From contig JALSRN010000063.1 in NCBI GenBank assembly GCA_026984735.1, positions 1 through 42,552 of the forward strand: a stretch of 42,552 bases of DNA, given 5' to 3'. The position numbers were made by a program, and so were the translations under genes. The stretch's first letter is position 1, and every line of letters starts with the position of its first letter. Below the pieces are notes generated by a model. It was given only the letters and a program-made list of their open reading frames with translations, was not told the DNA's origin and did no database searches. Origin of the DNA: Sedimenticola sp. (GTDB lineage Bacteria; Pseudomonadota; Gammaproteobacteria; Chromatiales; Chromatiaceae). This document shows, one piece after another, positions 1-42,552 of this stretch.

Positions 1-40
1 CGTCGGTTTCGATGGTCTGGCCGTTCACTTCGTAAGGCAT
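1..40 (-). CDS. DsrC/TusE-family sulfur carrier protein, N-terminus only (cut by window edge)
   Basis: The minus strand from 40 to 1 starts with ATG and encodes 13 residues, MPYEVNGQTIETD. These match, residue by residue or conservatively, the start of the dsrC product encoded at 5861 (MPIEVNGKTLETD). An AGGAGG lies at 47-52 on this strand, six bases before the ATG, so the start is well supported. DsrC/TusE proteins are small swinging-arm carriers that hold sulfur on C-terminal cysteines. TusE-type members serve tRNA 2-thiouridine synthesis and DsrC-type members serve DsrAB. The decisive C-terminal cysteines lie outside the window, so subtype cannot be told. It is the last visible gene of the unit starting at 1744, about 100 bases downstream of the Cas6-like gene. 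Confidence 0.8.
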   Translation of the reverse strand, partial: MPYEVNGQTIETD

Positions 41-142
41 GCTGCACCTCCTGTGGGAAATTCAGAACGCCGCGGGATTTTACACCGAAATTTTCCCCCG
101 GTTTTTCCGGGGCGGTGGAGGGTTTTTCCCCGGCCGGCGGGC

Positions 143-832
143 TCAGTCGGCCGCAAGGTGCTGGATCCCTTTCATGGGCAGGAAGAGGCCGCAGCCGAGA
201 TGGCGGTGGCCGCCCACCCCCTCTTCCTGGAGCCGCAGAGAGTCGGTGGGCGAGAGGTCGGCCAGCATCAGGCTGCGGGTGACGAGGGGACCGTCGGGAG
301 TGGCGATCTCCGTGGTCTTGCCGCAGAGCGCCTTCTTGACGTGGATTCGGCGCTCTTTCAGTTCGGCGGCGATGCGTCGCAGAAAACGGTTCTCGTCCTC
401 CGCCTCTCCCTCGCCCATGCGCATGTGGCGCGCGTAGAGGGTGGGGTGGCTGAACAGCGGCTTCTCGCGCGCTTTGCCCAGGGTGAGGGAGTAGCCGTCG
501 AGGTCCAGGCGCGCGCCGCTCAGCCGCTGGGCGATGGCGCCGGCCCGCGGACGGGGAACGCGCAGGTGCATACGGGCCCGGCGCGAAGGGATCAGGTGTT
601 GCCCCAGCGCTGGATCGGGACGCTCCCAGCCGTTCTGAGAGCCGGCGAGATGGATCTCATGGATGCCGATGCCCGACTCCACGAGATCCGGCAGCTCTGC
701 CGCCAGGGCCCGATAGAGCGCGTACAGATGATCCACCGGCAGCATGCGGCTGGTGAAGGTGAAGGCGAGGTCCACCACCTTCTCCGACTGCTCGGGGAGT
801 TCGCTGCCCTCCTGTTCCTCTTCCCACAACAT
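143..832 (-). CDS. Stand-alone Cas6/Cmx6-like RAMP protein, 229 aa
   Basis: The product resembles the Cas6/Cmx6 proteins annotated for type I-MYXAN CRISPR systems, which are crRNA-processing endoribonucleases with a ferredoxin-like RAMP fold. Visible signatures are the early PVDHLYALY segment (residues 32-40, with H35 as a candidate catalytic or structural His), an RRARMHLRVP strand (85-94), and the family's C-terminal block from DSLRLQEEG into a glycine-rich loop GVGGHRHLGCG (205-215), followed by LFLPMKG. The ATG at 832 is chosen because GGAGGAG sits five bases upstream; a GTG at 838 overlaps the previous stop but has no usable spacing to that site. It lies 2 bases after the 234-aa gene and about 100 bases before a DsrC/TusE gene. 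No repeat array or other cas gene is visible. The family call rests on remembered motifs; activity on RNA is inference. Confidence 0.72.
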   Translation of the reverse strand: MLWEEEQEGSELPEQSEKVVDLAFTFTSRMLPVDHLYALYRALAAELPDLVESGIGIHEIHLAGSQNGWERPDPALGQHLIPSRRARMHLRVPRPRAGAIAQRLSGARLDLDGYSLTLGKAREKPLFSHPTLYARHMRMGEGEAEDENRFLRRIAAELKERRIHVKKALCGKTTEIATPDGPLVTRSLMLADLSPTDSLRLQEEGVGGHRHLGCGLFLPMKGIQHLAAD

Positions 833-834
833 GG

Positions 835-1539
835 TCACTCCTCCGGCAACCGCGCCTGCAGCTCCTCCCGGTCGAACCACCAGTCGTCCTGCACCAGCAC
901 GTCCACGATGTTGCGCAGGCGCACCAGGAACTTGTCGGGCTGGTTCAGCTCCAGCTTGTCGATCCAGTAATCGAACTGTTGCTGACTTTCCACGCCGCTG
1001 TGGCGGCGGGCCACGTTGCCCAGCATCTGCTGGGTGAAGAAGAGAAGGTTTTCCCGTTCGTCTCCCTGGGCGCGCAGATCGGCGACGAAGGCCGCAGTGG
1101 CGGCGGCCACCGCGGCGCCGTCGGCGTCGGGGGGCGTGTCGTCGATGAAGTGCTGCAGCAGGGTGAGGGTCACCTGCGGTTCGACGGGATAGGTGACCGC
1201 CAGCCAGATGCCCTGCCCGAGGGCGGCCAGCGAACCGGGTTGGTCGGCCAGGTAGAGCGCCTCGCAGGCTTCGGCCGCCTGTTGCCACTGCTCGTTGGCC
1301 ACGAAATGGTCCAGCGCGGCGCGCGCCAGCGGCCACGCCTCTTCACCCCGCTCCAGCAGGGCCAGGTTGCGCGCCATCTCCAGCGCCAGAACATGGCGCT
1401 CGGGGTCCGTTTCGGCGAGGGCGTCGCGGCGCCGGCGCAGCTCCACCAGCTCTCCCTCCAGACGCGCCTTTTCGGCCGCCTCCTCCGCCGGAGAGACCGG
1501 CGCCACGTCGGGGTTCTGTCCCGGATCCAGAAAATCCAT
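835..1539 (-). CDS. Conserved-looking helical protein of unknown function, 234 aa
   Basis: I do not recognise a named family. The product is acidic, cytoplasmic in appearance (no signal peptide or membrane segment) and almost entirely helical. It has a charged coiled-coil-like start (residues about 17-50, rich in E, R and L) followed by TPR-like alanine-rich helices (about 52-125). The C-terminal part is aromatic and charged (FDYWIDKLEL, then DDWWFDREEL near the end). It begins 4 bases after the 66-aa gene stops and ends 2 bases before the Cas6-like ATG, so all three are surely co-transcribed. A role as a scaffold or partner of the Cas6-like and DsrC/TusE proteins is inference from the operon only. 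Confidence 0.75.
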   Translation of the reverse strand: MDFLDPGQNPDVAPVSPAEEAAEKARLEGELVELRRRRDALAETDPERHVLALEMARNLALLERGEEAWPLARAALDHFVANEQWQQAAEACEALYLADQPGSLAALGQGIWLAVTYPVEPQVTLTLLQHFIDDTPPDADGAAVAAATAAFVADLRAQGDERENLLFFTQQMLGNVARRHSGVESQQQFDYWIDKLELNQPDKFLVRLRNIVDVLVQDDWWFDREELQARLPEE

Positions 1540-1543
1540 GGCG

Positions 1544-1744
1544 CTACACCCGGCCGCAGAAGGCGGCCTCGATGCGGTCCTCCCAGTCTTCCGGCGTGTC
1601 GGGAAACTCCGGCTTCACGTCGGTCTTGAGAAAGCGTTCGCCGTGACGGGCGTATTCGCGGACCAGCTCCAGCAACTCTTCGAAGCTCTCCAGCTCATAG
1701 TTCGAGACCAGAATGTTGCTCAAGGCCAGGGGTTCGTCGTTCAT
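1544..1744 (-). CDS. Small acidic protein of unknown function, 66 aa
   Basis: First gene of the minus-strand unit leading to the Cas6-like and DsrC/TusE genes. The ATG at 1744 has a GGAG nine bases upstream. The product is acidic and probably helical (SFEELLELVREYARHGERF in the middle), with one cysteine four residues from the C-terminus (C63 in FCGRV). No known domain is recognised. The 4-base gap to the next gene and the matching GC-rich codon use support a real gene. A CATAAT hexamer on this strand at 1786-1781 could be its -10 box; the FNR box at 1795-1808 would then overlap its -35 region, which would suggest repression rather than activation. Confidence 0.65.
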   Translation of the reverse strand: MNDEPLALSNILVSNYELESFEELLELVREYARHGERFLKTDVKPEFPDTPEDWEDRIEAAFCGRV

Positions 1745-1794
1745 CGTCTTCGTGCTCCAGCTCGGGGCTCGTGCCTCAAGATTATGAGGGTCAT

Positions 1795-1808
1795 TTGATT
1801 CAGATCAA
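1795..1808. promoter_or_regulatory. Perfect FNR/Anr-type binding site
   Basis: TTGATTCAGATCAA is an exact match to the FNR/Anr/CRP-family consensus TTGAT-N4-ATCAA. Its centre (1801.5) is about 61 bases upstream of the start predicted from the sigma-70 promoter at 1826-1855, the classic class I activator distance for FNR. It also lies about 51 bases upstream of the divergent minus-strand unit. Oxygen-responsive control of the dsr operon is inference; no fnr or anr gene is in the window. Confidence 0.7.
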
Positions 1809-1825
1809 CACCTTTCGTATGGCGG

Positions 1826-1855
1826 TTGACAGGGGCGTGGCCCCTTGTCTAGGAT
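1826..1855 (+). promoter_or_regulatory. Sigma-70 promoter for the dsr operon
   Basis: A perfect TTGACA at 1826-1831 is followed after 18 bases by TAGGAT (1850-1855, four of six matches to the -10 consensus). The predicted start is near 1862, giving a leader of about 360 bases before dsrA. The spacer contains a short GGGGC/GCCCC palindrome (1832-1844). Confidence 0.6.
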
Positions 1856-1905
1856 CAGCCGCTAATTTTTTGCAGGATGAGTATACGCTAAACTACTGAT
1901 CCTGC
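1851..1905 (+). promoter_or_regulatory. Leader stem-loop with competing partners
   Basis: GCAGGAT (1872-1878) pairs with ATCCTGC (1899-1905). The stem continues after one G-G mismatch as AGTA/TACT (1880-1883 with 1894-1897), closing a 10-base loop. The same 3' arm is also complementary to AGGATCAG at 1851-1858 (with CTGATCCT at 1896-1903), so the two pairings exclude each other. No U-tract follows, so it is not a simple terminator. It may be an operator palindrome or a regulatory RNA structure. Confidence 0.45.
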
Positions 1906-1962
1906 GATCTCGACAAAAAAGCGCTTTGCGGTCAACGGTTTACGTTGTGCAGGGCGGAGCTT

Positions 1963-2048
1963 CCTTGGCCAAGGTTTCCGAAACCTATCCCAATGGGGAT
2001 AGATTGCGGGGAGAAAAATACCCCGGATGGCGGAGTGTAACCGCGGGG
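1963..2048 (+). promoter_or_regulatory. Array of consecutive palindromes in the dsr leader
   Basis: Three perfect palindromes or hairpins sit end to end, sharing one or two bases: CCTTGGCCAAGG (1963-1974), GGTTTCCGAAACC (1973-1985) and CTATCCCAATGGGGATAG (1985-2002). A fourth stem, CGGGG (2007-2011) with CCCCG (2021-2025), follows. The same CCCC can instead pair with GGGG at 2045-2048, supported by GCGG/CCGC (2030-2033 with 2041-2044). A further 10-bp palindrome AGCAGCTGCT is at 2065-2074. No ORF with convincing coding character lies here. The array suggests a structured 5' untranslated region or clustered operators; function unknown. Confidence 0.5.
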
Positions 2049-2220
2049 TTGCTCGGCTAGAGTTAGCAGCTGCTGGCGAAGCTGCGGGCCCCGGCCGGAC
2101 GGACGGCGGATTCCGCTTTCGTCAATGAGGAGTGACAACAGTTTCGGGCCGGCCCCTGCGGGCTCAGGGAACCGGCACTCGAGAGCACCGTATTTCACGA
2201 TCTAGTCAGGAGACTTCAAA

Positions 2221-3489
2221 ATGGCGATCGAAAAACACCATACCCCCATGATTGACCAGCTCGAGGACGGTCCTTGGCCGAGCTTCATCAAGGGCATCAA
2301 GCGCCTGCGCGACGAGCACCCCAGCGAGCGCATCAATGCCATGGCCAACGACCTGCTGGGTCAGCTGGAGACTTCCTACGAAACCCGTCTCGGCTATTGG
2401 AAAGGCGGCACCATCACCGTCTTCGGCTATGGCGGCGGCATCATTCCCCGCTTCAGCGAGCTGAAGGACGAGGAGGGCAACCCCCGCTTTCCCAAGTCTT
2501 CCGAATTCCACACCATGCGCATCCAGCCTCCTCCGGGCTTCTTCTACACCACCGACATTCTGCGCAAGATCATCGACATCGACGAGCGCCACGGTTCCGG
2601 CGTGATCTGCATGCACGGCCAGACCGGCAACCTGATGCTGGTGGGCATGTCTTCCGACGCCGTGCAACCCTGCTTCGACGAGATGAACGAACTGGGCTTC
2701 GACCTCGGTGGTGCCGGCCCTTGCGTGCGCACCGGCATGTCCTGCGTTGGGGCCGCCCGTTGCGAGCACTCCAACATCGACGAGCACGCGGTGATGCGCA
2801 CCCTGCTGAACAACTTCCAGGACGACATGCACCGTCCGGCGCTGCCCTACAAGTTCAAGTTCAAGGTGAGCGGTTGCGCCAACGACTGCACCAACTCCAT
2901 CCAGCGCGCCGACATGGCCATCATCGGCACCTGGCGCGACGACATGAAGGTCGATCAGGAAGAGGTCAAGGCCTTCGTCGAGAAGAAGGGTCGCAAGTAC
3001 GTGATCGACAACGTCATCACCCGCTGCCCCACCAACGCCCTCACGCTGCATGACGACGACACCCTCGAGGTGAACAACAAGGACTGCGTGCGCTGCATGC
3101 ACTGCATCAACGTCATGACCAAGGCGCTTTCTCCGGGAGACGACAAGGGCTGCACCATCCTCATCGGCGGCAAGCGCACCCTGAAGATCGGCGACTTGTT
3201 CGGTACCGTGCTGGTGCCCTTCATGAAGGTCGAGACCGAAGAAGACCGTGAGAAGCTGGTGGAGCTGGCCGAGGAGATCATCGACTTCTTCGCCGAGAAC
3301 GCGCTTGAGCACGAGCGCACCGGCGAGATGATCGAGCGCATCGGCCTGGCCAACTTCCTCGAGGGCATCGGCGTGGACGTCGATCCCAACATGGTGGAGC
3401 GTCCGCGCACTTCCAGCTACGTCCGCATGGACGGCTGGGACGAGGAGGCCGCCAAGTGGGAAGAGCGCAAGAAGGCCGCGGCCAGCTGA
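2221..3489 (+). CDS. dsrA: Reverse dissimilatory sulfite reductase, alpha subunit
   Basis: DsrA pairs with DsrB in the cytoplasmic alpha2beta2 siroheme enzyme. In sulfur oxidisers it runs in the oxidative direction, turning DsrC-bound sulfur into sulfite. The 422-aa product shows the siroheme and [4Fe-4S] cysteines as C175-X5-C181 and C219-X3-C223. An inserted ferredoxin domain carries C269, C289, C292 and C295. The ATG has AGGAG seven bases upstream. It is the first gene of the operon, preceded by a leader of about 360 bases. The reverse (oxidative) type is inferred from the companion genes dsrEFH and dsrL, which belong to sulfur oxidisers. Very secure call. Confidence 0.97.
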   Translation: MAIEKHHTPMIDQLEDGPWPSFIKGIKRLRDEHPSERINAMANDLLGQLETSYETRLGYWKGGTITVFGYGGGIIPRFSELKDEEGNPRFPKSSEFHTMRIQPPPGFFYTTDILRKIIDIDERHGSGVICMHGQTGNLMLVGMSSDAVQPCFDEMNELGFDLGGAGPCVRTGMSCVGAARCEHSNIDEHAVMRTLLNNFQDDMHRPALPYKFKFKVSGCANDCTNSIQRADMAIIGTWRDDMKVDQEEVKAFVEKKGRKYVIDNVITRCPTNALTLHDDDTLEVNNKDCVRCMHCINVMTKALSPGDDKGCTILIGGKRTLKIGDLFGTVLVPFMKVETEEDREKLVELAEEIIDFFAENALEHERTGEMIERIGLANFLEGIGVDVDPNMVERPRTSSYVRMDGWDEEAAKWEERKKAAAS

Positions 3490-3513
3490 TTCCCGGCTCC
3501 AACCCCTGATCTG

Positions 3514-3540
3514 CCGGCCGCGGCCTTGCGCTGCGGCCGG
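3514..3540 (+). other. GC-rich intercistronic hairpin between dsrA and dsrB
   Basis: CCGGCCGC (3514-3521) is perfectly complementary to GCGGCCGG (3533-3540) around an 11-base loop. There is no U-run after it, so it is unlikely to terminate. A role in mRNA processing or protection of the dsrA 3' end is inference. Confidence 0.5.
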
Positions 3541-3580
3541 TCAAGGACACAGACGAATTTCAGAATTTTAGGAGGTACGC

Positions 3581-4654
3581 ATGTCCGATCAACCTCGCAT
3601 GCCCATTGAGTCCGGCACCCCGGACCATTTCCAGTACATGCATCCCACGCTGCGCAAGAACTACGGCCAGTGGGCCTACCACGACCGTCCGCGTCCCGGC
3701 GTGCTGCACCATGTCTCCAAGAACGGCGACGAGGTTTGGACGGTGAAAGCGGGTTCTCCCCGCCAGCTGGACATCCTGACGCTGCGCGAGATCTGCGACA
3801 TCGCCGACGAATTCTGCGACGGCTATCTGCGCTTCACCATGCGCGGCAACATGGAGTTCATGACCACCGACGCTTCCAAGGTGGACGCCCTCATCGAACG
3901 CCTGGAGAGCTCCGGCTTCCCCGTGGGCGGCACCGGCAACTCGGTGACCATGCTCTCCCACACCCAGGGTTGGTTCCATTGCGACATCCCCGGCACCGAC
4001 GCCTCGGGCGTGGTGAAGGCGATGATGGACGAGCTCTACGAAGAGTTCAAAAACGAGGAGATGCCCAACCGGGTGCACATCACCACCTCCTGCTGCCAGA
4101 TCAACTGCGGCGGCCAGGGCGACATCGCCATCAACGTGCAGCACACCAAGCCGCCGAAGATCAACCACGATCTGGTGGCCAACGCCTGCGAACGTCCGGC
4201 AGTGGTGGCCCGTTGCCCGGTGGCGGCCATCCGCCCCGCCATGGTGAACGGCAAGCCCACCCTGGAGGTGGACGAGAAGAAGTGCGTCTGCTGCGGCGCC
4301 TGCTTCCCGCCCTGCCCGCCGATGCAGATCAACGACGCCGAATACACCCGGTTGTCGATCTGGGTGGGCGGCAAGCACTCCAACGCCCGTTCCAAGCCCA
4401 TGTTCCACAAGCTGGTGGCTTCCAACATCCCCAACAACGCGCCCCGCTGGCCGGAAGTGGCGGCCATCGTCAAGAAGATCCTCCGCGCCTACAAAGAGAA
4501 CGCCAAGGAGTGGGAGCGCATGGGCGAGTGGGTCGAGCGCATCGGCTGGAAGCGGTTCTTCGAGCTCACCGATCTGCCGTTCACCAAGTATCACATCGAC
4601 AACTGGCGCGGCAGCCGCAACAACCTGAACCAGTCTGCGCACATCCGCTTCTGA
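3581..4654 (+). CDS. dsrB: Reverse dissimilatory sulfite reductase, beta subunit
   Basis: Partner of DsrA; the beta subunit carries the catalytically active siroheme in characterised enzymes. The 357-aa product has the expected length. Its siroheme-region cysteines are visible as C171, C172 and C176 (SCCQINCGG). A ferredoxin-type set follows: C212 (RCPVAAI) and C235-X2-C238-X2-C241, with an extra C245. The start has AGGAGG shortly upstream (3569-3577 region). It follows dsrA after 91 bases that hold a GC-rich hairpin, and dsrE follows after 23 bases. Confidence 0.97.
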   Translation: MSDQPRMPIESGTPDHFQYMHPTLRKNYGQWAYHDRPRPGVLHHVSKNGDEVWTVKAGSPRQLDILTLREICDIADEFCDGYLRFTMRGNMEFMTTDASKVDALIERLESSGFPVGGTGNSVTMLSHTQGWFHCDIPGTDASGVVKAMMDELYEEFKNEEMPNRVHITTSCCQINCGGQGDIAINVQHTKPPKINHDLVANACERPAVVARCPVAAIRPAMVNGKPTLEVDEKKCVCCGACFPPCPPMQINDAEYTRLSIWVGGKHSNARSKPMFHKLVASNIPNNAPRWPEVAAIVKKILRAYKENAKEWERMGEWVERIGWKRFFELTDLPFTKYHIDNWRGSRNNLNQSAHIRF

Positions 4655-4677
4655 TCGGATAGGGAGTCACACAGGTC

Positions 4678-5070
4678 ATGAAATTCGCGATTCAGGTAAA
4701 CGAAGGCCCCTACCAGCATCAGGCCTCCGACTCCGCCTACCACTTCACCAAGGCGGCGCTGGAGAAGGGGCACGAGTGTTTTCGTGTCTTCTTCTACCAC
4801 GACGGCGTGCTCAACGGCACCCGTCTGACCACACCGCCCCAGGACGATCGCAACATCGTCAACAACTGGGTGGAGCTGGCCGAGAAGTACGACCTCGACT
4901 TGGTGGTCTGCGTGGCCGCGGCCCAGCGCCGCGGCATCGTGGACGAGGGCGAGGCCGAGCGCAACGGAAAGGATGCCACCAACATCGCTCCCCGTTTCCG
5001 AATCTCCGGGCTCGGGCAGCTGATCGAGGCGGCGATCCAGTGCGACAAGCTGGTCGTGTTCGGCGATTAA
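4678..5070 (+). CDS. dsrE: DsrE, sulfurtransferase subunit of DsrEFH
   Basis: DsrE, DsrF and DsrH form the cytoplasmic alpha2beta2gamma2 complex that hands sulfur to DsrC and is homologous to TusBCD of E. coli. This 130-aa product carries the conserved persulfide cysteine at position 78 (LDLVVCVAA), the same position as the active Cys78 of A. vinosum DsrE. The fold family is DsrE/DsrF-like. It sits directly after dsrB and 12 bases before the dsrF ATG. The presence of dsrEFH marks the oxidative, not sulfate-reducing, version of the pathway. Confidence 0.96.
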   Translation: MKFAIQVNEGPYQHQASDSAYHFTKAALEKGHECFRVFFYHDGVLNGTRLTTPPQDDRNIVNNWVELAEKYDLDLVVCVAAAQRRGIVDEGEAERNGKDATNIAPRFRISGLGQLIEAAIQCDKLVVFGD

Positions 5071-5082
5071 GGAGGGTTGACC

Positions 5083-5490
5083 ATGTCCGACAAGAAACAG
5101 TTCATGTTCCTCAATCGCCGTGCGCCCTACGGCACCATCTATGCCTGGGAATCCCTGGAGGTGGTGCTCATCGCGGCGGCCTTCGAACAGGCGGTGAGCC
5201 TCGCCTTCATCGACGACGGCGTCTATCAGCTCGTGACCGGGCAGGATACCACCGGCATCGGCATGAAGAACTTCTCGCCCACCTACAAGACCCTCGGCGA
5301 CTACGAGGTGCGTCACATGTACGTGGACAAGGAGTCGCTGGAGGCGCGCGGCCTGACCGCGGACGACCTGGTGGTGGTTCCCTGGGAAGACTGGGAGACC
5401 GAAGAGACGGTGGACAACATCGTGGAAGTGGTGGACTCCGATCAGCTCGCCGAGCTCATCGAACAGTCCGACGTGGTATTCAGCTTCTGA
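5083..5490 (+). CDS. dsrF: DsrF, subunit of DsrEFH
   Basis: A 135-aa DsrE/DsrF-like protein homologous to TusC. It contains no cysteine at all, fitting a structural rather than sulfur-carrying role within the DsrEFH hexamer. The ATG at 5083 is preferred over an in-frame TTG at 5077 because GGAGG at 5071-5075 is spaced seven bases from the ATG. It is separated by 10 bases from dsrH. Confidence 0.95.
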   Translation: MSDKKQFMFLNRRAPYGTIYAWESLEVVLIAAAFEQAVSLAFIDDGVYQLVTGQDTTGIGMKNFSPTYKTLGDYEVRHMYVDKESLEARGLTADDLVVVPWEDWETEETVDNIVEVVDSDQLAELIEQSDVVFSF

Positions 5491-5500
5491 GGAGAGAAAG

Positions 5501-5809
5501 ATGAGCGATCTGCACACCGTGAACAAATCTCCGTTCGAGAAGAACTCCCTGGATACCTGCCTGCGGCTGTCCAAGGCCGGCTCTTCGATCCTGCTTTACG
5601 AAGACGGTGTCTATGCCGCCCTGGCGGGCACCGCCGCTTCCGGCAAGATCGCCGGGGCCCTGGCGGACCGCAAGGTGTATGTGCTGGAGCCCGACTATCG
5701 TGCCCGCGGCCTGAAGAGCGACCGTCTCATCGAGGGTGTGGAGATGGTGGACTACGCCGGTTTCGTGGACCTGGTGGAGAGCTGCGACAAGGTCCAGGCG
5801 TGGGTCTGA
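5501..5809 (+). CDS. dsrH: DsrH, subunit of DsrEFH
   Basis: A 102-aa TusB-like protein and the third member of the DsrEFH sulfurtransferase. A cysteine at position 20 (SLDTCLRLS) matches the conserved Cys20 of A. vinosum DsrH; another, C95, lies near the C-terminus. A GAGGAGAG site precedes the ATG. It lies between dsrF and dsrC as in the canonical operon. Confidence 0.95.
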   Translation: MSDLHTVNKSPFEKNSLDTCLRLSKAGSSILLYEDGVYAALAGTAASGKIAGALADRKVYVLEPDYRARGLKSDRLIEGVEMVDYAGFVDLVESCDKVQAWV

Positions 5810-5860
5810 GGCCGTATGAACGACTCTTTAATTTCAACTGATTAGCTAGGAGAGAGAAAG

Positions 5861-6193
5861 ATGCCTATCGAAGTGAATGGTAAGACCCTGGAGACCGACG
5901 AGGAAGGTTACCTGGTGAATCTGGACGACTGGGAGCCCGCCGTGGCCGAGGCCATGGCCAAGGAAGACGACCTGGAGCTCACCGACGAGCATTGGGAGAT
6001 CATCAACTTCCTGCGCGAGTACTACGAGGAGTACCAGATCGCTCCCGCCGTGCGCGTGCTCACCAAGGCCGTGGGCAAGCGTCTGGGCAAGGAGAAGGGC
6101 AACAGCAAGTACCTGTACGGTCTCTTCCCCTACGGTCCCGGCAAGCAGGCCTGCCGCTATGCCGGCCTTCCCAAGCCCACCGGTTGCGTCTGA
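5861..6193 (+). CDS. dsrC: DsrC, sulfur-carrying substrate protein of DsrAB
   Basis: DsrC presents sulfur on its flexible C-terminal arm to DsrAB and then to the DsrMKJOP membrane complex. The 110-aa product ends in the diagnostic arm with two cysteines, C98 (KQACRYAG) and penultimate C109 (PTGCV). This marks a true DsrC rather than a single-cysteine TusE. The start MPIEVNG is shared with the truncated paralogue at 40-1. The ATG follows AGGAGAGAG. It is separated from dsrH by 51 bases. Confidence 0.97.
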   Translation: MPIEVNGKTLETDEEGYLVNLDDWEPAVAEAMAKEDDLELTDEHWEIINFLREYYEEYQIAPAVRVLTKAVGKRLGKEKGNSKYLYGLFPYGPGKQACRYAGLPKPTGCV

Positions 6194-6268
6194 CCGTTTG
6201 TGCGTGACGTCGGGAAGGCGTCGACGACGCCTTCCCGGTTCCTTGAACTCTGAAAGGGTTTTCGAAAC

Positions 6269-7006
6269 ATGTCGTTTCTGACCGTTCTCGTTGCTGCGCT
6301 CTTCTATCTGGCCGCGGTGATCTTCGTTACCGGGGTGGTCTACCGCATCTGGCTCTATGCCAAGGTTCCGGCACCGCTGAGGATCGCCACCACGCCCGCG
6401 CCCGTGACCAAGGGCGGCGTGGTGCTGCGGATGTTTCGTGAAGTGGCCTTTTTCGAAAGCCTTTTCAAGAGCAACAAGCTGCTCTGGATTCTGGCGGCGC
6501 TGTTTCACTACGGTTTGGCGCTGGTGCTCTTCCGTCACCTGCGCTATTTCCTCGATCCAGTGCCCATGGTGGTGGAGCTGGCCCAGCCCTTCGGCAAATA
6601 TGCGGCCTTCGCCATGATTTTGGGGCTGTTGGGCCTGTGGGCGCGGCGCTTCGTCATCGACCGGGTGCGCTACATCACCTCGCCGTCGGACCATCTGATG
6701 CTGGGGCTGCTGGTGCTCATCGGCCTCAGTGGAGCGCTCACCACCTTCGTGGCGCACACCGACATCGTGGCGCTGAAGGATTTCGCCCGCGGGCTCCTCA
6801 CTTTCGACCTCAAGCCCCTGCCGGGCGATCCGCTGCTGGTGATCCACCTCACCCTGGTGGCGGTGCTGATGATCGTCTTCCCATATAGCAAGCTGCTGCA
6901 TGGCGTGGGCGTCTTTTTCAGCCCCACCCGCAACATGGTGGACAACCCCAGAGAGCAGCGCCATCTGGCCCCCTGGGCGCGCAAGCTGGAAGAAGAGAAG
7001 TCCTGA
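6269..7006 (+). CDS. dsrM: DsrM, membrane cytochrome b subunit of DsrMKJOP
   Basis: A 245-aa NarI-like membrane protein with about five to six hydrophobic segments (about residues 4-27, 65-85, 108-126, 142-162 and 190-210). Several histidines suited to heme b ligation lie in or next to the helices (H74 in ALFHYG, H84 in FRHLR, and later ones). In the DsrMKJOP complex it connects DsrK to the quinone pool. About 75 bases separate it from dsrC. No terminator is evident there, although the sequence just after dsrC (6207-6240) can form a hairpin. Confidence 0.93.
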   Translation: MSFLTVLVAALFYLAAVIFVTGVVYRIWLYAKVPAPLRIATTPAPVTKGGVVLRMFREVAFFESLFKSNKLLWILAALFHYGLALVLFRHLRYFLDPVPMVVELAQPFGKYAAFAMILGLLGLWARRFVIDRVRYITSPSDHLMLGLLVLIGLSGALTTFVAHTDIVALKDFARGLLTFDLKPLPGDPLLVIHLTLVAVLMIVFPYSKLLHGVGVFFSPTRNMVDNPREQRHLAPWARKLEEEKS

Positions 7007-7039
7007 CAACCGAATCAACCGAGGCGATAGGTCCCGCTC

Positions 7040-8578
7040 ATGGCTAAAGCGAATTTCGAAGTTCCCGAAATCACCGGCGTCACCGAGGTGCCCGCCGTTC
7101 AGCCGGATACCATGGCGCATCTGGAAACCTTCCGCGCCAAGCCCGAGTTCATGGAAGCGCTCGGCTTTCCCGGCGAGATGCCCGAGGACTGGAAGGAAAA
7201 GGCCATCGAGGCCATGGGCGACTTGCTCAAGAAGTACCGCTCACTGCAGGTGTTCCTCGACGCCTGCGTGAAGTGCGGAGCCTGCACCGACAAGTGCCAC
7301 TACTTCCTGGGCACCGCCGACCCCAAGAACATGCCGGTGGCGCGCCAGGATCTGTTGCGCAAGGTGTACCGGCGCTATTTCACCCTGGCCGGCAAGTTCT
7401 TTCCCAAGCTGGTGGGGGCCGTGGATCTCACCGAAGAGGTGCTGCACGACTGGTACAACTACTACCACCAGTGCTCCCAGTGCCGCCGCTGCTCGGTGTT
7501 CTGCCCCTACGGGATCGACACCGCCGAGATCTCCATGGCGGCGCGCGAGATCATGGACCGCATCGGCGTGGGCGATAAATACAGCAACGAAATCATTGGC
7601 AAGGTGTTCCGCATCGGCAACAACCTGGGGTTGCCGGAACCCGCCCTGGCCGATACCTTGGAAGGGCTGGAAGAGGACGTCTACGACGACACCGGCGTCA
7701 GAGTGCGTTATCCGCTGGACGAAAAGGGCGCCGAGATCCTGTTGGTGACGCCTTCCGCCGACTTTTTCGCCGAGCCCCACGTGGACGGGCTCATGGGGTA
7801 CGGCAAGGTGTTCCACGAGTTGGGGGTGAGCTGGACGCTGAGCTCCTACGCCTCGGAAGCGGCCAACTTCGGCATGTTCATCGGCTCCTACGAGAACATG
7901 CGCAAGGTCTCTCTGCGCATTCGCAAGGCGGCCCTCGATCTGGGCGTCAAGCGAATCGTGTTCGGCGAGTGCGGCCACGCCTGGCGCGTCGCCTACGCCT
8001 TCCTCAACACCCTCGCCGGTCCCTTCGATTTCCTCGATCCCAACTATCCCGTGCCCCAGCACATCTGCGAGTTCACCTGGGAGGCGATCCAGGCCGGTAA
8101 ACTCAATCTCGACCCCTCGGCCAACGACGACATGGTGGTCACCTTCCACGACTCTTGCAACGTGGCCCGCGCCACCCGCATGGGCGACAAGCCGGGGGGT
8201 CAGTTCGAGATTCCGCGCAACGTCATCAAGGCGGTCTGCAACAATTATGTGGACATGCCCCACGGCACCATCAAAGAGGCCACTTTCTGCTGCGGCGGTG
8301 GCGGCGGCCTGCTCACCGACGATCTCATGGAGCTGCGGGTCAAGGGCGCCAAGCCGCGGATGGATGCGCTCAAGTCGGTGACGGAGGAGTACGGCGTGAC
8401 CCACATGGCGGCCATCTGCGCCATCTGCAAGTCGCAGTTCACCAAGGTGATTCCGTATTACGGTTTCGACATGGACCAGATCGTGAGCGTTCACCAGCTG
8501 GTCTCCAACGCCATCATTCTCACCGGAGAGGGAGAAGGTGGCGAGGAAGAGGAAGAATCCGCGGAGGATGCCGCCTGA
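7040..8578 (+). CDS. dsrK: DsrK, HdrD-like iron-sulfur subunit of DsrMKJOP
   Basis: A 512-aa cytoplasmic protein proposed to oxidise or reduce the DsrC trisulfide or thiols. Two ferredoxin-type clusters are visible: C76, C79, C82, C86 and C145, C148, C151, C155. A CCG-type catalytic cluster site as in heterodisulfide reductase follows: C373 (SCNVAR), C417-C418 followed by a run of glycines, and C460/C463 (CAICK). The C-terminus is a short acidic tail. It starts 33 bases after dsrM, and the pair forms the core of the membrane complex. Confidence 0.95.
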   Translation: MAKANFEVPEITGVTEVPAVQPDTMAHLETFRAKPEFMEALGFPGEMPEDWKEKAIEAMGDLLKKYRSLQVFLDACVKCGACTDKCHYFLGTADPKNMPVARQDLLRKVYRRYFTLAGKFFPKLVGAVDLTEEVLHDWYNYYHQCSQCRRCSVFCPYGIDTAEISMAAREIMDRIGVGDKYSNEIIGKVFRIGNNLGLPEPALADTLEGLEEDVYDDTGVRVRYPLDEKGAEILLVTPSADFFAEPHVDGLMGYGKVFHELGVSWTLSSYASEAANFGMFIGSYENMRKVSLRIRKAALDLGVKRIVFGECGHAWRVAYAFLNTLAGPFDFLDPNYPVPQHICEFTWEAIQAGKLNLDPSANDDMVVTFHDSCNVARATRMGDKPGGQFEIPRNVIKAVCNNYVDMPHGTIKEATFCCGGGGGLLTDDLMELRVKGAKPRMDALKSVTEEYGVTHMAAICAICKSQFTKVIPYYGFDMDQIVSVHQLVSNAIILTGEGEGGEEEEESAEDAA

Positions 8579-8647
8579 TCCGGGCGCGCCCCGCCACAAG
8601 ACAAACATCCCGCAAGGGCAACAGTTCAACTGGTATGGAGAGTGACC

Positions 8648-10597
8648 ATGGCAACTCCTAGCGAAGAAATGAACAAGAGCCGCACTTGGCGTCGTTTCGA
8701 GGACGGAAAAAACACTTGGGACGACTGGACCGAGGACGTCTTCAACTACGACACCTCTTACAAGTGCCCCACCTACGTGCACGAAACGCCTCCCTGCCAG
8801 GGCAGCTGTCCCTCCGGTCACGACGTGCGCGGCTGGCTCTCCATCGTTCGCGGCATCGAGAAGCCGGCGCCGGACACCGACTGGCACGAGTACGCCTTCC
8901 GCCGCGCCGTGGAGGCCAACCCTTTCCCCTCCATGATGGGTCGCGTCTGTCCCGCCCCTTGCGAGGACGGCTGCAACCGCAACGAGGTGGAGGATCACGT
9001 CGGCATCAACTCCATCGAACAGTTCATCGGCGACACCGCCCTGGAGAACGGCTACAGGTTCGAGGCCGGCCCCGACACCGGCAAGAAGGTGGCCATCATC
9101 GGCGGAGGCCCCGGCGGCATGGCGGCGGCCTACCAGCTGCGGCTCATGGGCCATGGCGCCACCGTCTATGAAGCGCAGCCCGAGCTGGGCGGCATGATGC
9201 GTTACGGCATCCCCAACTATCGCGTGCCCCGCGACAAGCTGGCGGCCGAGATTCAGCGCATCGTGGACATGGGCGTGGAGGTGCACACCAACACCCGCGT
9301 GGGCAAGGACGTCACTGTAGAGGAGCTGGAGAAGAACTACGACGCCATCATCTGGGCCATCGGCTGCTGGACCGGCCGCGATCTGCCCGTGCCCGGTTGG
9401 GAAGGCACCCCCAACTGCGTCACCGGCGTCGCTTTCCTCAAGGCCTTCAACGAGGGCCGCATGAAGGTCACCGGCAAGAAGGTGGTCTGCGTGGGCGGCG
9501 GCGACACCTCCATCGACGTGGTCTCGGTGGCGCGCCGCATCGGCACCAGCGCCAAGCTGGAAGGCAATCCCGAGGATGTCATCCACGACGACTCCATGAG
9601 CCACGACGACGCCCTGGCCGAGAGCCGCGAGCCGGTGGACGCCACCCTCACCTCGCTCTTCAAGCGGGGCAAGATGATGGCTTCCGAGCATGAGATCGAA
9701 GATGCCTTGAAAGAGGGCGTCACCATCCTCGACGGCGTCATGCCGCTGGAGGTGATCAAGGGCGAAGACGGTCGCGCCACCGGCCTCAAGGTGTGCGACT
9801 GCGAAATGGAGGGCAACACGCCCAAGCCCATCGAGGGAACCGAGCGGGTGCTCGAGGCCGATCTCATCGTCGCCGCCATCGGTCAGGGCGGGGATCTCCA
9901 GGGCCTGGAGAGCTTCGACAACGGTCGCGGCCTGATGGACACCACCGGCAATTACCAGGTGAAGGGCAAGCCCAACCATTTCGCCATTGGCGACATCGTG
10001 CGTCCCCACCTGCTGACCACCGCCATCGGCCAGGCTTGGGTGGCCGCCGAGTCGGTGGACGAGTTCCTCAAGGGCGAGGAGATCAAGAAGCGGCCCAAGG
10101 TGGACGTGCATCACTTCGACCTCCTAGAGAAGCTCCACGAGGCCGGCCTGGATCCCGAGAAGTTCGATCCCAACAGCGGCGACCTGCGCGGTACCTCCCA
10201 GGCCAACTACGCGGTGCACAACTACGAAGACCGCTCCTTCCAGGAGATCATCAGCACCGACGAGATGTTCCTCGGCTATTTCGAGGTGGTTCCGCGTTAC
10301 AAGCGGGAAGAGGACGTGCCCACCGCCGACGAAGTGCTGGGCCATTTCCATGAGCGGGTCAAGGGCCTGGACGAGGAGACGGCCCGCAAAGAAGCCGACC
10401 GCTGCATGAGCTGCGGCCTCTGCTTCGAATGCGACAACTGCGTGGTCTTCTGCCCGCAGGATGCCGTCTACCGGGTTCCCAAGGATCAGCGCACCACCGG
10501 CCGTTATGTGGCGACCGACTACGCCCGCTGCGTGGGATGCCACATCTGTTCCGACGTCTGCCCCACGGGCTACATCAAAATGGGGCTGGGCGAGTAA
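8648..10597 (+). CDS. dsrL: DsrL, NAD(P)H-linked iron-sulfur flavoprotein
   Basis: DsrL is a GltD-like oxidoreductase (649 aa) that accepts electrons from DsrAB during sulfur oxidation and passes them to NAD(P)+. In order the product shows N-terminal cysteines (C40, C50, C54; C101, C105, C109), an FAD Rossmann motif IGGGPGG at about 151-157, and an NAD(P) motif VGGGDTSID near 281. A C-terminal two-cluster ferredoxin domain starts near residue 586 (CMSCGLCFECDNC, then CVGCHICSDVC). The ATG at 8648 is preferred over the in-frame GTG at 8642 because GGAGAG ends about five bases before it. It is one of the best markers of the oxidative Dsr pathway. Confidence 0.95.
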   Translation: MATPSEEMNKSRTWRRFEDGKNTWDDWTEDVFNYDTSYKCPTYVHETPPCQGSCPSGHDVRGWLSIVRGIEKPAPDTDWHEYAFRRAVEANPFPSMMGRVCPAPCEDGCNRNEVEDHVGINSIEQFIGDTALENGYRFEAGPDTGKKVAIIGGGPGGMAAAYQLRLMGHGATVYEAQPELGGMMRYGIPNYRVPRDKLAAEIQRIVDMGVEVHTNTRVGKDVTVEELEKNYDAIIWAIGCWTGRDLPVPGWEGTPNCVTGVAFLKAFNEGRMKVTGKKVVCVGGGDTSIDVVSVARRIGTSAKLEGNPEDVIHDDSMSHDDALAESREPVDATLTSLFKRGKMMASEHEIEDALKEGVTILDGVMPLEVIKGEDGRATGLKVCDCEMEGNTPKPIEGTERVLEADLIVAAIGQGGDLQGLESFDNGRGLMDTTGNYQVKGKPNHFAIGDIVRPHLLTTAIGQAWVAAESVDEFLKGEEIKKRPKVDVHHFDLLEKLHEAGLDPEKFDPNSGDLRGTSQANYAVHNYEDRSFQEIISTDEMFLGYFEVVPRYKREEDVPTADEVLGHFHERVKGLDEETARKEADRCMSCGLCFECDNCVVFCPQDAVYRVPKDQRTTGRYVATDYARCVGCHICSDVCPTGYIKMGLGE

Positions 10598-10618
10598 CCA
10601 AAAGCAGAGGCTTCTTTC

Positions 10619-10999
10619 ATGACTGGCAAGCGCAGTATCACTCTGCTGGCAATCCTGGTGTCCGGCCTCCTGGCGGGGCTGGGCACCGCTTTTGCCGGCG
10701 AGGCGGTGGAGGGTACCGCCAAGGCGGACAAGCTCGAGCACTGTGTGGAACCCACCCCCGTCATGCGACGCAGGCATTTCGAGTTCATCAAGCACCAGCG
10801 GGATCTCACCGTGCACCAAGGTATTCGCGGCAGCAAATACAGCATCGCGGGCTGTGTGGACTGCCACGCCCGGCGAGACGCCCAGGGCAAGCCGGTGCCG
10901 GTAAACGCCGAGGGGCAGTTCTGCGACAAGTGTCATGAGTACGCAGCGGTGGAGCTCGACTGCTTCGAGTGCCACAGCACGGTTCCCGGAGGAAAGTGA
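10619..10999 (+). CDS. dsrJ: DsrJ, periplasmic triheme cytochrome c
   Basis: A 126-aa exported protein. The N-terminus is a Sec signal (MTGKRS then a hydrophobic stretch to about A26), which may remain as an anchor. Three CXXCH heme c sites are present: C79-H83, C102-H106 and C115-H119. C42 (LEHCVEP) sits where DsrJ of A. vinosum has the cysteine that ligates one heme in an unusual His/Cys pair. It is part of DsrMKJOP on the periplasmic side. The gene lies 21 bases after dsrL and ends 2 bases before the dsrO ATG. Confidence 0.95.
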   Translation: MTGKRSITLLAILVSGLLAGLGTAFAGEAVEGTAKADKLEHCVEPTPVMRRRHFEFIKHQRDLTVHQGIRGSKYSIAGCVDCHARRDAQGKPVPVNAEGQFCDKCHEYAAVELDCFECHSTVPGGK

Positions 11000-11001
11000 A
11001 G

Positions 11002-11763
11002 ATGTCCAGTGTGAACGATCGAGGGCGCCGCGACTTCCTCAAGAAGAGCGCCATTGCCGCTTCGATGACGGTGGCGCCGGGCGTGGTTCTGCAGACTCTC
11101 CAGGCCCGGGCGGAACCCCGCACCACCGCGGTCACCAGCAAGGTGCGGTGGGGCATGCTCATCGACACCAACAAATGCGCCGATGGCTGCAACGACTGCG
11201 TGGCCGCCTGCGACAAGGAGAACGGCATCGATCTGGTGAACAAGCCCGAAGGAGCGGACGATGCGCTCTGGGAGCGGCAACGTCCCCATTGGATCCGCCA
11301 CGTTAAGTTGAAGGACAACATAACCGGCCGGATCACCAACCTGCCGATGATGTGCCAGCACTGCGAATATCCTCCCTGTGTGGACGTCTGCCCCACGGGC
11401 GCTTCGTTCAAGCGCGCCGACGGCATCGTTATGGTGGACCGCCACATCTGCATCGGCTGCCGCTACTGCATGATGGCCTGTCCCTACAAGGCCCGTTCCT
11501 TCATTCATGCGGAAGTGGCCGAAAAGCTCACGCACACGCCTCGGGGCAAGGGGTGCGTGGAATCGTGCAACTTCTGCGTGCATCGCCTGGATAACGGCCA
11601 GACCACCACCGCCTGCCAGGACGCTTGCAAACACAAAGCGATCGTCTTCGGCGATCTGAACGACCCCGGCAGCGAGGTCTCCAAGGCGCTCAAGCAGTAT
11701 CCCAGCGTGCAGATCCGTGACGATCTCAAGCTCAACACCGGCGTGCGCTACACCAACATCTGA
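11002..11763 (+). CDS. dsrO: DsrO, Tat-exported ferredoxin subunit of DsrMKJOP
   Basis: A 253-aa periplasmic iron-sulfur protein with a twin-arginine signal (RRDFLKKS at residues 9-16). Cysteines for four [4Fe-4S] clusters are visible: C59, C63, C66 and C70, then the groups QHCEYPPCVDVCP, CIGCRYCMMACP and CVESCNFC with CQDACKH. The ATG at 11002 is preferred over an upstream in-frame ATG (10969): GGAGGA lies eight bases before it, and the Tat signal then sits at the N-terminus. Confidence 0.94.
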   Translation: MSSVNDRGRRDFLKKSAIAASMTVAPGVVLQTLQARAEPRTTAVTSKVRWGMLIDTNKCADGCNDCVAACDKENGIDLVNKPEGADDALWERQRPHWIRHVKLKDNITGRITNLPMMCQHCEYPPCVDVCPTGASFKRADGIVMVDRHICIGCRYCMMACPYKARSFIHAEVAEKLTHTPRGKGCVESCNFCVHRLDNGQTTTACQDACKHKAIVFGDLNDPGSEVSKALKQYPSVQIRDDLKLNTGVRYTNI

Positions 11764-11795
11764 ATCCACCGACAAGAAACGAGGCGGGTGAAGCA

Positions 11796-13019
11796 ATGAA
11801 AAAGGTTCACTTCAGCGAGTGGGGTATCGAGAGTCCCAAATATTGGGGGCTCCTGGCGCTGTTGGGCGTGGTCATCGCCATTTCCGGCGGCGCCGCTTGG
11901 TACATGGAGCACAACGGCCACTGGGTGACCGGCATGACCAACCAGATCGTCTGGGGCACTCCGCACGTCTTCGCCATCTTTCTCATCGTGGCCGCTTCGG
12001 GCGCTCTGAACGTCGCCTCCATCGGCACCGCCTTCGACAAGCGCCTCTACAAGCCCCTGGGCCGCCTTTCCGGCTTGCTGGCCATCACCCTGCTGGTGGG
12101 CGGGCTGGCGGTGCTGGTGCTGGATCTGGGACGGGCCGATCGGCTGCTGGTGGCCATGACCCATTACAACTTCAAGTCGATCTTCGCCTGGAACATCTTC
12201 CTCTACACCGGCTTCATGGCCATCGTCGCCATCTATCTGTGGTTCATGATGGACCGCCGTATGAACAAGTACTACAAGCCGGCGGGGATCGGTGCCTTCC
12301 TGTGGCGGATCATCCTCACCACGGGTACCGGCTCCATCTTCGGCTTCATCGTCGCCCGCCAGGGGTACGACGCCGCCATTCTGGCGCCCATGTTCGTCAT
12401 CATGTCCTTCGCCTATGGGCTCGCCATCTACATCCTGGTGCTGCTCTACGCGGCGAAGCTGGACGGTCGTGAAGTGGGGGACAAGGTGCTGTTCCGGCTC
12501 AAGAACCTGCTGGGCGTCTTCGCCGCATCGGTGTTCTACTTCACCCTGGTGTACCACCTCACCAATCTCTACGGCACTGAGAACCACGAATACGAGCGGT
12601 TCATCCTACTGGACGGCGGCGTCTACACCGCCCTGTTCTGGATCGGCTGGGTCTTCGTGGGCAATCTTCTGCCCATCGCTTTGGTCTACCACCCCTCCAT
12701 CGGCAAGACTCGGGGCGGCATCATCGCCGCGGCCACCGCGGTGGTGCTGGGCGGGTTGGCGACGATCTATGTGGTGGTGATCGGCGGCCAGGCTTTCCCC
12801 ATGGCCATCTTTCCGGGCAAGACCGTCCTCTCCAGCGGTTTCTTCGACGGGGTGAACGGTCAGCCCTTCCTCTATTCGCCCAGCCTTCCGGAGGTGCTGC
12901 TCGGCATCGGCGGCTTGGCGTTGACGCTGCTGCTCACCTTCATCGGCATCCGCGTTTTGCAATTCCTGCCGGTCACCCTCTCCGACGAGGCGATGGACCC
13001 GCATCACGTCAAGTCGTGA
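11796..13019 (+). CDS. dsrP: DsrP, NrfD-family membrane subunit of DsrMKJOP
   Basis: A 407-aa polytopic membrane protein of the NrfD/PsrC type with roughly ten hydrophobic helices and few cytoplasmic loops. It is thought to exchange electrons with the quinone pool through DsrO and DsrJ. It starts 32 bases after dsrO with a GAGGCGGG-like site. It is followed within 26 bases by a strong intrinsic terminator, so the membrane-complex genes may form the end of the main transcript. Confidence 0.94.
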   Translation: MKKVHFSEWGIESPKYWGLLALLGVVIAISGGAAWYMEHNGHWVTGMTNQIVWGTPHVFAIFLIVAASGALNVASIGTAFDKRLYKPLGRLSGLLAITLLVGGLAVLVLDLGRADRLLVAMTHYNFKSIFAWNIFLYTGFMAIVAIYLWFMMDRRMNKYYKPAGIGAFLWRIILTTGTGSIFGFIVARQGYDAAILAPMFVIMSFAYGLAIYILVLLYAAKLDGREVGDKVLFRLKNLLGVFAASVFYFTLVYHLTNLYGTENHEYERFILLDGGVYTALFWIGWVFVGNLLPIALVYHPSIGKTRGGIIAAATAVVLGGLATIYVVVIGGQAFPMAIFPGKTVLSSGFFDGVNGQPFLYSPSLPEVLLGIGGLALTLLLTFIGIRVLQFLPVTLSDEAMDPHHVKS

Positions 13020-13044
13020 TTGACGTCGCGCGAAGGATCTGAGA

Positions 13045-13075
13045 AAAGGCGGTCATCGGACCGCCTTTCGTTTTT
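13045..13075 (+). terminator. Rho-independent terminator between dsrP and dsrN
   Basis: AAAGGCGGTC (13045-13054) pairs perfectly with GACCGCCTTT (13059-13068) around the four-base loop ATCG, followed by CG and a run of five T. The T-run ends five bases before the dsrN ATG, so dsrN, dsrR and dsrS would depend on read-through, an undetected promoter or an attenuation mechanism. Confidence 0.8.
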
Positions 13076-13080
13076 CCGCC

Positions 13081-14460
13081 ATGCCGCACTTGATGATCTC
13101 CGCCGCCCACAAGTCGTCGGGCAAGACGACGGTGAGCATCGGCCTGTGCGCCGCGCTGGGGCGAAAAGGACTGGTGGTGCAGCCCTTCAAGAAAGGGCCC
13201 GACTATATCGACCCGCTCTGGCTGGGGCAGGCGGCGGGACGGCCCTGTTACAACCTCGATTTCCACACCATGGAGGGGCGGGAGATCGTCGAGCTGATCG
13301 CCCGCCGCATGGCCGGGGCCGACATCGGCGTCATCGAAGGTAACAAGGGCCTCTACGACGGCCTCGACCTGGACGGCAGCAACAGCAATGCCGCCCTGGC
13401 CGCCCAGTTGGGAGCGCCGGTGGTGCTGGTGCTCGACACCCGGGGGATGACCCGGGGAGTGGCGCCCCTGATTCTGGGCTATCAAGCCTTCGATCCGCAG
13501 ATCCGCATCGCCGGCGTCATTCTCAACAGCGTGGGCGGCCCCCGCCACGAGTCCAAGCTGCGCCGCGTCATCGAACACTACACCGATGTACGGGTGGTGG
13601 GGGCGGTTCCCCGCAACGACGAGGTGCGCATCGAGGAGCGCCATCTGGGGCTGATGCCCAGCAACGAGGCGGAGGCGGCCCAAGCTCGCATCGACCGCAT
13701 CGCCGACCATGTGGGGGCGAACGTGGATCTCGACCGGCTGCTGGAGATCGCCGCTCTGGCGCCGCCGCTGCCGGAACCGTCCCCCGCCTCTCCACCGCCT
13801 CCCGTCGCCTCGGTGCGCATCGCCATCGCCCGGGACGCCGCCTTCGGCTTCTACTATCCCGACGACCTCGAGGCACTGCAGGCCGCGGGAGCCCGGCTGA
13901 TCCCTTTCGACACCCTCAACGACCCCTCCCTGCCGCCGGCAGAGGGGCTCTTTATCGGCGGCGGCTTTCCCGAAACCTGCATGGAACGGCTCGAAGCCAA
14001 CGTCTCCATGCGACGTTCCATCCACGACTTCATCCAATCCGGCGGCGCGGCCTACGCCGAGTGCGGAGGGCTCATGTATCTGTGCCGCTCCCTCTCTTGG
14101 CAGGGCAGGCGGTGCGAGATGGTGGGCGTGCTGCCCGCCGATGTGCAAATGCACCAGAAACCTCAGGGTAGAGGCTATGTCCGATTGTGCGAAACTTCGC
14201 ACCATCCTTGGGAGGGCGGCCGCCGCGGCGTGATCCATGCCCATGAGTTCCACTATTCGGGACTGGACTCCCTGGATCGGACGGTGCGGTTTGCCTACCG
14301 GGTGGAAAGAGGGTACGGTGTGGACGGTCGCCACGACGGCCTGGTTTTTCGAAACCTGCTGGCCAACTACTCCCACATGCGCAACGTGGGCTCCAACGAC
14401 TGGGCCCGCCGCTTTGTGGCTTATGTCGCCCGCACGGCCCCAAGCCGCGAGGGTGACTGA
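13081..14460 (+). CDS. dsrN: DsrN, siroheme amidase (cobyrinate a,c-diamide synthase family)
   Basis: DsrN is a CobB/CbiA-like glutamine amidotransferase that amidates siroheme to the siroamide form used by DsrAB. The 459-aa product has an N-terminal P-loop (SSGKTTVSIG, about residues 12-21), the family motif PFKKGPDYIDP and a C-terminal GATase domain. That domain has GGGFPE and the nucleophile C328 in AYAECGG. No Shine-Dalgarno sequence precedes the ATG; the bases upstream are the terminator's T-run. A second ATG four codons on is no better. dsrR follows after 130 bases. Confidence 0.92.
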   Translation: MPHLMISAAHKSSGKTTVSIGLCAALGRKGLVVQPFKKGPDYIDPLWLGQAAGRPCYNLDFHTMEGREIVELIARRMAGADIGVIEGNKGLYDGLDLDGSNSNAALAAQLGAPVVLVLDTRGMTRGVAPLILGYQAFDPQIRIAGVILNSVGGPRHESKLRRVIEHYTDVRVVGAVPRNDEVRIEERHLGLMPSNEAEAAQARIDRIADHVGANVDLDRLLEIAALAPPLPEPSPASPPPPVASVRIAIARDAAFGFYYPDDLEALQAAGARLIPFDTLNDPSLPPAEGLFIGGGFPETCMERLEANVSMRRSIHDFIQSGGAAYAECGGLMYLCRSLSWQGRRCEMVGVLPADVQMHQKPQGRGYVRLCETSHHPWEGGRRGVIHAHEFHYSGLDSLDRTVRFAYRVERGYGVDGRHDGLVFRNLLANYSHMRNVGSNDWARRFVAYVARTAPSREGD

Positions 14461-14590
14461 ATCTCGGAAAATTCCTCCCCTGGAGTTTTTCACGTCGCGG
14501 AGCGAAAATGCGACCTTCGCTTTCGCGCCGCCTTCTGACCGGAGGGGCGGAAGAAGATGATGGAACCGGCACACAGAGGTTGAGAACGCG

Positions 14591-14905
14591 ATGTTCAGGA
14601 TTACGCCCGCAGCCGCCGAGCAGATCAAAAAGGCCGCCCAACAGGGAGGCACCGAGGGCATGGCCCTGCGCCTTGCGGTTCGCGAGAACGCCGACGGCTC
14701 GCTGAGCTACAAGATGGGGTTCGATGAAGCCGCGGAAAACGATCTGCGGGTGGTTTCGGAAGGCATCGAGGTGGTGATGGAGCCGGCCTTCCAGGAGAAG
14801 CTTGAGGAGTGCACCCTCGACTTCGTCGAACTGGAGCCGGGCAACTGGCAGTTCATCTTCCTCAATCCCGCCGATCCCCACTACGTTCCGCCCAAGGAGC
14901 ACTGA
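14591..14905 (+). CDS. dsrR: DsrR, degenerate A-type scaffold protein
   Basis: A 104-aa protein with the IscA/HesB-like fold pattern (FRITPAAAEQIKKAA, then LRLAVREN). It lacks the three conserved metal-binding cysteines of A-type carriers; its only cysteine is in EECTLDF. That loss is the hallmark of DsrR, which in A. vinosum influences dsr expression post-transcriptionally. The 130-base gap from dsrN contains no obvious promoter. dsrS starts 12 bases later. Confidence 0.93.
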   Translation: MFRITPAAAEQIKKAAQQGGTEGMALRLAVRENADGSLSYKMGFDEAAENDLRVVSEGIEVVMEPAFQEKLEECTLDFVELEPGNWQFIFLNPADPHYVPPKEH

Positions 14906-14917
14906 TTCCGCGCCGCC

Positions 14918-16024
14918 ATGGAATTGGCCCCCGAAGACGCCCTGCGTCTCAACGTGATGCTGGCCAACCGTCCCCAGGCGGTGCGTATCGACGAATCCCG
15001 CATGATCCTCTACGCCCTTTCGGAAAAGGGCGAGATGGAGATTCCGCTCAATCCCACGGTCAAGGACGAGCTCTATCTCAAATGGGTGCGCGAGCTGCTC
15101 TCCACGCAGGTGTTGGGCACTCCCGCAGGCTATCCCCTCCATCTGCAGCGTTGGACCCGCATGGGCCATCTACGTCTGGAGAACGTGGAGGAGCTGCTGC
15201 TGCTTGGCGAGCCCGAAGCGGTGGTGGCGGTGGTCTATTCCGAGGATCTCACCGACGAGCTGGCCCGGCGCGCCTGGTGGGCCATGGAGGACGCCGAGAA
15301 CGCCCGCCAGATGCTGCGCAATCCCCGCATCGTCGCCGGTGAGATGGGACCCAAGCTGGCCCACTGGCTGGTGGAGTTCCTGCCTTTCGAGACCGAGGCG
15401 GAGAAGATCATGGACACGGTGGCGCTGGTGCTGCAGCCGGGGCTGGTGGAGTCGGCGGTGCGCGAAGAGCTGTGGAGGCGGGCGCGGCGGAAGAACGCCT
15501 TCTATGTCGGCTTTCTTGCCAGCGCGCCGGACGAACTGCCCGAAGAGGGCGCGCCTTCGTCCCTGCTGGAGCGCCATGGCGAGACGCTGCGGACCCTGGC
15601 CGAGCAGAACCCGGTGGCCCGGCTGTTGCTGCGCACCCTCTCGTCGCAAGGACAGACGTGGTTGAAAACGTTGCGGAAGGTTCTGGAGAAGCCGGTGAAC
15701 CAGGACGTGGTCAACCGCGCGCTCGAGGTGGCGGCCGGCTATTTCGCCGCAGCCCGGCCGGAAGGACCGGCGGACTCCACCATCGAGGAACTTTCCCAAG
15801 AGGCGGCCGGTTGGGTGCGCCATGATCCCGCCGTAGCGGCGGTGCTGGAAGCCGTTCCAGAGATGGAGAACCGGCTCGCCGCGTTGCGGGTGCTCTCCGG
15901 CTCGGGCTACGGCATGGTGCGACCGGTGTTCCGCAAGACCGACGCCATCGGCACCCTCATGCGGCGCAAGCTGCAGCCGGTGATGGAACCCTATCTCGAG
16001 CAGGTGGGGCGTCTGCTGGGGTGA
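14918..16024 (+). CDS. dsrS: DsrS, cytoplasmic protein of the dsr operon
   Basis: A 368-aa soluble, helix-rich protein without signal peptide or membrane segments. It is identified mainly by its size, its place after dsrR and its overall resemblance to DsrS of purple sulfur bacteria. No cofactor motif is evident. The role is unknown, with reports of an influence on sulfur metabolism. An AAGGAG lies rather far (about 16 bases) before the ATG. Its stop codon abuts the stop of the convergent gene at 16025, so the two transcripts collide with no spacer. Confidence 0.85.
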   Translation: MELAPEDALRLNVMLANRPQAVRIDESRMILYALSEKGEMEIPLNPTVKDELYLKWVRELLSTQVLGTPAGYPLHLQRWTRMGHLRLENVEELLLLGEPEAVVAVVYSEDLTDELARRAWWAMEDAENARQMLRNPRIVAGEMGPKLAHWLVEFLPFETEAEKIMDTVALVLQPGLVESAVREELWRRARRKNAFYVGFLASAPDELPEEGAPSSLLERHGETLRTLAEQNPVARLLLRTLSSQGQTWLKTLRKVLEKPVNQDVVNRALEVAAGYFAAARPEGPADSTIEELSQEAAGWVRHDPAVAAVLEAVPEMENRLAALRVLSGSGYGMVRPVFRKTDAIGTLMRRKLQPVMEPYLEQVGRLLG

Positions 16025-16480
16025 TCATCGGCGCCGTCTCGGCTTGCGCCCCTGCCAAGCCGAGATCTCCTTCAACAGTTCCGGGTGCGGCAGGGCCTCG
16101 AAGTCGCGCCAACGACGGCGGCCGGCTTCGATGAGAGCGCCGATGTCGGGAATGGGCGAGGGGATGGGACGGTCGGGATGGAGCGCGGCGTGCAGTCCTC
16201 GCAATCCGCCCACCTGCAGGCGCATGGCCTGGGCGTGGGGCAGGCTGCGCTCGTCTTCGCGGGCGCGCAGGGCGAAGCGGGCCGCGCGACGCAAGGCGTC
16301 GAGAAAGGCGTGACACTCTTTCCAAGCGGCCTCGTCCTCGCAACGCACCGCCTCGCGCTCGGCCAGATTGAGCTTGCGCATGCGGCTGCAGCGGCAGTGG
16401 GTGGAGAGGATCGCCTTCTCGTAGGGGCACTGGCGGTCGTTCACCTCCCGGTAGAGCTGGCGGTAGGCGTCTTCGTCCAT
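16025..16480 (-). CDS. Cysteine-rich conserved hypothetical protein, 151 aa
   Basis: No named family is recognised, although the opening (DAYRQLYREVNDRQCPYEKAIL) resembles unnamed gammaproteobacterial proteins I have seen. Five cysteines cluster in the first 56 residues (C18, C29, C31, C47, C56), a pattern that could bind zinc or an iron-sulfur cluster. The rest is basic and helical and ends in an arginine-rich tail. The ATG has GGGAG about four bases upstream. It starts one base after hslR stops, so it is the last gene of a grxC-hslR unit. Metal binding is inference. Confidence 0.75.
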   Translation of the reverse strand: MDEDAYRQLYREVNDRQCPYEKAILSTHCRCSRMRKLNLAEREAVRCEDEAAWKECHAFLDALRRAARFALRAREDERSLPHAQAMRLQVGGLRGLHAALHPDRPIPSPIPDIGALIEAGRRRWRDFEALPHPELLKEISAWQGRKPRRRR

Positions 16481-16481
16481 T

Positions 16482-16868
16482 TCACTCCCGATGCTTGAAG
16501 CGGTGGATCAGGCGGCGATCGCGTTTGTTCGGCCGGCCTTCGGTGCGCAAGGGGGCGGCGGCCCGCTCGGCGCGCCGAGCGGCGGTGATCTCCTGGCGGC
16601 GCAGCCGGGTGGCTTCCTCTTCGCGGTAGTAACCGGCCGCCTCCTTCGCCGGTCGGCGTTGGGCGGGGAGTTCGAGCACCTCGATCTCCCACTCGAGGCC
16701 GTTCTTGCGGATGTGCAGCCGGCTGCCCACCCGCACCGTCTTGCCGGGTTTGGCGCGCCGACCGTCGAGATGGACATGCCCGCCTTGCACCGCCTCGGCG
16801 GCCAGCCTGCGGGTCTTGAAGAAGCGGGCCGCCCAGAGCCACTTGTCCAGGCGCATGCCCTCGCTCAT
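16482..16868 (-). CDS. hslR: Ribosome-associated heat shock protein Hsp15
   Basis: Hsp15 binds stalled 50S subunits that carry peptidyl-tRNA. The 128-aa product starts with an S4 RNA-binding domain (MRLDKWLWAARFFKTR from residue 5, then AVQGGHVHLDG and a PGKTVRVGS stretch). The C-terminal tail is basic (GRPNKRDRRLIHRF), as in the family. The ATG at 16868 overlaps the stop of the upstream glutaredoxin gene (ATGA), so translation is coupled. Confidence 0.92.
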   Translation of the reverse strand: MSEGMRLDKWLWAARFFKTRRLAAEAVQGGHVHLDGRRAKPGKTVRVGSRLHIRKNGLEWEIEVLELPAQRRPAKEAAGYYREEEATRLRRQEITAARRAERAAAPLRTEGRPNKRDRRLIHRFKHRE

Positions 16869-17188
16869 GTGGGCCCGTCTTCGGAAGCGTCGGGCCCATG
16901 GCCGTAAGAGGGCGCCTCCAGCCGGGGTTCCAGCCCCAGCAGCGGATCGAGCCCTCCACGGGCGTCGAGGGCGGCCATGTCGTCGTAGCCACCCACATGG
17001 ACCTCGCCGATGAAGATCTGCGGCACGGTGCGCCGGCCGCTGCGCCGCATCATCTCCACCATGCGGTCGCGATCGAGGTCCACGCGGATCTCTTCGAACT
17101 CCACGCCCTTGGCCTGCAACAGGGCCTTGGCGCGCACGCAATAGGGACACATGAGGGTGGAATAGACGACGACCTTGGGTGCAGACAC
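16865..17188 (-). CDS. grxC: Glutaredoxin 3 family protein
   Basis: A 107-aa glutathione-dependent thiol oxidoreductase. It has the CPYC active site at C14-C17 after a beta strand (KVVVYSTLM). The family's TVPQIFIGEVHVGGYDD block follows, with the cis-proline and the glutathione-binding GG. A C-terminal extension of about 20 residues is slightly longer than usual. GGAGGAGT lies close before the ATG. It is the first gene of a three-gene unit ending at 16025. Confidence 0.92.
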   Translation of the reverse strand: MSAPKVVVYSTLMCPYCVRAKALLQAKGVEFEEIRVDLDRDRMVEMMRRSGRRTVPQIFIGEVHVGGYDDMAALDARGGLDPLLGLEPRLEAPSYGHGPDASEDGPT

Positions 17189-17357
17189 GAGTTACTCCTC
17201 CGGATGAATGACCGTTCTAGGCGACGGCCTGTGGATATCCTAGCAACCCTTCCCACGGACGATCCACTCTTTTCCATGCGGTGCGGCCGGGGGTGCCCTG
17301 GATCGATGCCGGGTTGATAGTAAACTAGCCTTTTCCTTCTTTACGGACCGAAACGAC

Positions 17358-19994
17358 ATGGCGAAAGAGTCCGCGCCCCGAACCATCCGCCTGGAGGATT
17401 ACCAGCCCCCGCCCTGGACCATCGAGACGGTGGACCTGCGCTTCGACCTGCGCGAGCAGGGCACCCGCGTCTTTTCGCGGCTCACCCTCAAACGCAATCC
17501 CGTTTTCCGGGGCGAGGCGGAGCGGCTGCGTCTCCATGGAGAGGAGTTGACGCCGCTCTGGCTTCGGCTGAACGGTTCCGAACTCCATGGCGATCGCTAC
17601 CGCATCGACGACGAAGGGTTGATCCTTTTCGACCCGCCGGACCGGTTCGTGTTGGAATCCGAGGTGGAGATCGCCCCGGAGAGGAACACCCGGCTGGAGG
17701 GGCTCTACCGCAGCGGCGGCCTCTTCTGCACCCAATGCGAGGCGGAGGGATTCCGGCGCATCACCTGGTACCTGGACCGGCCCGACGTCATGGCCCGCTT
17801 CAACGTGCGCATCGAGGCCGACCGCGCCCGCTATCCGGTGCTGCTCTCCAACGGCAACCCGGTGGAGGAGGGCGAGCTTCCCGCCGGGCGCCACTACGCC
17901 GTCTGGGACGATCCCTTCCCCAAGCCCAGCTACCTCTTCGCCCTGGTGGCGGGCGACCTCAGACACCTGGAGGAGGAGTACACCACCGCCTCGGGCCGCC
18001 GGGTGCGGCTGCGCATCCACGTGGAGCCGGAGAACATCGACCGCTGCGACCACGCCATGCGCTCGCTGGTGAAGGCGATGCGCTGGGACGAGGAGCAGTA
18101 CGGCCGCGAGTACGACCTGGAGGTGTTCAACATCGTGGCGGTGAACGATTTCAACATGGGCGCCATGGAGAACAAGGGGCTCAACATCTTCAACTCCAAG
18201 TACGTGCTGGCGCGGCCCGACACCGCCACCGACGCCGACTATCAGGGCATCGAGGCGGTGGTGGCGCACGAATATTTCCACAACTGGACCGGCAACCGCA
18301 TCACCTGCCGCGATTGGTTCCAGCTCTCCTTGAAGGAGGGGTTCACCGTCTACCGCGACCAAGAGTTCTCCGCCGACATGGGCTCGCGCGGGGTCAAGCG
18401 TATCGACGACGTGCGGCTGTTGCGGGCCCATCAGTTCGCCGAGGACGCCGGCCCCATGGCCCATCCGGTGCGTCCCGATGCCTACATCGAGATCAACAAC
18501 TTCTACACCACCACGGTCTACGAGAAAGGGGCCGAGGTGGTGCGCATGCAGGCGGAGCTGCTGGGGCGGAGGACTTTCCGCAAGGCCACCGACCTCTACT
18601 TCGAACGCCATGACGGCCAGGCGGTGACGGTGGAAGATTTCGTGCGCTGCATGGAGGACGCCTCGGGACGGGATCTGAGCCAGTTCATGCGCTGGTACCG
18701 CTATGCCGGCACGCCGGAAGTGGAAGTCGAGGGGGAATACGACGCCCGGGGGCGTCGCTATCTTCTCCATTGTCGCCAGCGGGTGCCCGATACGCCTGGA
18801 CAGGCGGACAAACCGCCTTTCCACATCCCCATCCGCGTGGGGCTCCTCGACCGGTCCGGGCGCGACATGAGGCTGGTGCGCGAAGACGGCGCGCCCGATC
18901 CCGCCCTGCTGGAGCTGCGCCGCTCCGAGCAGACCTTCGTCTTTCTCGAAGTGGCGGAGGAGCCGGTTCCCTCCTTGCTGCGCGGTTTTTCGGCGCCGGT
19001 GAAGCTGAGGTTCGACTACAGCGACGCCCAGCTGCATCTGCTCATGGCCCACGACAGCGACGGCTTCAACCGCTGGGATGCCGCGCAACTGCTGGCGCAG
19101 CGCATGATTCTGGAGCAGGTGGAATCGAAAAAGAAGCAAGGGGAGGCGCCCGACGACTATCTGGAGACCTTCCGCGGTGCCCTGGAGCGGGCGCAGGAGG
19201 ACCCGGCGCTGGCGGCGGAGATCCTGCGGCTCCCTTCCGAGTCCTGGCTGGGGGACCAGATGGATCCCATCGACGTGGAAGGCGTCCACCGGGTGCGCGA
19301 GGGGCTCAAGGCCGAAGTGGGCCGGCGGCTGCTGGAGCTCTTGGTGGAGTGGTATCACCGCCTGGACGAGGATGGCGGGTACCGCATCGACGCCTCCTCC
19401 ATGGGCCGGCGAAGCCTCAAGAACCTGCTGCTGGAGTATCTGGTGGCGGGAGGCGGCGAAGAGGGCCGTCGCCTCTGCCTGGCGCAGTACCGGCGCGGCC
19501 ACAACATGACCGACGTGATGGCCGCCTTGGCGCTGGTCGCCCATGGCGACTGGCCCGAGCGGGGGGAGATCCTGGCCGACTTCGCCGGCCGCTGGAAGGA
19601 CGACCCTCTGGTGATGGACAAATGGTTCAGCGTCCAGGCCATGTCGCGCCGCGAGGACACCCTGCCGGGCGTTCAGGTGCTCCTTTCCCATCCGGCCTTC
19701 TCCCTGGAGAATCCCAACAAGGTGCGTTCCCTCATCGGCGCCTTCGCGGCCGGCAACCCCTTGCGCTTCCACGCTCCGGACGGCAGCGGCTACGCCTTCC
19801 TGGTGGACCGGGTGCTGGAGCTCGATTCCATCAACCCGCAGATCGCCGCCCGCCTGTTGCGCAACCTCTCGCGCTGGCGACGCCTGGACGAGGGGCGGCA
19901 GGCCCATGCGCGGGAGCAGTTGCAGCGGGTGCTGGCGCGGCCGGGTCTTTCGCGCGACCTCCACGAAGTGGCGTCGAGGCTGCTGGAGTCATGA
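17358..19994 (+). CDS. pepN: Aminopeptidase N (M1 family)
   Basis: A zinc metallopeptidase that removes N-terminal residues from peptides. The 878-aa length fits the family. The product has the GAMEN exopeptidase motif (in MGAMENKG), the zinc site H304-E-Y-F-H308 and the third ligand E327 (SLKEGFTVY). No signal peptide is present, so the enzyme is cytoplasmic. It starts 169 bases from the divergent grxC unit, and TAGTAAACT about 40 bases upstream could hold a -10 box. Its stop overlaps the next gene by four bases. Confidence 0.96.
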   Translation: MAKESAPRTIRLEDYQPPPWTIETVDLRFDLREQGTRVFSRLTLKRNPVFRGEAERLRLHGEELTPLWLRLNGSELHGDRYRIDDEGLILFDPPDRFVLESEVEIAPERNTRLEGLYRSGGLFCTQCEAEGFRRITWYLDRPDVMARFNVRIEADRARYPVLLSNGNPVEEGELPAGRHYAVWDDPFPKPSYLFALVAGDLRHLEEEYTTASGRRVRLRIHVEPENIDRCDHAMRSLVKAMRWDEEQYGREYDLEVFNIVAVNDFNMGAMENKGLNIFNSKYVLARPDTATDADYQGIEAVVAHEYFHNWTGNRITCRDWFQLSLKEGFTVYRDQEFSADMGSRGVKRIDDVRLLRAHQFAEDAGPMAHPVRPDAYIEINNFYTTTVYEKGAEVVRMQAELLGRRTFRKATDLYFERHDGQAVTVEDFVRCMEDASGRDLSQFMRWYRYAGTPEVEVEGEYDARGRRYLLHCRQRVPDTPGQADKPPFHIPIRVGLLDRSGRDMRLVREDGAPDPALLELRRSEQTFVFLEVAEEPVPSLLRGFSAPVKLRFDYSDAQLHLLMAHDSDGFNRWDAAQLLAQRMILEQVESKKKQGEAPDDYLETFRGALERAQEDPALAAEILRLPSESWLGDQMDPIDVEGVHRVREGLKAEVGRRLLELLVEWYHRLDEDGGYRIDASSMGRRSLKNLLLEYLVAGGGEEGRRLCLAQYRRGHNMTDVMAALALVAHGDWPERGEILADFAGRWKDDPLVMDKWFSVQAMSRREDTLPGVQVLLSHPAFSLENPNKVRSLIGAFAAGNPLRFHAPDGSGYAFLVDRVLELDSINPQIAARLLRNLSRWRRLDEGRQAHAREQLQRVLARPGLSRDLHEVASRLLES

Positions 19995-20380
19995 AGGCGC
20001 TGCTGGTGGTGGCCCATGGCAGCCGGCGCGAGACCTCCAACGACGAGGTGCGCGGTCTCTGCCGTCGCATGGAAGCGTCCGGCTTGACCCCTTTCGGGCG
20101 GGTGAGCGCCGCTTTCCTGGAACTGGCCGAGCCCTCCATCGCCGAAGGGATCGAGGAGTGCGTGGCCGCCGGCGCCACCGAGGTGGTGGTGGTGCCCTAT
20201 TTTCTCTCCGCCGGCCGGCATGTGAGCGAAGACATTCCCGCCGAAGTGGCGCGCGCCGCCCGTCGCCACCCGCAAGTCTCTGTCCGTCTCACTCCCCACC
20301 TCGGTGCCGCCGCCGGGATCGCTCCCCTGGTGAAAGAGCTTGGGGAGACGGCCGCGGGCGATCCGTCCCGCCTCGTTTGA
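19991..20380 (+). CDS. Sirohydrochlorin chelatase-like (CbiX/SirB type), 129 aa
   Basis: A short single-domain class II chelatase that inserts iron or cobalt into sirohydrochlorin. It begins with the family strand and metal ligand (LLVVAHGSRR, H9). The conserved block EVVVVPYFLSAGRHVSEDIP follows, ending in a second histidine, and TPHLG comes later. The ATG overlaps the pepN stop (ATGA), so expression is coupled to pepN. Supplying siroheme for DsrAB is a natural role but is inferred; a cobalt chelatase for cobalamin is the alternative. Confidence 0.85.
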   Translation: MKALLVVAHGSRRETSNDEVRGLCRRMEASGLTPFGRVSAAFLELAEPSIAEGIEECVAAGATEVVVVPYFLSAGRHVSEDIPAEVARAARRHPQVSVRLTPHLGAAAGIAPLVKELGETAAGDPSRLV

Positions 20381-20460
20381 GCGTATCTCCTTCCCGCCGC
20401 GAAAGAGTTGTCCCATGGGGCGGCGCCCGCCTATACTGTCGGGCCGGAGGAGGAGGAAAA

Positions 20461-20706
20461 ATGGTGATACTGATGAACGACCTGCCCCGCGAGGTCTCGG
20501 AGGAGGAGGTGCGCCGGCTCGTGGAGCACTACCACCCGGTGAAAGCGGTGGAGGTGTTGAAGGAGCGGCCGCGCGCCGTGGACTGGCGCGTGGATTTGGG
20601 AGATACCGACCGGGAGGTGGCCAATTTCGTCATCGACCATCTTCACGGTCTCTACTGGAACGGCCGTCACCTCTATCCCTACTGTCCGCTCTACCAGTCG
20701 AATTGA
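20461..20706 (+). CDS. Small RRM-like protein, 81 aa
   Basis: A small protein opening with VILMNDLPREVSEEEVRRLVEHY, which reads like the first strand and helix of an RNA recognition motif (the strand followed by LP and a helix). The later HLHGLYWNGRHLYPY resembles the RRM second helix and final strands. The ATG at 20461 has a long GGAGGAGGAGG run five or six bases upstream, a very strong ribosome site. It lies 80 bases after the chelatase and converges with comM. RNA binding is inference; no named family. Confidence 0.7.
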   Translation: MVILMNDLPREVSEEEVRRLVEHYHPVKAVEVLKERPRAVDWRVDLGDTDREVANFVIDHLHGLYWNGRHLYPYCPLYQSN

Positions 20707-20718
20707 AAGGGGGGCTTT

Positions 20719-22233
20719 TCAAAGGGTGTTGACCGCCAGGCGGCGGTAGCCCACCGCTTCCGCCAGATGGGGAAGCTCGATGGCGTCGCTGCCGGCGAGG
20801 TCGGCGATGGTGCGCGCCACCTTGAGGATGCGGTGGTGGGCGCGCGCCGAGAGCCCCAGCGAGTCCATGGCCTGCGCCAGAAAGCGGCGGCCCTCGCCGT
20901 TCAGGGCGCAGTGAATCTCCAGCTCTTTGCCGTTCAGTTCGGCGTTGGCCCGGCCCTGGCGGCGCAGTTGCCGTCGGCGCGCCTCCACCACTCGGGCGCG
21001 AATCTCGCGGCTGGGCGTCTCCGGGGGCGCCTGGGGATCGAGCAGGCGGCTGGCGGGTTGGGTGGGAACCTGCACCTGCAGGTCGATGCGGTCGAGGAGG
21101 GGGCCGGAGATGCGCCCCTGGTAGCGGGCCACCTGCTCCGAAGTGCAGCGGCAGTTGCCGGCGGGATCGCCCAGATGGCCGCAAGGACAGGGATTCATGG
21201 CCGCCACCAGCTGGAAGCGGGCCGGAAATTCCGCCTTTCCCGACGCGCGCGAGATGCAGATCCGGCCGTTCTCCAAAGGCTCGCGCAACATCTCCAGCAC
21301 CTGCCGGGGAAACTCGGGCAGCTCGTCGAGGAAAAGCACGCCGTGGTGGGCCAGGGAGATCTCTCCGGGCCGCGGCGTGGCGCCTCCCCCCACCAGGGCG
21401 ACGCCCGAACTGCTGTGATGGGGGGCGCGAAAGGGCCGCAGGCGCCACTTGTCGGGCTCGAAAGGGAGGCCGGCGATGGAGGCCACCGCCGCCTGTTCCA
21501 ACGCCTCCTCTTCGCTCAACGGCGGCAGGATCCCGGGCAGGCGGCTGGCCAGCATGCTCTTGCCGCTGCCGGGCGGCCCGCTCAACAGCAGGTTGTGTCC
21601 CCCCGCCGCCGCCACCAGCAGCGCCCGCTTCGCCTGGGATTGTCCTTTCACCTCCGCCAGATCCGGCAGGCGGCTGTAGTCGGGGTCCCTGCGCCGCGGC
21701 GGAGGGGGCGGAGCCATCTCTTCCTTGCCCGACAATCGGGCCGTGGCCTGCAGCAGGTGCTCCAGGGGGTGGAGCCGGGCGCCGGAGACGAGGCTCGCTT
21801 CGGCCAGATTCGCCCACGGCAGGAAGAGGGGGCGCCGGGCGCGGGCCGCGGCCATCACCGCCGGCAGGATGCCCGCCACCGGTTGAATCCGGCCCGATAG
21901 GGCGAGTTCGCCGAGCAGCTCGATGCCCGAGAGCGCCTCCGGCGGCAACTGGCCGGAGGCGGCGAGGATGCCCAGCGCGATGGGGAGGTCGTAGCGCCCT
22001 CCCTCCTTGGGCAGGTCGGCCGGGGCCAGGTTCACGGTGATGCGGCGGGCGGGAAACTCGAAACCGGCGTTGACGATGGCGCCGCGCACCCGCTCGCGGC
22101 TCTCCTGCACCGCTTTTTCGGCCAGGCCGACGATGTGGAAGGCCGGCAGGCCGTTGGCCAGATGGACCTCGACGGTCACCAGGGGGGCGTCCATGCCCAC
22201 GCTGGCGCGGCAGAGAGTGGTGGCTAGCGTCAT
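20719..22233 (-). CDS. comM: ComM/YifB-family AAA+ helicase (Mg-chelatase-like)
   Basis: A hexameric helicase that promotes branch migration of incoming DNA during natural transformation. The 504-aa product starts with the ChlI-like domain (residues 1-190), followed by an AAA+ module. That module has Walker A GPPGSGKSM (219-227, K225) and Walker B LFLDELPE. The cysteine-containing CPCGHLGDPAGNCRC insert and the C-terminal Mg-chelatase domain follow. It is 29 bases downstream of ubiK. The protein supports competence but does not prove it. Confidence 0.95.
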   Translation of the reverse strand: MTLATTLCRASVGMDAPLVTVEVHLANGLPAFHIVGLAEKAVQESRERVRGAIVNAGFEFPARRITVNLAPADLPKEGGRYDLPIALGILAASGQLPPEALSGIELLGELALSGRIQPVAGILPAVMAAARARRPLFLPWANLAEASLVSGARLHPLEHLLQATARLSGKEEMAPPPPPRRRDPDYSRLPDLAEVKGQSQAKRALLVAAAGGHNLLLSGPPGSGKSMLASRLPGILPPLSEEEALEQAAVASIAGLPFEPDKWRLRPFRAPHHSSSGVALVGGGATPRPGEISLAHHGVLFLDELPEFPRQVLEMLREPLENGRICISRASGKAEFPARFQLVAAMNPCPCGHLGDPAGNCRCTSEQVARYQGRISGPLLDRIDLQVQVPTQPASRLLDPQAPPETPSREIRARVVEARRRQLRRQGRANAELNGKELEIHCALNGEGRRFLAQAMDSLGLSARAHHRILKVARTIADLAGSDAIELPHLAEAVGYRRLAVNTL

Positions 22234-22262
22234 AACCTTCCCTGGTCATGAGTGGCTGGGGT

Positions 22263-22526
22263 TCAGCCGCTATTGTCTTCTTTTTCCAATGCCGTTTCCA
22301 GTTCCCGCACGCGCCGCTCCAGGGCGTCCACCTTGGCGCGGGTGCGCGCCAGCACGCCTTGCTGGATCTCGAACTCTTCACGGCTCACCAGGTTGAGCTT
22401 CCCCAAGGTGGCGCTCAGGGTGCTGCGCAGGTTGTGCTGCAGGTCGCTCTGCAGCGTCTGCAATCCTTTGGGCAAGTTGGCGGTGACCTTGCTGGAGATC
22501 TCGTCGATGATTTTGGTATCGAGCAT
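22263..22526 (-). CDS. ubiK: UbiK (BMFP-type) ubiquinone biosynthesis accessory factor
   Basis: An 87-aa YqiC/BMFP protein. It has an amphipathic N-terminus (MLDTKIIDEISSKVTANLPKG cut after the first 21 residues gives the typical UbiK start) and a C-terminal trimerising coiled coil (EEFEIQQGVLARTR, then ALERRVRELETAL). UbiK assists ubiquinone synthesis and has membrane-fusogenic properties. AGGAGAAA precedes the ATG. It is transcribed with comM and divergent from the torF-glnK-amtB unit. Confidence 0.92.
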   Translation of the reverse strand: MLDTKIIDEISSKVTANLPKGLQTLQSDLQHNLRSTLSATLGKLNLVSREEFEIQQGVLARTRAKVDALERRVRELETALEKEDNSG

Positions 22527-22709
22527 CGTTTTCTCCTCTACACAGGGGTGTTCAGACTAGCGGCGTCTCCGGCCGATGTCCAGCTCCATGCCCCGAATCG
22601 GAGCATGGGCGCTCCTTGGCTCCTTCAAATGGTGCAACGCCTTCCCAGAAATGGGTCTGGCGAAAGGAAGTTATTCTTCAAGTTGCTGAATAAACAAAGA
22701 ATATTAAAT

Positions 22710-22726
22710 TTGGCATGATATATGCC
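22710..22726 (+). promoter_or_regulatory. Sigma-54 promoter of the porin-glnK-amtB unit
   Basis: TTGGCATGATATATGCC has the invariant GG (22712-22713) and GC (22724-22725) separated by exactly ten bases, with TTGGCA as a good -24 element. The start would be near 22737, about 50 bases before the porin ATG. A TGGTGCA half-site (22630-22636) resembling one arm of an NtrC site lies about 80 bases upstream. The surrounding 22680-22725 is notably AT-rich. Nitrogen control through NtrC is inference that fits glnK-amtB. Confidence 0.68.
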
Positions 22727-22787
22727 TAAAGGAGTGCGCGGTTTATTGCTTTCATGCCAATCGACGAACCAAAGAGGAGTAAAGCAG

Positions 22788-23534
22788 ATGAAATTGAAAA
22801 GACTTGCCATCGCCTGCGGCGCCGTTCTGGCAGGCGCCGCTTCCCTGGGACAGGCCGCCGGTTTCAGCGCCAACATCGGCGCCACCAGCAACTATCTGTG
22901 GCGCGGCATCACTCAGACCAGCGACGGCGCGGCCATCTCCGGTGGGCTCGACTGGAGCCACGACTCCGGCTTCTATCTGGGGACCTGGGCTTCCAACATC
23001 GACTGGGGCGTCGGCAATGGAGCCGAAGTCGATTTTTACGGCGGTTTTGGCAACAGCATCGGCGACTTCGGTTACGACGTGGGGGTGATCTACTACTACT
23101 ATCCCGACTCCAACTATGAGGATTCGGATTTCACCGAGCTTTATCTGAACGGCTCCTGGAAGTTTCTCGAAGCCGGCATCGCCTGGACCGCCAACGGTCA
23201 GGCGGCCGACGGCGCCCCCTTCGACCGGGGCGACCTCTACTACCACATCTCCGCTAGCTTCGACGTGGCCGAGACCTGGAGCATCGGCGGCACCCTGGGC
23301 TACTACGATTTCGACACCAGCAACGCCTGGGAGAACGCCAACAACCACGGCGACGATGTCAACTACGCGCACGGCCAGATCGACATCACCAAGAGCGCCG
23401 GCGACTGGGGCGACTTCACCTTCACCGTCTCCAAGGCCAACACCGATTTCAAAAGCGGCGCGGCGAGCAACTATTGGAGCAACGACACGGACGACACCAA
23501 GTTCGTCGTCTCCTGGTCCAAGTCCTTCGAATGA
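22788..23534 (+). CDS. TorF-family putative porin
   Basis: A 248-aa outer-membrane beta-barrel candidate. It has a Sec signal peptide of about 22 residues ending in GQAAG. It then has the family's opening NIGATSNYLWRGITQTSDG and many alternating aromatic and glycine strands (SGFYLGTWASN, YDVGVIYYYYP, LYYHISASFD), ending in SWSKSFE with a terminal aromatic zone. The ATG at 22788 follows GAGGAG. It is first in a unit with glnK and amtB under a sigma-54 promoter, suggesting outer-membrane uptake of a nitrogen source. That substrate is inference. Confidence 0.85.
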   Translation: MKLKRLAIACGAVLAGAASLGQAAGFSANIGATSNYLWRGITQTSDGAAISGGLDWSHDSGFYLGTWASNIDWGVGNGAEVDFYGGFGNSIGDFGYDVGVIYYYYPDSNYEDSDFTELYLNGSWKFLEAGIAWTANGQAADGAPFDRGDLYYHISASFDVAETWSIGGTLGYYDFDTSNAWENANNHGDDVNYAHGQIDITKSAGDWGDFTFTVSKANTDFKSGAASNYWSNDTDDTKFVVSWSKSFE

Positions 23535-23541
23535 GGGGTGA

Positions 23542-23883
<342 letters not shown>

Positions 23884-23902
23884 CGACAGGAGGAGTGCCA
23901 CA

Positions 23903-25207
23903 GTGAACCACAAAACTCTCAAGAACCATCTGCGGCGGGCGGTCGTGCCGCTGCTCCTTTCGATGCCCGCGTTGGCGGCGGCCGAGGACAAGCTCAGTTC
24001 CGGTGACACCGCCTGGATGCTCACCGCCACCGCGCTGGTGCTGTTCATGACCATTCCGGGGCTGAGCCTCTTCTACGCCGGCATGGTGCGGGCCAAGAAC
24101 GGCCTGTCGGTGATGATGCAGTGCTTCAGCATCACTGCGGTGGTCACCGTGCTCTGGGCCGTCGTCGCCTACAGCATCGCCTTCGGCGGAGCGGGCACCT
24201 GGTGGGGCGGGCTGGACAAGCTGTTCCTCAAGGGCGTGACGGTGGACGCCCTTTCGGGAAGCATTCCAGAGACCGTCTTCATGGTGTTCCAAATGACCTT
24301 CGCCATCATCACCCCCGCGCTGGTGGTGGGCGCCTTCGCCGAGCGCATGAAGTTCTCCTCCATGCTCTGGTTCATGAGCCTCTGGCTGATCCTGGTCTAC
24401 GCCCCCATCGCCCATTGGGTATGGGGTGACGGCGGCTGGCTCGGCGGCAAGGGTATCCTCGACTTCGCCGGCGGCACCGTGGTGCACATCAACGCCGGCG
24501 TGGCGGGGCTGATGGCCGCGCTGATCATCGGCAAGCGCAAAGGCTATCCGCGCACCGCCATGTTGCCCCACAACCTGATGTTCACCCTCGTGGGCGCCGC
24601 CATGCTATGGGTGGGCTGGTTCGGCTTCAACGCCGGTTCCGAACTGGCGGCCGACGGCACCGCCGGCATGGCGATGGCCGTCACTCAGATCGCCACCGCC
24701 ATGGCGGCCGTGACCTGGATGCTGGCCGAATGGATGAGCCACGGCAAGCCCAGCGCTCTGGGCATCGCTTCCGGCGCCGTGGCCGGCCTGGTGGCCATCA
24801 CGCCGGCTTCCGGTTCTGCCGGTCCCATGGGTGCGCTCGCCATCGGCGCTGCCGCCGGTCTGGCCTGCTTCATCTTCGTGGCCAAGATCAAGCCCGCCCT
24901 CGGCTTCGACGACTCGCTGGACGCCTTCGGCGTGCACGGCATCGGCGGCATCGTCGGCGCTCTCCTCACCGGCGTCTTCTGCGCTCCCAGCCTGGGCGGC
25001 GCCGGCTTCGGCGTGGAGAACGGCGGCATTGGCGCCCAAGTGACGGTGCAGGCCATCGGCGTGGTGAGCACCCTGGTCTACACGGCGGTGATGACTGCCA
25101 TCATTCTCTTCGTCCTCAAGGTGACCATCGGTCTGCGCGTGAGCGAAGAGGAAGAGGTGGAAGGCCTGGATCTGAGCCAGCACGACGAGCGGGCCTACAA
25201 CCTCTGA
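23903..25207 (+). CDS. amtB: Ammonium transporter AmtB
   Basis: An ammonium channel with about eleven transmembrane helices after a signal-like N-terminus (to about residue 26, PALAAAED). The pore histidines appear in GTVVHINAGVAG and DAFGVHGIGG. The cytoplasmic C-terminus (VSEEEEVEGLDLSQHDERAYN) is the GlnK-docking type. The 434-aa product is assigned to a GTG start at 23903 because AGGAGG lies nine bases upstream and a signal peptide then follows directly. A terminator follows the stop within 30 bases. Confidence 0.95.
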   Translation: MNHKTLKNHLRRAVVPLLLSMPALAAAEDKLSSGDTAWMLTATALVLFMTIPGLSLFYAGMVRAKNGLSVMMQCFSITAVVTVLWAVVAYSIAFGGAGTWWGGLDKLFLKGVTVDALSGSIPETVFMVFQMTFAIITPALVVGAFAERMKFSSMLWFMSLWLILVYAPIAHWVWGDGGWLGGKGILDFAGGTVVHINAGVAGLMAALIIGKRKGYPRTAMLPHNLMFTLVGAAMLWVGWFGFNAGSELAADGTAGMAMAVTQIATAMAAVTWMLAEWMSHGKPSALGIASGAVAGLVAITPASGSAGPMGALAIGAAAGLACFIFVAKIKPALGFDDSLDAFGVHGIGGIVGALLTGVFCAPSLGGAGFGVENGGIGAQVTVQAIGVVSTLVYTAVMTAIILFVLKVTIGLRVSEEEEVEGLDLSQHDERAYNL

Positions 25208-25230
25208 GTCACGGTCGACCCGCTGTTCAA

Positions 25231-25257
25231 GCGAAAGGCGCCTTCGGGCGCCTTTTT
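25231..25257 (+). terminator. Intrinsic terminator after amtB
   Basis: AAAGGCGCC (25234-25242) and GGCGCCTTT (25247-25255) form a perfect nine-base stem closed by a TTCG tetraloop and followed by further T. Outer GCG/CGC bases extend it. It lies between the convergent amtB and the 25291 gene and may also act weakly on the minus strand. Confidence 0.85.
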
Positions 25258-25290
25258 CGCTGATGGCAAGAACGAAAACGGGGGATCCGG

Positions 25291-25704
25291 TCAGCTGGGA
25301 GAATCGTTGCGGGCGCCCGCCTGCCACGCCTCTTCCAGCGCCTCCAGGAGGCCGGGAACGGTTTCCGGAGATTCGAACCGAAGATGGCGCCGGGCGATCT
25401 CCAGCAACTTTTGCCGGCGGCGCTCCCGCAACAGGGCTTCACGCAATCCTTCGAGATCGAGACGGCCTTCTTCGAGGTAAGCGCGGGCCAGCCCTTCCGG
25501 CCGGTCGAACTCCAGCGGCGTCACCTCCAACACTTCGTATTCGTAGCTGTAAGGGTCGATGCCGTTGGCCGCCGCCAGCAGCGGGTAGATCTCGGACGGC
25601 GTACGCTCTTCGGTCAGGAACCGGTCCAGATCCAGCACCAGCTCGGGCTGGTAGGTGCGACCGCGAAAGGAGAAGGGAGCGCGCACCCGCACCCGGTTCT
25701 TCAT
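25291..25704 (-). CDS. Conserved hypothetical protein coupled to argH, 137 aa
   Basis: No named family is recognised. The product begins with a strand-rich, basic segment ([20 protein letters not shown]) followed by an acidic helical body with [26 protein letters not shown] and long charged helices. It has no signal peptide or membrane segment. The ATG at 25704 overlaps the argH stop (ATGA), so it is translationally coupled to argininosuccinate lyase. It converges on amtB. Coding is secure from this coupling and codon use; function is unknown. Confidence 0.78.
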
Positions 25705-27080
25705 TCCAGCCGCTCCCGCGCCGCGGCGATGGCTCGACGCACTTGGCGGGGAGCGGTGCCGCCGAAATGGTCCCGCGCCGCCACCGAGCCCTCCAAGGTG
25801 AGATATTGGAAGACGTCCGCGCCGATGGCGTCGTGGAAGCCGCGCAACTCTTCCAGCGAGAGGTCGGCCAGATCGCAGCCCCGTTCCACGCAGAGCGCCA
25901 CCGCCTTGCCCACCACCTCGTGGGCGTCGCGGAAAGGAACCCCCTTGCGGACCAGATAGTCGGCCAGGTCGGTGGCGGTGGCGAAGCCTTTGAGCGCCGC
26001 CTCGCGCATGGCCTGCCGGTTGCAGGTGATCTCGGGCACCATCTCGGCGAACACCTTGAGACAGCCTTTGAGCTGGTCCACGGCGTCGAAGAGGGGCTCC
26101 TTGTCCTCCTGGTTGTCTTTGTTGTAGGCCAGCGGCTGGCTCTTCATGAGGGTCAGCAGCCCAAAGAGGTGGCCGAAGACTCGCCCGCTCTTGCCACGCA
26201 CCAGCTCGGGCACGTCGGGATTCTTCTTTTGCGGCATGATGGAGGAGCCGGTGCAGAAGGCGTCGGAGAGGGTGACGAAGCCGAATTGGGCCGAAGACCA
26301 GATCACCAACTCTTCCGACATACGCGACAGGTGCATCATCAGCAGGCTGGCGGCGGCGGCGAACTCGATGGCGAAGTCGCGGTCGCTCACCGCGTCCAGG
26401 GAGTTGGCGCAAGGGCCGTCGAAACCGAGCTCGCGGGCGGTGAAGTCGCGGTCGATGGGGAATGTGGTGCCGGCCAGGGCGGCGGCGCCGAGAGGACAGC
26501 GGTTCATGCGGCGGGAACAGTCGCCCAGCCGCTCGTGGTCGCGCTCGAGCATCTCGAACCAGGCCATCATGTGGTGGCCGAAGGTGACCGGCTGGGCGGT
26601 CTGCAGGTGGGTGAAACCGGGGAGGATGGTCTCCGCCTCGCGCTCGGCCAGCTCCAGCAGGTTGCGCTGCAGACGGCGGATCTCGCCGCGGATGGCGGCG
26701 ATCTCTCCCCGCAGCCACAGGCGCACGTCGGTGGCCACCTGGTCGTTGCGCGAGCGGCCGGTGTGCAGTTTCTTGCCGGCTTCGCCGATGCGCTCCGTGA
26801 GGGCCGCCTCGATGTTCATGTGGACGTCTTCCAACCCCACCGACCAGGAGAAGTGGCCAGCGCGGATCTCTTCGCGGATGGCCTCCAGCCCTTCGACGAT
26901 GGCGTCGCGCTCCGCTTCGGTGAGGATTCCCTGGCGGGCCAGCATGGTGGCATGGGCGATGGAGCCGCGGATGTCCTCCGGAGCGAGCCGCTGGTCGAAC
27001 TCCACGGATGCCGTGAAAGCTTCCACGAAGGCGTCGGTGGGCTGGTTGAAGCGCCCCGCCCAGAGTTTCTTGTCGCTCAT
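25701..27080 (-). CDS. argH: Argininosuccinate lyase
   Basis: Last enzyme of arginine synthesis, splitting argininosuccinate to arginine and fumarate. The 459-aa product has the fumarase/ASL superfamily signature [11 protein letters not shown] in the flexible catalytic loop (about residues 277-287). It also has the family opening [12 protein letters not shown] and [13 protein letters not shown]. It is divergent from the algZ-like kinase gene across 69 bases, the same arrangement as argH and algZR in Pseudomonas. Confidence 0.97.
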
Positions 27081-27108
27081 GTGATCGATTCCTCAGTCGG
27101 ATGGCGCG

Positions 27109-27114
27109 ATTATA
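27109..27114 (-). promoter_or_regulatory. -10 box of argH, back to back with a plus-strand -10-like box
   Basis: The minus strand reads a perfect TATAAT here, 29 bases before the argH ATG. On the plus strand TATACT at 27111-27116 could serve the divergent kinase gene, so the two promoters would overlap. No clear -35 element is seen for either. Confidence 0.4.
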
Positions 27115-27149
27115 CTGCATCGGTTTCACCCCTTGTTTATCATGGGCTT

Positions 27150-28184
27150 ATGACGAAGGAGGGGTGGCAAAGCTTTCTGCCGGACTTCTGCGGCGTGCGC
27201 ATGGTGGCGGGGGTCGTTCTTGGCGTGCTGGTGCTGGCCGGCGTGATCGCTCTCGCCGCCAGCGAGTCGCTTTCCATCTTCTGGTCGGCCTTCAGCCTGG
27301 TGGCGCTCTACAGCCTGTGGATCGCCCTGGTCTCCACGGGGGTGATCTGCCTCGCCAAAAAGTGGCTGGGAAGAATGAGGCATGGCGCCGCCGGCCTGGT
27401 GGCCTGGCTCATCGTTCTGGCGGTCTGCCTGGTGGTGGTGGAAGCGACCGTCCGGCTGCTGCCGGCGGAGCTGGTGGCCGGGATCGATCATCGCCGGCTG
27501 CTCGTTCGCACCCTGGCCATCGGCGGAATCGTGGCTGCGCTGGTGCTGCGCTATCTCTACGAGCACCATCAGCAGGGGCAGCGGGAGCTGGCGGAGAACC
27601 GCGCCCGTTATCTCGCCCTGCAGGCGCGCATCCGTCCCCATTTCCTCTTCAACAGCCTCAATACGGTGATCAGCCTGATTCCCGCCGAGCCGGAAAAGGC
27701 GCAGCGAATCCTGCACGATCTGGCCGACCTGTTCCGCGCCGGCATGGCGGCGGAGGGGAGGGTGGCCACCCTCAAAGAGGAGCTGGAGCTGACGCGCCAG
27801 TATCTGGAGGTGGAACAGGTCCGCCTCGGCGGTCGCCTGCGGGTGAGGTGGGAGCTGCATGCCATGCCCATGGACGCCCGCGTGCCTATGTTGTTGCTGC
27901 AGCCGCTGGTGGAAAATGCGGTCTACCACGGCGTGGAACCGTCGCCGGAAGGGGGCGAGGTGATCATCTTCGGAAGTTGCCGCGAAGGACGATTGCAGCT
28001 TTCGGTGAGCAATACCCTGCCGCGGCAGCAGGAGGGGGAACACCGGCGGGGCAACCGCATGGCCCTGGAGAACGTTCGGCAGCGGCTCGAGGCGCTGTTC
28101 GGAGAGGCGGCGGGTGTGCGCACCGGCATGGTGGACGACCGGCATCAGGTGCGGATCTGGCTGCCGGTGGAGGAGGGACGATGA
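27150..28184 (+). CDS. algZ: AlgZ/FimS-like membrane sensor histidine kinase
   Basis: A LytS-type kinase (344 aa) lacking the usual H-box. It has about four hydrophobic helices (about residues 18-40, 45-66, 78-100 and 115-135). A His_kinase domain follows, with [13 protein letters not shown]; the phospho-accepting histidine is H164. The ATP-binding part has the N-box [10 protein letters not shown]. The ATG has no clear ribosome site. The response regulator gene overlaps its stop by four bases. Location beside argH matches algZ of Pseudomonas, but hemC and hemD do not follow here. The symbol is by homology; the stimulus is unknown. Confidence 0.85.
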
Positions 28185-28927
28185 GAATTCTGGTGGTGGA
28201 CGACGAAGCGCCCGCGCGCGCCTACCTGGCTTCTCTGATCGGCCGGCTCGGCCCGCCCTACCGGATCGCCGGCGAGGCCGCCAGCGGGGAGGAGGCGGTG
28301 CGTCTCTGCGAGCGGCAGCCGGTGGACCTGGTGCTGATGGACATCCGCATGCCGGGCATGGACGGGCTGGAGGCGGCGCGACGGATCGCTGCCATGCCGG
28401 TGCCCCCAGCTGTGGTCTTCACCACCGCCTATGCGGAGCACGCCTTGCCGGCGTTCGAGGTTCAGGGCGCGGCCTATCTGCTCAAACCGGTGCGTCAAGA
28501 GAAGCTGCGGGAAGCATTGGAGCGGGTGACCCGCCTCACCCGGCCTCAGTTGAAAAGGGGCGGGAAGGATGCCGATTGTGTCACCATCCGTTTTCGCGGC
28601 AATCTGGAGCGGATCCCCCTCGAGGCCATCTACTATTTCCGTGCCGAGGACAAATATGTGACTGTGCGGCACCGGGAGGGGGAGGCGCTCATCGAAGAGT
28701 CGCTGAAGACGTTGGAGAAGCGCTTCGCCGGGCGGTTGGTGCGGGTTCACCGCAGCGCCCTGGTGGTGCCGGAAAGGATCCGCCGTTTGGAGCGTCACGG
28801 CGAGGGCGGCGCGTGTCTGCGGTTCGAGGACATCGACGACCGCGTGGAGGTGAGCCGCCGCCATCTGCCCGGCGTGCGCCGCCTGCTCAAAGGGGGCGAG
28901 GGTCAGGAGCCGGCGGTCGAGTCGTGA
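28181..28927 (+). CDS. algR: AlgR-like LytTR response regulator
   Basis: A 248-aa DNA-binding regulator. The receiver domain has D54 ([13 protein letters not shown]), acidic D7-D8 and K103 region ([10 protein letters not shown]). The LytTR domain from about residue 135 includes [14 protein letters not shown] and [15 protein letters not shown]. In Pseudomonas AlgR controls alginate, twitching and virulence genes. The targets here are not evident. Its 3' end overlaps the convergent lipoprotein gene by 25 bases. Confidence 0.9.
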
Positions 28928-29535
28928 GGGGGACGGCGCCTCTGTTCCACCAGCGGCTTCAGCCAGTGAATCAGCTTGCGGGAGATTTCCGCCGTCGCCC
29001 GCTCCAGGGCCGAGGCGGCCTCTTCGGCGTCGGCCTTGGCGATGGGTACCTCGCTGTGGAAGAGCCGGCTGGCCACCACGCGGCGCCGGACGTCGTCCAG
29101 CAACAGAAAACGCACCTCCGCCACGGCGCGCGGGCGCGAGCCGTCGAAATGGAGGCTGAAGTCCAGCAGCGTCCCTTCCAGGGATAGATCGCCGCGGAAA
29201 GCGGAGCCCGGCGGCAGCACCGCGTTGAACAGTCCGCTGCGCTCGAGCGCCTCCACCAGGATGGGCTGTAGCATGCGGGTGGGCGCATCGGCCCAGCGAC
29301 TGAAGGCGAAGCGGTTCAGGTCCGTGCCGTGCTCGGTGTAGAGCATGCCGGTGGTGGTGAAGGGCTGGATGCCGTGAAGGGGAGCGAGCTTCAGCGTGGC
29401 CCGGCCCCGCCGCTCGGCCGGCGGCGGGGAGCCGGCGGAAGGGTGGAGCGCGTAGACCGAAACCGGCGGCAGCTCGCGGGTGGCGCAGCCGCTCAGGGCG
29501 AGGAGCAAGATCAGAAAAGAGTAGCGGCCGCTCAT
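28903..29535 (-). CDS. ABC-type transport auxiliary lipoprotein (PqiC/YmbA-like)
   Basis: A 210-aa outer-membrane lipoprotein candidate. It has a lipobox LSGC with C17 after a short hydrophobic signal, and residue +2 is alanine. The body resembles the ABC_trans_aux domain associated with MCE transport systems (VSVYALHPS, later [11 protein letters not shown] and SRLFHSEVP). It overlaps the MCE gene by four bases and is the last gene of the operon. It would link the periplasmic MCE protein to the outer membrane. Confidence 0.85.
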
Positions 29536-30443
29536 CGCGATTCCCTCTCGCCGGGACCTGGACGGATCGCCTGCCGCGTGAAGATCAGGTCGGCGGGCGC
29601 GGCGCGGAACTGTTCCACCGCGGCCTGCAACTCTTCCAGAAGCTGCCGCAGCTCCTCATAGAGCGCGCGCGCCATGTCGGAGCCCTCGTCCACCAACTGG
29701 CCGGCCCGTTGGCCCAGCGCCACATAGGTCAGCCGCAGCTCTTCGGAGAGCTGCGCCACCTTGTCCGAGGCGTCGGTGACGTCGTCGAAGGCGCTGGAGA
29801 CCTTTTCTTCCATCTCGATACCCTTGTGAATGAGTCTCTGGAGATCCTTCATCTTGTCGTTCAATCCCTGGGCCAGGCGGCGAATGCCGTGGACCATGTC
29901 GCGCGTGTCCCGCAGCAGCGTGGAGACCGCTTCCAGATTCTGGTCGCTCAGCAGCCGGTCGATCTTGTCCAGAGCGCGTGTCGATTTGCCCGCCAGCTCG
30001 CTGAGCGCTTCGTCCAGGCGCGTGAAAGTGGAAGGGGTGGTGGGGATGGTGGGCATCTTTCCTTTTTCGGGGCGCAGCCGCGGAGCGTTCTTGCTGGTGC
30101 CCTGCAGCTCGATGAAAGCCAGGCCGGTGATTCCGTAGAACTTGAGCGTAGCCCGGGTGTCGGTCTTCACCGGCGTGCCCCGGCGGATCTTGAGAATCAA
30201 GCGCACCTGCTCGGGATTGTCGGGGTCGAGACTCATCTCGGAGACGGTCCCCACCTCAACGCCACGGTATTTCACCGAGGCGTCGGTGCTCAAGCCGGCC
30301 ACCGATTCCGTCATGAACACTTGATAGTAGTCGTATTCCTGTTGTCCGCCGTGCCCGGCCAGCCAGTAGGCGAACGCCAGGGTTCCCGCGGTGAACAGGA
30401 GCACGAAGAGGCCGACGACCGCGTAGTTGGCGTTACTGCCCAT
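29532..30443 (-). CDS. MCE/MlaD-family lipid-binding protein
   Basis: A 303-aa inner-membrane-anchored protein with one N-terminal helix (YAVVGLFVLLFTAGTLAFAY). An MCE domain follows, roughly residues 38-115 (VAGLSTDASVKYRGVEVGTV, then GITGLAFIELQG). A long C-terminal coiled-coil region runs from about 140 to 290. It forms the periplasmic hexamer of an Mla-like lipid transport machine. The ATG at 30443 lies inside the end of the ATPase gene. Compared with E. coli MlaD (about 180 aa) the helical extension is long, closer to other MCE operons. Confidence 0.9.
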   Translation of the reverse strand: MGSNANYAVVGLFVLLFTAGTLAFAYWLAGHGGQQEYDYYQVFMTESVAGLSTDASVKYRGVEVGTVSEMSLDPDNPEQVRLILKIRRGTPVKTDTRATLKFYGITGLAFIELQGTSKNAPRLRPEKGKMPTIPTTPSTFTRLDEALSELAGKSTRALDKIDRLLSDQNLEAVSTLLRDTRDMVHGIRRLAQGLNDKMKDLQRLIHKGIEMEEKVSSAFDDVTDASDKVAQLSEELRLTYVALGQRAGQLVDEGSDMARALYEELRQLLEELQAAVEQFRAAPADLIFTRQAIRPGPGERESR

Positions 30444-31218
30444 GGGCGCTCCTCAGCCGGCCGCGCGCGCCCCAGAAGAACTGGCGGACGATGGGATGCG
30501 GCTGCTCGATCACCTCCTCCAGCGTGCCTTCGGCGACCACCTGGTGGTCGCCGAGCACCGCGAAACGGTCGACGACGGTCCAGATGGAATCGAGATCGTG
30601 GGTCACCATCACCACGGTGAGGTCGAGCATGTCGCGCAACTTCAGGATCAGCTGATCGAAGGCCTCGGCCCCGATGGGGTCTAAGCCCGATGTGGGTTCG
30701 TCGAGGAACAGCAGCCGGGGGTCCATGGCCAGGGCGCGCGCCAGGGAGGCGCGCTTGACCATGCCGCCGCTCAGCTCAGCGGGATAGAGATCGGCCGCAT
30801 GGTCGGGCAGCCCTACCATGCGGATCTTCATGCGCACGATCTCGTCGATCACCTTTTCCGGCAGGCGGGTGTATTCGCGCAGTTTCATGCCCACATTCTG
30901 AGCCACGGTGAGCGAGGAATAAAGTGCGCCGGACTGGAACAGCACTCCCCACTGCTGGCGCAGCCAGGCGGCCTCTTCGAATCCCAGCTCGGCGAGGTTC
31001 CTGCCCAATACCTCGATGGTTCCGCCGTCCGGGCGCAGCAGCAGGATCATCTCCTTGAGCAGGGTGGACTTGCCCGAGCCGCTGCCGCCCATGAGTCCGT
31101 AGATCTCCCCTTTGCGCACGCTCAGGCTCACTCCGTCGTGCACCAGGTTGTCGCCGAAGCGGGTCACCACATCGGTGACCCGGATCACTTCCTCGGGAAC
31201 TTCGTCGTCGGCCGCCAT
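30433..31218 (-). CDS. MlaF-like ABC transporter ATPase
   Basis: A 261-aa ATPase energising the MCE transporter. Walker A is GGSGSGKST (about residues 44-52), the signature is LSGGMVKRASLARA and Walker B is LLFLDEPTSGLDP, followed by the H-loop histidine in VTHDLDS. The start at 31218 overlaps the permease stop (ATGA). It is encoded between the permease and MCE genes, the usual order in this type of operon. Confidence 0.93.
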   Translation of the reverse strand: MAADDEVPEEVIRVTDVVTRFGDNLVHDGVSLSVRKGEIYGLMGGSGSGKSTLLKEMILLLRPDGGTIEVLGRNLAELGFEEAAWLRQQWGVLFQSGALYSSLTVAQNVGMKLREYTRLPEKVIDEIVRMKIRMVGLPDHAADLYPAELSGGMVKRASLARALAMDPRLLFLDEPTSGLDPIGAEAFDQLILKLRDMLDLTVVMVTHDLDSIWTVVDRFAVLGDHQVVAEGTLEEVIEQPHPIVRQFFWGARGRLRSAHGQ

Positions 31219-32375
31219 CAGATTCCAAGCTGGGTGAAGACCACCGAAAAAAGCGCGTCGCAGGCGATCACCAGAAAGATGGAGTTCACCACGCTGATGG
31301 TTGTGTAGTAGCCGATGCTCTCGGTGTCCCGCGACACCTGCAGCCCGCGGAAACAGCCCACCACCGCGATGAGCCAGGCGAAGAAGGGGCCCTTCACGAT
31401 GCCGATCCAGAAGTGCTTCACCGCCACCACGGTCTGCAACCGGTGGAGGAACTCGTTCCAGGAGATGTTCAGATGGAGATGGGCCACCACCATGCCGCCG
31501 AGAATGCCGATGAGATCGGCGAAGAAGATCATCAGCGGCAGCGCGATCATCAACGCCAGGATGCGGGGCAGCACCAGGAAACGGTGCGGCTCGAAGCCCA
31601 TCACCCGCATGGCGTCGATCTCTTCGGTGATCTTCATCACCCCCAGTTGGGCCGTGTAGGAGGAGCCGGTGCGGCCGGCCACCACGATGGCGGTGATGAG
31701 GGGCGCCAGTTCGCGTGTCACCGAAATGCCGATCATGTCCACGATGAAGACGTTGGCCCCGAACTTCTGCAGCTGCACCGCGCCCTGGTAGGCGATCACC
31801 ACGCCGATGAGAAAGCTGGTGAGGGTGATGATGGGCAACGCCCGCACGCCGGCGTCCTCGATGTTCTTGGCGATGGCGTCGAAGCGGATGGAGAGAGGAT
31901 GGAGCAGGGAACGGCTCAGCACCAGAAAGTTCTCGCCCAGGAACTCCAGGAAGAGGCGCATGTCGCGGAAGCCGTTCACGGTGGCGCGCCCCAGTCCCTC
32001 CAGCGGGCGGAGCAGGCGGCTTGCCAGGGAGGCTGGCTTGGGGATCCGCTCCGGAAGATGGCGCAGCAGCAGCGCCTCCAGCTGCTCCTGCTCCGGCGTC
32101 CGGCCGAGGATCTTCTGGCGGCAACCCCGTTTCTCCAGCTCCTTGCGGTAGTGAAGATGGAGCATCATGCCGGCCGAGTCCATGCGACCGACCTCCGAGA
32201 AGTCCCAGGTCACCGCCGTCCCGCCCAGCCTGGCCGGCAGCCGTTCAAGGACGCCGACCACCCCTTCGAGCTTTTCCGCGGTCCATTGGCCAGACAGCCG
32301 CAGATACCACCCGTCCGCTTTCTGCTCGGAGCGCAGCCTGGCCTTGGTCGCCTGCCTGGGGTGGTCGGGTCGCAT
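31218..32375 (-). CDS. MlaE-like permease with fused N-terminal STAS domain
   Basis: A 385-aa inner-membrane permease. Residues about 15-110 look like a STAS domain (WYLRLSGQWTAEKLEG and the motif GRMDSAGMMLHL, with the conserved DSxG-type serine). Residues about 140-385 are the MlaE permease (AIAYQGAVQLQKFG-type helix, SVTRELAPLITAIVVAGRTGSS, EEIDAMRVMG). In E. coli the STAS part is the separate protein MlaB; here the two are fused. The ATG at 32375 is chosen because the domain starts soon after it; the frame stays open further upstream without family similarity. Confidence 0.88.
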   Translation of the reverse strand: MRPDHPRQATKARLRSEQKADGWYLRLSGQWTAEKLEGVVGVLERLPARLGGTAVTWDFSEVGRMDSAGMMLHLHYRKELEKRGCRQKILGRTPEQEQLEALLLRHLPERIPKPASLASRLLRPLEGLGRATVNGFRDMRLFLEFLGENFLVLSRSLLHPLSIRFDAIAKNIEDAGVRALPIITLTSFLIGVVIAYQGAVQLQKFGANVFIVDMIGISVTRELAPLITAIVVAGRTGSSYTAQLGVMKITEEIDAMRVMGFEPHRFLVLPRILALMIALPLMIFFADLIGILGGMVVAHLHLNISWNEFLHRLQTVVAVKHFWIGIVKGPFFAWLIAVVGCFRGLQVSRDTESIGYYTTISVVNSIFLVIACDALFSVVFTQLGI

Positions 32376-32749
32376 GGCTGGCCAATGTATCAAGATTTGC
32401 AGATGGGACCAAATGGGCAAGGTGATCGCACGAACGGGCTCAGTCCGGTTCGAAGGTCTGGAAGGGGGGCGGGGCGTCCGAGGCATGGATGCCGAGGCCG
32501 AGCCTGCGAGGATGCATTCACGGCGTCCCCGACAGCCCTTTTCCAGACCCTGAACCGGGCCCGTGGCCACTCGAGACCCGATTCATGCGATTGCCCCGCC
32601 CAATGGGCCGGCCTTTTGAACGGTTTGTGGAACCTGCGATGGAAAACTTGAACGGTGGCGGAGGAAAAACGGCCGGGAGGGAGAATCGAAGAGGCAGGAG
32701 ATGGAACGCATCGATTTGAAACAAAAGGGAATTTTTTCTTTTTTCGCGG
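32376..32749. other. Intergenic region without a recognisable gene
   Basis: Between the divergent MCE operon and the small exported protein gene. The short reading frames here overlap on both strands and show no family resemblance or ribosome sites. The part from about 32700 on is AT-richer with two T-runs and leads into the sigma-54-type promoter. A promoter for the MCE operon should lie here, but I cannot define it. Confidence 0.5.
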
Positions 32750-32768
32750 TTGGCATGGTCTCTGCATG
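32750..32768 (+). promoter_or_regulatory. Sigma-54-type promoter
   Basis: TTGGCATGGTCTCTGCA carries GG (32752-32753) and GC (32764-32765) ten bases apart, with TTGGCA at -24 and CTGCA close to the TTGCA -12 element. The predicted start is near 32776, about 65 bases before the ATG at 32841. A poly-T and AT-rich stretch just upstream (32732-32744) fits such promoters. Which enhancer-binding protein acts is unknown; PilR encoded at 35151 is one candidate. Confidence 0.62.
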
Positions 32769-32840
32769 CCAAAAGGGTGAGCCGACGGAAGAATCCTCGC
32801 TCACGAAACGACCAACGAATTGCAAGTCAGGAGAAGTACC

Positions 32841-33128
32841 ATGAAGAAGACCGCTTTCATCACCGCCCTCGCTCTGCTCGCCGCTGTCTCGGCCGGTTGG
32901 GCCCACGACAAGCAGCTGGGTGGAAACGAGGATCTTTACCAGTCTCCCTTGCTCGATCACGACAAGGGCAGCCGCAACGTGGAGGCCCAGCAGGGAGAGG
33001 GAGACCTCTATGGCAGCCACATCGCCGATCCGCAAGAAGTGGTGGCCGATCCCCGCGCACGGGTGGAACCCATCGGTCCTCGCGAAGCGCTGCACGAACA
33101 GGATCCCGAAGGGTACGGCTTCAACTGA
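32841..33128 (+). CDS. Small exported protein of unknown function, 95 aa
   Basis: A clear Sec signal peptide (MKKTAFITALALLAAVSAGWA, cut between A21 and H22) precedes a 74-residue mature part. That part is acidic, has no cysteine, and contains a loose internal repeat: NEDLYQSPLLD (about residues 29-39) and EGDLYGSHIAD (about 53-63). The ATG at 32841 has AGGAG seven bases upstream; an in-frame TTG at 32820 is less likely. It is preceded by a sigma-54-type promoter. No family is recognised. A weak hairpin (33131-33150) follows the stop without a U-run. Confidence 0.8.
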   Translation: MKKTAFITALALLAAVSAGWAHDKQLGGNEDLYQSPLLDHDKGSRNVEAQQGEGDLYGSHIADPQEVVADPRARVEPIGPREALHEQDPEGYGFN

Positions 33129-33312
33129 TGTCGGCTCGCGCGGGAGCCGAGCGTCGCGCCACCTGTTCGTTTTGGTTCCGGCAAGGCGCGGGGAAGGGGG
33201 CGCCATCCTTTTCGATGACGGAGGTAAGGGTCGGCACCGCCTTTCGCGCGGTTATCGTCCCCTGTCGGCCGCGGCCCGTCGAGGCAAGGCGCTTGCTGAA
33301 AAGGGATGCATC

Positions 33313-33537
33313 ATGGCGCTCGCGCTGGACGATTCGTTGCATGCCTGGCGCCATGCCGACGGTGCGCCGGTCAAGATCCTCCCGGACGGTTCTTCCCGCA
33401 CCAAAAGAATGCCGGCCTTGGGGGAACAGGGGATGACCGCGGCCCAGGTCCACGATCCGGTGGATTGTCTGAAAAGCCATTGGGGGGAAAGAGCCTTGGC
33501 GTGCCAGGGGCCGAAACACATGCAATGCAGTCGTTGA
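33313..33537 (+). CDS. Possible small cytoplasmic protein, 74 aa
   Basis: A possible gene in the 427 bases between the exported protein and ccdA. The frame is open with mixed but plausible codon use and encodes three cysteines (C52, C64, C72) in the last third. AAGGG lies nine bases before the ATG. It ends 18 bases before ccdA. No family is recognised, and the opposite strand is also open, so this could be chance. Nothing else is seen between 33151 and 33312. Confidence 0.35.
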   Translation: MALALDDSLHAWRHADGAPVKILPDGSSRTKRMPALGEQGMTAAQVHDPVDCLKSHWGERALACQGPKHMQCSR

Positions 33538-33555
33538 CCGGAACGAAGGATCCGC

Positions 33556-34299
33556 ATGGCCGAACTCTCCAGCATCGGTGCGCTGTCCGCCTTTGGGGCA
33601 GGCGTCGTCTCTTTTCTGTCGCCCTGCGTGTTGCCGTTGGTGCCTGGCTATCTCTCCTATCTTGGCGGCCGTTCGCTGGATGAGCTGAAGTCGCGGCGAT
33701 TCGCTTCCGGCGAGACATTGCGCCTGCTCGGCCTCAGCCTCGGTTTCGTGCTGGGCTTTTCCACGGTTTTCATCGCCTTCGGCGCCGGCGCCTCGTTGCT
33801 TGGCCGATGGCTGGCGGCCCATCGCTACGAACTCAACATTCTCGGGGGCGTCGTGGTGTTTCTCTTCGGCCTGTTCATGACGGGCCTGGTGAAGCTGTCG
33901 TGGTTGCAGCGGGATTTGCGTTTTCACGGCCGGCTGCCCGCGGAAGGCGCGTTGGCTTCCTATCTCCTGGGGATCGCTTTTGCATTCGGATGGACCCCCT
34001 GCATCGGCCCCATCTTGGGCGCCATCTTGACGCTCAGTGCCACTTCTACCCTGGTGAGCGACGGAACCGCTCTCCTTGCCATCTACTCGCTGGGGCTTGG
34101 CGTGCCCTTCGTCGTCGCGGGGCTCTTTACCGGTCGTTTCCTGCGGCAGATGGCGGTCCTGCGCAAACACCTGCTACTGTTGCACCGAATCGCCGGCGGC
34201 ATTCTGATGGCGATGGGGGTAGCCATGGCCACTGGTTATCTCACCGATTTTTCCCTTTGGCTGCTGAAAGCCTTTCCCTGGTTGGGGGAGATTGGGTGA
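33556..34299 (+). CDS. ccdA: CcdA/DsbD-type thiol-disulfide transporter
   Basis: A 247-aa membrane protein of about six helices that moves reducing power from cytoplasmic thioredoxin to the periplasm, typically for cytochrome c maturation. The redox cysteines are C24 (SPCVLPLVPGYLSY) and C149 (GWTPCIGPILG), each in the expected proline-containing motif. It lacks the extra periplasmic domains of full DsbD, so it is the short CcdA form. A service role for DsrJ and other c-type cytochromes is inference. Confidence 0.92.
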   Translation: MAELSSIGALSAFGAGVVSFLSPCVLPLVPGYLSYLGGRSLDELKSRRFASGETLRLLGLSLGFVLGFSTVFIAFGAGASLLGRWLAAHRYELNILGGVVVFLFGLFMTGLVKLSWLQRDLRFHGRLPAEGALASYLLGIAFAFGWTPCIGPILGAILTLSATSTLVSDGTALLAIYSLGLGVPFVVAGLFTGRFLRQMAVLRKHLLLLHRIAGGILMAMGVAMATGYLTDFSLWLLKAFPWLGEIG

Positions 34300-34369
34300 C
34301 GGTCCTCACTCTGGTGCGCGGAGGCTTGGATCGAGAGGAATACGGGAGCGATGAGGGGGGGTTGAAAAA

Positions 34370-34446
34370 TGGCCCGCCCCAGAGGATTCGAACCTCTGAC
34401 CTCAGCCTCCGGAGGGCTGCGCTCTATCCAGCTGAGCTAGGGGCGG
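34370..34446 (-). tRNA. tRNA-Arg (anticodon CCG)
   Basis: The minus strand folds as a full 77-base cloverleaf: acceptor CCGCCCC/GGGGCGG, D arm GCTC/GAGC, anticodon stem CAGCC/GGCTG with loop CTCCGGA (anticodon CCG), a five-base variable loop, T arm AGAGG/CCTCT with loop TTCGAAT, discriminator G and an encoded CCA (34372-34370). A T-run follows directly after CCA. It lies between ccdA and the SYLF gene on the opposite strand. Confidence 0.96.
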
Positions 34447-34553
34447 CGGGAAGAGGATTATACCCGAAATTCCTCCGGGGTGATTGCAAACGGACGGTGG
34501 CTTTGTTCCAATGCGAGCCATTGAGTCACGTTGATTTCTCAGGAGTGGAAAAA

Positions 34554-35138
34554 ATGTACCGTTCGAGTTGGAAGGTGTTTTACAAGTCGTTGATGTTTAT
34601 TGCATTTCTATTGATTTCTGTGGGTGTTTGGGCGGACGAGTACCAGGACACAATCCGCATGTTCAAGGAGGCCGACGCCAGCGCGAAGTTCTTCAAGACC
34701 AGTTATGGTTACGCTGTCTTTCCCACGGTGGGCAAGGGGGGCATCGGGGTAGGCGGCGCCTATGGCAAGGGCCGAGTTTATGTACATGGCCGCTATGTCG
34801 GCGACACGTCGGTGGTCCAGGTCTCGGTAGGTTTCCAACTCGGTGGACAGGCTTTCAGCGAGATCGTCTTCTTCGAGGACGAGCGCGCTTTTCGGGAATT
34901 CACCAGCGGTAGTTTCGAATTCGGAGCCGGGGCTGGCGTGGTGGTGATCACCGCTTCCGCCGAAGCCCAGGCCAGCACAGCGGGGGCTTCGGCGACCGTG
35001 AGCGGCGGGCCGAACAATGCCAACACCATGGGCAATCGCTACAACAAAGGAATGGCTACTTTCATCATCCCCAAGGGCGGACTGATGTATGAAGCGAGCG
35101 TGAACGGTCAGAAATTCTCATACACGCCGCGTCGCTGA
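34554..35138 (+). CDS. SYLF-domain (YSC84-like) exported protein
   Basis: A 194-aa protein with an N-terminal signal (hydrophobic residues about 11-26, cut near VWADE). A SYLF/Ysc84 lipid-binding domain follows: KTSYGYAVFPTVGKGGIGVGGAYG, VQVSVGFQLGGQAFSEIVFF and FEFGAGAGVVV. AGGAG lies eight bases before the ATG. The first 80 bases are AT-richer than neighbouring genes because of the signal peptide codons. It converges on pilR with a gap of 12 bases. The cellular role of bacterial SYLF proteins is poorly defined. Confidence 0.88.
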   Translation: MYRSSWKVFYKSLMFIAFLLISVGVWADEYQDTIRMFKEADASAKFFKTSYGYAVFPTVGKGGIGVGGAYGKGRVYVHGRYVGDTSVVQVSVGFQLGGQAFSEIVFFEDERAFREFTSGSFEFGAGAGVVVITASAEAQASTAGASATVSGGPNNANTMGNRYNKGMATFIIPKGGLMYEASVNGQKFSYTPRR

Positions 35139-35150
35139 GCGCGCGGCTTT

Positions 35151-36539
35151 TCACTCCTCGGCCTGGTCCAAACCCAGCTTGGAGAGCCGGTAGCGCAATG
35201 ACCGGAAGCTGATGCCGAGCCGCTTGGCGGCGGCGGTCTTGTTCCAGCGGCTTTCGATGAGCGCCTCTTCGAGCACCTCCCGCTCGATGCGGGCAAGAAA
35301 ATCGTCCAGGTTTTCGCCTGGATTTCGCTGGCACGCCCCCGAAGCCGCGTTCGGCGCGGTCGCGGGGCGTGAAAGGGGGCCCAGATCTTCCCGGTGGATC
35401 ATTCCCCCTTCGCAGAGGGCAAAGGCGCGTTCGAGAATGTTTTCCAGCTCCCGAACATTGCCCGGGAAAGAATGATTTTGCAGGGCTTCGAGCGCGTCGG
35501 CCTCGATTTTTGGTCGGGGCTGTTGGTAACTGCGCGCGATGGAAGCGAGAAGGTGCTCGACCAGTTCCGGCACGTCTTCCGGGCGCTCTCGCAAGGGCGG
35601 CATGGTGAGCTCGATGACGTTGAGCCGGTAGTAGAGGTCCTGTCGGAACAGTCCCTCTTCCACCCGGCCGGCTAGGTTTTGGTGGGTGGCGCTGATGATG
35701 CGCACGTCCACGGCCAGTTCACGGGTGAAGCCCACGGGGCGTACTTTTTTCTCCTGGATGACCCTGAGCAGTTTCACCTGCATGGAGAGAGGCAGGTCGG
35801 CCACTTCGTCGAGAAAGAGCGTTCCTCCATCCGCTTCCAGAAAGAGGCCCTTGTTGTCCGAGACGGCGCCGGTGAAGGCGCCTTTCCGGTGGCCGAAGAG
35901 CTCGCTTTCCATCAGCTCGTGTGGAATGGCGCCGCAGTTCACCGCCACGAAAGGCCCTTCCCGCCGCGGCCCGAGCTGGTGGATGAGGCGGGCAGCCAGC
36001 TCTTTTCCCGTGCCCGATTCACCGCTGATGTGCACCGGCGCTTGACTGCGCGCCAGTTTGGCAATCAGGTTGCGTACCTCTTCCATGGCGGCCGAGTGGC
36101 CGTGGAGGGGGCTCTCTTGCCGTTTTTTTTCCGGCGTACTGTCGGCGGTCGTAGGCTCACCCAGCTTGAGTGCCGTATGTACCAGTTTGCGCAACACCGG
36201 CAGGTCCACCGGCTTGGAGACGAAATCGAAGGCGCCCGCTTTCAATGCTTCCACAGCCGTCTCCATGTTGCCGTGAGCGGTGATCATCGCCACCGGGGTT
36301 CGTGGATGATCCCGGACGATCTCCCGCACCAACTCGATGCCGTCGCCATCGGGCAGGCGCATGTCGAGCAGGCAGAGGTCGAAAGGGTGCTCTCCCAGCG
36401 CCGTTCGCGCTTCCGCAAGAGTGGCTGCGCTGACGGTTTCCAGCTCCATGCGCATGAGCGTGATCTCGAGTAGCTCGCGGATGTCCGCCTCGTCGTCGAC
36501 GATCAATGCGAGAGGGCGTCTGTGGTTGTTTTCTTTCAT
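35151..36539 (-). CDS. pilR: PilR, NtrC-family sigma-54 activator
   Basis: A 462-aa response regulator that activates sigma-54 promoters, classically pilA. The receiver has D59 (LCLLDMRLPDGDG) and the acidic pair D15-D16. The AAA+ domain has Walker A GESGTGKE and the sigma-54 contact loop GAFTGA. A C-terminal Fis-type helix-turn-helix follows (WNKTAAAKRLGISFRSLRYR). The ATG overlaps the pilS stop. No pilA gene is in the window. Assignment as PilR rests on similarity and on pairing with a PilS-like kinase. Confidence 0.9.
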   Translation of the reverse strand: MKENNHRRPLALIVDDEADIRELLEITLMRMELETVSAATLAEARTALGEHPFDLCLLDMRLPDGDGIELVREIVRDHPRTPVAMITAHGNMETAVEALKAGAFDFVSKPVDLPVLRKLVHTALKLGEPTTADSTPEKKRQESPLHGHSAAMEEVRNLIAKLARSQAPVHISGESGTGKELAARLIHQLGPRREGPFVAVNCGAIPHELMESELFGHRKGAFTGAVSDNKGLFLEADGGTLFLDEVADLPLSMQVKLLRVIQEKKVRPVGFTRELAVDVRIISATHQNLAGRVEEGLFRQDLYYRLNVIELTMPPLRERPEDVPELVEHLLASIARSYQQPRPKIEADALEALQNHSFPGNVRELENILERAFALCEGGMIHREDLGPLSRPATAPNAASGACQRNPGENLDDFLARIEREVLEEALIESRWNKTAAAKRLGISFRSLRYRLSKLGLDQAEE

Positions 36540-38167
36540 TCCATGTGCCCCGTCTTTTCAGGCTTGAACCTCAGGCGGAAACTGTTTCCACCGGTGGAGA
36601 TGGGCAGATAACTGATACGCACATTGTTGGCGTCGCACAACTCTTTGGCCAGGTAGAGCCCGAGTCCAGTGCCGACGTTGCTGGTGGTGAAGAAAGGATC
36701 GAAGATCTTGTCCACTATATCCCGTGGAATCTGCCTGCCGTTGTCCATCACCTGGAGATGCCCCTCCTTCGTCATTTCATCTATGCCGCCGGCGAGAGTG
36801 ATCGTCAGGTGGCCGGTAGGACCCTCGTGGTGTTTGACTGCATTTTCCACCAGGATTTCGAGAACCTGCCTGATCTGCTGGGGATCGAAGTGGAGTCGTG
36901 CGTCGGCCGGCGAGACCTGCACTTGTATCTGTTCTTTGCGGAGCCTCAAGTTTTCTCTCATCTCCGTCGCCAACCGGTTCAACCAGGGTTGCAGAAAGAT
37001 CTCCTGGGGTTCCGGCTCGCGTTGGCGGGAAAGAGAAAGGATGTTTTCGATCACTTCGTTGAGACGGGCAGTGTTGCGGTCGATGATCTCGATCATGCGT
37101 CGGTCAGTGCCCTGAAGGTCAGGCGATTCCCGCAAAAGTTGGTTCGCATGGCCGATGGCACCGAGGGGGTTGCGGATCTCGTGGGCGATGCTGGCCACCA
37201 GTTTTCCCAGCGAGGCCAGCTTGAGCTGCTGCGCCTGGGCGGCGGCGAGAGAGGCGTCGTCGATGAAGATCAGCAACGCCCCGTTGGTTCGCTTGCCCAG
37301 TTGCTGGAAGGTCACCAACAGGTCGTTTCCCTCCGCCTGGGTATGAATGTGGCGCTGTTTGGATGTGGGTTGGAGCTGCCAGGTGTCCAATGCGTTGGCG
37401 AGATGGGGATGAATTTCCTCCAAAGGATGGCCGATGGCGGATACCGGCCTTCCCAGGAAGGTCCAGGCCGCGTCGTTCAGCATTTTTATTTTTCGGTGAT
37501 GATCGAGAATCACCACGCCAGTGTGCATCTGCTGGATCACCTGCTCATTGAGTTCTGTGAGGTTGGTGATGTCGCGTCCCTGCTGCCTGATCAGCTTTTC
37601 GCTGATGCGGGCACGGTTCGCCAGCTCCAGGGAAAGAAACGCCAGAGCGAAGTAGGAGAGCCCCATTAGAACCATGGAGAAATAGGCGGGTTGCGGACGG
37701 ACGCCGGTGGCTACGGCGATGCGGTCTTCCGTGAACAGGGCGAGGCTGGCGATGGTGGCGGCGAGCATCGCGGTGGTGCCCGACAGGCCCTGGGCGGCGA
37801 AGGCGATGGAGATGCCCAACAGGATGCCGAGGCCGGAACCAGGCCCGCCCGAGGTGTAGATGAAGATAGCCACGGCCAGGCTGTCCACCGTGATGGCGAA
37901 CAGATATTCCACCGTCGCCGAGCCGATGTCGAGCAGGCTCAGCAGCAGCGAGGCGAGGGTGAGGATGAGATAGACCACCAGCGTCAGCGAGTGCAGTTGG
38001 GGGTCTTCATTGCCCAGATAGCTCGGACCGAGGCCGGTGAAGAAAGAGATCAGCAGCGCCAGGGCCAATACGAAGCGGTAGAAGAAGTAGAGTCGCATCT
38101 GCCGCTTCTGGCTGTCGTCATCAGGGAAGATCACCAGCGTGTCCGCAATGGCGCGCGGTCTCTTCAC
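36536..38167 (-). CDS. pilS: PilS, membrane sensor histidine kinase
   Basis: A 543-aa kinase with six N-terminal hydrophobic helices (about residues 28-185), a PAS domain (about 205-310) and a HisKA domain with H329 (SIAHEIRNPLGAIG). The ATPase domain follows, with VENAVKHHEG, DNGRQIP and GTGLGLYLAKEL. The start codon is GTG at 38167, overlapping the previous stop (GTGA). In Pseudomonas PilS senses pilin in the membrane and phosphorylates PilR. Confidence 0.9.
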   Translation of the reverse strand: MKRPRAIADTLVIFPDDDSQKRQMRLYFFYRFVLALALLISFFTGLGPSYLGNEDPQLHSLTLVVYLILTLASLLLSLLDIGSATVEYLFAITVDSLAVAIFIYTSGGPGSGLGILLGISIAFAAQGLSGTTAMLAATIASLALFTEDRIAVATGVRPQPAYFSMVLMGLSYFALAFLSLELANRARISEKLIRQQGRDITNLTELNEQVIQQMHTGVVILDHHRKIKMLNDAAWTFLGRPVSAIGHPLEEIHPHLANALDTWQLQPTSKQRHIHTQAEGNDLLVTFQQLGKRTNGALLIFIDDASLAAAQAQQLKLASLGKLVASIAHEIRNPLGAIGHANQLLRESPDLQGTDRRMIEIIDRNTARLNEVIENILSLSRQREPEPQEIFLQPWLNRLATEMRENLRLRKEQIQVQVSPADARLHFDPQQIRQVLEILVENAVKHHEGPTGHLTITLAGGIDEMTKEGHLQVMDNGRQIPRDIVDKIFDPFFTTSNVGTGLGLYLAKELCDANNVRISYLPISTGGNSFRLRFKPEKTGHME

Positions 38168-38385
38168 TGCGATTCCTCACGTGCGTGCTCTTCGCTGCAG
38201 TACCGTTTTCCGTCGCGGGTCACCGCCTCCTTCTCGGGTACGTGGAGGCCACACCGGTGGCAAGGAACCATGTTTTCTACAGCCGGTTTTTCCCGTTTCG
38301 CGCCATGGGGCGCCACAGGGCGACGCAACGCCCGCAGCGCGCTCCAGGCGAGCAGAACGGCGGCAACCAGAAGGAGGAATTTCAT
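38164..38385 (-). CDS. PP0621-family small membrane-anchored zinc-ribbon-like protein
   Basis: A 73-aa protein with one N-terminal helix (FLLLVAAVLLAWSALRAL) and a short C-terminal domain with paired cysteines, CHRCG and later RYCSEEH, suggestive of a small zinc site. This family typically sits just upstream of pilS in gammaproteobacteria, as here. Function is unknown. It is the first gene of the pilSR unit and divergent from nadE across 170 bases. Confidence 0.82.
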   Translation of the reverse strand: MKFLLLVAAVLLAWSALRALRRPVAPHGAKREKPAVENMVPCHRCGLHVPEKEAVTRDGKRYCSEEHAREESQ

Positions 38386-38555
38386 GTGGTAACGAACGAT
38401 GGGCCTTTGTGCTACTTTATCACTCTTTAATTAGCTGCTGGAGAGGGCGGAAGGGTTGGAAGGAAACCCACCGTATCCGCTTTGCCGGTTCCGGCGAGAC
38501 GTTGCACCATACGGCTTTGGTTTGTTGCACCGACCCTTGTCGGGGATGAGGTCTC

Positions 38556-40515
<1,960 letters not shown>

Positions 40516-40534
40516 ACGGAGTCGGCGGTCGGCG

Positions 40535-42552
40535 GTGCGCGCGGCTCGGACTCCGACTCCATTTTTCCGCGGACCCTTCGCCCTCCGCTCGAAGCGGACC
40601 GCCTGCGGCGGTCTTCTTCTTCTGGCCGCCACAGGGGGGCGGGGGGCGCTGCTGTTTTGTCTCTTTCTCCTTCTGTCGCTTGCGCCTCCGGCGCCGGCGG
40701 CGCCGCCCGAGATCCGTATCGGGGTGCTGAGCCATCGGGGCGACGAGGCGACCCTGCGGAACTGGTCGCCCACCGCCGACTATCTGAGCCGCGAGATTCC
40801 CGAGTACCGCTTTCGCATCGTTCCGCTCGATTTTCGTCAGATCGAACCGGCGGTGAAGAACGAGCAGGTGGAGTTTCTGCTGGTCAATCCCGGCATCTAC
40901 GTGAACATGGAGGTGCGCTACCGCATCACCCGCATCGCCACTCTCAACAACCTGCTCGACGGCCGGCCGCTGAACCTGTTCGGCGGGGTCATCTTCACCC
41001 GCGCCGACCGCAGCGACATCCGCACCCTGGACGACGTGCGCGGCAAGCGTTTCATGGCGGTGGACCGGACTTCTCTCGGCGGCTTTCAGATGGCCTGGCA
41101 GACGCTGCGCGAACGGGGCATCGACATTCATGCGGACACTCGCAGCCTCGCCTTCGGGGGAACCCACGACGCCGTGGTGCGCGCGGTGCTGGAGGGGAGG
41201 GCCGACGTGGGCACGGTGCGCACCGGCATTCTGGAGGCGATGAGCCTGGACGAGGGCTCCCCCCTCCAACGGGTGCGAATCCTCGGCGACCGCATGGACG
41301 AGGCGCACCCCTTCCACCACAGCACGCGGCTCTACCCCGAGTGGCCCTTCAGCAAGCTGTCCCACACCTCCACGCGGCTGGCGCGGCGGGTGGCCATCGC
41401 CCTGTTGCGCATGTCTTCCCTGGAACCCGCTGCTCAGTGGGGAGACTATGCCGGCTGGACCATTCCCCTGGAATATCAGCCGGTGCACGATCTGCTCAAG
41501 GAACTGCACCTGCCGCCCTACGACAGGCCGGCGCGCTTCACGCTGGTGGACGCGGCCCGCAAGTACTGGTACTGGCTGCTGACGGTGTCCTTGCTGCTGG
41601 TGGCCCTGGCGGTGATGTCGGCCTGGGTGACGCGGTTGAACCTGGCATTGGAGCGGTCGAGAAAACGGCTCGAACGCCAGCACAATCTCATTCTCGATTC
41701 GGTGGCGGACGGCATCTACGGCGTGGATCTCGACGGCAACGCCACCTTTTTCAACAAGGCGGCGGAGAAGATCACCGGCTGGAGGGCGGAGGAGCTCATC
41801 GGCTTCAACCAACACGAGCGGCTGCATCACACCCGCAGCGACGGTTCGCCCCATCCTCCCGAAGCCTGCCCCGTCTACCAGACCTTTCGCGACGGGCAGA
41901 CGCGCTACGTGCGGGAGGACCTCTTCTGGAGAAAGGACGGAAGCGGATTTCCGGTGGAGTACAGCAGCACCCCCCTGCGGGACGAGAACGGCGCCATCGT
42001 GGGAAGCGTGGTGGTGTTCCGCGACATCAGCGCCCGCAAGCAGGCGGAGGAGAAGGCGCGTCAGCACCAGACGGAGTTGGCCCACGTGGCGCGGTTGAGC
42101 ACGCTGGGAGGGATGGCCTCGGGGATGGCGCACGAGCTCAACCAGCCGCTCACCGCCATCGCCACCAACGCCGACGCCTGCATCCGCCTGTTGGAAAACG
42201 GTCCCGAGGCGCGCAACCGCATCATCGACGCCCTGGAGACCATCGGCGCCCAGGCGCGCCGCGCCGGCGGCATCATCCATCAGCTCCGGCAATTCGTGCG
42301 CAAGGAAGCGCCGGAGCCGGCGCCGGTGAACCTCAACCGTCTCATCGAAGAGGTGCTGACGCTGGTGCGGCCCGAACTGGAGCGGGCGCGGGTCGCCGTG
42401 GAGCTGCATCTCGATCCCCATCTGGCGTTGGTTCCGGCGCAACGGATCCAGATCGACCAGGTGCTCCTCAATCTGGTGCTCAACGCGCTGGAGGCGATGA
42501 GCGAGGTGGCGCCGGCCGAGCGCCGGCTCGTTCTGCGCACCGCCAACGCGGG
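40535..42552 (+). CDS. Sensor histidine kinase with PhnD-like periplasmic domain (3' end outside window)
   Basis: The frame is open to the window end (about 672 residues visible). It shows a basic N-terminus with a hydrophobic export helix (about residues 40-57). A PhnD/TtrS-type substrate-binding domain follows (IRIGVLSHRGDEATLRNW, then LLVNPGIYV and VEGRADVGTVRTG-like text, about 59-335). A transmembrane helix near 345-365, a PAS domain (LILDSVADGIYGVDLDG) and a HisKA box with H533 (GMAHELNQPLTAIATN) complete the visible part. The GTG at 40535 is the best available start, 19 bases after glnB, though its GGAG is 13 bases away. Tetrathionate sensor TtrS has the same architecture; the ligand here is unknown. 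Confidence 0.85.
   Translation, partial: MRAARTPTPFFRGPFALRSKRTACGGLLLLAATGGRGALLFCLFLLLSLAPPAPAAPPEIRIGVLSHRGDEATLRNWSPTADYLSREIPEYRFRIVPLDFRQIEPAVKNEQVEFLLVNPGIYVNMEVRYRITRIATLNNLLDGRPLNLFGGVIFTRADRSDIRTLDDVRGKRFMAVDRTSLGGFQMAWQTLRERGIDIHADTRSLAFGGTHDAVVRAVLEGRADVGTVRTGILEAMSLDEGSPLQRVRILGDRMDEAHPFHHSTRLYPEWPFSKLSHTSTRLARRVAIALLRMSSLEPAAQWGDYAGWTIPLEYQPVHDLLKELHLPPYDRPARFTLVDAARKYWYWLLTVSLLLVALAVMSAWVTRLNLALERSRKRLERQHNLILDSVADGIYGVDLDGNATFFNKAAEKITGWRAEELIGFNQHERLHHTRSDGSPHPPEACPVYQTFRDGQTRYVREDLFWRKDGSGFPVEYSSTPLRDENGAIVGSVVVFRDISARKQAEEKARQHQTELAHVARLSTLGGMASGMAHELNQPLTAIATNADACIRLLENGPEARNRIIDALETIGAQARRAGGIIHQLRQFVRKEAPEPAPVNLNRLIEEVLTLVRPELERARVAVELHLDPHLALVPAQRIQIDQVLLNLVLNALEAMSEVAPAERRLVLRTANA

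Follow-up and report, generated by a model that had tools for sequence, protein, structure and literature searches.

A Cas6-family protein that tracks dsr, not CRISPR, points to an unrecognised part of sulfur oxidation in Gammaproteobacteria

In Gammaproteobacteria, the protein that we call Cas6L, a member of the Cas6 family known to cut CRISPR RNA, tracks dsr and not CRISPR, which suggests that bacterial sulfur oxidation has a part so far unrecognised. Cas6L is encoded in the window (the whole 42,552-nt stretch analysed here, which is one whole contig), in an operon of the order p66-p234-Cas6L-DsrC-like that diverges from dsrABEFHC and whose last gene is cut by the contig end (Table 1). Among 369 genomes of the class, 111 carry both Cas6L and dsrA, 7 Cas6L only, 8 dsrA only and 243 neither (odds ratio 482, p 7e-75); in an order-level sample of 195 genomes the corresponding counts for Cas6L and dsr are 173, 3, 4 and 15 (p 3e-16), both tests treating genomes as independent, without a species tree. 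The two genes lie less than 10 kb apart on one contig in 82 of the 111 both-positive genomes (median gap 1.66 kb), far apart on one contig in 2 and on separate contigs in 27. Three Allochromatium species other than A. vinosum have Cas6L next to dsr. Cas6L or dsr stands alone in 22 genomes of the two samples. We opened 13 of these; in ten, a contig edge falls where the partner is expected or less than 0.7 kb of sequence remains, and three (genomes G005, G546 and G404) have no such explanation. Moreover, Cas6L is retained in five genomes of only 1.0-1.1 Mb (G233, G335, G447, G479 and G542), in which neither Cas1 nor Cas3-HD was matched. A phylum-wide search found Cas6L in one of 200 genomes, the window's own, and is not informative on dsr-bearing Alphaproteobacteria. 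The pathway indicated by the co-occurrence is reverse-Dsr sulfur oxidation. An NCBI model would label Cas6L a CRISPR protein, since it scores above the curated cut-off, yet the protein is found nearly one-to-one with dsrA.

Table 1. Features of the Cas6L operon and the divergent dsr operon in the window
Feature	Positions	Strand	Evidence and remarks
DsrC-like, Cys-less, first 13 codons only	2..40	-	sequence; complete copies in relatives end RKGGY
Cas6L-DsrC-like spacer	41..142	-	6-bp GC hairpin; fold no better than shuffles, z -0.3
Cas6L, Cas6 family, 229 aa	143..832	-	candidate catalytic His35; branch-specific loop 63-72 (AGSQNGWERP)
p234, 234 aa, all-helical, TPR-like by model	835..1539	-	no Pfam/NCBIfam match above cut-off
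p66, 66 aa, small acidic protein	1544..1744	-	no Pfam or NCBIfam match
Divergent intergenic region, Cas6L operon / dsr operon	1745..2220	.	sequence
dsrA	2221..3489	+	TIGR02064, 575.6 bits
dsrA-dsrB spacer	3490..3580	+	12-bp GC-rich hairpin, z -2.0; candidate RNA target
dsrB	3581..4654	+	TIGR02066, 519 bits
dsrE, dsrF, dsrH	4678..5809	+	Pfam DsrE, DsrE, DsrH
dsrC proper, both C-terminal cysteines present	5861..6193	+	TIGR03342, PF04358; sequence

Family, fold and conserved residues

Cas6L is a genuine Cas6-family protein by profile score and by fold. It matches NCBIfam TIGR02807 (cas6_cmx6) with 102.4 bits against a curated cut-off of 98.85, Pfam PF09559 (Cas6) with 191 bits against a cut-off of 26.7 (E 2.8e-56) and the PADLOC Cas6 profile with an E-value of 2.3e-53. 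The best solved relative by sequence is 8fcj_B, the Cas6 of a type I-B CAST (E 2.7e-12), which is also the best by fold when the AF2 model of Cas6L (pLDDT 88.1, with residues 63-67 of the loop at low confidence) is searched with Foldseek (E 2.3e-15, TM 0.73); 3pkm, a Cas6 with RNA, is matched at E 3.5e-6. A sequence-only reading of this DNA had proposed a Cas6-like protein with a glycine-rich segment and a candidate His35, and had suggested a profile search, which might instead have led to an unrelated fold; profiles and fold both give Cas6, and both sequence elements are present and conserved. His35, the position of which was assigned by alignment only, is kept in all 97 core Cas6L rows and in all 8 rows from CRISPR loci or plasmids, and in the segment running from G205 to G215 the core rows keep G207 and G213 in 97 of 97, G205 in 94 and G215 in 95.

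In the tree, a single branch (support 100/98) splits the 97 core rows from the 8 CRISPR/plasmid rows. Residues H58, A63, S65, G68, W69, R71 and P72, as well as R85, R135, E147, K167, G171, R186 and K221, are invariant in the core (97/97) and variable or lacking among the other 8 rows; the insert that holds W69, R71 and P72 is absent from all eight. A catalytic role of the helix-1 histidine in Cas6 is described in a passage of PMC3652601. His35 is nevertheless no proof of cutting, because the same paper describes a crenarchaeal Cas6 as functional without the histidine, and its authors remark that Cas6 enzymes could be viewed as RNA chaperones as much as enzymes.

Operon partners and relation to CRISPR

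Among the 80 named loci, those with sufficient flanks show p66 beside Cas6L in 76 of 79, making it the commonest neighbour, p234 in 72 of 79, a Cys-less DsrC in 56 of 72 (and thus missing in 16) and a divergent dsrA in 58 of 63. The linkage of a 234-residue protein, a Cas6-like protein and a DsrC/TusE paralogue, noticed earlier in the window, is borne out and is stronger than was claimed. When unlinked Cas6L genes were opened, 7 of 18 had no adjoining module partner. Ten neighbour proteins of five such genes revealed no common theme: they include RNase III, a thioredoxin-like protein, a SpoU methylase, glycosyltransferases, a nucleotidyltransferase, a PF04143 sulphur transport protein, a 5'-nucleotidase, an M23 peptidase and one protein with no match. 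The best Foldseek match of the helical p234 model is to the TPRs of kinesin light chain (E 0.024).

The DsrC-like partner, which we take to be RspA-type, has no cysteine within its last 25 residues in any of 123 complete genes located within 2.5 kb downstream of Cas6L (the loci overlap, and 62 are within the named set); 122 of them end in RKGGY and the remaining one (L093) ends early. Since the window's copy is cut by the contig end, loss of the arm cysteines is inferred here from relatives. The penultimate C-terminal cysteine is given as strictly conserved in DsrC in a passage of PMC3397948. Without the arm cysteines, the partner is unable to carry sulfur in the manner of TusE or DsrC, and the sulfur-carrier and tRNA-thiolation logic of the sequence-only reading is not supported. 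In many relatives the Cas6L operon is headed by a TauD-type dioxygenase, which is unlinked in the window's genome. A phage search with the Cys-less DsrC as query gave five records of 31-44% identity, three of them annotated as TusE, and a search of viral contigs with Cas6L gave one relative, at 28%.

The lack of a CRISPR array and of cas genes that had been noticed in the window does not extend to the whole genome. No CRISPR-like array was found in the window, no Cas3 match on its contig, and neither Cas1 nor a second PF09559 match in its genome; another contig of the genome, however, carries the start of a Cas3, HD and helicase, cut by the contig edge (TIGR01596, 112.5 bits against a cut-off of 43.45). 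Cas6L and cas1 are not associated among the 195 genomes of the order (both 116, Cas6L only 60, cas1 only 10, neither 9; p 0.31, genomes again taken as independent). Neither Cas1 nor Cas3-HD scores above cut-off in 46 of 80 Cas6L genomes examined, or in 43 of 77 if three small genomes added by choice are left out. In the 33 Cas1-positive genomes of the 80, Cas1 lies on another contig (29, in which the contigs could still abut) or, in the other 4, no nearer than 248 kb, so that Cas1 is absent or separated in this sense in 80 of 80, in contrast to loci L162 and L163. More than one PF09559 match was found in ten genomes of the order; we fetched five of the second copies, which share 29-33% identity with Cas6L and all lie within 9 kb of Cas1. 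An array scan of 133 loci of at least 5 kb gave a single 3-copy match (L194); this negative is weak and carries no weight in our argument, since just one of 9 control loci yielded an array (one of 7 when only those that have a cas operon or Cas1 close by are counted). In the genomes examined, where Cas6L could always have sat beside cas genes, Cas1 is absent or distant; this supports the view that Cas6L is an orphan of the Cas6 family, apart from CRISPR, whose conserved operon includes a DsrC/TusE paralogue. A passage of PMC3150331 mentions Cascade-like modules that lack CRISPR arrays.

Possible function and alternative explanations

On balance, we favour a scenario in which Cas6L represents a Cas6 branch that left CRISPR and now functions within the reverse-Dsr sulfur oxidation of Gammaproteobacteria. 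The protein probably still binds, and probably cleaves, RNA via the Cas6 active site. Since hosts of very different kinds share the same basic and loop residues in Cas6L, the substrate could be a single conserved RNA of the cell and not a variety of repeats, a view for and against which the case seems to us evenly balanced. The best candidate for an RNA target is a hairpin between dsrA and dsrB. Every second one of the 80 named loci, 40 in all, was used for folding spacers, and 66 dereplicated dsrA-dsrB spacers were searched for stems: the hairpin has a median z of -2.4 (n=32), a stem of at least 8 bp occurs in 43 of the 66, and in 24 of the 66 at most 1 of 50 shuffles is as good. We keep it as a candidate only, because it is missing from the 54-nt spacers of Allochromatium, although Cas6L is present there, and because its sequence is not conserved among relatives. 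The 150-nt leaders of p66 and dsrA contain no folded element (median z 0.0 and -0.5, respectively), and the Cas6L-DsrC spacers gave nothing consistent (6 of 28 below z -2). The 100 nt 3' of the DsrC-like gene have a median z of -2.3 (18 of 30 below -2) with terminator-like T-runs, and enriched 7/8-mers resemble, by eye, ribosome-binding and promoter sites.

Tentatively, the target may be dsr mRNA, with the module tuning dsr expression. The Cys-less DsrC would then mimic DsrC in regulation, p234 would be a scaffold and p66 a small partner, and the 2OG/Fe(II) dioxygenase of many lineages could report oxygen or 2-oxoglutarate. Our fullest version is more speculative still: a single domestication in Gammaproteobacteria may have turned a CRISPR RNA processor into a post-transcriptional controller that lithotrophic sulfur oxidation requires, within a five-gene module that would recognise a single conserved RNA, probably in dsr mRNA, and be gated by a Cys-less DsrC decoy and often by a dioxygenase dependent on 2-oxoglutarate and oxygen. 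Searches of the open-licence PMC literature brought up no paper recognisable as describing Cas6-type proteins at dsr loci, nor an account of such a regulatory module.

Cas6L could instead have lost its RNA function and serve a structural or assembly role for the Dsr enzymes of the cytoplasm, with the Cys-less DsrC or DsrAB as what it binds and the TPR-like protein as scaffold. The invariant residues could bind protein, Cas6L is accompanied by a mimic of DsrC and a TPR-like protein, and the link to the dsr pathway persists where the genes are unlinked; a purely structural role would not, however, need the conserved His35 (97/97) and glycine-rich segment (94 to 97 of 97), and neither p234 nor the Cys-less DsrC is found beside every Cas6L, so that we regard this as unlikely. 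It seems quite improbable that Cas6L processes or modifies tRNA, as the sequence-only reading suggested for a RAMP-fold protein coupled to a sulfur relay, or that it does so with the chemistry of a dioxygenase. A universal substrate would account for the frozen residues, and many of the operons include a TauD-family dioxygenase, but the DsrC-like partner has no arm cysteine for carrying sulfur, a need restricted to dsr-bearing bacteria would go unexplained, and the sole Rfam match in the whole window, a tRNA at 34373-34446, is far from the operon.

We disfavour, as very improbable, the idea that Cas6L serves arrays elsewhere in the genome. The unlinked Cas3 start speaks for it, as does the fact that Cas6L passes the cut-off of the model for I-MYXAN Cas6, and against it stand the 46 of 80 Cas6L genomes with neither Cas1 nor Cas3-HD above cut-off, the absence of association with cas1, the separation from Cas1 in the Cas1-positive genomes of the 80, and the position near Cas1 of the five second PF09559 copies fetched. 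Neutral co-inheritance or transfer with the dsr cluster, with no common function, is likewise disfavoured and has hardly any likelihood in our view: proximity to dsrA in 82 of 111 copies speaks for it, and related genomes share a common history, the counts being made without a species tree, but 29 of 111 copies lie either far from dsrA or on a different contig (some owing to contig breaks), Cas6L is kept in the five genomes of 1.0-1.1 Mb mentioned above, and its residues are strongly conserved. If the favoured scenario, in which Cas6L functions within reverse-Dsr sulfur oxidation, is true, a component of this pathway has been overlooked in purple sulfur bacteria and chemosynthetic symbionts, and the Cas6 fold is also at work outside CRISPR and transposons.

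Comparison with known systems

Cas6L resembles the Cas6 of type I CRISPR systems (TIGR02807 I-MYXAN Cas6/Cmx6; PF09559) in profile, fold, the PxDH motif with His35 and the glycine-rich C-terminal segment. It differs in its separation in the tree, in keeping company with dsr instead of cas genes, and in 14 residues invariant in Cas6L, three of which are in the extra insert. The type I-B CAST Cas6 (8fcj_B), the nearest solved structure by both sequence and fold, is only 26% identical, has Asn at the position aligned with His35 and belongs to a transposon-associated Cascade. The DsrC-like partner shares 41-52% identity with the DsrC encoded in the window and, unlike DsrC/TusE (TIGR03342), has lost both arm cysteines and ends in RKGGY. 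The operon's dioxygenase shares PF02668 and the HTD...H motif with the TauD/TfdA Fe(II)/2OG dioxygenases, its nearest named relatives being TmpA (6npb) and gamma-butyrobetaine dioxygenase, but its scores fall far short of the curated cut-offs for the named TauD/TfdA enzymes.

Distribution of Cas6L relative to dsr and CRISPR

Cas6L, the Cas6-family protein encoded with the small protein p66, the helical protein p234 and a Cys-less DsrC-like protein, tracks dsr rather than CRISPR. In the order sample of 195 genomes, Pfam family PF09559 (Cas6) is present in 176, as a single copy in 166 of them, and coincides with dsr, scored wherever the dsrA model matched with an E value of at most 1e-20 (both, 173; PF09559 only, 3; dsr only, 4; neither, 15; p 3e-16); in G033, G137, G161 and G171 the match reaches only the strength given by dsrB. 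The corresponding counts against Cas1 are 116, 60, 10 and 9 (p 0.31). Because PF09559 counts take in true CRISPR Cas6 proteins, the test on 369 Gammaproteobacteria used a profile from 26 core sequences, those of the Cas6L branch; Cas6L was found in 118 genomes and dsrA in 119, with both in 111, Cas6L only in 7, dsrA only in 8 and neither in 243. Both tests count genomes as independent. The two samples hold 22 exceptions, and of the 13 opened, 10 are contig-edge cases: the contig stops after p66 or within p234 (G083, G152, G317), less than 0.7 kb remains upstream of dsrA (G188, G400, G304, G264), or the contig carries Cas6L, p66 and the Cys-less DsrC and stops within or just past the dioxygenase gene, before the expected dsrA (G321, G379, G261). 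Three are unexplained: in G005 a dioxygenase gene adjoins dsrA, yet the 1.7 kb past it lacks p66, G546 has 1.75 kb without p66, and G404 has 7.8 kb without Cas6L.

Cas1 and Cas3-HD were searched for in 80 of the 118 Cas6L genomes, including three small genomes chosen deliberately. Cas1 is present in 33 and Cas3-HD exceeds the cut-off in 24, while neither was found in 46 (43 of 77 without the three chosen genomes); where Cas1 occurs, it lies on a different contig (29 genomes) or at least 248 kb away (4). The sequence-only reading had noted no CRISPR array or cas gene in 42 kb. In the window's own genome, G000, Cas1 was not found, but the genome carries a Cas3 gene, the only one of the 80 to do so without Cas1, which speaks against a simple absence of CRISPR there. 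Second PF09559 copies (10 genomes have more than one; five were fetched) share 29–33% identity with Cas6L; none of the five is accompanied by p66 or p234, and all five have Cas1 within 9 kb. Relatives on cyanobacterial plasmids (L162, L163), unlike Cas6L, lie in full I-MYXAN cas operons. Gloeobacter morelensis plasmid pGMOR1 (L164) carries a Cas6/Cmx6 gene next to DNA methyltransferases and two genes of the PAPS-reductase family; no cas gene is annotated within 9 kb of it, and here, too, Cas6 may serve a purpose other than CRISPR. An evenly spaced three-copy repeat near the end of stretch L194, some 7 kb away from a Cas6L gene that lacks partners, is perhaps an array edge. An IMG/VR viral contig (L203) carries a Cas6L relative (28%).

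The module and its partners

Features of the window and of related loci
Feature	Location	Strand	Remark
p66	1544-1744	-	first of the minus-strand run reading from 1744 downward
p234	835-1539	-	between p66 and Cas6L
Cas6L	143-832	-	
DsrC-like gene, first 13 codons	40-2	-	cut by contig end
dsrA, dsrB, dsrE, dsrF, dsrH, dsrC	from 2221	+	divergent from the p66/p234/Cas6L run
dsrA-dsrB spacer	3490-3580		
Cas3 HD and helicase start (L165)	G000:C74:3-1229	-	cut by contig edge
Dioxygenase relative	G000:C17:14848-15705		unlinked to the Cas6L operon
Dioxygenase, first gene of operon	L068:8119-9027		
Three-copy repeat	L194:14598-14706		

The window comprises all of contig G000:C63 (42,552 bases). The operon linkage proposed from it recurs in the best 80 of 484 relatives, where, counting loci with enough flank, p66 is present in 76/79, p234 in 72/79, the Cys-less DsrC in 56/72 and a divergent dsrA in 58/63; these loci span Allochromatium, Thiocapsa, Thiocystis, Halochromatium, Thiohalocapsa, Solemya gill symbionts and Thiothrix. 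Cas6L lies less than 10 kb from dsrA on the same contig in 82 of 111 genomes (median gap 1,660 bases); in the other 29 the two are far apart on one contig (2) or on different contigs (27). Eighteen of these unlinked genes were opened: p66 adjoins 10, the Cys-less DsrC 8, and seven have no module partner, so that Cas6L is the steady element of the module. In two genomes of 1.4–1.5 Mb (L177, L186) Cas6L stands alone, distant from dsr. The L186 copy has an RNase III gene running divergently from it and adjoins a thioredoxin-like gene.

Neither p66 nor p234 matched a Pfam or NCBIfam profile over cut-off; p234 is modelled as TPR-like helical hairpins (pLDDT 93.8), and its fold search gave no match as good as E 0.001. 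In many relatives the operon begins with a TauD-family Fe(II)/2OG dioxygenase with an HTD...H motif, on the same strand directly upstream of p66 in 26 of 74 loci with enough flank; it also adjoins the module in three 1.0–1.1 Mb genomes (L179-L181). The relative in G000 lies near a gene resembling, by eye, a periplasmic nitrate reductase.

The DsrC-like partner is 41–52% identical to DsrC, and the last 25 residues contain no Cys in any of the 123 complete copies lying no more than 2.5 kb downstream of Cas6L (overlapping loci, 62 from the 80 relatives); the near relatives L053-L055 of the window's cut copy end in RKGGY. The penultimate Cys is described as strictly conserved in DsrC in work on A. 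vinosum (PMC3397948). Cys-less DsrCs were already known, since dsrC homologues outside the dsr operon and without the two cysteines are described in the Solemya velum symbiont, together with two TauD homologues to which the passages concerned draw no link (PMC4287430). The partnership with Cas6L seems to be the new part. SUP05 phage contigs are described with dsrC-like genes and a 2OG-Fe(II) oxygenase, gene kinds matching the module (PMC4164917).

Fold, residues and possible action of Cas6L

The Cas6/Cmx6 assignment was borne out by scores above the curated Pfam Cas6 and NCBIfam cas6_cmx6 cut-offs, and the predicted fold (pLDDT 88.1) fits solved Cas6 proteins (best 8fcj_B, E 2.3e-15). In an unrooted tree one branch divides 97 core sequences from 8 CRISPR or plasmid sequences (support 100/98). 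H35 is kept in all 97 and all 8 and, in the model, sits immediately before the first helix (36-46); Cas6e and Cas6f are described as having their active-site His within the first helix (PMC3652601). The core has fourteen invariant residues that vary or are missing in the other eight sequences, seven of these residues being basic (H58, R71, R85, R135, K167, R186, K221); W69, R71 and P72 fall within an insert absent from all eight. Loop 63-67, part of the insert-bearing loop, is modelled with low confidence and might be ordered by a ligand. Since CRISPR Cas6 proteins track changing repeats and these residues are frozen, the set suggests a single substrate shared across the branch.

The co-occurrence argues strongly for a role of Cas6L in sulfur oxidation, and family and residues argue, with moderate force, for action on RNA; most likely, Cas6L would bind and cut one cellular RNA required for sulfur oxidation. 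The dsrA-dsrB spacer of the window contains a strong GC-rich hairpin (z -2.0), such hairpins are frequent in relatives (median z -2.4 over 32 spacers), and among 66 dereplicated spacers 43 have a stem of at least 8 bp that persists as its sequence varies, with the hairpin missing in several Cas6L bearers. This candidate would suit as a Cas6 target, dsr mRNA being our guess.

Cas6 itself is a known family, and under the NCBI model this gene would be labelled a CRISPR protein; the tie to reverse-Dsr, the branch-specific residues and the Cys-less DsrC partner were not found in the open-licence literature searched. We class Cas6L as a Cas6 variant outside CRISPR. Taken together, the module, whose function is putative, is to our knowledge unlike any known system.
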